64,000 bases of DNA from Miscanthus floridulus (taxonomy: Eukaryota > Streptophyta > Magnoliopsida > Poales > Poaceae), in assembly GCF_019320115.1 (NCBI RefSeq), contig NC_089591.1:61389798-61453797 (forward strand), written 5' to 3'. Under the pieces are notes generated by a model. The model did no database searches. It was given only the letters and a program-made list of their open reading frames with translations, and was not told where the DNA came from. Both the position numbers and the translations under genes were made by a program. Positions 1 through 64,000 of this stretch are shown piece by piece; within the stretch, counting starts at the first letter, position 1; each line of letters begins with the position of its first letter.

Positions 1-428
1 GCCTTCCTCCTGGGTTATACACTTCATCAAGATTTCCTCCTTAGCGTTTTTATGCCATAACTTGCCATCGACGAGCAGATACTGCTTACTACGACGCATC
101 AGGCGCTCATTTTCTGTTCGATTGACATAACCGCTACCATCTGTCAAGTACTTGATGAAAGGCGTTCTCCAGTCCGGCTCATGAGTGGTCGGAAGCGGCT
201 CGGTTGTGGTCGGCGCCGGAACCGTAGCCACTAATTGCTGGTCTGAAACTTTGTCGGTCGTTGAATCTTTATCTTCAATGGAAGGCGTGAGCAGGTCTTG
301 GACGAATACGCCATGTGGGATTTTGGCTCGGGATGATCCTAACTTTGACAACGCATCCGCTGCCTGGTTCTTGTCCCGGACCACGTGTATGTACTCGATG
401 CCATAGAACCTGCCTTCCAGTTTTCTTA

Positions 429-938
429 TCAATTTGCAATATGCGTCCATCTTTCACTAGTCGTGTCCCAGTCCTTGTTGAGTTGGTTGATGACCAGAGC
501 CGAATCTCCGTAGACATAGAGACGTTTAACTCCAAGCTCAACCGCAATGCGTAGACCATGCAGGCATGCTTCATACTCGGCGGCATTATTAGATGCTGGG
601 AAATAAATCCTGAGGACGTACCGGAGCTGCTCTTTGGATGGTGATACGAAAAGAACTCCTGCTCCCGCACCGTCAATGTTGAGAGAACCGTCGAAGTACA
701 TCGTCCAATATTCGTCGGATCCCGGAGAGGCAGGCGTGCTTAAGTCTGTCCACTCGACGATGAAATCGACGAGTGCCTGAGACTTGATTGTAGTACGGCT
801 TGCAAATTCCAAGGAAAGGGAGCATAGCTCCATTGCCCATTTGACGATGCACCCATTTGCATCCTTATTGCGAATGATGTCCCCCAAAGGATACTCGGTC
901 ATGACCACCACACGATATCCGTCGAAGTAATGTTTCAA
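429..938 (-). pseudogene. gypsy pol: end of RNase H1 and plant-type second RNase H
   Basis: The frame holds a catalytic-looking Y-F-D-G-S motif, then A-A-E-Y-E-A and Y-G-D-S-A-L. These are the D, E and D positions of the additional archaeal-type RNase H known from Tat-lineage retrotransposons. It cleaves the RNA strand of the RNA/DNA hybrid during reverse transcription. It is separated from the upstream RT frame by a frameshift near 940-980. The following C-terminal part, with a D-K-N-Q-A-A-D-A-L-S stretch, continues left toward position 340 in a broken frame. Confidence 0.8.
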
Positions 939-980
939 CTTTCAGGATGTTATCAGTATGGCGTAGAGCAGTTTCTGAAT

Positions 981-2123
981 CTATGGGTACTTGGTCTTGG
1001 ATTCGTTGAGTACCTCACTAATGAAATAAATTGGCCGCTGTACCTTATAGGCGTGGCCCGGCTCGTCGCGCTCGACCACCAGTGTAGTGGAAACCACCCG
1101 ATCGGTTACCGCAATGTAAAGTAGGAGAGTTTCGTCTTCTCTGGGAGCGGTAAGTACCGGAGGTGACGTGAGGTATTGTTTCAGCTGCGTGAAGGTAGCG
1201 TCTGCTTCCTCCGACCACTCAAACTTCTCGGACGCTTTGAGCAGTTTGAAGAACGGTAGTCCTTTTTCTCCTAATCTTGATATGAAACGGCTTAGAGCAG
1301 CCATGCAGCCAGTGAGCTTCTGGACATCCTTCACCTTCTTTGGGGGCTTCATGTCTAAGACAGCTTTGACTTTCTCCGGGTTAGGGCGTATGCCGTCGTA
1401 ACTGACGACGTTGCCGAGCAATATGCCAGAAGGGACACCAAAGATACACTTCTTTGGGTTTAGTTTCCATTGGAACGTATTAAGGGCTGCGAAGGTGCGT
1501 TCCAGATTGTCAACAAGGGTATGTGCTTCCTTGGTTTTGACAACTACATCGTCGACATAAGCCTCGACGAGGCCGTCTTTTATCTCGTCGTTGAGGCAGG
1601 CATGTATAGCGCGTTGGTAGGTAACACCGGCGTTTTTGAGCCCGAACGACATAGTCGTGTAGCAGTAGGCGCCGAAAGGCGTGATGAAAGATGTCTTGAT
1701 CTGGTCGTCCTTTTTGAGAGCGATCTGGTGATAACCAGAGTAGCAATCAAGAAAGGAAAGCAGCTCGCAACCGGCGGTTGAATCTACGACCTCGTCTATG
1801 CGAGGTAAACCAAAGAGGTCCTTAGGGCAGTGTTTGTTGAGATCAGTATAATCAACGCACATTCTCCATTCATTATTCTTTTTGCGTACAAGAACCGGGT
1901 TGGCTAACCATTCCGGATGATACACTTCTTTGATAAATCCGGCTGCCAAAAGCCATGTAACTTCTACCCTAATCGCCTCCTTTTTGTCGCGAGCGAACCG
2001 TCGTAGCTTCTGCTTGATTGGTTTGGCTTTGCTGTTGACATTTAAGGAGTGCTCAATCAAGTCCCGAGGTACACCGGGCATGTCGGAAGGTTTCCATGCA
2101 AACACATCCACGTTGCCCCTCAA
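981..2123 (-). pseudogene. gypsy pol: reverse transcriptase and RNase H1 start
   Basis: About 380 codons cover the RT palm and thumb. The catalytic motif A-Y-V-D-D is intact, preceded by the fingers motif V-R-K-K-N-N-E-W-R-M-C-V-D-Y and the F-L-D-C-Y-S-G-Y-H-Q-I block. The connection and first RNase H follow (T-A-P-R-E-D-E-T-L-L-L-Y-I-A-V-T). The frame ends in a TAG at 981-983 just after N-E-S-K-T-K-Y-P, where the family normally continues with Gln, so the stop looks like CAG to TAG. A second stop separates it from the protease segment at about 2124-2144. Confidence 0.87.
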
Positions 2124-2144
2124 GAACCTGACGAGCGCGTCTTC

Positions 2145-2740
2145 CTATTTAGGATCCAGGTCGGCCCCGATCAGGGCCGTTTTGCTGGGATCGCCCTCGA
2201 CCAGCTGGATCGTCTTGTGCTCCTTGGATCTGATGTTCTTGCGCGGAGCCTCGAGCTCTGGGATCTCCAGGTGGTCGGCCAGGGTCTTCTTAGAGTCGAG
2301 CATGGTCTCGGCCATGCGAATAGAGACATCGTGGGCCTCTGCTATTTTGAAGCTGTCGTCCACGCAGGTATAAGCTGCGTATACGTTGCCCCTGAGGGTT
2401 AAAACTCCTTTCTCAGTAGGCATCTTGAGCACCAGATACCTGTAATGAGGTATGGCCATGAACTTAGTGAGCAACGGTCGACCAAGAATAGCATGGTAGG
2501 TGCCGTCGAAATCAGCGACCACGAAGTTGACGTAGTCGGTGCGGAAGTGGTCCGGAGTCCCAAACTGCACAGGTAGTGTGATCTGCCCGAGAGGTGTGGA
2601 GCTCTGTCCAGGGAGAACGCCCCAGAACTGTGCCTCGTACGGCTTCAGGTCTGCCTGGGCTATTTTCAGAGTGGGCAGGCTGTTCTTGAACAGTATATCA
2701 ATGGAGCTGCCGCCGTCGATCAGTACCCTGTCGAATTGAA
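2145..2740 (-). pseudogene. gypsy aspartic protease region
   Basis: Reading leftward from about 2740 the translation gives V-L-I-D-G-G-S-S-I-D-I-L-F, the D-x-G-S/T active-site loop of a retropepsin. The F-G-T-P-D-H-F strand follows, then the A-I-L-G-R-P-L-L flap-end motif typical of gypsy proteases. It sits between gag and RT as expected and would process the polyprotein inside the particle. A stop at 2145-2147 separates it from RT in this copy, so the polyprotein could not be made whole. Confidence 0.78.
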
Positions 2741-3079
2741 CCTTGTTGATACAAGGATCGAGGACTAGGGGAAAACGCCCTGGCTCGGGTATGGCGGCCT
2801 ATTGGTCCTTCCTGCTGAAGCAGATTTCACGGTGAGACCACGGAGGAAGCCACGGATCGGTGAGAAGGTTGTCGGTCTTTGCCACGTTCAAGCAAGCGTG
2901 GGCGAGCAGCTTGCGTTCTCGTTTGGTCTCAATGGACACCTTGCCGCCGATGATGGTGTGCACGCAGTCAGTCGGCTTGACGTATTTATGACGAGGATCT
3001 GCATCGTCGTCGTCGTTGTCCTCGTTGCGCTGTTCTCCCGCGTCGTTAGGCTTGTCGGACGTATCCGGAGCCTGTTAAC

Positions 3080-5591
3080 GCGTGTAGATAGTCTTGAGGA
3101 CGCGGCAATTCTCCATGGTGTGGTTCGACTTGGGATGGAGCTGGCAGGGTCCCTTCAATGCTTTGGCGTAGTCGTCCTCGTAGTTTCTACGTCCGCTACC
3201 CTTTTTCACAGTATTGACCTCGCCGTCGTCTTCCCGAGCGCGCTTGCTCCTGTAATCGTCACGGCGGTTGCGGCGCTGATTACGTTGATCACGGTGGTCG
3301 CGGGAGTCGTTGCACTAGTTGCGGCGGTCAAAATTGTCGTTCCGACCACGATTGCCACGGTAATCGTCGCGGTGTGGGGGGTGGTCGGAGCGTGGAACCC
3401 TTGCTGCTTCTTCAACGATTATCTTTTTAGCGTCGTCAGCGTCCGCATATTTCTTAGCGGTGGCCAAAAGCGCTGTGACCGATTTGGGTCTCTTCTGGAG
3501 GAGCTTGTCTCTTAGGGCGTCGTGGAAGCGGAGGCCGGTGACAAAAGCCTCGATTGCTTCGTTGTCGGATATTGATGGGACCTTGATGCGCATCTCTGAG
3601 AAACGCCGAACGTACTCGCGCAATGGTTCATCCTTTCGATCTCGGATCCGTTGCAGATCGTACTTGTTGCCGGGCTGTTCACAAGTAGCGATGAAGTTGT
3701 CAATGAAGGCCTGCCTGAGCTCCTGCCAAGAGTCAAAATAGTTCGCTAGCAAGCTAACCAGCCATTGGTGACCTGCATGACCAACAGCGACTGGGAAGTA
3801 GTTAGACATGACGTGCTCGTCAGCCATGGCTGAGCGGCACGCGGTTTCGTAGAGCATGATCCATAATTCGGGGTTTTCCTTGCCATCGTACTTCTGAAGC
3901 TTCTCGAGCTTGAAATTCTTGAGCCATATGACTTGGCGCAGGTGTGGAGTGAACTGCTTCAGGCCCGGCGGACCGTGGGTGGTGTCATACTCCATACAGC
4001 GATAGCTTTCATGGGATGCGCGATCGTCGGCTCTCTGGTTGATGCGAGCACGCAGATCGCGTCCACCGAGGTAATGGCAGAGATCGTTATTGCCATCGCG
4101 GCGATCTCGATTGCCATCTGGATTAGCCCTGCGACCGTGGTTATCATGGCGATTGTCGCGGTTATCTCGGCGGTTGTCGCCTCGAACGTCGCGGCGGTTA
4201 TCCTCCCGGTGGTGGTTGTCGTCCCGACCACCATCATGACCATCGTTTCCGCCTTGACGATTGTCTGATGGGTCGTTATTGTGCGAGCCACGTTGGTTGA
4301 GTGGCTGTGAGCGACTTGAGTATTGGCGGCTGTGGCTTGATTCGACAGAAACGGATGGAGCCCGGGCTTGGTTCATCTCTGCGGTCTGAGCCATAGCAGC
4401 CGTCAGATAAGCTTGTATGTCATCACGGATTACTTGAGTCTCTGGAGTGTTGGGCAGCCGCTGCATTATCGCCATGGCTACGGCTACGTTGGCGCTTGGG
4501 GTAATGAAGACTTGTTTATCCCCTACCCTGTCGAAAGCATTGTTGAGGTCACGCGGTTGGAACCTTATGCGTCGTGCCTCCTGGTCTGCTTCAGCTTCGG
4601 TTTGCCGGCGATTAAACCGGTCAATATTGCGTGCTTCGCGTGTAGTCTTTTCTTGTTCTGTTTCGCCAACTGCTGGCGGCTCATCGTTGCTGACAACATG
4701 GATCAAATCCCCTCATCTTGGCGGGAAAGACGGAAATTGGGGGAAACCCGGGGCGTGGTCTGGTAGATCCAGATCGTATTTGACGCCTTCATCTTCATGA
4801 CGCTGAAGCTCGGTGTGGACAGATGCGTTGGATGCAATGCCGGATGAGGAGCTGGAGTCACCCTCTCGGACTGTGTGGACGGATCCTTCCTGATAATCTT
4901 CAATCCGGACCATGTTGATGATGTTGCATGGCTTCGGCCAAGATCGGTGTACAGGACACAGATCCGAGCGGCGTCGCAGGTTGTACGCGTAGCTGGAGGC
5001 AGCGTTTTGCAGGCCGTAGGGCTGGACCTGGTGGTTCTCCGTCGGGGCTTCGTACTCGCAGAGTCGGAGACCCGTCACGATGTCTGGCCGGCGATGAGTG
5101 AAACGCCCCTCAGGAGTTGATACGACCATAAGATCTGTTCCAAGTCGCACAAGACGACTGGTCCGAGCTGGTCGGATAGATCTGTTGTGGAGAGCTGTTA
5201 CCTGCTCGTTAGGTTGGATTTGAATCGTACTTATCAGAGCCAGGGTTTCAGCAAGTTGGATGCCGACCCGATCAACGGAGTCGAGCAGGTCGGTGTTGTC
5301 GATCTGCTTCCCTCTGTAGCGGGGAAGTGGATGACGGGTTGTTGGCGTGGCTGTAGGCGTGGTCGGAGCCAGATGTCCCATGGTCGGAGCCAGGTCCATC
5401 GTGGTCGGAGCCGTGTTCACCGTGGTCGGAGCCGTGTTCACCGTGGTCGGAGCCGTAGCCGATGCAGGTGAAGTAGTCGTCGGCACAGGCTGAATCCATG
5501 CCTCCTCCGCGGTCATGGCGATGGAGTCGTCGGAGCTGGTGGTCCAGGTGATCTGGCCGACGGTGAACGTGAGGCCACTGGACGTAGCCAT
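3080..5591 (-). pseudogene. gypsy gag polyprotein (Tat/Retand type)
   Basis: The likely start is the Met at 5591 (M-A-T-S-S-G), about 70 bp inside the PBS; another in-frame Met lies at 5612. The N-terminal third carries a 7-residue protein repeat (A-P-T-T-V-N-T) encoded by a 21-bp minisatellite. A TGA at 4713-4715 follows P-P-R and probably replaces an Arg CGA codon. The frame then resumes to 3315 with the retrotransposon gag capsid domain (Y-F-D-S-W-Q-E-L-R-Q-A-F, L-R-E-Y-V-R-R-F-S-E-M-R) and an Arg/Asp/Asn-rich linker. Further left, about 3107-3160, a C-x2-H-x4-H-x4-C zinc-knuckle-like motif is visible after another TAG (3315-3317). Confidence 0.83.
5357..5462. repeat. 21-bp minisatellite inside gag
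   Basis: Units of 21 bp built on gtggtcggagccgtgttcacc run from 5401 to about 5462 (5401-5421, 5422-5442, 5443 on), with more degenerate units upstream from 5357. They are a multiple of three and keep the gag frame open, adding or removing seven-residue A-P-T-T blocks. Confidence 0.85.
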
Positions 5592-5641
5592 GGAGCCGGA
5601 GATGATGACCATCTTGTTTGCTTGGAGAGCAGTACGCACAC

Positions 5642-5660
5642 CCCCTACCTGGCGCGCCAC
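5642..5660 (-). promoter_or_regulatory. primer binding site of the left gypsy element
   Basis: On the minus strand the sequence directly after the 5' LTR is TGGCGCGCCAGGTAGGGG. It begins with the TGG that pairs with a tRNA 3' CCA end. It is shared with the non-autonomous element at 14776-14795. Confidence 0.75.
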
Positions 5661-6132
5661 TGTCGACGAAATATGGTCGGCAGTCTACCTAGGGGTATGC
5701 CCAAGATAGTAGATTATCGGCAGACAGATGCGCAAGCCCCAAACAAGACGGTGACGCAAGACAGACACGAGGTTTTATCCAGGTTCGGCCGCCAAGAAGG
5801 CGTAATACCTACGTCCTACGTCTGATTTGTATTGCTGTATGTCAATGAGAGATATTTTTTAGAGGGGTCCCCTACCCGCCTTATATAGTCTGGGGGCAGG
5901 GTTACAGATCTGGAAACTAATCCTAGTCAGTTACAATTGCCATATGTGGCCGGATAAGGATTCCTATTCTAACCGACCAGGATCCTGCTTGGTCGCCAAA
6001 TCCGTCTTGATTCCTTGTGCGGGACTCCAACCAGATTAACTGGGCCGCACGTCATCTTTCGGGTGGACTGAACCCATCGATCCGGGCCAGCCCAAGCTTA
6101 GCTGTAAGGGTATAGGGGTTAATACCCCCACA
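5661..6132 (-). repeat. 5' LTR of the left gypsy element
   Basis: The minus-strand LTR starts TGTGGGGGTATT and ends CATATTTCGTCGACA, giving TG...CA ends and a length of 472 bp. A promoter-like TATATAAGG lies in the middle (plus-strand ccttatatag near 5879). Only this copy is in the window, so LTR divergence cannot be measured. Confidence 0.8.
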
Positions 6133-8222
6133 CACCGATCCTTCGGTAAGCTTTAATCTTCAACGTTCTTCTTCTTCTTCTTGATCACCACGTATACCTT
6201 ACCGACTAGACGTAATCATAAAGCAACACACAAGCATCCATACAATCATATACAAAGCAAACAATAGAACTAAATTAGAATAGTACACCAAACATAAAAT
6301 CAAGATGGAAAGTTAATAAAACGAATCTACGTCTCGCTACGAACACACAGACGCGAAAGCACACTAATCGGAGCTACGATTGAAAAGATACAACTATCGA
6401 GAGATCTAATCATAAAACTATTAGCTTCATGTGTTTTAATTATATAAAAACATATATAAGATATTTTATAGATAATATAAATTAAGTCAAATTTAAGTTT
6501 GAAATATAATACTAAAGTAAAGCAAATCATATTTTATTTATAAAATCCAGTTGCATAATTATTAATCAAGATATGATTTAAACCATGAAATTCTAGAAAT
6601 AGTAATATGATAAACATTGTTACCAACGCATAGATCTCGTCGCTATGAATCTAACGCAACTTGAATGGGTCAAAACAGAGTTAAAACGCAGAAGATATGA
6701 AATAAACAAGATTTCCTTCAATAGATAATAGATTAAATCTAACCTTGAATTTGAAAAGTTGAAAACATATCTAACAGTAGTATAAACATATAGATTATGG
6801 AATTACGAACCTCACGCAAGTTGAATGGGTCAAACCCGAGTTAAAACGGAGAAGTTATGGCTAAAATAAAATCAGTGGCAAATCTGTAAATAAGTGAAAA
6901 CGTATTTTGGATCTAAACAGACAAAAATACGCTTTCCAAAGAAGAAAACACGTACTGAAAATACAAACACAGGGACCCTTTTAAATATTGGTCGACGAAG
7001 GGGTACGAGATGATCTGGACTCTTGATTTAAGAATGGACGGCGGGGATTAGAGGAGGGAGGTAAAAAGGAGAGCCGGGCCGTCGGCTACAGTGCCCAGCG
7101 CAGCGGCCAGCCATTGCCGGCGATGGAACTCTGCCATAACAACGATTCCGAACGTTGTTGCTTCAACGAAGGACTTGAGAAGGTGGAGAAAAGAACGGCG
7201 AGCTCACCTATCTGATCCTCGCGGACAGGGAGCGGATTCGTGGCGGCGTGGAGAGGACGGGGCAGCGTGCGGCCTCGGAAGGCGACGGCGGACATCGGCG
7301 CTAAGTGGCTGCATGGCTGCAGGGCGCTCGGAGGCAAGGCGGGATAGAGAGGAGGCGCTGACTCGGCTTATATGGGGCCAAGCAGTGTAGGGCACAAGGC
7401 AGGGGTGCACAAGGCAGGGGTGGAGTCGGGAGCGTGCGCGGACACGAAGTCCATGGCAGCGGCAGAAGTCTGGAGCAGCGACGACAGGAAGAAGAGAAAG
7501 CAGCTGACATGCAGGCCTAGGGCTGTCAGTGAGAAAGGAGAGAAGGGAGGCGGCGGCGTCCGTGCTGGGCTGCGGCGCTGGAATGGGTCGTGTAGAGGAA
7601 GAGAGATGCGGGGCGATGCTGGGCCGAGCGCGAAGAAGTGGGCTGCGCAGTGGAGGGAGAGGAAGACGGCCTGCGCAGGATTAAGGGAGAGCTGGGCCGG
7701 TGCCAGGGCAGAAGCCCACGTGGGAAAAGGCATTGAGGGAGAGACGGCCGGCCAGGGCAGCTGGCCTTGGGCCGAATAGGAGGGGAGAGAGAAAGAAAGT
7801 TTTCTTTTTCTATTTTCTTTTTCCTATTTTCCAAACCACATTCAAATTTGAACGAAATGCAAGTTCAAATAAAGTTTTGAATCTACTTTTCAATTCAAAT
7901 AAAAGTGAGCAAATTTTAGTAAGTTTTCAAAAAAATATTTTTTTACAACTTTTTAAATTCTTTCATTTTCTAATTTTCTTTTCTTTTACTTCAAACCATT
8001 TTTAATTTATTTCTAAAAGCATTTCGAATGTTTTCAATTTGCATCAAATCCACACCATACAAAGAAACAAATGTATCGGCATGTATGCACATCCATGTTG
8101 CTACTCCCTATAATAAATTTTAATTTAATAAAAAAATTATTTTCCTATATTTCATGAGCACAAAATTCCAAATTAAGTCATTTTAGCTTTATTTCTAAAA
8201 ATCCAAATTTTAAGGTGTTACA
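6133..8222 (-). repeat. probable old gypsy LTR fragment, minus strand
   Basis: Its right edge reads, on the minus strand, TGTAACACCTTAAAATTTGG, a start typical of long plant gypsy LTRs and similar to the TGTAACACC start at 20854. It is AT-rich at both ends with a GC-rich block at 7080-7790. The block shows overlapping open frames on both strands, which I do not believe are genes. The left gypsy element seems to have inserted into it at 6132. No partner LTR is in the window, so solo LTR versus truncated element is undecided. Confidence 0.55.
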
Positions 8223-8352
8223 GGTAAATATGTAATTTCACACCTACACTAATCCTACCTCGAAAAACGAGATTTACATTCTCTTTAGGATGGAGATAGT
8301 AGTAGCTAGTGATTTCAAACTTCCAACAAGTAGTGATGACAGGCTGATGATC

Positions 8353-8490
8353 AGCCTGTTCGGTTGGCTGGTTCGTATCGTTGCTAGTTTGTGAAGAAGT
8401 ACTGCTGGTTGGTTTGTATGAGAGAAAAAATACTATTCTGGCTGAAAATTTACGATCGTTTATGACAAGCCACAGCCAAACGAACAGGCT
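8353..8490. mobile_element. hAT-like MITE
   Basis: The ends are AGCCTGTTCGGTTGGCTG and the inverse CAGCCAAACGAACAGGCT, about 18 bp with one mismatch; length 138 bp. The interior has the ttctctcat-type block shared with the other MITEs of this family in the window. Confidence 0.8.
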
Positions 8491-8595
8491 GAATGTTTGC
8501 AAATGCATTTGACCATTTTCCAATGCAATGTTAGTACTCCAACACATAACTCATATATTCAGGTAAATCCCGTCACCCTCCTGAGTGCACTATTC

Positions 8596-8714
8596 AGCCT
8601 ATTCGCTTGCTCGTAAACGATCGTAAATTTTCAGTCGGGAATAGTGTTTTTCTCTCACACCAAATCAGCCGGCAGTAAATAATACACGATATAATACGGC
8701 CTCCCGAACAGGCT
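8596..8714. mobile_element. hAT-like MITE with 8-bp target duplication
   Basis: AGCCTATTCG at the left pairs with CGAACAGGCT at the right. Near-identical octamers flank it: CACTATTC at 8588-8595 and CACTATTT at 8717-8724. An 8-bp duplication fits the hAT superfamily. Confidence 0.75.
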
Positions 8715-8842
8715 AACACTATTTAACATATTTATTATTTCGATCCTCCGTTGCAGTATTACACTCTTTTTTGGGTTCTACTATCTTTCTTTTTTCGTTT
8801 TTTAGGAAAGGTTGTACTATTTTTCATGAGTATGTCAGCTTA

Positions 8843-8979
8843 GGTCCTGTTCGGCTTACCTATAAATCGGTTTGTTCAGCTTGTTTTTTCAGTCGAAATA
8901 ATATTTTTCTCTCACAATAATTCAACCAGAACAGTGTTTTTCAGCTAGTTTCAGTAAGTTTTAGCAAGCCGAACGGGGC
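8843..8979. mobile_element. hAT-like MITE
   Basis: The left end GGTCCTGTTCGGCTT pairs with AAGCCGAACGGGGCT at the right. It is the third member of the same family within 630 bp. No clear target duplication was found. Confidence 0.72.
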
Positions 8980-9029
8980 TATAGCGAAATAGAAATAAAA
9001 AACATGCACATGGGCTGAACCGACCCAGT

Positions 9030-9840
9030 TCACGAGGGCCAGCTTCTGTACCAACCGGCCCACGCTGACGCGAGGCCGCTAATCCCCAGCGTGACGGCGT
9101 GGTTGCAGAACGGGTTGGGATCGGTTTCCGCGATGGCGATGATGAGGTCAGCTATGTTCGCCGCCGTCGCCACGAGCTGCATCACCCTGTCCATCCGGAT
9201 CTTCCGCACTTCCTTCTCCGCGTCCTTGCCGCCACCGCCGTCCCTCGGCAGCCTCCTCTCCCGCGGCAGGGCCCGCAGATCACCTCACTCGATCGTATTT
9301 GATTTATAAGTCATAACTTATCAGCAACGAATAATATTTTTTTTCTCACATTAAACCAGCCAACCGTACTTATACGCCAAATGAGATCAAACAAACGGGG
9401 CGCATAATGACGTCCATCGCGACGAAGAACACGTAGCCGACGGCCTCGCCGAAGGACGACACGTAGCTGGCCCGGCGCGCCAGCCAGGGCTCGAGGACGC
9501 CCACGCGGGACAGGCACGCGAAGTGGTCGAAGAAGAAGTTGACCATCTCGCCAGCGTTGGCCAGCACGGCGAGCGCGCCGAACTCATCCCCCGGCGGCGG
9601 CGGGCCCCGGCGCAGCGCGTTGAACCTGGTCAGGAAGCGGCCCGACCGGAACGCCTTGCGGCTCAGCCCGGACGCCGTCTCCCAGCTCTTGGCGCGCTGG
9701 GCGAGCTCCGGGAGGGAGGACGACTCCGCGCCCCAGTGCGCCAGCTTGGACACGTACTGGAACGTCTTGACTAGCTTGTCGATGCCATCGCGCTTCGCCA
9801 GGAACACCACCAGCTTGTCAAGCGTGTCGCCGGTGCTCAT
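9030..9840 (-). pseudogene. PEX11: peroxisomal membrane protein PEX11, split by a MITE
   Basis: PEX11 proteins elongate peroxisomal membranes before fission. The start Met is at 9840 (M-S-T-G-D-T-L-D-K-L-V-V-F-L). About 146 codons match the N-terminal two thirds, including the D-G-I-D-K-L-V-K-T-F-Q-Y helix and N-A-G-E-M-V-N-F-F-F-D-H. The frame then runs into a MITE (9291-9408) and stops after G-V. On its far side the C-terminal third resumes (K-I-R-M-D-R-V-M, then D-P-N-P-F-C-N-H-A-V) and ends in the family-typical W-A-G-W-Y-R-S-W-P-S with TGA at 9030-9032. There are no other lesions, so the insertion looks recent. Splicing out the MITE is not supported: the nearest GT/AG pair would read straight into TGA. 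Confidence 0.88.
9291..9408. mobile_element. MITE inserted in the PEX11 exon
   Basis: About 115 bp interrupt the PEX11 frame between A-M-D-V-I-M and G-D-L-R-A-L. It contains the family hallmarks (gcgccccgtttgtttgatc read on the minus strand, and a ttttctcacattaaacc block). The exact edges and target duplication are uncertain because the ends are diverged. Confidence 0.7.
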
Positions 9841-10135
9841 GTCTGGCGCGCGACGCGATGGCTAGCTAGCTAGACGAGTAGACGCTGCCTGGGGCTTGAC
9901 GAGAAGCACGACGACGGGTGCGCATACAAACATGGGTGAGGGCGTGAGGTGAGGCTGGAGTGGGAAAATGGGCGCGGAATGCTCCAGAACCAGAAGTGTT
10001 GTTTTCTGGTGGTGATGAGTATTGAGACTTTGAGAGGGGATGAGGAGCGGGGACTGTGGAGCCATGTAGCAGGAGAGCTCCCCTCATCTTTGTCTACTTT
10101 CTTGATTGGTGCCTGGCTTTGTTGCGAGCAAATGG
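9841..10135. other. PEX11 upstream region
   Basis: This is GC-rich sequence before the PEX11 start, with the purine run gagaggggatgaggagcggg. It presumably contains the 5' UTR and promoter. I see no other gene in it. Confidence 0.4.
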
Positions 10136-10283
10136 AACAAATGGAATGAATGGTAGCTGTGGCTGCAGAGTGCCCCTACGAGATGAAAAAAAAACAGGGC
10201 AAATGGAGCAACAAAACCTGCTACGGTAGCAGCCGCCAGCCAGATTCCAGAATCTGCAGGAAATTGGGATCTGCCTTTTCATA
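10136..10283 (-). pseudogene. captured fragment of the 18122-19114 membrane-protein gene
   Basis: The minus strand reads K-R-Q-I-P-I-S-C-R-F-W-N-L-A, then S-R-R-G-T-L-Q-P-Q-L-P-F-I-P-F. It matches residues about 182-228 of the protein encoded at 18122-19114, with small insertions that break the frame. It is a partial, inverted duplicate 8 kb from its source, covering part of one exon. It abuts the left inverted-repeat region, suggesting capture by a DNA transposon. Confidence 0.85.
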
Positions 10284-10524
10284 ATGGTCTAATCGCAAGG
10301 GGTTCAAGTGAAGAAACCTTGGCAAATTAGTCTGCCCACTTTCATGAAAAACCTTCTCCATAGTAGGCTTCAGGGGAGAAATATGCTAGCTTAAAAACAA
10401 AATGTTTCAACTCAAGAAGAAAAATATTCTTGCATAAAATAAAAAAACATGTTCCAACTTCTTGAAGAAAATATTATAGCTTCACTAGAAAAATGTTACA
10501 ACTCCATAATAAAATGTTCCAGCT

Positions 10525-10652
10525 TTAGGACCAAGAGAACTGCTCCAGTACTCCTTTTTTTTTAAAAAAAAACATAGATCTCAAAGCAACTCATCAAATT
10601 AATTATCTTTCTCTTAGGTGCCGCATGGGTCCGGCTCGTCCAACCCAGCCCG
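10525..10652 (+). repeat. left arm of a diverged inverted repeat
   Basis: It shares, in inverse orientation with 15640-15780, the blocks gagaactgctcca, agatctcaaagcaac, aattaatta, gcatgggt and caacccagcccg in the same order. The pair would be long terminal or subterminal inverted repeats of a MULE- or foldback-type element, now split by an LTR element. Confidence 0.6.
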
Positions 10653-10785
10653 ATTTCAGCATGACCCAAACCCTCTAGATCCCCTTTGTTCGGAGGGTTT
10701 CCGTTCGTTGAACGAGACGGCGGCGCCCATCCCCGAGGAGCCGTAGCCGGCAGGCTGACGAACCAAGAAACCGCAGCTAGTAGAC

Positions 10786-11183
10786 TATCGACGAAATATG
10801 GTCGGCAGTCCACCGAGGGGGGTGCCCGTGGTGGTAGATTATCGGTAGGATGCATGTAATCAGGAACCAGATGGTGACACAAGGCGCAGAGACAGCGATT
10901 TAGACAGGTTCGGGCCGTCTGATCGACGTAATACCCTACGTCCTGTGTCTTTGGTGTATTGTACTGAGATGTATACAGATTAACCTGTCCTCTAGGGGAC
11001 CCTTGTCTCTCCTTATATACTCCGAAGAGACAAGGTTACAAGTAAAGTATCCAATTTGGTACTATTACAATATCTAGTACAACTTGTAATCTTGATATGC
11101 TTGCCTTGATCATATGGGCCGGGCCACCTCGGATGGTGCGGCCCATGTACCATCTTGTGGTACCCGGGGGTATATCCCCCACA
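10786..11183 (-). repeat. 3' LTR of the non-autonomous element
   Basis: It runs from tatcgacgaaatatgg to tatatcccccaca on the plus strand, 398 bp. On the minus strand it contains the promoter-like TATATAAGG near 11013-11021. Confidence 0.82.
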
Positions 11184-11704
11184 GCTAGTCCCCGAGCGCC
11201 ATGTATTCTGATGCGACACGCCATTTTAACTTTCTCCGAACAGTGAGGCTTGAGTTCTTGACATCTCCGACCACCGTTGTCGCCGGAGAAGTAGGTTGTC
11301 TGAAGAATGTATGGTGCTCTTAAGAAGAAAGAAAAAGATTTCCGTCCCGGGAAGTGTGCCCACTTGTATTTCTGAAAAGAAATGTAAGTGTGTCTTGAAG
11401 CGTAGCATCTTTGATCATCAGAGGCGTAGTGGTCGAAAAACAAGCACATTCACCGCAAGGTGAAGTGTGCCCATTTAGTCCCCGAGCCTGATAGTATGTG
11501 ACGTAGGCACGTGGTGCCAGGGTCTAAAAAGAATTCCCAGTTAAGTTGAGAATCCAATCGTCGTACAGGCGATACGAGATGCACCGGCAGGTGCATCATA
11601 CCGATGTAGTCCCCGAGCTTGCTGGAAGGCGAGGTATGAGCCTTGTGGCAAGGTCCAAGAAAAATATCCCAACTATATGCGAGTTGCCAGTCACATGTAG
11701 TCGA

Positions 11705-11935
11705 GACGCAAAGTCCCCGAGCCATGGTCGGAGAGTGGTCGAGGCAGTCCCCGAGCATAGGTCGAGGAGCGAGCGACGAAGTTCCCGAGCCGTGGTCGGA
11801 GAGTGATCGAGGCAGTCCTCGAGCACAGGTCGAGGAGCGAGCGACGAAGTCCCCGAGCCGTGGTCGGAGAGTGATCGAGGCAGTCCCCAAGCACAGGTCG
11901 AGGAGCGAGCGACGAAGTCCCCAAGCCGTGGTCGA
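11705..11935. repeat. 68-bp tandem repeat
   Basis: Units start at 11775, 11843 and 11911 with exact 68-bp spacing, and a first degenerate unit starts near 11705. Each contains gacgaagtccccgagccg and ggcagtccccgagcacagg. They create repeated open frames on both strands, which I do not take as genes. Confidence 0.88.
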
Positions 11936-12479
11936 CGTGGTCCGTGGTCGGCGTGAGCTCGGACGGCTTGCTCAATCGGTGATGGTGTAGGAGCAGTAGG
12001 AGCAGCCTTTGCCGCTGCTGGAGTACTCGTCGTCGTCGTTGGCTTCTGTGTTGATCAAGCTTGGCTCTTGGAAATTGACGTAGAGCTACATGGCACGCGT
12101 ATATGCATGCATACTTGGCCTTGCTTGCTTGTGTTGGCTTCATGGTGATGTTGTCGTACGTCCTTGCCTGCTTTGCCTCGTGTTGATCTGATGCCGTAGT
12201 CCACGGGCGCGAGAGGTTGCCGAGCATCGCTACGAGTGAGCAAGAGGCGCGGCCGACTATGCAACGTATATGCATGAACATGAATACATGTAGCCCCTGA
12301 TTGCTTGCATGGCCATGACGTTTGCATGCATATATCCATATACGATGCATGCATATATCCATATATGCCTTGTCCCTGCTTGCTTGCTGTTTGCTTGCAT
12401 GGCCATATGACGTTCACATGCATATACCCGTATACGATGCACGTATATATCCCGAGCATGGAGTGATCTGGCGAGTCCC

Positions 12480-12690
12480 CGAGCGCGGAGTGGTCTAGCA
12501 AGAAGTCCCAGAGCACGGAGTGGTCTGGCGAGTCCCTGAGCACGAGCGTGGTCTGGCGAGAAGTCCCAGAGCACGAGCGTGGTCTGGCCAGAGTCCCAGA
12601 GCACGAGCGTGGTCTGGCCAGAGTCCCAGAACACGAGCGTGGTCTGGCCAGAGTCCTCGAGCACCGTAGTGGTCTTGGCGAACCCCGAAG
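12480..12690. repeat. 30-bp tandem repeat
   Basis: Near-perfect 30-bp units cover 12571-12600, 12601-12630 and 12631-12660 (core gcacgagcgtggtctggcc). More diverged units extend on both sides. The core resembles the agtccccgagc phrase of the 68-bp array, so both may come from one ancestral motif. Confidence 0.87.
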
Positions 12691-14239
12691 CATGAGCTCG
12701 CTGACCGAACTGTGTTCCTGAAAAATAAACACGGAGAGCGGTAGTACATGATGATGTACGAAATATATTGACCTCTCTGTAGGAGGTGAAGTAAACACTT
12801 GGTGTTCAGTTGGCGATGAATTATACTTGGTGTAATATTCGAAAAATAACATTAGTTGTTTTTAGCCCTTTTGTTATGTAGTGGCGTAGCGCAATGTATT
12901 AACCTGTCCTGAAGAATGCGCCAGCCCTGGGCTGACCAACATCTCGTAGCGCGAGGTACGGAACGTTGCCGCGCGTAGAGTGCCAGTGTTACCAGGGAGC
13001 GACTGCCGACTACCCGTAGCGCAGAGGGCGGACTCTCATGCCCGCGTGGGGTGGAGCCGGAGACAGTGCCGACTCTGGGATTCTCAAGCAGGAAGGAAAA
13101 TGTATCGGCGAACCGTTGTAAAAACTTATACATGTTTTGGATTGTATGTATGGAGAAAATTCGACGCGGAGCGCACCCTTAGGGTGGTCGGCGGAGGTGT
13201 ACGATGATCGAAGAAATTTTCAATTAAAAATAATACTTAGCTTTATTGACGACCGGTGGGAGTAGTCGGCGTGTTGCGATGTTCGAGAGATGGCTTGACG
13301 CGGCTCGCTTGTGGCTCGGCGCGGCTCACTCAACGGCTCGACGCGGCTCAACGCGGCTCGTCGTGACTTGCTAGACAGCTCGGACGGCTTGTTTGACGGA
13401 TCGACACGGCTCGCCGATGGCTCAACATGAGTTGATCGACGTCTGGCTTCCGAGTGCTCCAGAGCTCATGTACTTGGCCTTGACGTTCCGACCTGTGTCT
13501 GTACACCCTCTCCTCCAAGCTCCAGCGGCAGGCGTGTGCCTTGAGTCGATGATCCCATCATGCACGCATCTTGCTTCGGTCATCGCGAGATGTTGCGCGA
13601 GATGGTGCATGAGGAAAAATAAAAAGATTTATGTGTCATTGAATAGAAATCAAGTAATAAATATTTAATTGAGAGTTCACTTAGCTTTTGGGCGTGTGAA
13701 CAAATCGTCTTGGCCTTCTGCCCAATGAAATGGCTTGCATGTATACTTGTGTAGATGTATACGCGTATATGCGTCACTCTTGGCTAGCTTGCGTTGTCTT
13801 CATGCTGCTGTGGATTGAGCCGACGCCTGGTCGGAACTTTGGCCTCATGACGGATGCACATGAGGGCCGTCGTGGACGATATGATGGAAAAAACCGCCGT
13901 CACGGATTGACGCCGAGTTGCCGCAATTTTGACGAAACTCCACATGTTGTCGCCTTGATCTTGCTGGATTGCATGTCCGTCGTGCATGAATACGATGGAT
14001 ATACTAGTTGACGTCACCTCTTGCATGTATCCCTGGTACAGTGATCGTTGAACGCCTGCCGCGAGAAGCTGGGTTGCCGCGGATGGCGTTGTTGAGGAAA
14101 ATTATCTTTGGATAGACATCTGGTTGGTCGCGATGAAGTTGTCCGGTCCTCAAGCTTTTCAGCCTGTCGCCATGACTGTGGTCGCGATTGTCGTAGCGCC
14201 GTTCTTCGCGGCGATCATCATTGCGACGTGGTCTGGTGG

Positions 14240-14390
14240 CCGATGTGGTCGGAGCTCGGCGGAGCTGCTCGGGACGTGGTCGTGGTCAACGTGGTCGGAG
14301 CTCGGCAGAGCTACTCGGGACGTGATCGACGTGATCGCGATCGACGTGGTCGTGGTCGGAGCTCGGCGGGGCCGCTCGAGGCATGGTCGA
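14240..14390. repeat. degenerate gtggtcggagctcggc repeat
   Basis: Three copies of a phrase based on gtggtcggagctcggcgg, each followed by a ctcgggacgtg-like stretch, occur about 50-70 bp apart. The same phrase type recurs in the gag minisatellite of the left element (gtggtcggagccgtg). Confidence 0.6.
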
Positions 14391-14795
14391 TGTGGTTTGT
14401 AGACTTCTGGGCCCGGGGTCGAATTAGTAATCCGAGCAATCGGAGGTTCATCGTAGATGCATCCATCTGGTGATCCACGGAAGCCTCTGTCTCCATGATA
14501 TCCATAATTAGCTTGCTTGCTGTTGCCATCCGTGTGCCCGACGGAAGCTTTGCATGGCGGTGTAGATATGTCATCACGTGATGACATGATGTTACGCTTA
14601 AATCTTCGGCGTTGATGCATGCAGACCCGATCTGGCAGGAAGGTTCACGCGGGAAGCACGGCGAGTTCCGCTGTAGGTCGTAGTCGCCGTTGCCGAAGGA
14701 CGTTGTCACAAACAACATTGATCTTGAGATCCCATCTGGTTCGCTGTGGATCAGCACACACAACCCCTAAAGGGGGCCTCTACCTGGCGCGCCAC

Positions 14796-15193
14796 TGTCG
14801 ACGAAATATGGTTGGCAGTCCACCGAGGGGGGTGCCCGTGGTGGTAGATTATCGGTAGGATGCGTGTAATCAGGAACCAGATGGTGACACAAGGCGCAGA
14901 GACAGCGATTTAGACAGGTTCGGGCCGTCTGATCGACGTAATACCCTACGTCCTGTGTCTTTGGTGTATTGTACTGAGATGTATACAGATTAACCTGTCC
15001 TCTAGGGGACCCTTGTCTCTCCTTATATACTCCGAAGAGACAAGGTTACAAGTAAAGTATCTAATTTGGTACTATTACAATATCTAGTACAACTTGTAAT
15101 CTTGATGTGCTTGCCTTATCATACGGGTCGGGCCACCTTGGATGGTGCGGCCCATATACCATCTTGTGGTACCCGGGGTATATCCCCCGCACA
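14796..15193 (-). repeat. 5' LTR of the non-autonomous element
   Basis: It runs from tgtcgacgaaatatgg to tatcccccgcaca on the plus strand, 398 bp. The PBS follows directly on its left side (14776-14795). Confidence 0.84.
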
Positions 15194-15639
15194 GACCAAG
15201 CCGACTTGCAGCACCTCATCCACCTTCTCCTCCGATCACATTTACCAGCGAGCGTAATCTCAATTGAATCACGAGAAGATCCATGCTCATAGTTCCCAGG
15301 ACAAAAACCATAAGTAATTCTTGTCATATTTCGCCGACGATCATGTCATAGTTGTTTATTCCCCTTTAACCCATTCACGATTATCAGTAGTAGAACCCAA
15401 CATCCGACCAGGTGGCCAATCAACATAACTGAATATCGTGTTGTCACTCTCTCTTCCCATGCTGAGACTACCATATATTGAACCCGGCGGGCATCAGGAA
15501 GGTGCACCGCCGACAGGCGACGGCCCTATGCCAAGTACCCGATCAAGCGGCACCACCGCACCACTGGGCACGTACGTGATGAACCGGGAGGTACTTCCGG
15601 CGGCGGCGGCTCGCTCAACCGATGCATCCGGGCTGGACT
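15194..15639. other. interior of the interrupted inverted-repeat element
   Basis: This unique sequence between the LTR element and the right arm includes a short GC-rich open stretch at 15438-15700. I recognise no gene in it. Confidence 0.35.
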
Positions 15640-15780
15640 CGGGCTGGGTTGAATGGGCTGCATGCACCCATGCGAGATCTAGGAGAAAATTAATTAAGAA
15701 AATAATTAATTAGATGGTTGCTTTGAGATCTGTGCCTTTTTTTAGAAAAGAGAGTATTGGAGCAGTTCTCTAGGACCAAA
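15640..15780 (-). repeat. right arm of the diverged inverted repeat
   Basis: It is the inverse counterpart of 10525-10652, with matching blocks cgggctgggttg, cccatgcgag, aattaatta, gttgctttgagatct and ggagcagttctc. Outside it, to about 16700, the sequence is AT-rich without a recognisable gene. Confidence 0.6.
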
Positions 15781-16739
15781 ATATTTGTTTAAGATGAATT
15801 TATTCCAACTTCATGACAAAATATGTTCCAGCATCGCAGAAATCTTTCCAACATCACAAGAAAAATGCTATAGATTCCGGAGAAAAGAACTCATGGCATA
15901 TTTGTGTGAAATAAAAATATCATAAATTAATTGGAGCACAAATTTAAAAAGACCGATAACTGTTTTAACCTAGACCAGTGATAAAAAAAAAGAAAAAAAG
16001 GCTTAACTACTAGATTTGCAAAAAGTTAGGAATAATTATTAACTACAAGAGTTATAATAATCAATGTTGTAAATAGTGGGCTAGACATTTAGTAACCTCC
16101 TCCTTTTAAAGCTAAAAAAATTATAGTGGAGACTATTTAATATAGCGGTTTTATAGAAAACATGAAGATTCTTAACTAATTATGCACTAAAACATCTACC
16201 TAAAGAAAATCTCGTACACATAAATACTCAAATACATGTACAGGCTCTAGGAGAACATGTGTGTATGTTAATTTAACATTTACTAAATTAGTCAAAGTAC
16301 TCACGGCTATGATTAATATTCAGGTTCATTCAAGACTCAATGGTTTAATAACTATTTAATAGTCATTAAGTAAAGAACATGATGGATATGAATATATTAT
16401 ACTCCTTTAGAGTAAGGATTGAATATTTGCCTCGGTCATATAATTAGCGGTACTAAAATATTTCATGGCTAAGCCAAATAGCAGTATTTAGCAGAACTAA
16501 AGCATCATTAGCGGTAATAGTCTTGAAAAAGCTATAGTGGTGCAATATTGGGCTGTTCACAATAATGATAAAGCAAAAGATAAACAAAAGAAATAAGACA
16601 AAAGAAAGAAAGAAAGGAAAAAGAAACCGATAAAGAACCAACCAGTTACTTTTTCATGGGCCGTTCTCCTACCGAAGCATCGTAGTCATGCGTGTGCACC
16701 TGCAGGAAAAAATATGATAAATGGGCCTGATATAGCCAT

Positions 16740-18105
16740 GGAAGAATTGCTCTCCTGCCACTGCGAGCTGTTTTTCTTCCTCGCCCGTTCACCTCGCCTG
16801 GCCCGAGATTCGGCCGTTTTCTGCATCAACGGGGCCAGGCGGAGCAAACGGACACGCTCGGCCGCCGCCCTACTCCTAGCTGCCCCCGACTTCGTCGGAC
16901 CCTTTGCCGGCGACGAGCACCCATCGCACTAGGTATGCTCCCCTCCCCTCCTGTGCAAAACTGAGCACCTGATCCCTAATTTAAGGCATCTGTATTCGGA
17001 TCTGATCTAATCACAAGTGTAAGAGTATGTTGTATGCATGTATTATGCCAACCAACTTCGTCCTTTATTGGGTCCGCCCTTTGTGCAGATCTGCGAGTTT
17101 TTATTCTCGATTGAGTTAATTCTGTCATTATACCTAGGCAGTTTATGAACCTCAGCAGCCAAGGGATCAGAGATGGTGGTGTTTAGTCAGCTATCACACA
17201 GGTCCTGAATTTCTTGATGTGCAAATCGGGTGTTATGCTGGGTTGTGATTTCGTTGCTACAGCTGTTGTTTCTCAATTCTGTTGAGACTCAGTGTGGTTA
17301 AACTTGATTTATGTTTTTAGTACTGTAACCAACCTATCATATTCATTAGTGATTATTAGTACACTTAGGTAAAGGATTTCTACTAGCATCAGTTAATTCA
17401 ACGTTTGCTAAAACCTATCAGTTACAGAAAATGTTGCAATTCTATGCATAACCTTATGATGCTTCGCCTGGCTCTTGAATATTATGTTATTGGAGTTACA
17501 TAGTTAGTCGTGCCGTACACTTGATGTTGAAACTCTAGTTTATTAGACAGTTCTTAATTTATTGCTGCGGAACCAAGGTGATCATCTCCAAAAGGGATTG
17601 CATGTTTTGTCCATCCGTAAGTCCTTGAGCATTGGCTTTAGACCTTCAATGTTGTTCTTGAAGGCATCTTACCAATAGGGAGGTACAAAGCCTAGCTGGT
17701 ATGTTCATGTTGTTTAGAGAACAAACACAAGATGACAAAAGCTGAACTTGGAGTTCAATTCTGTAGAGCCAATTTATTAACAAAAACTTATTAAAACATG
17801 TACTGAAACAAGGCAGTATGAATTTGCCTACTGTACTAAGTTTAAGTTCTTTATTGTGCCATTACTTTTGAATCTATGATCCACTGGTCACAGACACTGA
17901 TACCTTGATTCCCATCCACCAAGTGTTTATGTTGGATACAAAGGCAATCAAATACTAAGACAACCATTACATCTAAATTTTGTTTTAGCTTTACTGTTCT
18001 TAACCAGACATGAAGTTGGATTACTGTTATATCTGAATTTTGAGTTTCTCTTGACTTAATTAGAGATGCTAATTTGTTTCACTTCTTTTGTGGTTTTGGA
18101 GACAG
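16740..18105 (+). other. probable 5' UTR exon and leader intron
   Basis: GC-rich exon-like sequence ends at about 16931 with cactag|gtatgc. A TA/T-rich stretch then ends with ttttggagacag|attgac at 18105/18106. This suggests a noncoding first exon and a 1.2-kb leader intron for the gene at 18122. The transcription start is not determined. Confidence 0.5.
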
Positions 18106-18121
18106 ATTGACATCCTATACC

Positions 18122-19114
18122 ATGGCCTCTCAGCTTTGTTCACAAATAAAGTTAAGCAAAGTACTTGTTAGGAGGAGGTTTCATGAGAGTGGACAGACCA
18201 ATTTGCCAAGGTCTCTTCACTGGAAACCCTTGCGATCAGGCCATTTTGAAAATCTTGTGCTGCGATGCACCAAGAATTTGTCATGGGAAACCTCTCTTCC
18301 ATATGCCTCTGCAGGCGATGATGGCAGTATCATCAAGGGAACAGGTGTTGTTGAACCTATTGATACAGAAGAAGCTCCACAGATTCCAATCCTCCGGAGT
18401 GATGAAGATGTTGTAGAGGTGAATAATGAACCTTCTTGGCAGCTAAAGGCATTTAAACTGCCAATGTGGCTACTAGGGCCTTCAGTTCTGTTGGTTACGG
18501 GTATAGTTCCAACTTTATGGCTGCCATTGTCTTCAGTGTTTCATGGTGCCAACATTGCTGGCCTTCTATCTCTAGTTGGACTTGACTTCATTTTTAATAT
18601 GGGAGCGATGCTATTTTTCCTTATGGCCGATGCTTGCGGCCGTCAAGAGAACAATATTTTGGACCTGAAAAGGCAGATCCCAATTTCCTACAGGTTCTGG
18701 AATCTGGCTGCTACCATAGTAGGCTGTATTGCTCCATTTGCCCTGTTTTTTGCATCCCGTAGGGGCACTCTGCAGCCACAACTACCATTCATTCCATTTG
18801 CAGTGCTGCTTGGACCATATCTTTTACTCCTGTCTGTACAGATGTTGACTGAGATGCTTACATGGCATTGGAAATCACCGGTATGGTTGGTAGCTCCAGT
18901 GGTTTATGAAGGCTATCGAGTACTACAGCTGATGAGGGGTCTCCAGTTAGCTGAAGAAATCAGTGCGCCTGGCTGGATGGTGCAAAGTCTTCGTGGCCTG
19001 GTATCCTGGTGGGTACTCGTCCTTGGAGTCCAATTGATGCGTGTTGCCTGGTTTGCTGGACTCAGTTTTGCTAGAAATTCAAGGTATGGGGAAAGTGATG
19101 ATATGAACCAGTAA
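18122..19114 (+). CDS. predicted plastid multi-pass membrane protein, function unknown
   Basis: It is an uninterrupted 330-aa frame. I chose the Met at 18122 (context ctataccATGG) because the upstream in-frame Met lies before the probable leader-intron acceptor at 18105. The first 60 residues are basic and Ser/Leu-rich with few acids, fitting a chloroplast transit peptide. An acidic loop follows (about 75-104). Six hydrophobic segments then lie at about 112-135, 145-168, 192-212, 221-245, 254-270 and 292-317. I do not recognise a named domain or catalytic motif, so no function is given. The frame is intact with a single coding exon. A broken antisense copy of codons 182-228 sits at 10136-10283. 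The 3' region to 19400 is T-rich UTR-like sequence. Confidence 0.82.
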   Translation: MASQLCSQIKLSKVLVRRRFHESGQTNLPRSLHWKPLRSGHFENLVLRCTKNLSWETSLPYASAGDDGSIIKGTGVVEPIDTEEAPQIPILRSDEDVVEVNNEPSWQLKAFKLPMWLLGPSVLLVTGIVPTLWLPLSSVFHGANIAGLLSLVGLDFIFNMGAMLFFLMADACGRQENNILDLKRQIPISYRFWNLAATIVGCIAPFALFFASRRGTLQPQLPFIPFAVLLGPYLLLLSVQMLTEMLTWHWKSPVWLVAPVVYEGYRVLQLMRGLQLAEEISAPGWMVQSLRGLVSWWVLVLGVQLMRVAWFAGLSFARNSRYGESDDMNQ

Positions 19115-19766
19115 GTCATACAAGAAAAACTTGAGGTGTCTTCTTTTTGGGGGGCTCATGGTACTTCAACCTGCTACAATGCTCTTCATGTTGACGGTGG
19201 TGCGATTTTAGTTGCTGGACGTTCAGAAAGGCCGAACATCCTTGAGAACCCACAATGCTTGGGCAATCGTTTTGTAAGAGTTTTTTTTTTGTTCTTTTTT
19301 TGCCTGTGGTAAATAGTGCAGCTGCTCCTATGCTGGAGCAGGAACCAGGCTGCTAGATACTTCATACTTTGAACTGTGTAATTATCGTAGTATATATATA
19401 TACAGGAACATGACCATTTGATTGAGCATCATACTAAACACAGCAACATCATTGTGCACGTTCCTTGAATATACTAGTACTGTATACCCTTTACATCGCC
19501 CAGATGGCATTCCCCTTTTGGGAGTAAAGGTTCCATTCCTATGTTGCCAAAATGTCAACAGAATCAGCTGCTTTTGGCTTTTTTTTTTCCTGCCGCGATA
19601 CTGCATCTTCAGTCTCCTCATTGTGAGGTGATAGTCATGTGCAGGCTAATCAAGCTAAGCAAAGTTTAGCAAGTCACGTTTCCTCTGCGTAATCTTTGTT
19701 GATACGGATGTAACACCATATCATGTGGCAACCACGACAAACCGACCTGATGTATCTTGAGACTAG

Positions 19767-20000
19767 TACTTCCTCAATCCCAAATTACAAGACGTTTGAC
19801 TTTTTTTGACGCGATCACTCGTCTTATTCAAAAATTTATACAAAATATCACTTCTTTTGTCGTGGCTTGCTTTATTAATAAAAGTTCTTCAAAAATGGCT
19901 TACATTTGACTATGTTTGCATAATTTTTTTTTAATAAGACGAGTGGTCAAACTTAGGGTCAAAAAAGTCAAACGTCTTATAATTTGGGATGGACGGAGTA
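19767..20000. mobile_element. Stowaway (Tc1/mariner) MITE
   Basis: The ends are CTTCCTCAATCCCAAATTA and the inverse TAATTTGGGATGGACGGAG, flanked by TA on both sides. Subterminal caagacgtttgactttttt and aaaaagtcaaacgtcttat pair with each other. This is the classic grass Stowaway structure, 234 bp including the TA dinucleotides. Confidence 0.92.
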
Positions 20001-20047
20001 TATGATACCTTACGCCTTGCCTACTAGGTCAAAAGTTCAAACCTACA

Positions 20048-20166
20048 GGCCCTGTTCGCTTCGCTGAAAAGCTATAGCTGAAAGTACTGTTCTCTGATTT
20101 GTTGTGAGAGAAAAACACCAGTTCCTTCACCGAAACAGCAGGCTCATAACACAAGCGAACAGGGCC
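20048..20166. mobile_element. hAT-like MITE
   Basis: GGCCCTGTTCGCTT at the left pairs with AAGCGAACAGGGCC at the right (a perfect 12-bp core), 119 bp. Confidence 0.82.
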
Positions 20167-20231
20167 ACAGCCATCGAATCTCTCTGTATTTTTTTTAAAA
20201 AAGCTTTCCACGATGTTCCAACGTCTAAAAT

Positions 20232-20368
20232 GGTCCCATTCGGCTTACCCAGAAGCCGGCTTGTTCGGCTTCTTTTTCAGCGAGAATAGTGTTTTTCTCT
20301 CATAATAATTTAGCTAGAACAGTGCTTTTCAGCCAATTTCAGCCAAAATTCAGCAAGCCGAACGACCA
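20232..20368. mobile_element. hAT-like MITE
   Basis: GGTCCCATTCGGCTT pairs with AAGCCGAACGACC; the internal gtttttctctcataataattta block is shared with the copy at 8843-8979. Confidence 0.7.
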
Positions 20369-20848
20369 AGTCAAATGATGAGTTGGGACAAAGACAAGGA
20401 GTAACGTCAAAATGAATTTCAAATACCAATTCCATGTCTTGTTTGGAGCGCAGACACATGATAGTTCGATTGCATGAAATTCGTGGTTACTTTTTTTTTG
20501 CCTCTTAAATTAGTGGTTACTGGTTAAAAGAAAACGGTAATTCTACACCTCAGTCGAGTGTTGGAATACTTAATTCCACCTCTTCTCCATCTCCGGCCTC
20601 TCCCTTTCTTTTCCATCTCCGACGGGCTTAGAAGAGATTTTTGGAGAGACAGGAGTGGGGGCGGGAGAGACCGTGGTGAGGCAGAGGCGGTGGTGTCGGA
20701 GTGGGCGGCATTGGAGGCGGCTGGCCAGGTTAGAGCAGGGGGTGGCCATGGCCATGGCCATGATGGAGGCGGAGGAGGTTGCCACGGGTGCGGTAGGGTC
20801 TCTCTGGAGCTCTGCAGTACCGCGCCGCGACAGTGGCGGTGGACAACA
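20369..20848. other. left flank of the 14.4-kb gypsy insertion
   Basis: The sequence turns from AT-rich to GC-rich with short overlapping open frames (20558-20884). I see no recognisable protein. This flank continues at 35291 across the insertion. Confidence 0.35.
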
Positions 20849-20853
20849 ACTGT
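20849..20853. repeat. target-site duplication ACTGT (left)
   Basis: ACTGT precedes the left LTR and is repeated exactly at 35286-35290 after the right LTR. This defines the insertion limits. Confidence 0.95.
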
Positions 20854-23800
20854 TGTAACACCCCGGTGTTATGCCTGCATTTAGGCACTACAAATCATGC
20901 ATATCATGCATCATCAAGCATTCTAATCACACATGCCTAATCATGTAAATAACAACTGAAACATTGTTTTGAAACATTTGAAACATGTGTGAAACCTGAA
21001 TGTTGCATACCTTTGTTAGAATTGTTTTGCCCTGAATTTTTGCTTGCTAGGTTAGTAAAACTTATTTGGCTATCATGGTAAATCATCTAGAAATATTTAG
21101 TTCAATTTTTGAGCAAGGTTTGTATTCAAATTAATTCAAAATTTGGCTTCAAAAGTAATTTCCCAAAAATTAGGGTTTGGAGTTAAACATTGACTTTGAT
21201 TTTATAATTCAAAATCTAGAAAAAAATTGGCTTTGGTCATAACAGCAAAGTTGTAGAGAATTAAATTCTAATCAACTTTCATTTTTGGTACATTTTCAAA
21301 AGATGTCAATTTATTGCTCAAAATAATATTTGAAGATGGCATTTAAAAATTCCTTGAAAATATATTTGGAAAAGGCTTTTACCTCCTTCGCGGGCCGCCG
21401 CCTCGCTTCTGGCCCACGACCGAAGTCTGCCCAGCCAGCCTCCCGCGCGCGCCTCGCCTCGCCTCGGCCCAGCCCAGCCCAGCGCCGCACTGGCCTGCCT
21501 CCGCGCGCCTGCCCGCTGACGCGCCGCGCCGCGCGCCTGACCGCGGCAGAGCGTGCCCGCCGCGTGGCGGCCATGCGCCGTCGACGCCGCCGCGCGTCGC
21601 AGCCAGCCTGCGCCCGCGCCCACGCGCCCGCCTACACCTGCTGGAGCCGGTGCGCTCGCTCACTCCCTCCCGCGCTGCCTTCCCTCTCCGCCAGAGCCGA
21701 GCGCCCCCAAGCTCTGCCTTTCGCCGTGCCACGCACCCGCCGGCACAATTCGTCGCGGCTCCTCCACCTCGGTCGGCAATCACGCGCCCGCAGCTCTGCC
21801 TTGCCCTCCTTCAAGTTGTGCTCACGTTTGCGCCACCTGCCGAGCTCAGGTAGAGCCGCCTCAGCCTCGCCACCGATGGCCATGGCGCCGCCGTGCTCGG
21901 CCACCATGGAAGTCACCTTTCCTCTCTTCTCCAGCCCCGCCTAGCTGCCCTACCGCATTCGCCATCTTCTCGCGTATCCCGTGCGCCCGCCAGCTCGCCT
22001 TGCCATGGCCAGAGATGGCCGCCGGCCTCGTGGCCGAGCCGCACCACCGCGCCAGCGCAAGCGCCGGCATGGCCCTGCCTCAGGCAGCTAGGCCGAGCTA
22101 GGCCATGGGTCGATGCCTTGCCGGGCCGTCTTCCCCTCCCTTGCGCTCGGGCCGCGCAGGCCAAAAGCGGCCGTGGGCCAGCTGATTTCAGCGGGCTGGC
22201 CCAGTAGCGTTTGAATAAATGGTTTTCAATTTATTCTTTATTATTTGAAATTTGAAATGGTTTGAAAAATGTTTGGGTACTCAAAGTTGTTCCAAATCTG
22301 TTGAAATAAATTTGTCTAGGTTCCTTATCATCAGATCTACTTGGGAAAAATTGTGCATGTCATTTTTGAGATACTTTGCTGTAGAATTTTATTTACTCAT
22401 GAATATTGCTGATAACTTGAAAAATATGTAGAAAAATCTATAGGCTTCAGAAAAATATGATTCTAAGTTTGTTAATCTTCTTATGTCATGTATTTCCTAG
22501 GAAAAATATGTTTCATGCATGTGCTGTGGGAAAATTTTGAGGTGTAGTTCAACTACCTTTAATAGCTGATTTTTGTTATTTTTGCTAGAGAGCAAACTTT
22601 ATATAAAACATGCATGTGATAATTTTTGTACAGTCATTGTATACTATGAAGAACATAGGAAAAATACTAACTCTGTTGTTTGACACTTTTCACAGTACAA
22701 AGTATTTTCATGTACAAAATCATGCCATAGCTTGTGATTTTTGTGTAGGCTAATCCACTCATTCAAACACCATGAAAATCTGATGGTAGACTTCTTAGGG
22801 TAATACTATGCTGTAGTAATTTTCTAAGATTTTTCTAAGCAAGAAAAATAGAGATTGCTATTCAAACCTATTATTAATTAGGGTTTAATTAAGCATTCTT
22901 TATGTGTTTAAGAAATTAGCAAAGCTTTGGTGTATCTTTGAAGCGTTTCATAAGATATGTTGACTTAACATATTAGTAGTAGAAGAGAATGCAGTAGATA
23001 ACATGTGCTTGTAGTATATTTTCTTGGATGATGTTGACTACCTTGCATTCAAACATATCCATTGTATTCATCTCATCCGATGCACCGATTGCATAAGCAC
23101 TTACGCACATTGCATCATACAGGATCACAAACCAAGAACCCAGTCATCATACCCGAGGAGCCCGAGGAGCAGCTCGAGGTGCAGCAGCAGGAAGTGCCAG
23201 AAGCCGACGAGGAGGACGTTGAGGAACTTCCGGAGTGCCCTGATCACCGTCCGAGCTCCTTCGAGAGAGGCAAGCTCCGGAGCATTTTTCTCCCGGTTTG
23301 CAAATTATTTAATTAAATGCTTTACTTTAATTGATGCATTATGTTTAGGAGTTGTTTGCAACCGTTGCTGCATTATACCTTGTTTACCTTTGTTATACTA
23401 TATCCTTGTTACCTTGGTATCCGCAGTCGAGTCAATGCTTAGCTGGCTTAGACCGGTAGAAGTCGGGTGATTCCCTGTCACCTGCGAGCTATAGGTGGTT
23501 ACCTGGTTCTGCTGGGATGACTATGAAGTCATGGTATAACTAAGTGTTAAATAAAGTTGAGATTGGACGGAGACTTGCAGAGTTTTGGACTGTAGTGCTT
23601 TCCATCTGTGTCGATTAAGGACCGACCGTTGTTGGGCCTCGAGTCATGTTGAACGCATGCCTTACATTTAGCTGACCGGATAAAGTACCTTCCGACCGTG
23701 AAGCTAGGAGATTTTTTGGGCCGAGTAGATTGCCCGCAACGCACTGTGATGGAGCAGGTGTGGTAGGACATGGGGGCGGGATGATAAGACCAAAGTGCAG

Positions 23801-24744
23801 TCGGTCGGCCCCCGGGTACATGTGGTTCCTAGCAAACTCGAGATTTCTGGAAAGTTGACTCGGTGATCAATATCTCACTTTAGCGGGTGAGTGAGGTTTG
23901 TGTAAGGAATAAATCACCAGCTGGTTAGGAATCGATTCGAATCGCCATCGCTCCTGGATAGTGAGCACTTGACTTGAGTTACTTCATCGTAGTAAATGTT
24001 TATGGAACACTTGGACAGTTATAATGAATATGACAGTATGGAAGTTGTTTAATGATCATGGGTTATTATTATCTGCTTAATCACATGGTTACTCTAGTAT
24101 AGGTGCAAACCTAGTCGACAGGTTAATACTAATTAACTTGGCAATCATGCTTTTAAAAAGGTTCTTGAAATGCTAAAAATGCTTCTTTTGTAAATGAGTC
24201 AGCTACCCTACTATAAAGCCCTTCATAATCCTTGGTGTCATTTATTTTTGGTTATGTCGGGTAAGTCTAGCTGAGTACCTTCTCGTACTTAGGGTTTTAT
24301 TCCCACTTGTTGCAGATGGGCAGATATATTACGGCTACTGTATCAACTGCCTTTATCCTGCGATGGGTGATGCTTAGGACCATGGGCATGGTCATTCCTT
24401 ACGTCTCGTCTGATGCTTTTGTTGGAGATGATCATTCGCTGGCACTATATTTAAACTCCGCGTGAGTGTGTGTGTGGTTTGAACAAATGACTTCTGCTAC
24501 TTTTATTCGAACTGGTTTTGTAATAACTATATTGAAACTCTGATGTATCTGAGACTGTGAACTTTTATGTAATATGTGATGGTGACCGCTAAACTTATTA
24601 CGATCTTGGCTGGAATGGAAGTTGGTTTGAAATCCGTCATGATTTCACGGACTATCGGGTTATACAGGCTTAAGTTTGCTAAATCGTCTGCTTTGCCGGA
24701 TGATTTTCTTACTTAATTTCGTATAATTGGTCAGTTCTGTTACA
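20854..24744 (+). repeat. 5' LTR, 3.9 kb
   Basis: It starts TGTAACACCCC and ends CTGTTACA, 3891 bp. A strongly GC-rich block (about 21370-22200) is surrounded by AT-rich sequence. In its first 470 bp I count about 11 differences from the 3' LTR, 9 of them transitions. Open frames in the GC block on both strands are composition artefacts. Confidence 0.95.
23140..23316 (+). other. acidic, coding-like segment inside the LTR
   Basis: A short open stretch reads P-E-E-P-E-E-Q-L-E-V-Q-Q-Q-E-V-P, then L-P-E-C-P-D-H and S-S-F-E-R-G-K. The same frame is open in the other LTR (33699-33850) with only a few substitutions. A catacag|g-like acceptor precedes it at about 23121. Whether it is translated is unknown. 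Confidence 0.4.
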
Positions 24745-24746
24745 GC

Positions 24747-24758
24747 TGACATCAGAGC
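24747..24758 (+). promoter_or_regulatory. primer binding site
   Basis: TGACATCAGAGC lies 2 bp after the LTR. It differs at two positions from TGGTATCAGAGC, the site complementary to initiator-Met tRNA used by many plant LTR elements. Confidence 0.75.
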
Positions 24759-25533
24759 ATGGTTTAGCGTGTTACTGTTCACAAGTGTATTTAAAACAAA
24801 AAGGCATTTGGAAAATGTGATTTTCAAAATATAAAGTGTGCTAGTGATCATATCCTTTGTGTCCAGTTAAGGACTTTAGGTGGCTTAATTAAGTACTGAC
24901 TGGGGTTCTTGCATCATATTTCTCTTTCATCGCTCATACGGCGTGCTATTGTATGAGTGCCACTTGTTGAGTGGTAATGTATGGATCATTTGCCTCTACG
25001 CCTCGGTAAGTGTGAGTTGTGAGAGTATGATCGGATACACCGCCGATCTAGGGTGAATGCTTATATGATGCTGGAGTAATTACATGTTCTACGCATGTTT
25101 TACAAAGGTATCTCATGTATGGGTCTTCCGGTTGTTGAGGCGATGCCGTCAATAGGACGATGGTTCGGGTAGTTACTACCGTTGTACACGTATCTGGGGA
25201 TTCGTGTAGAACGTGTAGATAAAACTTTACTGCTTTTATGCATTCATTGGGAATTGGGCTGAAATGGATCTTCTGCAGGTACATAACAACGCTATCGTGT
25301 AGAACGTATTAGCTACGTATTTGAGAGATCGTTTGTATGCCACCGAATTCGTCGTTAGAAATTATTTATTTCCTAAGTTTGTGAGAACGTACGACACGTA
25401 CATACATCATCTTACTTGTGCATTTCATTCATATCATACATTCCTCCCCTTATAAATTGATTATCTCATTTTGATAAAAGTTGTATCACCTAAAATATGT
25501 TTCACCGGGGTAATGAAAGAACTTTTGCTACAG

Positions 25534-26523
25534 ATGGCCTGCACGAAGCAGACCGCCCGTAAGTCCACCGGAGGAAGAGCACCTCGACGTCCGTTGGCCC
25601 TGAGGGAGCACCGCACCATGGACACCTTCTTGAGCGAGTTTGGCATGCTGACTTTGCTTTGGAGAGTGCTCCATGATGTGGGGTACCCAGAGGGTCAAGA
25701 GCCGGTGTACTCTTGGAATGAGAGCCAGTTAGCAGAGGATGGACTCATAGTGGTGGAGATCACGGTTCCTGCTCTCGGTGATGCTACAGATTGGGATGGT
25801 TGGCATTTGGAGTTTGAGGGTCACACTCCAGCTGAGGGTGTAGAGGGAGCAGCCTTCCATGTCATCAGGGACATTATGAGTAGATTTCCTAGTGAGCTTG
25901 CAGCAGCTCTAGCTGGCACTTTTCCTAGGGATGATCCTCGTGATGCCATTTGGGTTCAGCCTCAGGGAAGTGCATTGGTCAGAGGTCCAGCTGAAGGATA
26001 GGCTAGCGACAACCAGGCAATGAGTGCTATGTTCGCCACCATCAGAGCGTATGAGGATCTCGAGAGTACCTACTGGACTTTGACTGGCTTGCGTAGTAAG
26101 GATAAGCTAAAAGGGAAAAAGCAGAAGAAGAGATAGTCCCGTGCTATAGCTAGCTTGCAGGAGCGGTTGGCTGATATGAACTTACAGCGAGATCAGGCGG
26201 TTGAGAGAGGTGATAGAGCTATGTAGCGAGTGCATACGTTGACTCAAGCCAACAACAATGTAGACCGCATGATTGGACAGTTGGTTCAGGAAAGGAATGA
26301 AGCCTGGAACGCAAGAAACCTTTTGCTGCAGAGGGTCGATGAGCCAGAGGAATACAACAACAACCTGCACGAGGAGTTTCACGCGCTCTATAATGGGGTT
26401 GGCCCAGATGCTCCACCGAACGCCGCTGACATGGACATCGACAACGACAATGAGGATGAGCCTGTAGTTTCACCTGGGGGCGATGGTGATGTCTCCGATC
26501 CCAACGATGGCCCCAAGGAGTAG
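25534..26523 (+). pseudogene. retrotransposon extra ORF with histone H3-tail mimic
   Basis: This is a 330-codon frame between the 5' LTR and gag. The first residues are M-A-C-T-K-Q-T-A-R-K-S-T-G-G-R-A-P-R-R. Against histone H3 this keeps T3, K4, Q5, T6, A7, R8, K9, S10, T11, G12, G13, A15, P16 and R17, and changes R2 to C, K14 to R and K18 to R. No histone fold follows. Instead there is a globular-looking part (about 27-150, strands around V-V-E-I-T-V-P and W-H-L-E-F-E-G-H-T, then an Ala-rich helix), a Lys-rich patch, a coiled-coil-like part (about 205-265) and an acidic tail (M-D-I-D-N-D-N-E-D-E). Stops interrupt it at 25999-26001, 26134-26136 and 26224-26226, all TAG; the frame is otherwise unbroken to the TAG at 26521-26523. 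Function is unknown; chromatin mimicry is inference. Confidence 0.87.
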
Positions 26524-26886
26524 GCTAGTTGCCTTGCGCTAGTATCTAGGTCCTGTCGTGATGACCTTTCTTTTGTTGGCATGTAACCTATTGTATGTTG
26601 CTTCGAACGTATGAGACTTGGCATGTGGTTGGAACTGATTTTCAAGTGCGATATCTAAACGTATAAAAAGTCCAGTGTATGTATGCTGACAATTTGATTG
26701 TATGGACGCGATGTTTGCCGTTGAAGTAATTTGATTAAGTGCTGTTGTTTTACTTGGATGCGATTGTTGTGCCTCTGTTTTATTGTATGAATTTATTCTC
26801 TCTAGTAAATTTAGTATGGCATAATTTTTCCTTCACTCGCAATTATTACAGCTTCACTCAATCTTACTTGTTGCTGAAATATGCAG

Positions 26887-28194
26887 ATGACAAACACTCG
26901 CCGAACCACGTATGAGGCCGCTGAGCCCGGTGCTAATGGTGCGGGGACTGGTGGTGGTGGTGGTGGAAACCACGGCAACAACAATGAGCCTCCCCATGAA
27001 TCGCATTTGCCACCTCCTCCCCTGTTTACCCTCGAGATGTTCCTCGCACAGCTGCTCGGGAGTCAGCGCAATGCGGAACAATCCCAGAAGAACATGGAGG
27101 ATTTTCTACGCACCATCGCCAACAACGTTCAACGTGGTAACAATCAAGGTGGTGGCATGGGAGTGAACCAATATAGCAGCTTCAAAGATTTCATGGACAC
27201 CAGGCCGCCAGTATTTAAGGAAGCAACAGAGCCACTCGATGGTGAGGAATGGATCAACACGATGGAAGATAAATTCCGTGTGTTGAGGATGACTGAGGTG
27301 CTGAAAATGGAGTATGCTGCACTTCAATTGCAGGGACCGGTGGGAATGTGGTGGAAGCACCATCGCACCACCTTCCCTCCAAATGCTCAGATTTCTTGGA
27401 GAGAGTTTGCTGAGGCCTTCCATGGAGTCTATATTCCACTCGGACTGACCGAGATGAAGTTGGGAGAGTTTCTGGCGTTGAATCAGGGCACCAAAACCGT
27501 GACGCAATACCTGCATGCCTCCAACAACTTGTGTCGCTATGCTCCCGACATGGTTGACACAGATGCTAAAAGAATAGCCAGTTTCAAGAGGGGACTCAAT
27601 CCAAAAATGATGAAGCATGTTGGTACCAACAACCGCATCAGATTCAATGACTTCATCAGCGACTGTCTGAAGCAAGAGAAGAATAACAACGCCAGCACTG
27701 TAGCCAAGACACGCAAGAGAGCCTTTGAAGGTGGTCTGTCCCAAGCTAGAGCACCTATGGGAGGTCGTCCTCCATATCGCCCATCGGCACCTGGCAGTAG
27801 ATTCCAGCCACCTCAGCAAAGAAGTCAAAATTCCCGTGGACCTTAGAAGCCGTACAAGATGGCAGTACAGCCCAACAAAGCAGCCGCAACTGTGGTACAA
27901 GGCAGTTCCAAGGGAGCTGTGGGATCTACCGGGACAGTGAGAGGACCCTGCTATAACTGTGATCAACCCGACCATTTCTCAAGGTTTTGTCCGTATCCAC
28001 CCAAAAAGAAGTAGCAGACTTATAATGCTAGAGTGCATAGTACGACAGTGGATGAAATTCCAAAGGGAGAGCCCGTCACTGCTGGTAAGTTTCTTGTCAA
28101 CGAAAACCCTGCAGTTATTCTATTTGATTCTGGATCATCGTATTCTTTTATGAGTCAAGCATTTGCATAGAAACATGAACAACTATGCACAGAA
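26887..28194 (+). pseudogene. gag and protease of the chromovirus
   Basis: Gag starts at the Met at 26887 (M-T-N-T-R-R-T), directly after aaatatgcag. A Gly-rich linker leads into the capsid domain (E-E-W-I-N-T-M-E-D-K-F, L-Q-G-P-V-G-M-W-W-K, F-N-D-F-I-S-D-C-L). A C-x2-C-x4-H-x4-C zinc knuckle (C-Y-N-C-D-Q-P-D-H-F-S-R-F-C) begins at 27949. The protease active site F-D-S-G-S-S is at about 28123-28140. In-frame TAGs at 27844-27846, 28012-28014 and 28168-28170 interrupt an otherwise open frame; the last follows S-Q-A-F-A, where Gln is usual. Confidence 0.9.
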
Positions 28195-29740
28195 TTGGGT
28201 TATGGTTACCATATAAGTTCAGCAGGGGCTGATGTTTTGACCAACTGGATGGTTCGAGGGGCAACCCTTGAATTAGGTAGCAGGAAGTTCCAAGTGAACT
28301 TGATAGTTATGCCTGGGTTAGTCTTGGATGTCATTATAGGGATGAATTGGATGAAGGATTGGAGAGCAGTCATAGATACTGGAAGTCGAGTACTTACCCT
28401 TAAGGATCCCCTAGGTGAGGGTACTTTCCAAGTACCATTGCCACGGAGAACAGACCTGATAAGTGTTACATGTGCTACGGCAGTCATTCCTATTCATCAG
28501 ATTCTGGTAGTGTGTGAATTCCTGGATGTATTCCCGGATGAGCTACCTGGTCTTCCGCCAGATAGGGAGATTGAGTTTGGAATTGAGCTAGTCCTCGGAA
28601 TAGCTCCGATTTCAAGGAGACCCTATCGGATGCCTCTAGATGAGTTAGCTGAGCTGAAGAAGCAATTAGAAGAATTATCAAAAAAGGGGTTTATACGACC
28701 AAGCAAGTCTGAATGGGGATGTCCTACCTTATTTGTGAAGAAGAAGAAAGAGGGCACGTTGAGAATGTGCATAGATTACAGGCCACTCAATGCTGTGACC
28801 ATCAAGAATAAGTATCCCTTGCCACATATTGATGTTCTGTTTGACCAATTATCCAAGGCCAAGGTGTTCTCAAAAATAGATTTGAGATTCGGTTATCATC
28901 AGATCAAGATTAGGCCTTAGGATATACCGAAAACTACATTTTCCACTAGATACGGGTTGTATGAGTATCTTGTCATGTCCTTTGGCTTGACAAATGCTCC
29001 TGCATACTTTATGTTTTTTATGAATACAGTTTTCATGCTAGAATTGGATAAGTTTGTGGTAGTGTTCATTGATGATATTCTGGTGTACTCCAAGAACGAG
29101 AAAGATCACAAAGAGCATCTAAGAACTGTTTTGACCAGACTAAGGGATCATCAACTGTATGCTAAGTTTAGCAAATGCGAATTCTAGTTGAAGGAAGTTT
29201 CTTTCCTTGGTCACATTCTGTCAGAGAATGGAGTTTCAGTCGATCCAAGTAAGGTGCAAGAAGTTATGAATTGGAAAGCACCGACCACAGTTCCTGAGAT
29301 TAGAAGTTTCTTAGGACTAGCCGGTTATTACCATCGCTTTATACCAGACTTTTTGAAGATTGCAAAACCGATGACAAGTCTCCTACAGAAGGACCACAAG
29401 TTTGTGTGGATAGAGGAGTGTGAAGCAGCTTTCCACACTTTGTGGAAACTGTTGACCACTGCTCCTGTTCTAACACAACCAGATATCAAGAAACCATTTG
29501 ATATGTTTTGCGACGCATCGAAGACTAGATTGGGCTGTGTTCTTATGCAAGAAAGGAGAGTCATTGCTTATGCATCACGACAATTGAGAAAGCACGAGGT
29601 CAACTATCCAACACATGATCTTGAACTTGCTGTAGTTGTGCACGCCCTAAAAATTTAGAGACATTACCTACTTGGTAATGTGTGCAATATTTTTACGGAT
29701 CACAAGAGTCTTAAGTATATCTTTACCCAACCAGAGCTAA
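28195..29740 (+). pseudogene. reverse transcriptase and RNase H of the chromovirus
   Basis: The frame continues in phase with gag. The RT blocks are [17 protein letters not shown], the K-I-D-L-R block (the family has a second Ser/Arg-rich turn here), [10 protein letters not shown] and the catalytic F-I-D-D at 29065-29076. The RNase H has F-C-D-A-S and T-H-D-L-E-L-A. TAG stops occur at 28918-28920 (family Gln), 29185-29187 and 29656-29658 (both family Trp). A small insertion near 29735 shifts the frame at the end of RNase H, before R-W-L-E-L-I-K-D-Y. Confidence 0.9.
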
Positions 29741-29743
29741 CAC

Positions 29744-31373
29744 ATGAGACAGCGTAGATGGTTGGAATTGATCAAGGATTACAACTTGAATGTGCAATAT
29801 CATCCTAGAAAAGCCAATGTAGTGGCAGATGCTTTGAGCAGAAAGTCACATTACTTGAATGTGCAGCCATTACTTGAAGATGGGTTCGATCTAATGCATC
29901 CTGCTGTGTTGCATAGTATTCAGATTAGTTGCTTTTTAGAGAGTAAGATAATAGAAGGCCAGAAAACCGATAAGGGGATATTCCACATCAAAGAGAAAAT
30001 AAAAAAAAGCCATCTCAACACTTCAAAGTGGATGAACAGGGCGTGTTGTGGTTTGACGACCGTCTTGTGGTTCCCAAGGATCGAGAGCTTAGGAATAAAC
30101 TCATGGATGAAGCTCACCTTTCTAAGCTATCTATCCATTCTAGAAGTAGTAAGATGTATCAAGAACTAAGATATCGCTATTGGTGGACCAAAATAAAGAA
30201 AGAAATTACAACATATGTTGTCAGATGTGACACATGTTGTCGAGTGAAAGCAATTCACATGAAGCCTGCCGGTATGTTGCAACCCTTATCAGTCCCTAGT
30301 TGGAAGTGGGATGATATCAGTATGGATTTTATCACGGGTTTGCCCACTACTCAAAAGGGACATGATTCGATTTGGGTAATTGTGGACCGTCTTACCAAGA
30401 CCGCTCATTTCTTGCCTGTCAAAATAGATTATCGACCACCTCAATATGCCGAGAAATTGTGAGGTTGCATGGTATACCAAAGACCATAGTATCTGATAGA
30501 GGCTCACAGTTTACGACTCACTTTTGGAAACATTTACATAAAGGTTTAGGAACTAGTTTGATTCGTAGTACCGCTTATCATCCTCAGACAGATGGTCAGA
30601 CTGAACGAGTGAATGCTATTTTAGAAGATATGTTAAGAGCCTATGTATTGTCTTCTAAGGGATCATGGGAGTCATGGTTACCGTTAGCTAAGTTTTCTTA
30701 TAATAATAGTTATCAAGAAAGTATTAAGATGGCTCCATTCGAAGCTTTATATGGCAGAAAATGTAGAACACCATTGAATTGGGTCGAGCCTGGAGATAGA
30801 AGGTATTATGGCATTGACTTTATAGAAGAAGCTGAGAAGAAAGTTCATATTATTCAGCATAATATGAAAGCGGCCCAATCACGCCAGAAAAACTATGTAG
30901 ACAGAAGAAGGAGACCCCTTATGTTTGAAGTTGGTGACTATGTTTATCTGAAAGTCACGCCAATGAAGAAAAAAAGGTTTGGAGTCCGAAGAAAGCTTGC
31001 CGTGAGATTCGTAGGACCATACAAGATCTTGGAACAAAAAGGCCCGGTAGCCTACAAGTTAGAGTTACCTGAGACAATGAGCACCGTTTTCCTAGTTTTT
31101 CATGTATCATATCTTAAGAAATGTTTGCGTGTTCCAGTAGAAAGAATAGAACCTCGAGGTATCCAACTCAAATTAGATTTGGTGTATCGTGAACAACTAG
31201 TTCGGGTGTTAGACACTAAGGAACGTGCTACTCGGAATAGTGTGGTGAAAACATACAAGATACAGTGGGATCATCATGATGAGGGAGATGCAACTTGGGA
31301 AACAGGAAAGTATCTACAAAAAGCTTATGAAGAATTTTATAACAAATGGTTCGTAACCCAAATCTCGGGATGA
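29744..31373 (+). pseudogene. integrase with C-terminal chromodomain
   Basis: Three frames carry the pieces: 29744-30000, about 30000-30462, and from about 30455 to 31373. The zinc-binding H-H-C-C region (H-L-S-K-L-S-I-H to C-D-T-C-C) precedes the DD35E core: Asp at 30325, Asp at 30495 and Glu at 30603, so 35 residues separate the last two. The junction at about 30460 lacks some residues and changes frame. The end (about 31198-31355) is a chromodomain-like stretch, V-L-D-T-K-E-R-A-T-R-N through Y-K-I-Q-W to A-T-W-E-T. In chromoviruses this domain is thought to steer integration to marked chromatin. Confidence 0.88.
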
Positions 31374-31382
31374 GATTTTTAT

Positions 31383-31395
31383 AAGGGGGGAGGGA
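31383..31395 (+). promoter_or_regulatory. polypurine tract
   Basis: AAGGGGGGAGGGA stands immediately before the 3' LTR and would prime plus-strand DNA synthesis. Confidence 0.9.
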
Positions 31396-34300
31396 TGTAA
31401 CACCCCGGTGTTATGCCTGCATTTAGGCACTGCAAATCATGCATATCATGCATCATCAAGTATTCTAATCACACATGCCTAATCATGTAAATAACAACTG
31501 AAACATTGTTTCGAAACATTTGAAACATGTGTGAAACCTGAATGTTGCATACCTTTGTTAGAATTGTTTTGCCCTGAATTTTTGCTTGCTAGGTTAGTAG
31601 AACTTGTTTGGCTATCATGGTAAATCATCTAGAAATGTTTAGTTCAATTTTTGAGCAAGGTTTGTATTCAAATTAATTTAAAATTTGGCTTCAAAAGTAA
31701 TTTCCCAAAAATTAGGGTTTGGAGTTAAACATTGACTTTGATTTTATAATTCAAAATCTAGAAAGAATTTGGCTTTGGTCATAACAGCAAAGTTGTAGAG
31801 AATTAAATTCTAATCAACTTTCATTTTTGGTATATTTTCAAAAGATGTCATTTTATTGCTCAAAATAATATTTGAAGATGGCATTTAAAAATTCCTTAAA
31901 AATATATTTGGAAAAGGCTTTTACCTCCTTCGCGGGCCGCCGCCTCGCTTCTGGCCCACGACCGAAGTCGGCCCAGCCAGCCTCCCACGCGCGCCTCGCC
32001 TCGCCTCGGCCCAGCCCAGCCCAGCGCCGCGCTGGCCTGCCTCTGCGCGCCTGCCCGCTGACGCGCCGCGCCGCGCGCCCGACCGCGGCAGAGCGTGCCC
32101 GCCGCGTGGCGGCCATGCGCCGTCGACGCCACCGCGTGTCGCAGCCGGCCTACGCCCGCGCCCATGCGCCCGCCTACACCTGCTGGAGCCGGTGCGCTCG
32201 GTCACTCCCTCCCGCGCTGCCTTCCCTCTCCGCCAGAGCCGAGTGCCCCCAAGCTCTGCCTTTCGCCGCGCCACGCACCCGTCGGCGTAATTCATCGCGG
32301 CTCCTCCACCTCGGCCGGCAATCACACGCCCATAGCTCCGCCTTGCCCTCCTTCAAGTTGTGCTCACGTTTGCGCCACCTATCGAGCTCAGGTAGAGCAG
32401 CCTCAGCCTCGCCACCGATGGCCATGGCGCCGCCGTGCTCGGGCGCCATGGAAGTCACCTTTCCTCTCTTCTCTAGCCCCGCCTAGCTGCCCTACCGTAG
32501 TCGCCATCTTCTTGCGTATCCCGTGTGCCCGCCAGCTCGCCCTACCATGGCCGGAGATGGCCGCCGGCCTCGTGGCCGAGCCGTGCCGCCGCGCCAGCAC
32601 AAGCGCCGGCATGGCCCTGCCTCAACCAGCCAGGCCAAGCAAGGCCGTGGGCCGACGCCTTGCCGGGCCGTCTTCCCCTCCCTTGCGCTCGGGCCGCGCA
32701 GGCCAAAAGCGGCCGTGGGCCAGCTGATTTCAGCGGGCTGGCCCAGTAGTGTTTGAATAAATGGTTTTCAATTTATTCTTTATTATTTGAAATTTGAAAT
32801 GGTTTGAAAAATGTTTGGGTACTCAAAGTTGTTCCAAATCTGTTGAAATAAATTTGTCTAGGTTCCTTATCATCAGATCTACTTGGGAAAAATTGTGCAT
32901 GTCATTTTTGAGATACTTTGCTATAGAATTTTATTTACTCATGAATATTGATGATAACTTGAAAAATATGTAGAAAAATCTATAGGCTTCAGAAAAATAT
33001 GAATCCAAGTTTGTTAATCTTCTTATGTCATGTATTTCCTAGGAAAAATATGTTTCATACATGTGCTATGGGAAAATTTTGAGGTGTAGTTCAAGTACCT
33101 TTAATAGCTGATTTTTGTTATTTTTGCTAGAGAGCAAACTTTGTATAAAACATGTATGTGATAATTTTTGTATAGTCATTGTATGCTATGAAGAACATAG
33201 GAAAAATACTAACTCTGTTGTTTGACACTTTTCACAGTACAAAGTATTTTCATGTACAAAATCATGCCATAGCTTGTGATTTTTGTGTAGGCTAATCCAC
33301 TCATTCAAACACCATGAAAATCTGATGGTAGACTTCTTAGGGTAATACTATGCTATAGTAATTTTCTAAGATTTTTCTAAGCAAGAAAAATAGAGGTTGC
33401 TATTCAAACCTATTATTAATTAGGGTTTAATTAAGCATTCTTTATGTGTTTAAGAAATTAGCAAAGCTTTGGTGTATCTTTGAAGTGTTTCATAAGATAT
33501 GTTGAGTTAACATATTAGTAGTAGAAGAGAATGCATTAGATAACACGTGCTTGTAGTATATTTTCTTGGATGATGTTGACTACCTTGCATTCAAACATAT
33601 CCATTGTATTCATCTCATCCGATGCACCGATTGCATAAGCACTTACACACATTGGATCATATAGGATCGTAAACCGAGAACCCAGTCATCATACCCGAGG
33701 AGCCCGAGGAGCAGCTCGAGGTGCAGCAGCAGGAAGTGCCAGAAGCCGATGAGGAGGACGTTGAGGAACTTCCGGAGTGCCCCGATCACCGCCTGAGCTC
33801 CTTCGAGAGAGGCAAGCCCCGGAGCATTTTTCTCCCAGTTTGCAATTATTTAATTAAATGCTTTACTTTAATTGATGCATTACGTTCAGGAGTTGTTTGC
33901 AACCATTGCTGTATTATACCTTGTTTACCTTTGTTATACTATATCCTTGTTACCCTGGTATCCGCAGTCGAGTCAATGCTTAGCTGGCTTAGACCGGTAG
34001 AAGTCGGGTGATTCCCTGTCACCTGTGAGCTATAGGTGGTTACCTGGATCTGCTGGGATGACTATGAAGTCATGGTATAACTAAGTGTTAAATGAAGTTG
34101 AGACCGGACGGAGACTTGCAGAGTTTTGGACTGTAGTGCTTTCCGTCTGTGTCGATTAAGGACCGACCGTTGTTGGGCCTCGAGTCATGTTGAACGCATG
34201 CCTTATATTTAGCTGGCCGGATAAAGTACCTTCCGACCACGAAGCTAGGAGATTTTTCAGGCCGAATAGATTGCCCGCAACGCACTATGCCAGAGCAGGT

Positions 34301-35285
34301 GTGGTAGGACATGGGGGCGGGATGATAAGACCAAAGTGCAGTCGGTCGGCCCCCGGGTACATGTGGTTCCTGGCAAACTCAAGATTCCTAGAAAGTTGAC
34401 TCGGTGATCAATATCTCACTTTAGCGGGTGAGTGAGGTTTGTGTAAGGAATAAATCACCAGCTGGTTAGGAATCAATTCGAATCGCCATCGCTCCTGGAT
34501 AGTGAGCACTTGACTTGAGTTACTTCATCGTAGTAAATATTTATGGAACACTTGGACAGTTATAATGAATATGATAGTATGGAAGTTGTTTAATGAGCAT
34601 GGGTTATCATTATCTGCTTAATCACATGGTTACTCTAGTATAGGTGCAAACCTAGTCGACAGGTTAATACTAATTAACTTGGCAATCATGCTTTTAAAAA
34701 GGTTCTTGAAATGCTAAAAATGCTTCTTTTGCAAATGAGTCAGCTACCATACTATAAAGCCCTTCATAATCCTTGGTGTCATTTATTTTTGGTTATGTCG
34801 GGTAAGTCTAGCTGAGTACCTTCTCGTACTTAGGGTTTTATTCTCACTTGTTGCAGATGGGTAGATGTATTATGGCTACTGTATCAACTGCCTTTATCCT
34901 GCGATGGGTGATGCTTAGGACCATGGGCATGGTCATTCCTTATGTCTTGTCTGATGCTTTTGTTGGAGATGATCATTCACTGGCACTATATTTAAACTCC
35001 GCGTGAGTGTGTGTGTGGTTTGAACAAATGACTTCCGCTACTTTTATTCGAACTGGTTTTGTAATAACTATGTTGAAACTCTGATGTATCTGAGACTGTG
35101 AACTTTTATGTAATATGTGATGGTGACCGCTAAACTTATTACGATCTTGGCTGGAATGGAAGTTGGTTTGAAATCCGTCGTGATTTCATGGACTATCGGG
35201 TTATACGGGCTTAAGTTTGCTAAATCATCTGCTTTGCCGGATGATTTTCTTACTTAATTTCGTATAATTGGTCGGTTCTGTTACA
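31396..35285 (+). repeat. 3' LTR, 3.9 kb
   Basis: It is 3890 bp with the same ends and internal layout as 20854-24744, and is followed by the target duplication ACTGT (35286-35290). Confidence 0.95.
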
Positions 35286-35784
35286 ACTGTGCATTGAGAG
35301 GAGGATGAAGGTGCGAAGAACAAAAGTTGAAGTGTTCTATAGACGGACCACACGGACTAAAAAATATTCAAAATGACACCTAGAATTGCATTGCAAATTG
35401 CAACATGTTATTGCTCTTTAGAGCATTCACCTACCAAACTTTTTTTGCCGTTTTCTAGAGAAAGGAAACGGCGGTAAAGGCATGGGTCTTTTTTAAACCC
35501 AGATCGTGCTCGCCTCCAGCATGACAGCGTCGCCCGCCTCCCGAGTCCCACATGCCCACAGACAGAGGTCGTACCAACCCGTGTTCCTTGCCTCTTTCCG
35601 CTCTTCCTAGTTCCAACCAACTCCCGTTGTCTACGGCGATTTCAAATTGAGCCTTTTACTCGTGTGCCATCACGAAAGATGCTCCAGATCTACAGGCCAC
35701 TAAAAAGTTCGAACGCATCTATGTGCCAAGACACTTTACTTTTTTTCCTCCCAAGCTATTCCGTCCACCTTTTGTTTGATTTCT

Positions 35785-35884
35785 NNNNNNNNNNNNNNNN
35801 NNNNNNNNNNNNNNNNNNNNNNNNNNNNNNNNNNNNNNNNNNNNNNNNNNNNNNNNNNNNNNNNNNNNNNNNNNNNNNNNNNNN
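35785..35884. other. assembly gap (100 N)
   Basis: There are exactly 100 N, the usual placeholder for a gap of unknown length. Flanking sequence on both sides (35291-36400) shows no recognisable gene. Confidence 0.99.
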
Positions 35885-36419
35885 AGTCCCGACACCTGGG
35901 TTTTTGCTGGTCGGCTGTCTGCGCCCGTCTGAAGTCTATTTTCATTGTCTGAAAAGTCTAGATTCGTTCACTCTTACTGAAAAGCCTAGATTCATCTACA
36001 AAGCGTATGTATGATACGATTAGACTATACACGTTCTAATGAATTTATATTTAATCTATATACTACATTTGTGATTAGTACTATACACATTTTTTCTTTA
36101 TTTCCTTCGCTTTTTAGAGTGTGTATAATTAATGATTCACGGAAAAAATCGCAAGAGTTTTCCCTTATTTCAAGAGCATCCATAGTTACAAACAGAGACA
36201 TCATTATATAATCTAAACATTTAATTGTCCAAAGAACACAATACAACCACAACGAATATCACAATCAACATAATATGTCATCCATAGTCCAAATAGTCCA
36301 CAATGTCCATACAGTCCCAAATAGTTACAGAAAAGTAACTACAAAATCCATAATAGTACATACTAACATCTACCACAAACTCTTACCGCCTCTTAGTCCT
36401 AACCTCGGGCCCATACGTA

Positions 36420-36600
36420 AGAGGGCTTGGCGCCAGAATTGTTGGCGCCGAGCTCGACGCCAAGATCCACGGCGCCAAGCTGGTTGCCATGTCAGCGTCC
36501 ATGGCGCCAACGTGGCCCCGAGCTCGGCACCAGCAACGATGGCGCCGAGCAGTATAAGCTCGATGCAGCTCGGCGCCAGCAACACTGACGCCGAGCTAAT
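36420..36600. repeat. GC-rich block of GGCGCC / GAGCTCGGCGCC motifs
   Basis: GGCGCC recurs at least six times in 180 bp, often as ggcgccgagct or cggcgccaa, within AT-rich surroundings. It looks like a fragment of a transposon interior; no coding product is recognised. Confidence 0.5.
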
Positions 36601-37084
36601 AGTCCAGATTTTAAAATCATACTCCAGGGACATATTTATGAAAAAAATTCAAAAAAAGAGCTAAAAATAAAAAATTCGGTCGGAGGCACCCGTGTGACCG
36701 TGTGATCGAGCTCGCCGTCACTCTGCAGTAACTGTCGTAACAGATAGCTTTTCGTTTGCCAAAAAGTGTTTGTGTTTAGCCAATCGCCACCTCGATGAAA
36801 AAATGACAGTACAGTCTAGGGACAACCTTTTTTGGCGGGCAGTACGAAAACGAGGTGGATTTGGACTTGGGGCTGGGGTTAATATTTCTGTGACATCAGG
36901 CCTCAGCTTGTGTACCGTGGTCCGTACATACGTACTAGCAAAGACAGATCACATTCCCGGTTACACCAAATTAAAGAAAATGCTATTAGTACTAAACAAT
37001 CGACAATCGACATGGCCGATAATAAAAGAACAAGTAACTTCGGTAGTAAATACTAAGCACTATCGATGGAGGAGCGCGTTCCTT

Positions 37085-37690
37085 CCGCGTTAACCATACC
37101 TTTGGAGCGACCACGAAACAAAGTTGTTTGGAAGGAAACCGCACAAAAGCAATAGGAAGGTTAACCATACCTTTGTTTGGCTTCTGATCTATAGGAGGGT
37201 GCAATGTCGAGTGAATCTTTGCCGTAAGACCGTTGTAGATAGCCCAGTCTGTGAATTTTGCAACCAAGAAGAGGAAACAGGTGAACACATTGTCTTTGAC
37301 TGCTCGTTTGCTCAAGAATTCTGGCAGCGGCTTGTGTTCCAAACTAATCAACCGTCTTCTAATGGACGTATATGATCAGCGTCCAATGTCCTCCAAGCTT
37401 CCCAAAACGTCATTTCAGTACTTTTATGGCCTATGCTATTGGCATATATGGAACGGCGTCGTGTTTAGAGACGAGGCGGCCACACTACGGCAGACATTTT
37501 TATTGATAAAAGCTGATGCTAAGATACGGGGGATGCGGTTGCCAAAGAAAGACAGAGCTGTAGCAGATGCATAGTGTCTATACTTAGTACATCTATGTAA
37601 TTGAGATCACGAACTCTGATGATGTATCTTTAACCTTGATGGGCAACCCTTCAAGGGGCCTAGATCAATCAATGAAATAAAGAAATTCAG
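37085..37690 (+). pseudogene. LINE 3' end with zf-RVT domain
   Basis: The translation contains C-E-F-C-N-Q-E-E-E-T-G-E-H-I-V-F-D-C-S-F-A-Q-E-F-W. This is the zinc-binding domain found after the reverse transcriptase of plant L1-type LINEs. A frame change near 37370 leads to a downstream block ending K-K-D-R-A-V-A-D-A with TAG at 37572-37574. A 3' UTR-like tail ends in aatgaaataaagaaattcag. The upstream RT and endonuclease are missing, as in typical 5'-truncated LINE copies. Confidence 0.78.
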
Positions 37691-37894
37691 GTCGGGCAAC
37701 ATGTCTGCGGAGCCAAAGGAATCATGGACCACGCACCGTCCGAGGCACACCAGCCATTACGAACAAACGCCGCCGGGCCACGACGAGAGCCCGGCAAATC
37801 CAAGCCAACTGCGATATCAAGCCAGTCTGCCGGTGGGCAAGCAGAGCCAGGCCAAACCGAGCCCCGCACCCCCAAAGTTTTCCACTCGGCGCTC

Positions 37895-37901
37895 TATAAA
37901 A
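37895..37901 (+). promoter_or_regulatory. TATA box of the SAUR gene
   Basis: TATAAAA in the context gctctataaaacagcc lies 190 bp before the first Met at 38085, preceding a C/T-rich leader. Confidence 0.65.
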
Positions 37902-38084
37902 CAGCCCGGGTCCCCCTCCGGGTTCACATTCCTTCCTCTCAGGCGGCAGGCCTCACCCTCACGACGTCTCGTCTCGTCTCCTGCGCGCTTCCGTTGCAGC
38001 TCCGCACCACACCATTAACGCCCTGCGTCTGCTCTGCTCAACGAAGGAGAGATCTTTCGCGGTCTGTTTCCAATCCTCCTCGCC

Positions 38085-38586
38085 ATGCTAAGGAGGTCCC
38101 GCCACGGCGGGGTCCGTCTCGGCCGGAAGCTGCTCGGCCTGTGGCGATGGGCGCTCTGCGGCCGGCGCCGTCGCCGGGGAGGCTATCGCCGTCTGCAGCA
38201 GCAGCCCAGCACGCCCGAGCGCGCCGCGAGGAAGCTCGCGCCGGTGCTGCGGTGGGGCCGGTCGTTGGCGCGGCGTCTGAGGCTCCTCGGGTGGAGGGCC
38301 GGCGGGCCACCGGATGCTGGGCGACGGCCGCGAGCAGGTGGTGACCACGCCCAAGGGGCAGGTGGCCGTGTACGTCGGCGGCGGCGGGGAGGCGTCGCAG
38401 TCGCTGCGGTACGTGGTCCCCGTGGTGTACTTCAACCACCCCATGTTCGGCGAGCTGCTCAGGGAGGCCGAGGAGGAGTTCGGGTTCCAGCACCCCGGCG
38501 TCATCACCATCCCCTGCCCCGCCGCGCGGTTCGAGCAGGCCGCGGCCCTGGCCGCCGCGGGGAAGAAGGGCTTCGGCAGGTGGTAG
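38085..38586 (+). CDS. SAUR: SAUR-family auxin-responsive protein, with frame break
   Basis: SAUR proteins are small auxin-induced regulators that affect cell expansion by inhibiting PP2C-D phosphatases. The SAUR core is clear from 38314: V-T-T-P-K-G-Q-V-A-V-Y-V-G, then V-P-V-V-Y-F-N-H-P-M-F-G-E-L-L-R-E-A-E-E-E-F-G-F, H-P-G-V-I-T-I-P-C and G-F-G-R-W with TAG at 38584-38586. A Met at 38085 opens a basic N-terminal extension (L-G-R-K-L-L-G-L-W-R-W) in another frame. One extra base, or two missing, between about 38290 and 38315 would separate the two parts. Translation from the Met at 38314 would still give a 90-aa protein with the whole core. A real frameshift, an assembly error or an internal start all remain possible. 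Confidence 0.8.
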
Positions 38587-38599
38587 GCGGGCACTAGTC

Positions 38600-40608
38600 G
38601 TTAGGGGGTGGGGGGTGAGGGACACAGGGAAGGCCCCTGACCACCGCCGCCCGGCCGGCGGCGGAGGCGGATGGTGTACATGTGGGTGTTTCCATCAGAA
38701 CGGGGCTGCCTAAGCCTAGCTGACTTTGTTCTTTCCATTCTTGGTCCTGTTTAAACTGATGCATCCCATCCGCTACTCTTCTTCGTTCGTCGATGCCTAT
38801 ATTCTTGTCCCGAATACGCCGATTCATCTACAAACCGCTGGAATTTCCCCTGTATGCGATGCGCTTTCTCGCGGATCATCCAACTGTCGCTGACCGAGTG
38901 TGCTGAATCCTCCACGTTTTGCCAATCCCAGTAGTACTGGAGTATTACGAGAGCAAATGCTCTGTCTTTTTGTGTGCCTCGTTTGACCGCAAACTTCTCA
39001 TGAAGCCGATGTCTCTGCTGCCTAGTGAATACGCCAGAATCAGATGCCCGGGAAAGCGTGCCATCCAGATTTCAGCGTGCTCGGGCGGTGAAAACGGTGC
39101 GCCAACCACTGCACGAACCGTACCGTACCGTACCCCACGCCGGAATCAGGATGGATCGAGTCGGGCAGTTGGAGCACGCCGTTTCGGCCCCGCGCCGCTT
39201 TTGCACGCAGCACGCCAGCGCGCTGGCTGGCCTCGCTAGGCGTCCCTGTCCCTGTCCCTGTCCTTCTCGCGAGGAAGCGTGCGTGCGTGGTGACTGGTAA
39301 TAAGCTCCGCCGTGTGTCCGGCGAGTACAGTGCACCGCCCTGGCCCCTGGCGCTGGCAGCAGGGAGCAGGACGAGATTTCCTGGCGCTTGGTCGACGGGG
39401 ACGCGCGGCGGCTGCTGTGCACTACCAGAATTCTACGGCAACAATCATGGGATCGTACAAGGAGGCCGCTGTCCGTTCACGGGGCAAACGCGCCGCTGAT
39501 GGCTCTCGGTGGCAAGGACCAGGGACCTGGTGCTCTCCCTCGCGGCTCGGGCGCGCAGGCAAGGCAAGGCAGATACATCCCGGTCCCGGCAGGCGGCAGC
39601 AAAGAACGGGCGCGCTCACCGTTCCGGCGTGGGGGCTGCACGGACGCAATCATGCGGCCGCGCACCACCACGCCACGCAAGCGCAGGCCAGCCTCCAGCC
39701 TCCAGAGTCCAGCCGGAGAGAGAGATAGAGAAAAGAAGATAGAGCCGCGACATCTCCCCGGCTTTGCCAAAAAGTTGTGATCGCCGTTTCGCGCGGCGCG
39801 CGTTGTGCACTGGCGTGGCGTCCATCACGACCCTTTTCGCCTTTCCCCGGCCGGTCTCGCTCCTCCGCCTGGGGCCCAGGATTGGCGCTCCGCCGGGCCG
39901 GACCACGGGCATATGACATATCAGCGTTCACACACGCCCGGCCCGCCGGGTCTTTCATCAGAGGAAAAAAAAAACGATATCCTGCTGCTATGCATTTTGT
40001 TAGGCGATCAAGAAAGCCGAACTACTCCTAGAAAATCTGCCGTCCATCTTTCGGAAAAAGGAAGATATAGGAGTACGTCGTCTTTGCAGGGCGTACGGCT
40101 CCTTCGCGTCCCTTTTCAATTCCACCACCTCCGTTATGCTTGACTGTAAGCCAGAAGAGCGCAGCACGATTGGACAAGTGAGCAGACAAAGCAGCAGCTC
40201 ATCACTGCTTAGATCCCGATGTCAGGGAAGGGTCACGGCAGGTACGAAAAAAATGGAGAGTTTCGTTACGGCCTATGCTATGCGTCATGGCAGATTGACA
40301 TAGTTGAGCTGGATGATGATGTATATGAATATATCTATATCTGGACTGTGTTAGCGTTGGTTATGTGGTGCTATCCAGATCGAGACTGTATCGTTTCTGC
40401 AACACTAGGACGACAAGAACAGGACGACGCGGTGTCCGTACTCGTTGCGGATCGAGTCAAAACACTCCGTTTTCATGTGGTGGTAATGCAAGCTTGGAGT
40501 ACTTTATTTTGACCTCGACATAGCTAGCTCCGGTAAATGTCAGAAAGAAATGGAAGACAAAGCATAGATAGACCCGGCACCCGGATGCGTGACGACCAGA
40601 GAGTATCG
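38600..40608. other. SAUR 3' region and intergenic sequence
   Basis: A GC-rich 3' region is followed by intergenic DNA with small simple repeats (ccgta units near 39119; cctgtc units at about 39242-39268). Overlapping GC-rich open frames at 39290-39960 lie on both strands with no recognisable protein. Confidence 0.35.
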
Positions 40609-40745
40609 CCCTGTTTTGTTTGGGTTTGTTGAGCTTATAAGTTATATTTTTTCAGCTAATAAATAGTATTTTTTTCTCACACCAAATCAACCGACATTAC
40701 TTTTAGACATAGCTTACCAGCCAATCAAACCCAAACGAACGGGCC
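40609..40745. mobile_element. hAT-like MITE
   Basis: GCCCTGTTTTGTTTGGGTTTG pairs with the inverse CAAACCCAAACGAACGGGC end. The interior has ttttttctcacaccaaatcaacc as in other family members. Confidence 0.75.
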
Positions 40746-42942
40746 TATATTCAGTGCGTCGGTGCTGCATACTACTACTAGCTGCAGGGTACGGTTCAGT
40801 CTGATGCGACGTGCAGGGATGGCCCAGCCAAGAACTACTGTTTCAGATTGATGAGTAGTATATAAGCGCAAACTGTACTCTCTGGGGGTGCAAACCGAAC
40901 TCAGAGGGAATATTTAGGCAGTGTCACACGATATCGTTTATGAAAAAGACGAGAGCAATCAACTAGGAGAAACAAGATGATGTTGTTTTGTTGTGGCCAT
41001 GTTTTCTCTGTGGCAGCTCCGCCTGATAATGGGCTGTGATCCGGCCCTAACCCCACTCCAATCCTATGTGATCAATTATTACACCCAGGCCGATCCTAGC
41101 ACCTACTGATTTGTTTCAGCTCGGTTCAATCCAATCCTACACGTCGCACCATCCTAATCTAGCCCCAGCCCTTTTTGAATCCTCGGGCCGGATCCTAAAT
41201 GCAATCTGAGGGCTCACACAAGCAAGCACATGTACAGTAATGCAATGAGTACAAGGCCCTGATTAACCAAATCACGGGCACGGCCACTAGCACTGATATG
41301 TTAATTTAATTTAAAAAGACGAAAAAAAAATAACATGTAGCCGGATCCAAGTTTCTCCATCCATCTGCTACATATGTCCGTGCAAATTGATTTAATTCAA
41401 GAAAATAAGAAATAATGTCATGCAAATATGTATTGTCCTTCTCTGAATGACATAAGTCACAATTTCTTACTAACAATGCCATTGTAAGACTGCCAGCTGC
41501 ATCTTGTAGAACTACCAGTTTTCTTCCAAAATAATTTGATCCTTGCACCTGAAACATAGCAACACTGAAAATCTTATTTCAAAATCTAAAATGCAAGAAA
41601 CATGTAAAGTACTCATGCCTATCTTTGTACTAAGAAGACTATTGCCTATCTAAAGTAGCAACAACTATTGCCATATAGGAGAGTAGTAGAAGCAGCAGCT
41701 GTTGCAAATGACAGGAAATGAGTACAAGCACTTAAGCAGTAGAAAAACAGCAAGACATGATAACTTAACTGAAAAAACAGCAACCACCACACCTCACCAT
41801 AACCAGCCCCACACATTAAGACAACACACATTTGGACATTTTCAGCACACATTAGGCATTGTGTTGTCAAAGCGGCACCGAAGCAGAACGGCAAAGCATG
41901 AATTAATTAATCACTAATTAACTGGTTACACACAGCTGCCTCCCAAGAAATAAACCTAAGTGAGCAAGTACATATATGAGCTGAAACACATGCATATATT
42001 TTTAATCGGCAAGAGCAAATAAGGATCAGCACAGAGATTAACTCAAAACTTCCAAAAGTACCGCTGATATGCTAGTGACCAAATGAGATCAATACAGTAC
42101 ATATATGCATGCATACCGAGACATCACATGAGCTAGCTCAAATGGCTTGTGAATGAACAAGGACAAGACGTTGCTTAGTTCAGTAAATAAGCACTTAAGA
42201 CAAAATATGCAATAATTATTTAACTAGTGATCATTGTGTCATGGAAATGACAATGCATACAAATGAGTTCATGCACTGCAGTTCCTCTCACTCGAACTGC
42301 ACCAGGCAAACCTGAAACCAGATCAAAGCTATGCACTGACGTGCTGCAAAATTCAGACAACACAATGCCTAACTGCTGAATGGAGCTACAAAAGAACAGA
42401 GCTTGCATGTACTGAATATATAGAGCAGGAAAATGACATGGAGCTGGTTTTGAAGTTAACATGGCTATAATCACAATTAATTGTGTAGATCATGAAAATA
42501 TGTAATAACAGTTTTAGTAGCCTACAATCCAAATTAAGAATGAAAGCAAGCATTATGCTCTACCTTAAAAAGTTTCATATCACGGTACTAGTGTTGAGCT
42601 TAAGAAAAAATCATGTTCTTTACCAACTTGGACAGGACACACATGTTGCTAGTGGAGGACATTTAGCAGTAGCATTGTTGAAGTAACATATGTAGAAGAA
42701 TAGCTAAAGTAAAATCAAAGCATTTCTGAATATAGGTACATTTTACTATTACAGTTCACAATCAAAGCATTGCTGACTACTGAAGCAATTAAACAATGAT
42801 GGCAACTTTAGAATGCTGATGGTAAATAATAGGATAGGAAACAACGATATCAGCTAGTAGTTGAAAACAACTCATTCAGAGCCACACGGCGATTCAACTA
42901 TATCTAAGACCTCATCAGTAAGAAAATGCCAGCTAGATACAA
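40746..42942. other. gene-poor AT-rich interval
   Basis: AT-rich intergenic sequence with short spurious open frames. I recognise no gene, tRNA or repeat array. Confidence 0.35.
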
Positions 42943-43194
42943 CTACTCTAGTACTCTCAACTCTGCATATTCCAGATGAGTAAATAACTCCATAGCAGTA
43001 GTTGAAAACGACCGGAGCTTGCAATACTTGCACACAGCCTTCTCAATTCCATCAACGATTTCTGAGTCAACATAAGCCCAAACTTTAGCCCTCTTTTTCC
43101 TTGACCGGCCTGACTGATCAGTGAAGATAGCATCAAGACTATCCTCAACTTCTGCTGCAATTGCTGATGAAATCCTCTCCATAATATCAAACAC
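42943..43194 (-). pseudogene. BED zinc-finger remnant of a hAT transposase
   Basis: The translation holds K-K-R-A-K-V-W-A-Y-V-D, then K-A-V-C-K-Y-C-K, followed by F-T-H-L-E-Y-A. The aromatic-plus-C-x2-C arrangement matches a plant BED finger, but the final histidine region is degenerate. About 80 residues remain and no hAT dimerisation domain is nearby. Confidence 0.55.
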
Positions 43195-43309
43195 TCAGAC
43201 TAATCAATTAGAGTCCCCTGAACCAATGAATGACAATCAATTAGATAGGATACTAAAGTAAGACGCAAAGAAGCTGAATTTCACAAAAAATTATAAGCCT
43301 AATTTGTTT

Positions 43310-43661
43310 TCATGATAATAGTACAGCTGACTGCAAAATGTTTGTAAATTTGTTTTCATGATTTACAAACAAATTTACAATGGAGCCACTTCTCTTTGCA
43401 TAACGCAGCATTGTTGCAACAGATTGGTCATCATGAATATAATCAAGACCATTTTCAAGGTCAAAGCCGGGAATTCTATAAAAAAAATCCATCTCCATTT
43501 TAAAACCCTACTTCTTTGCCCATATCTACTATGTCAAAAAATGATTTCTCTCAGTCAATTTTTCTAAAAATGCTCACTTGGCCACCATCATAAGAAAGTG
43601 GGCCTTCTTCTGAAAATGAACCCCCATCATGAATTTTAACCGTGATGAAATCACCATCCAT
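43310..43661 (-). pseudogene. PB1-like N-terminal domain of a MULE-type transposase
   Basis: From the Met at 43661 the frame reads M-D-G-D-F-I-T-V-K-I-H-D-G-G, then L-S-Y-D-G-G-Q-V and Y-R-I-P-G-F-D-L-E-N-G-L-D-Y-I-H-D-D. This resembles the PB1-like domain that starts many plant MULE transposase proteins. Two in-frame stops lie between these blocks, so it is a relic. Confidence 0.55.
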
Positions 43662-44526
43662 TCTCTGTGTATCAGCTATTAAAATTAAATAAACCCAGTA
43701 CTTATTGAATAACACGTGTGTAATTGATAAATTAAAAGATATAATAAATGAAAGGAATCATGTAATACTAAAATAAATTTTATACTGATATGAAGATAAC
43801 TTTGTACAAGAACTGAGAAAACAAATTTTAACCGTGTGCATCATAGCAGATAAAAGCATTGACCAATATCATAGATGGAAGCAGACCAATACAAATAAAC
43901 AATCCGTTCTTAAGGAGATCAGTCTAGAAAGGTGTAAATAAAATAAAATAATCCATTTAGATAAAAGAAACGAAAAGAACATAAGCAGATCTGCACCTGT
44001 AGCTTTTGCTCTGGATTTCTTGAAGACGCGTGCAACGATGATCTGCTAACAAAAAGACAAATGGTCAAGTTCCAATCTGAGGAAATAAGCAGATAACGGA
44101 GAGGAGATAAGCTGCAGCATAAGAAAGAACCAGACCAAAGCTGCAACCCGCAACTCGCGAAACGGAGACGGCCTGCCGCCGCCTTCCGACCGTATGCCTG
44201 CGCGCACGATGAGAGGATGGAGTCGCGGGGCAAGACACACCCGCCGCCCCTGCTGCGCCGCCTGGATTTTGGTGCCGTGCCGCAACTTGGAGCCTCCGCC
44301 GAGGAGTGCACAACTGCACGAGGGAGAAATTACTGCTTTTGCGGAGCTTTATGAGGAGTTGTTGCTGGAGTGGGAGGGATTTTTGGCGCGAGCTGCTAAT
44401 CTTTTGGCCCTAATTTGTTTTCATGATAATAGGGCCTGAGGAATCGCTGCTACCGCCGCCCTGAGGAAGCGATGGCAACGGATGGAGAAGCAATGCCGCT
44501 GATTGAAGGATCTCGGACACCGAATC

Positions 44527-44570
44527 GCTGCTGCTGCTGCTGCTGCTGCCGCCGCCGCCTCCTCCTCAAC
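44527..44570. repeat. (CTG)n/(CCG)n trinucleotide repeat
   Basis: A run of ctg triplets passes into ccg and cct triplets, inside a GC-rich block that may be the old 5' region of the transposase debris. Confidence 0.8.
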
Positions 44571-44599
44571 CTGCGCCGCCGCCGCCCCTCGACTGCGAC

Positions 44600-47390
44600 T
44601 CTGCGAGGGAGACGCCAAAGCCAGAATCCGTTTCCAGCATCCTCGGGCCGACCCTGTTCAGGCGATCCGTGCAACGACTCAGGCCATATCTACAGCCCAA
44701 CCTTTTTACAAGCCAATCCAATCCAACTCCATCTTTTATTTACATGACCCATATGCAATCCGTAAAATTAGGCCCATGAGTTGGGGGCCCTTTCAGCCTT
44801 TGGATTTACACAATCCATTCCCAGATTTTACTTGTGGGAGAAAAACACTAACATGGCTGATAAGACGGACTAATAAATTCAAGCGAACAAAGCGATAGAT
44901 TTCCACATATATAATCCTGGAGTACATCTCAATCTTAAAGATAGCCTAGCACACAAGATGGAGTTAGGCAAAGAAACTCGATACTGCTGATTCCTCGGGA
45001 GTAAAGACGATCAGCTGCCTGACTCCATCAGGGCTCAAACGAGTTCGAGCCAGACCCAGACACACCAAACTGTGACATAATATGAGAACTCAACAGTGCC
45101 TCCGAAAGGGTGTGAAGATTTTAGCCTGCAGCCCTCCAGTCCTAACTCCGCCAAAATTTTCTATCCAAGCACTTCGAAACAGCTTGCTGCAGATGCTTTC
45201 GTTCGGAACTCGGAAGCATGGCTAAATGAGGACCGAAGACCTGGGCCAACCAGCACGGCAGTTTCAGGGCCACAACGTTTTCCCATCAAAACCAGATTTT
45301 GGGCCTTACTTCGGGAAATGTACTGGCCCTAATATGAAGTAAATACTGGGCCTCGTCAACAGAATTATTTCATGACCACAAGTCCACAAATCGTGTGGAG
45401 GGCCCCTAACATGATTTCATGTCCGTGCAAAAATGAAGCCGAAGATTTCTAAGGCCCAGACTGAAGTATAAGCCAAGATGGGCTATATAGAGAGAGTAAT
45501 CCATTTGACCCCAACGCACCCTGATTTTGAGTTTTTGGCAACCGTGTCCATTATCTTCGTGACACCCAAACCCCGAAGCTTCCACTCATAAAAAAAACAA
45601 ACCCCGAAGCTGTGTACAGAGTACCCGTGTGTGTTTGAGGGGTGAGAACACTCAAGAGCTTTTTTACCTTTTAAAAAAAAAAGGAACTTTGTTTACCATC
45701 CAATGGCTACCACAGTCGAGAGAGAGTCTATATCCGCTCCCCGCTAAACTTTTTCTCTGAAGACCGGAGTAAATTAGACGCATACGTAAATTAAGAAAAT
45801 AAAAAAATCTAGGTCAGAAAGCAGCAGAAGAAAATTATTAAAAAAGATTTAGTTAGTTAGAAATAGTTGCGATTCCCAATGCAAAACCGTCTAGAAAGCT
45901 ATTATAAAAACATGTTGGAAAATAATAAATTTTAAAGTTATTATTTCTTCAGTTAATTTGCTAGATCTATTAGTTAGCTAGCAAACGATACCAAACTTTT
46001 AGAGATGCTCTAACAACTATAGCACACACGTGCCATCCAATCACACCTTAATAAAAGTACACACAGCAGCATAAGCCTGAAAAGTGGCTTAAACCCACAA
46101 CGAACACAGATGTTGCGGTTGCCCCTGGGCCCTCCCCGGGCTACTTCTTCGTAGTACTACTTTCTCTGACCCTTTTTATTTGTTGCTATGAAAAATATGC
46201 TCGTTATAATTTTCTTAAATTTAACGAGATTTATAAAAAAAATATTAATAATATTTGTATCTATAAATAACTCTATTATGTTTTTATATATTAAATTAAA
46301 ATTGATTACATTTGAGTTTTCGGAAATCGACAGCGAGGGGCGCAGGGGGTATGCTTCTCCATGGAATCGACGCGATAGAACGCGCCAAGACGGGCCCAGG
46401 ATTTTGCGGCATGTTCGGCTTTCGCGGGTGCGTACTACGTAGTAGGGCGCTGAAAAGGCGGAGGGTGAGTGTTGTCGTTGTCTGCACGTCTGTCGCCGGT
46501 CCGAGTCCAGTCCGGTCTCGAGTCCGCCTAGCTGTTGCGCGACTGAATTTTGTTTCCGTGCTCGTATTTTTTTTTTATCTCGAGGAATCCAGTAAAGCCC
46601 GCGCTCGATCGTGTCATCCTGCAATGGAAGGAAACCACAGTGCTCTAGACGCTTCGAAAGTTCGATGTTGCCGATAATGCACGTAGTAGGTGCATCCATC
46701 AGAATTCTGACATTAGTAGATGGAAATCCGTCGTCCCCTGAAAAGCACACTGGATCGGTGGATCCCTCCCATTGAACCATACCAACAGCCGGGGATCAGT
46801 GCCGGCTTGCTGCTGAGGCCGACCCCAACGCTCCACCCTGTGGTGTGGCCTCAACCAACACATAAGCACTCGGCCTCCACGTCGGTTTGTATAGCAGCCT
46901 CGCAGTGCGTTAGAGTGATCCGCAGAGAAGGCGATAGCCCCATCTCACAAAAAGTTCAGACCACTAGTGAAGAGGAGTGTTGGCGCACATTTTAACAGGA
47001 CCACACCATGCCTCATCCAATCCCTGCACGTCATGCCACAAAAACAGCAGATACTTTTCAGTGCATGCAAAACAAAGAGGACAGACGAGCAGTACATTGC
47101 GTTGGGAAAAGTATATGTCCCAGATTTTTCTATCTACATGGCATATTGGCATTGCACTTTTATTTAAGGCTAACGCAGCTGTTAGCCTGCGTTGGGGCTG
47201 CGCTGAAGTAACCCCTGTATAATTGACGTTAGTGTCATAGTACGTGCCACTGTTATGAGTCGTGGAAGCGATCACACCCGGACGAACAACGATGGGCCTA
47301 CTAATCCTCTCCCCGGGTCGCCGATCCAGAATCGGTCAGGATACACGGACACACAAATCCTCGAATCACGCGAAAGCAAGTCGCGATCAC
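44600..47390. other. gene-poor interval
   Basis: This is mixed AT-rich and moderate-GC sequence. Only short open frames without recognisable similarity were seen (for example 46157-46780). Confidence 0.3.
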
Positions 47391-47399
47391 CATAAACCG

Positions 47400-47786
47400 A
47401 TGAACAAACAGGCCATTATAAGTCGGATGAAGCTGTATGGGCCTTGTACGAGCGCTGGTGCAAGGCTTTCAAGAAGCAACGCGACCACGCCGAGATGGCT
47501 CGCCGGTTCAAGATATTCGAATATTATGCACAGTATGTGCACGACTGGAACACTTATGTTCCTGAAGATCCAGAGGAAGCAGCCATTCACCTTGAGAAAA
47601 GAGGAGGCCACGTTACTTCTTTCAAAAGGCGAAGACGTCTCACACCTTGATGAGTGGCATGCGCCATATGCATTGGGTCGACTCTCCGACGGGGGAGATC
47701 CAGTTCTTCGTGAATGCGATTATGACTTGTTGAAGCTAATCGAAGAGAGGGAATCGAAGCATGCAGTGCTGTCAAAGATGTTATAG
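47400..47786 (+). pseudogene. fragment resembling a cysteine-protease propeptide-like (I29) gene
   Basis: One frame reads A-L-Y-E-R-W-C-K-A-F-K-K, then E-M-A-R-R-F-K-I-F-E-Y and Y-V-H-D-W-N-T. These are spaced like an I29 inhibitor-type segment (aromatic/Trp, then E-x3-R-F-x-I-F, then N). After a frame change near 47620 another frame gives A-L-G-R-L-S-D-G-G-D-P-V and ends at TAG. No papain-like catalytic domain follows. Identification is tentative. Confidence 0.35.
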
Positions 47787-48185
47787 TAGAGCAGCTTGCT
47801 TAGGGAAACCCCAGACAGACCTTGAATGAGATGATGATCTGAACTCGCCAAATCTCTCTAATGCAATAAGTTCCGCTTTATTTGCTGTTCCATGTACTTG
47901 TGCTTCCATATGTGCTATGTTGTACTACTACCATGTCAAGGCGTCACCGGTCTGCGACAACAGTCGGAGTCGCGCCACGCAACTGCCCATGCTGCACTCT
48001 TATCTCGCCAGCTGGGGAGACAGAGAAGGAGAAGCGACGGCCGTTCGTTCCCCTGTGCCTACGCCTCGTGTAGTCTCGCTCTCGCCTGACTGACGACGAT
48101 GATCCCCGGATGGACCGGAGCCAGACCAGAGTCACCGGCCAGCCGTTCGAGCAGGAATCGTCGTGTGGACTCGACTCGACCGACG

Positions 48186-48193
48186 TATAAAAT
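48186..48193 (+). promoter_or_regulatory. TATA box of the PDLP gene
   Basis: TATAAAAT in cgacgtataaaatttc lies 227 bp before the start codon. Confidence 0.6.
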
Positions 48194-48412
48194 TTCTAGA
48201 GAGGCCGCGCGCGCACCACAAGTCCTCCGGCTTCCCCAAGCGCAACGAAAGCGCGCATTTATTCTGTAATCTCCCCACCACCACCACCTCTCTCCTCACT
48301 GGCACTGCCTAGACAAGGACTCGGAAAAGCATCGGGCGATCGCCACTGCTCGCCAGCCCCAGGGCCAGCCAGCCAGCGACGCACGGCAAGAACGCGCGCA
48401 ATTCCGTCAGTC

Positions 48413-51400
48413 ATGCATCGCCCGCGCAGCCATCTTTGCCGCTCCAGCGTCGCTGCGGTTGTTTTCGCCGCCATCATCATCATCGGGCTCAGCGCGGCGG
48501 GCGTCGGCGAGGCGGCCACGGGCACGTTCATCTACGCCGGCTGCTCGCCGTCCAAGTACCAGCCGGGCACCCCCTTCGAGGGCAACCTGGACTCGCTCCT
48601 CGCCTCCATCGCCAGCGCGGCGCCCAACGCCGGGTACAACAGCTTCACGGCGGGTGCCAACGGCACGGCCGCGTACGGTCTGTACCAGTGCCGCGGCGAC
48701 CTGGGCGGCGCCGACTGCGCGGCGTGCGTGCGGGACGCGCTGGCGCAGCTGAGCCAGGTGTGCGCGGCGGCGTACGCGGCGTCGCTGCAGCTGGAAGGGT
48801 GCTACGTGCGGTACGACAGCACCAACTTCCTGGGCACGCCTGACGCCTCCATGGTGTACCGCAAGTGCAGCACCAGCAGCAGCAGCGACGGCGGGTTCCT
48901 CAGCAACCGGGACGCCGTGCTCGGGGACCTGCAGCAGGGAGTGGGCGGGGCCAGCGGCGGGTACAAGGTGAGCAGCTCCGGCAGCGTGCAGGGCGTGGCG
49001 CAGTGCCTGGGCGACCTCGCGGCGGCCGACTGCACGGCGTGCCTGGCGCAGGCGGTCGGCCAGCTCAAGGGCACCTGCGGCACCGCGCTGGCCGCCGACG
49101 TGTACCTGGCGCAGTGCTACGTCAGGTACTGGGCCAACGGCTACTACTTCCGCCCGACACAAGGTACGTACAGACTAGTATTTTCCAACGCAAATTGTAC
49201 GCGGTTTTGCCCTTGCGTTTGAGGCTTCGACACGGCAAAAATACTGATGCTGCAGTGCTAGACTGCTAGTGCTGCCTAGTGCGCGGTTACTACGGATCGC
49301 AATTTCCGAGTGACCAGCTCGAGTTGCAGCAGGAATTGATTCCAGTAGGCGATAGGTAAACTTCCCAAAGTTTGTAACAAAGCCCTTGTTTAGTTACCCA
49401 AAATCTAAACTTTGCACTATGTAAAAAGAAGATTTCCCGTCACATCAAACTTGCGGTACATGCATGGAGTACTAAATGTTGACGAAATAAAAAACTAATT
49501 GCACAGTTTAGTTGTATTTTGCGAGACGAACGTTTTAAATCTAATTAGTCAGGGATTGGACAATTATTATCAAATACAAACGAAATGCTACAGTGCACTG
49601 ACGTGCTGACCGATTCCAGCGGCGCCAATCCGGCCGGCAACTAAACGGGGCCAAAGAGACGGGGCAGAATATGTCCTCTGACACCCTTTTTCTCCCTATG
49701 GGCTTGTCAATGGATGGCGATCAGGACGAGAATGTCCGAGGCCCTCGCACTCAAGGCGATTAAGCGAGTAATTCCACGGGAAAGCTCGCTCCCAACGGCT
49801 TAGTTTTCAGTTGTCTAGGATCAATCGTGCCTGTTACTTGAAAACCTACGGTATTTTTTCTCACAATAAAACAGTTTTATCCGGCTTATCAGCCGGCTTT
49901 AAAACCGGTCAAACAGGCTATAGGCAGCAGCTCGAACGCGCTGTCTAGATTAGCAAAGGACGCTGTCTAGATTAGCAAAGGAGAAAGAGACAAGATAGCA
50001 ATCACTTGACTGCTGACAAGTGACCACCGCGCCGCGCGCGCCATAACGACCGGTGGTAACATTCTCTGTTCCACTTCCACCTCATCAGTCAAATCAGTAG
50101 CGGCTCCAGCACGATCCAGTGCAATATGGGGTTTGGTATGCAATCATCCTGGAGTTTCTAGAGGAGGACCGCATGCGAGGCACAGTTACAACTGGACCCA
50201 GTATAATCAGGTTGCAGATGCTTTGAAGTGACAGTAATGAAAGGAGCAGCATTACTTCTTGATCCAAAAGAAAATGACCAAAAGAGTACGTTTGGGTATG
50301 CTAGATTCGTATTTCCTGTATGGCTTCATCGAGCATCGTCACCTGCAGATGCAAAGGACTTTCAGCCGTAAGCTAGCCGTCGATTTCTCTTTCATTTGCC
50401 GTATATACCGATCCAAAACATTGTCCTGATCCACCAATAGCCACTAAAGACTAAACAAAAAATGCCTATCGCCAAGCATATCTATCAGGTTTAGGACTGC
50501 GCGGCCGCGATAGGCACGCACATTGTGGGATTGACGCTTGACGGCGGCGGCCAACCACTCCCTGTGCCGATGAATATATTCCCTATAAAACCAAAGGAGC
50601 AGGAGGCTTTTACCAAGTACCATTAAAAAAGTTTATAATTATACATAAGTCATTATAAAAGTTGAACTTTTATGAGTGCTATCGTTCCGAACTTCTTTGC
50701 TCTCCAAGCCATTCCGTGTGTAATCTGTTTGTTTTTTACCATTTAGCAGCCCTTACGTATGGGCCCGGTCACTGTAAACGTTCAAAATACTTTTCTCTTG
50801 TCCTATCCTCTTGCTTCTTTCTCTCTCTGTCTAGTGGGGCCAAACTGTCAGCAACTCGGCTCCACCTTCCTCCTCGCCGCGCGCCAGCCTCGAGCCACGC
50901 CAATGCCGGGCTGGAGCTCGCTCGCCCGCGCCCACGCCCTGGCCGCGCGCACCCGTGGCGGCTAGGGCGGAGCTCCCCCTTGAGCGCGCTCGCGGCAGCC
51001 GGTCTTGGCCAGCAGGTCGTCGATGGCGGAGAAGATGACGAGCTCGGCCTCGGCACAGGAGGACTCAAGGTCACGCGACAGCGGAATGTAGTGCTGCACG
51101 TACGGCAGGCACGTCTCCTTCCCGAGCCCAGACCGCTCGAGCAGCCACGTCATGAACCGAACACTGCGCTCGTCGAAGCCCGGGCACACGCAGGAGTGCT
51201 CCAAGAACGTCGCGAACGGGACGCGACAGTTGGGTTTGGTACGAAAGCACACGAAGTCCACTAGGTACACAGCACACGGCCGGAGCATTAGGTACAGGGG
51301 CTTCAGCCGCTTGAGCTGCGCCGAGGAGCCACAGTGGAGGAGGGCGCGGGGAGGCGGCATCCGCGACGCGCGGGTGATCTCCACCGGGCGCACGAGACGG

Positions 51401-52451
51401 TGGCTACGGCGAGCTCTACCGGGACTCGTGCAAGACGATGGTCGTCTCGAGCACAGCTGGCAGCTGCGCCTGTGGAGGGCCATCCAGGCCGGTAGCGGCA
51501 GCATAGTCAGGCATGATGCGATGCTTGGCAGCGGCCACGTCGGTGCAAGGCAACGTGAAGCAGTTAACATACGCTTTGGCAATGGCGTTGGCAACAGCGC
51601 GATGTCGCCGGGGTCAGCAGCGTGGGCAGCAACGCGATGCCTTCTCGTGTTCGTGCTCACCGTGTCGCGCGATCGCCAGTTGAGGGGACGCGAACCGGGG
51701 CTCATCGCTCTGGGCGTTGGCGTCTCCGCGTCTCGGTCGACCTCGGCCTTGGCCTCCTGCACCGCTGAGGCTCGCCGCCATACCAAGCCGGGAGCCAACC
51801 CCACCGTCTGCGACCTCGTCAAGCCAGCGTTCGAGCCTACGGCCGCACCACCTCGAGCACTCGGGATGGCAACGAGGGCGGAGAACCAGGCCGCAGCGCA
51901 GAGCTCCCTCGGTCCTTCGTGTACACAGGAAAGAGAAGAGAAAGAGAGAGAAAGAGAAAGTTTGGGTGGCTGACAAACGGACCCCACTGTAGGGTAAAAT
52001 GATCATTTCACCTGTCTGTTTGACACCGTTAAATAGAAAAGCGGACGAAATGGCTTGGATAGTAAAGAAGTTTAGAATGATAGCACTCGTGGGAGCTCAA
52101 CTCTTTTAATGGCTGGTATGTAATTTCAAACTTTTTTAAATGGCACACGGTAAAAGCCTCGAGGGGCGGAGCACTCGGGCAAGTGCGCAACTTTGCATAT
52201 GCTATTCTAATCCTGCATCCGATGATCTGATGTTGTCTTGTGGTCACAGATTATTCGCAGGATGATGTCGGGAGGACTGTGGCCATAATCGTCGGCATCT
52301 TGGCAGGACTGGCGCTCTTCGTGGTGTTCATCTCGTTCCTCAGAAAAACATGTAAGCCCCCCTAACCTGCTAAGCGTCGTGCAATCATGCACACGGGATC
52401 GAGGCCTTGCCTTAACTGACCTCATGCAACTGGTGTCTTAATGCAGGCTAG
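48413..52451 (+). CDS. PDLP: plasmodesmata-located protein (two DUF26 domains), three exons
   Basis: PDLPs are type I membrane proteins at plasmodesmata that help control callose and cell-to-cell movement. Coding exons are 48413-49163, 52250-52351 and 52447-52451, joined by gt/ag introns (caag|gtacg, cacag|att, acat|gtaag, gcag|gctag), giving 285 aa. Residues 1-36 are a hydrophobic signal peptide (A-A-V-V-F-A-A-I-I-I-I). Two DUF26 domains follow, each with C-x8-C-x2-C (C-R-G-D-L-G-G-A-D-C-A-A-C and C-L-G-D-L-A-A-A-D-C-T-A-C). Exon 2 supplies the transmembrane helix (T-V-A-I-I-V-G-I-L-A-G-L-A-L-F) and a short R-K-T-C tail. No kinase follows, separating it from CRKs. Intron 1 is 3.1 kb because of inserted MITEs and a Pack-MULE. 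The frame is intact. Confidence 0.88.
49382..49652. mobile_element. MITE of the GGCC-TTGTTTAGTT family
   Basis: GCCCTTGTTTAGTT at the left pairs with AACTAAACGGGGC at the right. The interior has the well-known grass blocks gcacatgcatggagtactaaat, ctaattgcacagttt and cgaacgttttaaatctaattagtc. It lies in PDLP intron 1. Confidence 0.85.
49828..49919. mobile_element. short hAT-like MITE remnant
   Basis: TGCCTGTTACTTG pairs weakly with GGTCAAACAGGCT; it retains the ttttttctcacaataaaaca block. It lies in PDLP intron 1. Confidence 0.55.
50603..52160. mobile_element. Pack-MULE-like element in PDLP intron 1
   Basis: Long inverted repeats of about 140 bp start GAGGCTTTTACC at 50603 and end GGTAAAAGCCTC at 52160. 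They share in order ccattaaaaaagttt, agttga, gagtgctatc, aacttcttt and ccaagccatt. The 1.56-kb element encodes no transposase. It carries a GC-rich cargo including a 3-ketoacyl-CoA synthase fragment. A convincing 9-bp target duplication was not found. Confidence 0.82.
50992..51312 (-). pseudogene. KCS: captured fragment of 3-ketoacyl-CoA synthase (KCS/FAE1 type)
   Basis: KCS enzymes condense malonyl-CoA with acyl-CoA in very-long-chain fatty acid elongation. The fragment covers only the N-terminal part of the FAE1/KCS domain: R-P-C-A-V-Y-L-V-D-F-V-C-F, then F-D-E-R-S-V-R-F-M, L-L-E-R-S-G-L-G-K-E-T, H-Y-I-P and E-A-E-L-V-I-F-S-A-I-D-D-L-L-A-K-T-G. It stops before the catalytic Cys region. It sits in a longer open frame (50962-51987) whose upstream part does not look like KCS. 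It runs antisense to PDLP inside the Pack-MULE. Confidence 0.87.
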
Positions 52452-52870
52452 CTTGGCCACTGGAACGGGCTTCCACTCTCAGACGTTGGCATAGGGATGG
52501 GCTCGGAAAAGAGATTGGTCTACTAGCATGGCCTGCAAGATGCTTCGTAAAGCACATGTAATGTAATCTCATTTTGTTAGCAATAGATATGGGCTATCAG
52601 AGGAGCACTACCTTGATTTGGGTCATCATTTTTGGTGCACTGATTATGGCCTACTTGCGATCATCCATCGCAACAGCATTCACGTCTGATCTTAATCATT
52701 TCGGTAGTTGGATGAAGATCAGATTTGGCATTACTTTACATAGGTACGAACATAAGTACATGATGATATATACAAGTGATCATGGGTTCACACGGTCCCC
52801 AGATGATACGAGCTCGCACCCAGGCACAGGGGGCAGCAGACCTCTGGAGGCTTTGCTATTGATCTTATCA

Positions 52871-55800
52871 TCAAGCGCTGTGTCCCTGAGCCATTGCGCT
52901 CCACCTCGCCGAGTTGTAGCTGCTGCAAGCGCAGATGCTTGACTCCCTCATTTTCATCTCAGATATACCGCTGTTGCAAATGTTTGCAAACGCTCTCATG
53001 TGCTTCATGCCATACTGAGTAAGTGAGCCACACTGGGATTCGAAAATCCGCACCTAGCAAAAGAAATCAAGATGAGATAAGTCCAACAGGACACTGACTG
53101 AATGCGAATGTGCATTAGCAAGGTACTTCATGTGCATGCCTTATGTCAGAGTCGGATAAGAAAAATCAGTATACTCACCATCCTCTTCAAACAATCCCAG
53201 TCATCGACTAATGGTTGACCCGAGGTTCTAACAGCCTCAAGCATTGAAGGCCCTTTCTCAAATCCGAAGACAAGCCTCCCAATGAAATCAATACTGCTGT
53301 CAAGATGTTTCCAATGTTGAACAGTTTCTTTAATCTCTATAAGAGCCCTCAGCTTCTCTACAGACTCCCCATTTAACTGCTCATACTGAAAGGAAGAACT
53401 GAACATTAGGAAACAAGAATAAAAGGAGGCTACTGGCTACCACAAGTGATTGGTAAAACTTCAGCTTGGTATTAGAGGAGTGAGCTTGACATCAAGATGA
53501 GTGTACGAGCTCTAACCCTCTCAAACATGGTGGCTATCGCAACAGCCTCTCACCAAGACCACAATTGTATTAGAAAGCTAGTTCTTCCTCCTATCTTCTC
53601 TAAGAAGAAGCCCATCTACAAGACTTGTTAAGCCATACCAAACAAGCCACATAGTTTCAACTTTTAATGGTGATAGTGTGAACTTGGAGGAAAAAGCACA
53701 ACAGCTTTTAGCCAGTGATGGAACAAGCAAAACCCCTTTCTCGAACTGTCTTGTCAATTATTAACTAAATTTCTCTAAAACATACGTATAAAATGTGCCA
53801 GCTTGTTTTTCAAATGAGCACTTCAAGGACTTAATTTGCGTGTTCCAACAAAAGAAATAAAGTGGTCATAAAAACTAAAGCATACCGATGTATCATTGCC
53901 AACAACACACACAATAAAAAAAAGAGCCTGATCTTTTGTGTGAAGAATTTCTGGAAAATAACCAAGTAAACAGAAATAAACAACTCTACCTACCCATAGA
54001 AATAGGCATAAGGATGGTTATAAAAGCAAGAAATAAAATATATTATTGTAACAACACAATGTAATGATGCCATATATATGAAGCAACGTATCATACTTTT
54101 CAACAACAAATAAGTATCATTTACAGTGGTTTCATCTGAGAAATCGTTTATGCATGTTTTTACCTGGTGCAACAACACTTCATGTTTGAATTCAACAAAG
54201 TAGAGGACAAGAATGCAAAACAACAAACAACCAATAGCCATACTTGGCATGATATATTCCATGAATGTTACTCAGAACGGCATCCATCTTTTTTCTATAA
54301 TCCGCAAGTCTATATCATTGCAGTTCTTTTAGAGGAACAGTTCAGAGGTAGGGAGAATGCAAGAATAGTTAGGATTTACCCTCTTCCACATGAAGAGAAG
54401 ATCAGCATCTCTTTGATTGACTGCACCCTTAGGGCCTGGCCAAAGCAGCATGTTCGCGATGTTGGCATTAGCAGGATCAAAACCTTGATCTTCTCATCCT
54501 TGAAGGTCTTATCACCATACTCCATAACATGAGAACCCTCTTTGTACTTATTCGAGTTTGAGGTTCTTGTTTTCACCTGCCAAACAATTTTTTTTTTTTT
54601 AAGTTCTCATTTCCACCCCCCTAACAAAGCAGGTGACTAGCTGATATTAAACAACATGGAGGAAGTGTGCTTGAGACTCACCACTTCATACTGATCCTTG
54701 ATGGTTTCCTTCTTTAGATTGTGGGTTTGACTGCCAATTAGAATCAGATCAGTTCAAAAGAGCAGGCTCAGTAAGTATAACAGTCATAAGTACTTGCTAC
54801 CAAGCTTGTATATTCACGCCATATTGACTGAAAGAAAAGTAAAGCATAAAAGCACTATGCATTTACTTGTTAACAGTCCTCTGGTTGCTTGACAATCAAT
54901 ACTTCCCCAACCTTTTCAATTATCTACTGTTTTTTACATGTATTTGCTATTACCACTTAGGACTGAACACTGTGGTCTGCCAATACCTTAAATACTAGTA
55001 AAGTGGATGATTATTTGTACTAAATAACAACCGCATATACCCCCTTATGTACTAAACATGTATGTACAAAACTAGAAAAGAATTCATGAATAGGTTCCAA
55101 ATAACAGTGTTGATGCAAAGTTTAACTGCGTAGAATAAACCAAGTATGATAGATCAAATGGACCAATCATGACAAAAGGCAGTTTGATCATGAGCAATAA
55201 CACAATAGTCCAAGCATAAAAACACCTAGTATAACTGGAATTGTATCACACTACATAACTAAAAATAGCAAAACAACATATCAAATATGTAGGCTCCATA
55301 AGATATACCTTCCACAAGTGTAGAGAAGCTAGAATTTGTTTTGATCTAACATAATATAATGTCGCACAGCAATGGATCTCAAATGAGTTTTATGGTCTTA
55401 CCTGTCTTCCATCCAAGAAACACTGTACAAATCACCTAAACAGGTAGTGTACTCAGGAGGTGGTGATGGTTCCATCCCAGGGCAGTATGTTCCCTAACTA
55501 TTTTCAACTGGATTTGAGGCTGTTGTGACATAAATATTTAGATCTTCAGGCATTAATCCCTCAAAGATACTGCCACTTTCACATGCTTCAACATATATAA
55601 CCTGACATTCAATGTAAAAGCGTATGAATTCCAGAATGGACTTATCTGGAGGGAAAAATAAAATGAAGAACCTATACCATTTTTGAGTAGCTATTGGAAG
55701 CATGCTTCTTTTTCAAAACCTTGATGAAATCACCAGCATACAGATATGGCAAGTTTGGCATACCTAAAATTTTGCTTAGTTAAGTAAGTGCCATACAGAA

Positions 55801-56925
55801 ATCAATTGAGCAACATCCAGTATGCAGTAACTAGTAAGTCAAAAATACGCACCAAGAACTCCAGGACCCCCATGATCTGAGTAATATATGAAGATGTGGT
55901 CATTAGGTTTGCTGTCTATCACCTTCTTACTCCCTCCAGTGATAGCGCTTTTATTGCCCAAAAGGACAGCAAAGAAGTTTTCAGTAGTGACCTGATCACC
56001 TGTGTAATCCTGCAATGAATGTGAAGTTGATCAAACTGGTGCAAAACATGAGCAATTGGAGCTGCCAATCCATATATGATCACAAAGCACAATCATATTT
56101 TGATTTTGAGGGTAGACTACTCATGCACTTGTGCAAAACTGAGATTGAAGTGAAGAAACATCAAGTATTTACCTTTGGAACACCATTATAGACATTTTCA
56201 CCTTTAGGATGGTTAATGACAACCCCAGGCCTCGGGTTCAGAATGTTATGGGCAATATCATCATACATGAACACCACAATGTTCTCCTCCTTCACTCCTC
56301 CCTTCTGCAGTATCTGGTACGCATGGCACACATCGGCCTGCCAAGCATCAAGTGTACCATTGTGCCCTAAGTAAGCAGTCATAATGATTTCATACAACAA
56401 ATTCTGTAGCAAACACACAATAAACAAATACTGTAGTCGTACAGAAGAAAGCACGACGGAGCATTTTTCTGTGTGGCATGTTCAATCATCAGGCAGATCA
56501 GCTTTGAATCCCCACAAATTCGAAGCATCGAAACTCGAAACGCTTCGAATCGAATCGATCGGAAAGTCGCAACACTATCAAGCTAACAGGCATGCGCAGG
56601 AGGGTAAAATCGATCCCGTGCTTCACATATAGTCCCCGCACTCCGGTCTCTGCGCCCTAGGCCCTCACAGCACTTTAAAGATGAGGCCGCCGCGGGCTCA
56701 CCTGGTGCCGGTAGTTCCCGTAGCCGGAGGAGCCGGCGACGAGCACGGCCCACCTCGTCCCCACTTCATCCTCCTCAACCGCCGGAGCAGCAGAAGCAGC
56801 AGCAGCGTCACCCCCCTTCTCCGTCGGCATCCGTATCAGCGACTCCCACCCACCCTCCGCCGCCACGGCGGCGGCGGCGAGGCCAGGAGCGAGAGGAGTC
56901 CACACAGCCACGCCGCAGCAGCCAT
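52871..56925 (-). pseudogene. VPE: vacuolar processing enzyme (legumain), nine exons, three disabling lesions
   Basis: VPE is an asparaginyl endopeptidase of the vacuole that matures storage and defence proteins and takes part in cell death. Exons on the minus strand: 56702-56925, 56173-56337, 55853-56009, 55678-55763, 55402-55601, 54682-54730, 54380-54576, 53179-53385 and 52871-53053. All have gt/ag borders. The catalytic His (Y-S-D-H-G-G-P-G) and Cys (V-E-A-C-E-S-G-S) are present, as are the C-terminal prodomain and the end G-H-S-A-stop. Lesions are: one base missing at about 56880 inside the signal-peptide coding region; TAG at 55494-55496 where E-N-S-W-G-T-Y-C is expected; and about 10 bp missing in exon 7 after D-E-K-I, shifting the frame. 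Restored lengths would give about 492 codons, the normal family size. A copia LTR begins 111 bp upstream. Confidence 0.9.
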
Positions 56926-57031
56926 CACCGATAGCGAAGGGCGGCGCGTCAGACAGAGAGAGCAGGCGGGCAGTAGGTGACGGCGAGTCTGGGTCTGGGG
57001 GCGCCTTGTAAAAACGACCCGAAGTGACGTG

Positions 57032-57036
57032 TCGTG
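57032..57036. repeat. possible target duplication TCGTG (left copy)
   Basis: These five bases border the left copia LTR. The matching copy would lie beyond the right edge of the window. Confidence 0.35.
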
Positions 57037-58047
57037 TGTTAAAATAATAGGCAATTTCCATGTCATTTTAATTCCATAATTTAACAGCATGATGATGACA
57101 TATAAAGAAATATTAATTATTGAAATCATGATATCAATTATCTCCATGATAAAAATACATGCTAGATCATGTGTCATGTGAAACATATAAAAAACAGAAA
57201 CATGTGAACTTTATTTATAAATCATAACAGAGAAAAACTGGCATGATATACATCTCAGATTTGCAACAAGCATAAGGCTACATATGAAGCAACATGACTG
57301 TAACGATAAAGCACGTCATGTAACGATAAAGCACATACATAGAGCATATATTTGACAGAAACAGACTGGTAATACTGGATATAGAGAACAAACTGAGAGA
57401 AGATGAAACGATCATACCCTCCCGTCCGTGATTCCGAAGTCGACATGCTGTAGGAGAAGAATCCTCGACGAAGAAGACACCGGTGATCGGGAAGAAGACG
57501 AAGACTCTTGGGCAGTCGCGTAGACGCTCCCCAAAAACCTAATTGCCGATCCCCCGTGCAAGGTCCCGAACGACAAGGGCTTTGGAGGCACCTGCCCTCT
57601 CGCTCCTCCGTGCGCGCAGAGTTACGAGATGAGGAAAGCTATCGAACAACTAAACCGTGTTTCTGGAATGAGTCGCTCTTTTATCTAGAGATGGAAGAAT
57701 CGCAAGGGAAGCCGAGAAGCCTCGGAGGCATGCGCCGAAAAGATCGAGAGTCTCAGGGAGATCAAGCGTCAGGTCGAGTTAGTGGGTGCTAAAAATTAAC
57801 ACACCACGCCACGCCACGCCCCGGCCCGAGCCCGGCCGGTGGCGGCGGCGGCGGTGCGCGCGCGTGTGGCACGCCCTTGTCCGTTTCTCAACTTCTCAAA
57901 TTAGACGGATCTTTTCCAATCATTTAAGTTGAGTCAATGTCCTTTTAACTTCCAATCCGGTACAAATAATAATACCCACAATTACAAGCCATAGAGTTAT
58001 TGATTTATTAGATATATAAATGGGCCTAGCCCATAATAAATTCAACA
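57037..58047 (-). repeat. left (3') copia LTR
   Basis: On the minus strand it starts TGTTGAATTTATTATGGGC, preceded by the purine-rich GATGGGGAT, and ends TATTATTTTAACA. It is 1011 bp. A (GGC)n/(CG)n stretch near 57840-57866 is shared with the other LTR. Confidence 0.85.
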
Positions 58048-58583
58048 ATCCCCATCAAACTCTAGAGTTTGTAACTGTATAGTTCCAGAATCATAATTCT
58101 TTGATATACCAGTGTTTCGATGGAGACTGTTAAGTTGAACATCCATCTAGAATAAGAGTTTTACTCAGTCACAACTGAACAATGGACTATGCCTTGAATT
58201 GATAGTTTTGTGTGAGGTGAGATTCACTCAAGTCCTTTGCTGATACTAGGTTGCAACAAGCATCTCCGCTGTTTGAAGCATATAAGTCACACTTCTATGC
58301 CTTTCATAAGTGTTTAGGGATAACCCAGGTCCCATAAACTGTGACCAGTAGTCTGACTCATATAGGTGTACTTCTCAAAAGATGTTCTGTAGGACAACAT
58401 CTCATCTTCATTAGACTTTCGAAATACATTAAGGTAAACACCATCCTATCTTACAGAAAGAAAGATATGCATCAGAGATAGGTTCATAGGGAACTTTACT
58501 CTCAATCTACTTATAGCTTGTTTCACCACTCTACTTCACGGGATCTCCGATCACAAAGAGCAGGTTACCACTACAGTAGACTT
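58048..58583 (-). other. noncoding 3' part of the copia internal region
   Basis: It lies between the pol stop at 58584 and the LTR, ending in a polypurine-like tract beside the LTR. It is duplicated at 63478-64000. Confidence 0.75.
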
Positions 58584-60954
58584 TCATGTGGGTCTCATAC
58601 ACATCTCTCTCGATGCACTTTCTATCACATTTCGTGACAGTCCCTTAGTGAATTGATCTGTCAGATTATTCGACGTGTGAACATAGTCCAACGTTATAAC
58701 TCCAGAGATTTTCAACTTTCTGACAGTCTTTAATCTTCTTTTAACATGCCTTGTGGACTTCATGTTATTCCTGAAACTGTTGACCTTTGTAATCACAGTC
58801 TGGTTGTCACAGTTCATTGAAATAGCCGGTATCGGTTTTTCAACTACCGGTAAATCCAATAGGAAATCACGAAGCCACTCGGCATTAGCTCCAGCAGTGT
58901 CCAATGTAGCGAGTTCTGCTTTCATTGTAGACTTCGTTAAGATAGTCTGCTTGCAAAACTTCCAGAAAGCAGCGCCACCTGCAAGCAAAAACACATATCC
59001 GCTCGTGGCATACAGCTCATCAGCATCAGAAATCTAGTTGGCATCACAATAGCCTTCCAGCACTTTTGGATGTCCAGTATAATGAATACCATAAGTCATA
59101 GTACCTTTTAGATAACGCAACACTCTCTCAAGAGCACGCCAGTGATCATCTCCCGGGTTTGACATAAATCAGCTCAGCTTGCTCACAACATATGAGATGT
59201 TAGGCCTTATCGCACTCGCAAGGTACATGAGTGAGCCAATGATCTGGGAGTATGTCAGTTGATCCCTTGCTATTCTTCGATTTTTTCCTCAATAGCACGC
59301 TAGGATCATAAGACGTGGGAGCAGGATCATAGTCACGAAAACCAAAGCGACTTAATACCTTTTCCACATAGTGGGACTGTAACAGAGTTACCCCACCATC
59401 ACCTTCTCTAATAAGCTTGATGTTTAAAATAACATTAGCTTCTCTCAAATCTTTCATTTCAAAATTGCTCGACAGAAGTTTCTTTACTTCCATAATCACA
59501 TTGAGATTTGATCCAAAGATCAGGATGTCATTAACATATAGGCACAGCATAACAGCTTCACTCCCACCATATCGATAATACACACACGTGTCAGCTTCAT
59601 TCACAGAGAAACTGTTAGATGTTAAAGTATTATTAAACCTTTCATACCATTGCTTTGGTGCTTGTTTTAGGCCATATAATGATTTTAACAACCTGCACAC
59701 CTTGTTCTCTTGACCATCCGCAATGAACCCTTCTGGCTGATCTATATAGATTTTCTTTTCTAACTCTCCATTCAGAAAAGCTGTCTTAACATCCATCTGA
59801 TGAATGATAAGACTATAAGAGGCAGCCACGGCAATTAAGGTGCGAATTGTAGTCAATCGAGCAACTGGTGAATAGGTGTCAAAGAAATCTTCACCCTCTT
59901 TTTGGGTGTATCCTTTGGCCACAAGCTTTGCCTTGTACCTCTCAATTATACCATCAGGCCTAAGCTTTTTCTTAAAAATCCATTTGCAACCTATAGGTTG
60001 ACAACCATAAGGACGGTCAATGACCTTCCAAGTTTCATTAGACATAATAGAATCCATCTCACTCCTTACTGCTTCCTTCCACAAGTCAGTATCAGGAGAA
60101 AAATATGTCTCTCTAATGGTGGTTGGTATGTCTTCCATAAGGTACACTAAATAGTCATCATCAAAGGATTTTGCAACCCTCTGTCTCTTGCTCTTTCGAG
60201 TGACTATAGTGTCATCCTCCTCAGGGATGTGTACATGAGAATCTTCAGCATGATTTGTTGGAATAGACAGTTCGTGTTCATGGGAAATTATAGTCTCATG
60301 ACTTGTTTCACTAGGTATATTCTTCATTGGAAATTCATTCTCAAAGAATGTAGCGTCTCTAGATTCTATGATTGTATCAACATACATATCAGGAACTTCA
60401 GATTTTATAATTAAGAACATATAACCAACACTGTGAAATGCATAACCAAGGAAAATACAATCAACAGTTTTAGGCCTAAGTTTACGCTTTTTGTTGATTG
60501 ACGCGTTTACTTTAGCCAGGCAACCCCAAGTGCGCAAATATGAGAGATTTAATCTTCTCCTTTCCCATTCCTCAAATGGTGTGATCTCTTTGTTCTTTGT
60601 TGGAACTCTGTTCAGGACATGACATGCTGTCAAAATCGTCTCACCCCACCATTCCTTAGATAATCCCGCTGTACTCAACATGGCATTCACTAACTCTGTT
60701 AGAGTGCGGTTTTTCCTTTCAGCAATCCCATTAGATTGTGGTGAGAATGGCGGTGTCCTCTCATGAACAATACCATGTTCCACACAAAACTCATCGAAAA
60801 CATTAGAGAAATATTCTCCACCTCGATCGGACCTTAACCGCTTTATTTTTCTCTCAAGTTGGTTCTCAACTTCAGCTTTATAGGTCTTAAAATAATTAAA
60901 CGCTTCATCTTTTGTTTTTAAGAGATACACATAATAAAAATCTGGTGGAGTCAT
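58584..60954 (-). pseudogene. copia pol: integrase core end, RT, RNase H
   Basis: From 60954 leftward: the integrase core end (R-S-D-R-G-G-E-Y-F, S-P-Q-S-N-G-I-A-E-R-K-N), then RT (W-K-E-A-V-R-S-E-M, V-K-T-A-F-L-N-G-E-L). The RT catalytic motif reads L-Y-V-N-D-I-L instead of the required Y-V-D-D, so the first catalytic Asp is Asn. Near 59230 the frame shifts after D-H-W-L. RNase H resumes at 58994-58584 (K-S-T-M-K-A-E-L, N-C-D-N-Q-T, ending M-C-M-R-P-T). A further TAG stands at about 59033-59035, where Trp is usual. Confidence 0.88.
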
Positions 60955-62503
60955 CTATAAACATGAGGAAGTATCTTTTACTGCCTTTAGTCAAAATTCC
61001 ATTTATTTCGCATAAATCAGAATGGACAAGTTCTAGAGGTGCTAAATTCCTCGCCTCAGCAGCCTTGTGAGGCTTGCGGGGTTGTTTTGATTCAACACAT
61101 ACATGGCACTTAGACTTTTTGACCAAATTGAATTTAGGAATTAAATTTAGATTTACTAACCGCATAAGACAGCCAAAACTTGCATGACAGAAACGTGAAT
61201 GCCATAAATCCGACTCATCAGAAATATTAACACAATTCACTATTTTATTACACACATCATGCAGTGATAAGCGGAACAAGCCTCCGCAATTATATCCTTT
61301 ACCAACAAAGGAACCATGTTTCGACACAACACATTTATTCGACTCTAGAATAATTTTGTAGCCATCTCGACATAGCATAGACGCACTAACAAGATTCTTC
61401 TTGATGGAGGGCACATGCTGCACGCTCTTCAATGGCACCGTCTTTCCCGAAGTAAACTTCAGAATGACCGTACCAACACCAAAAACATGAGCACGCGACC
61501 CATTTCCCATCAACAATGCGCTAGACCTCTCGACCTGGTAGGAAAAAAACAGAGAAACATCAGCACACACATGAATATTTGCACCACTATCCATCCACCA
61601 CTCAGGTGAATTACATACTAAAAGAACAAATGGTAAAGAATTACCATACCCAGTTGCTCCTTCTCCAGTATCAGTAGTGACAACATTTGCTGATTTCTTT
61701 TCTTGCTTGAACTTACGCTCAGGACGCTCACTTGCCCAGTGCTGTTCACTGCCACAAACAAAGCAGCCTCCATCTCTCTTGTTGTTGTTCTTCTTTTTAA
61801 ACCGTGTTGTTTGAACAGGCTTAGTTATGTTCTCTTGCTTGTTCTGGTTTTTCTTCTTTTTATATTTGTGGAATCCAGAGTTTCTCTTCTGTATCACATT
61901 AGCAGTAGAGGTCTTAACACTCTTTCCATTGTCTTTTGCTCTCGCTCTCTCCTCAACATCAAGAGTACCAATGAGCTCTTCAACATTGAACTTCCATCTC
62001 TTATGTTTGAGTGAGGTAGCAAAGTCCTTGTAAGAAGGTGGTAACTTGGCGATTATACCGCCAGCCACAAACTTGTTAGGTAAGACACATGGAAAGAGCT
62101 CAAGTTCCTTAGCTAGTGCCTGAATCTCATGAGCCTGTTCCATGAGATACAGCTCGCTACCAGCATCGGTAACTCCAAACTTTCCCACAAGTGCATCCCA
62201 CAGCTCTTTCCCTGTAGGAAGGATGATATAGCTTTTCTGAAATTTTAGATCAAATGCGCTAATCACTGCACCTCGAAAGAGGTTGTCATCAGCCTTAAAT
62301 TTAGCCTCATCCTCAGGAGGCAAGTTAGCAGGTTTGCCATCAGAGATGTGATAACATGACATTGCAGTGAGCCACAATTCCATCTTAGCTTTCCAAATCA
62401 AAAAGTTTTTACCATCAAAAGGATCAGGCTTTAACACAGCAGCAAAACCTTTGATAGAAAAATGCCTATAATTAGGTTTTTGGATTGTTGGAATAATAGG
62501 CAA
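60905..62503 (-). pseudogene. copia gag, protease and integrase N-terminus
   Basis: Gag reads P-N-Y-R-H-F-S-I-K-G-F-A-A, then F-D-G-K-N-F-L-I-W-K-A-K-M and the UBN2-type core. The zinc knuckle is C-F-V-C-G-S-E-Q-H-W-A-S-E-R, with Arg where the last Cys belongs. The protease has W-W-M-D-S-G-A-N. The integrase zinc region (H-S-R-F-C-H to C-H-V-C) and the first catalytic D-L-C follow. A frameshift in the overlap 60905-60954 separates it from the rest of pol. The frame enters from inside the LTR: the residues P-I-I-P-T are encoded by the last LTR bases. Confidence 0.87.
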
Positions 62504-63477
62504 TTTTCATGTCATTTTAATTCCATAACTTAACAGCATGATGATAACATATAAAGAAATATTAATCATTGAAATCATGATATCAATTATCTTCATGATG
62601 AAAATACATGCTAGATCATGTGTCATGTGAAACATATAAAAAACAGAAACATGTGAACTTGATTCATAAATCATAACAGAGAGAAACTGGAATGATATAC
62701 ATCTTAGATTTACAACAAGCATAAGGCTACATATGAAGCAACTTGACTGTAACGATAAAGCACATACATGGAGCATATATTTGATAGAAACAGACTGGTA
62801 ATACTGGACACAGGGAACAAATTGAGAGAAGATGAAACGATCATACCCTCTCGTCCGTGATTCCGAAGTCGACATGCTATAGGAGAAGAATCCTCGACGA
62901 AGAAGACGCCGGTGATCGGGAAGAAGACGAAGACTCTTGGGCAGTCGCGTAGACACTCCCTAAAAACCTAATTGTCGATCCCCGTGCAAGATCCCGAATG
63001 ACAATGGCTTCGGAGGCACCGGCCCTCTCGCTCCTCCGTGCGCGCAGAGTTACGAGATGAGGAAAGCTATCGAACAACTGAACCGTGTTTCTGGAATGAG
63101 TCTCTCTTTTATCTAGAGATGGAAGAATCGCAAGGGAAGCCGAGAAGCCTCGGAGGCATGCGCCGAAAAGATCGAGAGTCTCAGGGAGATCAAGCGTCAG
63201 GTCGAGTTAGTGGGTGCTAAAAATTAACACACCACGCCACGCCACGCCCCCGCCTGAGCCCGGCCAATGGCGGCGGCGGCGGTGCGCGCGCGCGTGTGGC
63301 ACGCCCTTGTCCGTTTCTCAACTTCTCAAATTAGACGGATCTTTTCCAATCATTTAAGTTGAGTCAATGTCCTTTTAACTTCCAATCCGGTACAAATAAT
63401 AATACCCACAATTACAAGTCATAGAGTTATTGATTTATTAGATATATAAATGGGCCTAGCCCATAATAAATCCAACA
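62486..63477 (-). repeat. middle copia LTR (shared by two units)
   Basis: It is 992 bp, from TGTTGGATTTATTATGGGC (63477) to TATTATTCCAACA (62486) on the minus strand, highly similar to 57037-58047. It serves as 5' LTR for the unit on its left and 3' LTR for the unit on its right. Confidence 0.87.
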
Positions 63478-64000
63478 ATCCCCATCAAACTCTAGAGTTT
63501 GTAACTGTATAGTTCCAGAATCACAATTCTTTGATATACCAGTGTTTCGATGGAGACTGTTAAGTTGAACATCCATCTAGAACAAGAGTTTCACTCAGTC
63601 ACAATTGAACAATGGACTATGCCTTGAATTGACAGTTTTGTGTGAGGTGAGATTCACTGAAGTCCTTTGCTGATACTAGGTTGCAACAAGCATCCCCGCT
63701 GTTTGAAGCATATAAGTCACACTTCTATGCCTTTTATAAGTGTTTAGGGATAACCCAGGTCCCATAAACTGTGACCAGTAGTCTGACTCATATAGGTGTA
63801 CTTCTCAAAAGATGTTCTATAGGACAACATCTCATCTTTATTAGACTTTCGAAATACATTAAGGTAAACACCATCCTGTCTTACAGAAAGAAAGATATGC
63901 ATCAGAGATAGGTTCATAGGGAACTTTACTCTCAATCTACTTATAGCTTGTTTCACCACTCTACTTCACGGGATCTCCGATCATAAAGAGCAGGTTACCA
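63478..64000 (-). repeat. partial second copia internal region
   Basis: It is a near-identical repeat of 58048-58570, including the polypurine-like tract beside the LTR, and is truncated by the window end. Confidence 0.87.

Follow-up and report, generated by a model that had tools for sequence, protein, structure and literature searches.

ORF0, the additional open reading frame in front of gag in a Tekay-like Ty3/gypsy LTR retrotransposon of Miscanthus floridulus, starts with a close copy of the N-terminal tail of histone H3, and comparison of two lineages of the element family shows strong purifying selection on the codons of this tail. The tail recurs in relatives of the element, its lysine 9 (K9) is the best protected lysine of proteins that in part are nearly devoid of others, its codons resemble those of H3 genes in the same genome, and it is followed by a domain with the predicted fold of a dsRNA-binding domain (dsRBD). 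The reading to which we tentatively lean, without yet calling it probable, is that the tail may act as a selected, H3K9-centred mimic that would engage host H3K9 methyltransferases or readers of methylated H3K9 and thereby weaken silencing.

Organization of the element

The element spans positions 20854-35285 of the window (the whole stretch of 64,000 nucleotides that was analysed), with ORF0 between the leader and gag. Its features are:

20854..24744, forward strand: 5' LTR, termini TGTAACACCC...GTTACA, from the LTR alignment
24745..25533, forward strand: leader from the 5' LTR to ORF0, with 20 upstream ATGs
25523..25533, forward strand: candidate 3' splice site ttttgctacag adjoining the ORF0 ATG (putative splicing)
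25534..25587, forward strand: H3-tail-like N-terminus of ORF0, Met plus H3 1-17 with R2C and K14R, reading MACTKQTARKSTGGRAPRR here
25588..25626, forward strand: fast-changing linker, residues 19-31, pN 0.486 between lineages
25633..25923, forward strand: dsRBD-like domain, model residues 34-130, alpha-beta-beta-beta-alpha, from the structure model and Foldseek
25999..26001, forward strand: first in-frame TAG, with two more downstream, from reading of the frame
26002..26523, forward strand: rest of the ORF0 frame with basic patch, helical part, acidic end and final stop, from reading of the frame
26881..27846, forward strand: gag, PF03732 E 1.5e-14, ATGs at 26881 and 26887
28171..31373, forward strand: remains of pol with broken frames; protease, reverse transcriptase and C-terminal part of integrase recognised
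31203..31343, forward strand: chromodomain-like integrase C-terminus, PF00385 E 0.013, below the curated cutoff
31396..35285, forward strand: 3' LTR, from the LTR alignment

This is the layout of Tekay/Del chromoviruses, with LTRs, a 5-bp target-site duplication (ACTGT) flanking the element on both sides, and the order gag, protease, reverse transcriptase, integrase, as found in a pol domain scan that covered protease, reverse transcriptase and the C-terminal part of integrase. The LTRs are approximately 3.9 kb each and 96.5% identical (BLAST); they differ at 137 of 3892 aligned sites (K2P 0.036), which at an assumed rate of 1.3e-8 per site per year corresponds to an insertion age of about 1.4 Ma. 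Immediately 3' of the 5' LTR lies a primer-site-like sequence with an imperfect likeness to a tRNA-Met primer site. The integrase end scores 15.9 bits against PF00385 (cutoff 25.1), its nearest solved chromodomain is that of Clr4 (E 0.11), and a TWE plus R-x-T-R pattern, spotted by eye, matches the description of group II chromodomains in PMC3350952. As in other grass Tekay elements, the additional frame between leader and gag is distinct from gag-pol. An extra ORF before gag, which the earlier note had mentioned for some rice gypsy elements, is on record as the grass Tekay ORF0 in PMC3485330.

Copies were searched for in the 2.68-Gb assembly that contains the window. The ORF0 family is highly abundant, with 8615 and 7465 first-look candidates in two genome searches, and a search with gag returned 25,159 candidates, of which the best 150 matches were examined. 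Open frames of about 1510 codons contain dozens of these 150 matches, which suggests that in this genome the family is young or was active recently.

ORF0 of the window copy

The frame from 25534 translates as MACTKQTARKSTGGRAPRRPLALREHR..., and a PDB sequence search with its first 155 residues yielded 130 distinct matches at E up to 1. Each of the best 60 of these 130 is named as a histone H3 or an H3 peptide (lowest E 5.9e-5), in agreement with the H3-tail mimic that the earlier note had read from the letters, and these 60 cover residues 1-27 of the query only. No Pfam histone family was matched, and the absence of a histone fold behind the tail was thereby borne out as well (H3 matches among the best 60 of 130 end at residue 27). 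Positions 25534..26523 had been taken for one ORF; in this copy the frame is interrupted by three internal in-frame TAG stops, whereas ORF0 is open over 329 codons in 23 of the 40 sister copies fetched from the same lineage.

An unrelated domain, a coiled-coil-like part and an acidic tail had been expected after the H3-like start. The unrelated domain was recovered as an alpha-beta-beta-beta-alpha fold like that of a dsRBD in the structure model of ORF0 (residues 34-130), in which the tail is unstructured, and the acidic C-terminal end was measured in open ORF0 copies; a coiled coil is suspected for the helical part, with weak coiled-coil-like Pfam matches, below cutoff, in two relatives. A Foldseek search with the model gave a best E of 0.021 and nothing at 0.001, the absence of a fold from such structure-search lists being uninformative, and the Pfam dsRBD profile had no match in ORF0 at E up to 1 in the window or 0.1 in relatives. 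The closest counterparts among known dsRBDs are the C-terminal dsRBD of TRBP, dsRBD5 of Staufen, dsRBD3 of Loqs and DRB7.2, which bind proteins (as is in part apparent from the titles of their entries); the ORF0 domain differs from these protein-binding dsRBDs in lacking a Pfam dsRBD match.

Occurrence of the tail in relatives and genomic copies

Three protein searches gave 125 matches (best 120 taken), 3196 matches (best 120 taken) and 23 matches, together 193 distinct listed proteins. Among these and the window sequence, the tail is present in all 40 sequences that extend 20 residues or more beyond the domain anchor on its upstream side, matching at 10 to 17 of 17 positions; the other 154 of the 194 are uninformative, being cut, called from an inner Met or devoid of the anchor, and one of them, P0163, has the tail. 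The 40 tail-bearing sequences were assigned by eye to clades A (which includes the window), B, C, D and E. A likeness to H3 by chance is ruled out by the presence of the tail in 40/40 sequences extending upstream.

In the genome, the usual start of clade A is M-ARTKQTARKSTGGRAPR, i.e., H3 1-17 with K14R. Residues A1, K4, T6, R8, K9, S10, T11, G12, G13 and R14 are invariant in 41 clade-A copies (40 fetched copies plus the window), and residue 2 is Arg in 36 and Cys in 5 of them, which bears out the view of the earlier note that R2C is a later change. The same note had listed K14R and K18R as substitutions of the tail; K14R is fixed (81/81 genomic copies), but residue 18 varies between R, H, C and Q. 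Clade B is abundant in the genome, and all 30 fetched copies have the tail, with Ser at residue 17 in 28. In ten decayed copies of clades D and E, 11-14 of the 17 tail positions match, and all ten have both K4 and K9. Leu at Q5 prevails in clades C and D and protein P0127; the latter retains K14 as Lys, continues its match with QLAT and has Asp in place of A1.

Twenty genomic copies were also chosen by gag alone, disregarding ORF0, and 19 of them have the tail at the start of ORF0, matching at 16-18 of 18 residues; they were hand-picked down the best 150 of the 25,159 candidates and are near relatives (95-96% in gag) rather than distant gag families. Among the 19 tails, T6I and/or R8H occur in three, a stop at Q5 in two, and C or H at residue 2 in two; in the remaining copy (L146) there is no ORF0 at the expected place. 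The H3-like start is thus a feature of other family copies too (40/40 upstream-reaching sequences and 19/20 gag-chosen copies), and a recent capture limited to one copy is ruled out by the tails of the sister, clade-B and gag-chosen copies.

A stop at ORF0 codon 6 (Q5) recurs in loci L025, L134 and L136, by the codon table a change of CAG to TAG in CHG context, the pattern expected from C-to-T decay at methylated CHG sites. Possible H3 homology past residue 23 was seen in clade E (ATKAPRCKS) and clade D (RRKS), suggestive but ambiguous. A second H3-like stretch in the body of the protein (LALREHR versus VALREIR in H3), seen by eye, varies among clades and is not claimed. An alignment scan of viral and genome contig collections gave 30 and 32 pattern stretches, with no confirmed relative among them.

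Selection on the tail

Clades A and B were compared by mean NG86 counts, each of 24 clade-A copies being paired with each of 28 clade-B copies; all these copies have frames of 300 codons or more and were selected by protein likeness to the query of each clade; 17/41 A copies, 2/30 B copies and all 10 D/E copies were left out. Tail codons 2-18 show 1.2 replacement differences over 36.5 sites and 8.5 silent differences over 14.5 sites, i.e., pN 0.032 versus pS 0.585, and are thus under strong purifying selection between the two lineages. Elsewhere pN is 0.486 (linker), 0.315 (dsRBD-like part), 0.315 (residues 131-200) and 0.400 (remainder), and pS outside the tail is 0.74-0.78, so that the tail pS is the lower one; at 0.585 it makes recent homogenisation or re-capture of the tail unlikely. 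No run of identical majority residues shared by A and B is longer than that of residues 1-17, the next longest being 12. Fisher p values, from rounded mean counts of non-independent pairs, were 0.0013 (tail versus rest) and 0.005 (versus the dsRBD-like part), a significance that for a tail of 17 codons depends on about 10 changes averaged over such pairs. One 17-residue segment, starting at 234, scored below the tail; its columns are largely gapped and the low score was taken to be artefactual. Among clade-A copies alone, the tail is not exceptional, with ratios of 0.21 (41 copies) and 0.16 (23 open copies) compared with 0.18 and 0.13 for residues 1-155, and sampling by protein likeness biases these ratios low. 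At the sequence level, ORF0 shares with histone mimics a histone-tail sequence maintained by selection.

Lysines inside and outside the tail

The earlier note had called the contexts of both K4 and K9 exact. K9 is retained in 39/39 database proteins, but K4 is not the best protected residue, being retained in 27/39; the 12 proteins without it (Arg in 11, Trp in 1) belong without exception to clade C, of which P0188 retains K4. In the genome, both lysines are present in 81/81 copies.

In clade B, 23/28 open copies (approximately 307 aa; loci L065-L094) have no lysine past residue 18, which leaves K4 and K9 as the sole lysines of those proteins. Clade A has none in residues 19-130 (24 copies) and six past residue 18 in 19/24. 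The clade-C relative P0164 has a few lysines, so that it is in B and A that their near-total lack is most evident. For the gag and pol pieces of the window, K/(K+R) is 0.41-0.65. K14R and the varied residue 18 look like part of a protein-wide scarcity that spares K9 and, for the most part, K4. The clade-B lysine desert may itself be an escape from ubiquitylation.

Origin of the tail

The H3 genes of the genome were located with a canonical H3 query. Intronless H3 genes have GC-rich codons; in the nine intron-containing ones that were fetched, the Lys23 codon is followed by GT and the H3 likeness stops there, so that exon 1 encodes residues 1-23. At shared residues, clade-B tails and seven of the intron-containing H3 genes have a codon identity of 0.63. 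Recodings that follow the codon usage of ORF0 give 0.29 (sd 0.07), with 0/300 reaching 0.63, and clade B also exceeds its recodings for the two GC-rich intron genes (5/300 reach) and the intronless class (3/300). Clade-A tails come closest to the two GC-rich intron H3 genes (0.61 versus 0.31 recoded; 1/300), whereas the seven other intron genes are at chance level (177/300) and the intronless class is weak (22/300). These are six comparisons, uncorrected. Codon likeness supports a descent of the ORF0 tail from an H3 gene, the source most likely being exon 1 (residues 1-23) of an intron-containing gene, with the identity of that gene less sure.

Start codon and putative splicing

An in-frame ATG lies upstream at 25513, and its counterpart occurs in 2/40 sister copies, so that the first in-frame ATG in clade A is usually that of MARTK. 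CAG directly precedes the ORF0 ATG in 36/40 clade-A, 30/30 clade-B and 7/10 D/E copies. Without splicing, clade B has the upstream start MLMVQMARTK in 30/30 copies, which would hide the tail unless splicing or initiation favours MARTK. Given the 20 leader ATGs and the CAG at the ORF0 ATG, splicing that makes MARTK the first start is plausible. The gag ATG at 26887 likewise stands directly behind ...atgcag, an acceptor-like AG (26870-26889), which suggests that ORF0 and gag messages may arise by alternative splicing.

Possible roles of the tail

Plant retrotransposon silencing works through H3K9 methylation and DNA methylation, with SUVH and CMT3 forming the silencing loop. In the scenario to which we lean, a piece of a host H3 gene would have been captured as the first 17-23 residues of ORF0 and retained by selection as an H3K9-centred mimic. 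Removal of the initiator Met would leave a flexible N-terminus that exposes A1-R2-T3-K4 and A7-R8-K9-S10, with the dsRBD-like fold, the helical part and the acidic end as its carrier, and the exposed tail may engage the SUVH/CMT3 loop as a substrate-like ligand or decoy, which would weaken silencing of the element. With a little more reserve, we consider it possible that H3 exon 1 was turned into a dedicated methyl-acceptor or reader ligand: nearly all other lysines having been lost and K9 (mostly with K4) being the sole modifiable ones, the protein might serve as a soluble mock nucleosome tail that disturbs the H3K9/CMT3 loop or feeds the element's own chromodomain.

That chromodomain could also be the actual partner of the tail, with K9-methylated ORF0 linking integrase complexes or tethering them to K9-marked chromatin and so guiding integration. 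A chromodomain-like integrase end in the same element and the protection of K9 above other lysines would suit such a role, as would the fact that no partner of plant group II chromodomains had been found according to PMC3350952; we nevertheless regard it as rather unlikely, given that the PF00385 match is below cutoff and that in group II chromodomains, according to the same source, the first cage aromatic residue is missing and usually the third as well. The same conserved residues might instead recruit H3K9 or H3K4 machinery to the element, which would give it a heterochromatic niche where it is tolerated or would damp its activity, and the extreme abundance of the family (8615 and 7465 first-look ORF0 candidates) is in line with this; self-silencing, however, seems a weak long-term strategy, and we judge recruitment unlikely, even though the data do not distinguish it from a decoy. 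Decoy, chromodomain ligand and recruitment all fit the same data and are not separated by them.

Two further explanations dispense with mimicry. The H3 tail is basic, and the 5'aORFs of Poaceae Tekay elements are predicted to be nuclear (PMC11728184), so that the tail could be simply a nuclear-import or nucleic-acid-binding peptide of incidentally histone origin. Such a peptide would tolerate exchange of Lys and Arg, yet K9 is unexchanged in 39/39 proteins that are otherwise nearly lysine-free, and the non-basic T3, T6, A7, S10, T11, G12 and G13 are also retained between clades A and B, which makes this quite improbable. Retroelements are known to capture gene pieces, and the tail could be a functionless, neutral relic of a captured H3 exon; the heavily diverged silent sites and almost unchanged replacement sites of the tail contradict this, as does the fast divergence of the adjoining linker, and we give it hardly any weight.

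If the H3K9-centred mimic is real, an element that encodes, under selection, its own version of the tail on which silencing marks are placed would possess a direct arms-race device. The long-unexplained ORF0 of grasses would then have a function and group II chromodomains a candidate partner, and antibodies to the H3 tail or H3K9me may also detect a retrotransposon protein.

Relation to known systems

Histone mimics such as the influenza NS1 tail, the ARK motifs of G9a and LIG1, and EZHIP copy histone-tail contexts that are read or written by histone enzymes. Like these viral and cellular proteins, ORF0 carries a short histone-tail copy; theirs are short internal or C-terminal motifs, whereas that of ORF0 comprises 17 residues at the N-terminus, apparently descends from an H3 gene and belongs to a transposable element. 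EZHIP is termed an 'oncohistone mimic' in an abstract. Among the matches listed, as judged by titles and the starts of abstracts, no paper was found that describes an H3 tail in the ORF0 of a transposon, and prior mention in papers on RIRE3/RIRE8 or on extra ORFs is possible. Kumekawa 1999 reportedly deals with the former and Steinbauerova 2011 with the latter.

The ORF0 of grass Tekay elements is already known; its H3-tail start finds no mention in the papers listed, and the main texts of PMC3485330, PMC11728184 and PMC7264820 do not contain the word 'histone'. According to PMC3485330 and PMC11728184, an ORF0 or 5'aORF is present in grass Tekay-type elements including Retrosat2, RIRE3, RIRE8, ZMsat2, Sorsat2, maize Tekay and sorghum Sb7. 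As here, these elements have an extra ORF before gag and LTRs of >3 kb, and ORF0 is described from grasses only (PMC3485330). Published grass Tekay ORF0s, likened here by their descriptions rather than their sequences, were annotated as hydrolase-like or compared with DRBM proteins, and a weak dsRBD likeness is reported for maize and sorghum 5'aORFs in PMC11728184. The same paper describes the anti-silencing proteins of the VANDAL family, plant-transposon accessory proteins that counter host silencing, as is proposed for ORF0; they differ in giving sequence-specific protection from RdDM, with no histone mimicry mentioned in the passage on them.

Other open reading frames in the window

Both LTRs hold a near-identical 202-codon open frame, MAFKNSLKIYLEKAF... 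(21336-21944 and 31878-32486), possibly a chance product of the GC-rich LTR DNA. Upstream of the element, a 330-codon ORF at 18122-19114 has a weak match to PF24867 (DUF7733; 18 bits, cutoff 27) and is possibly a host gene.
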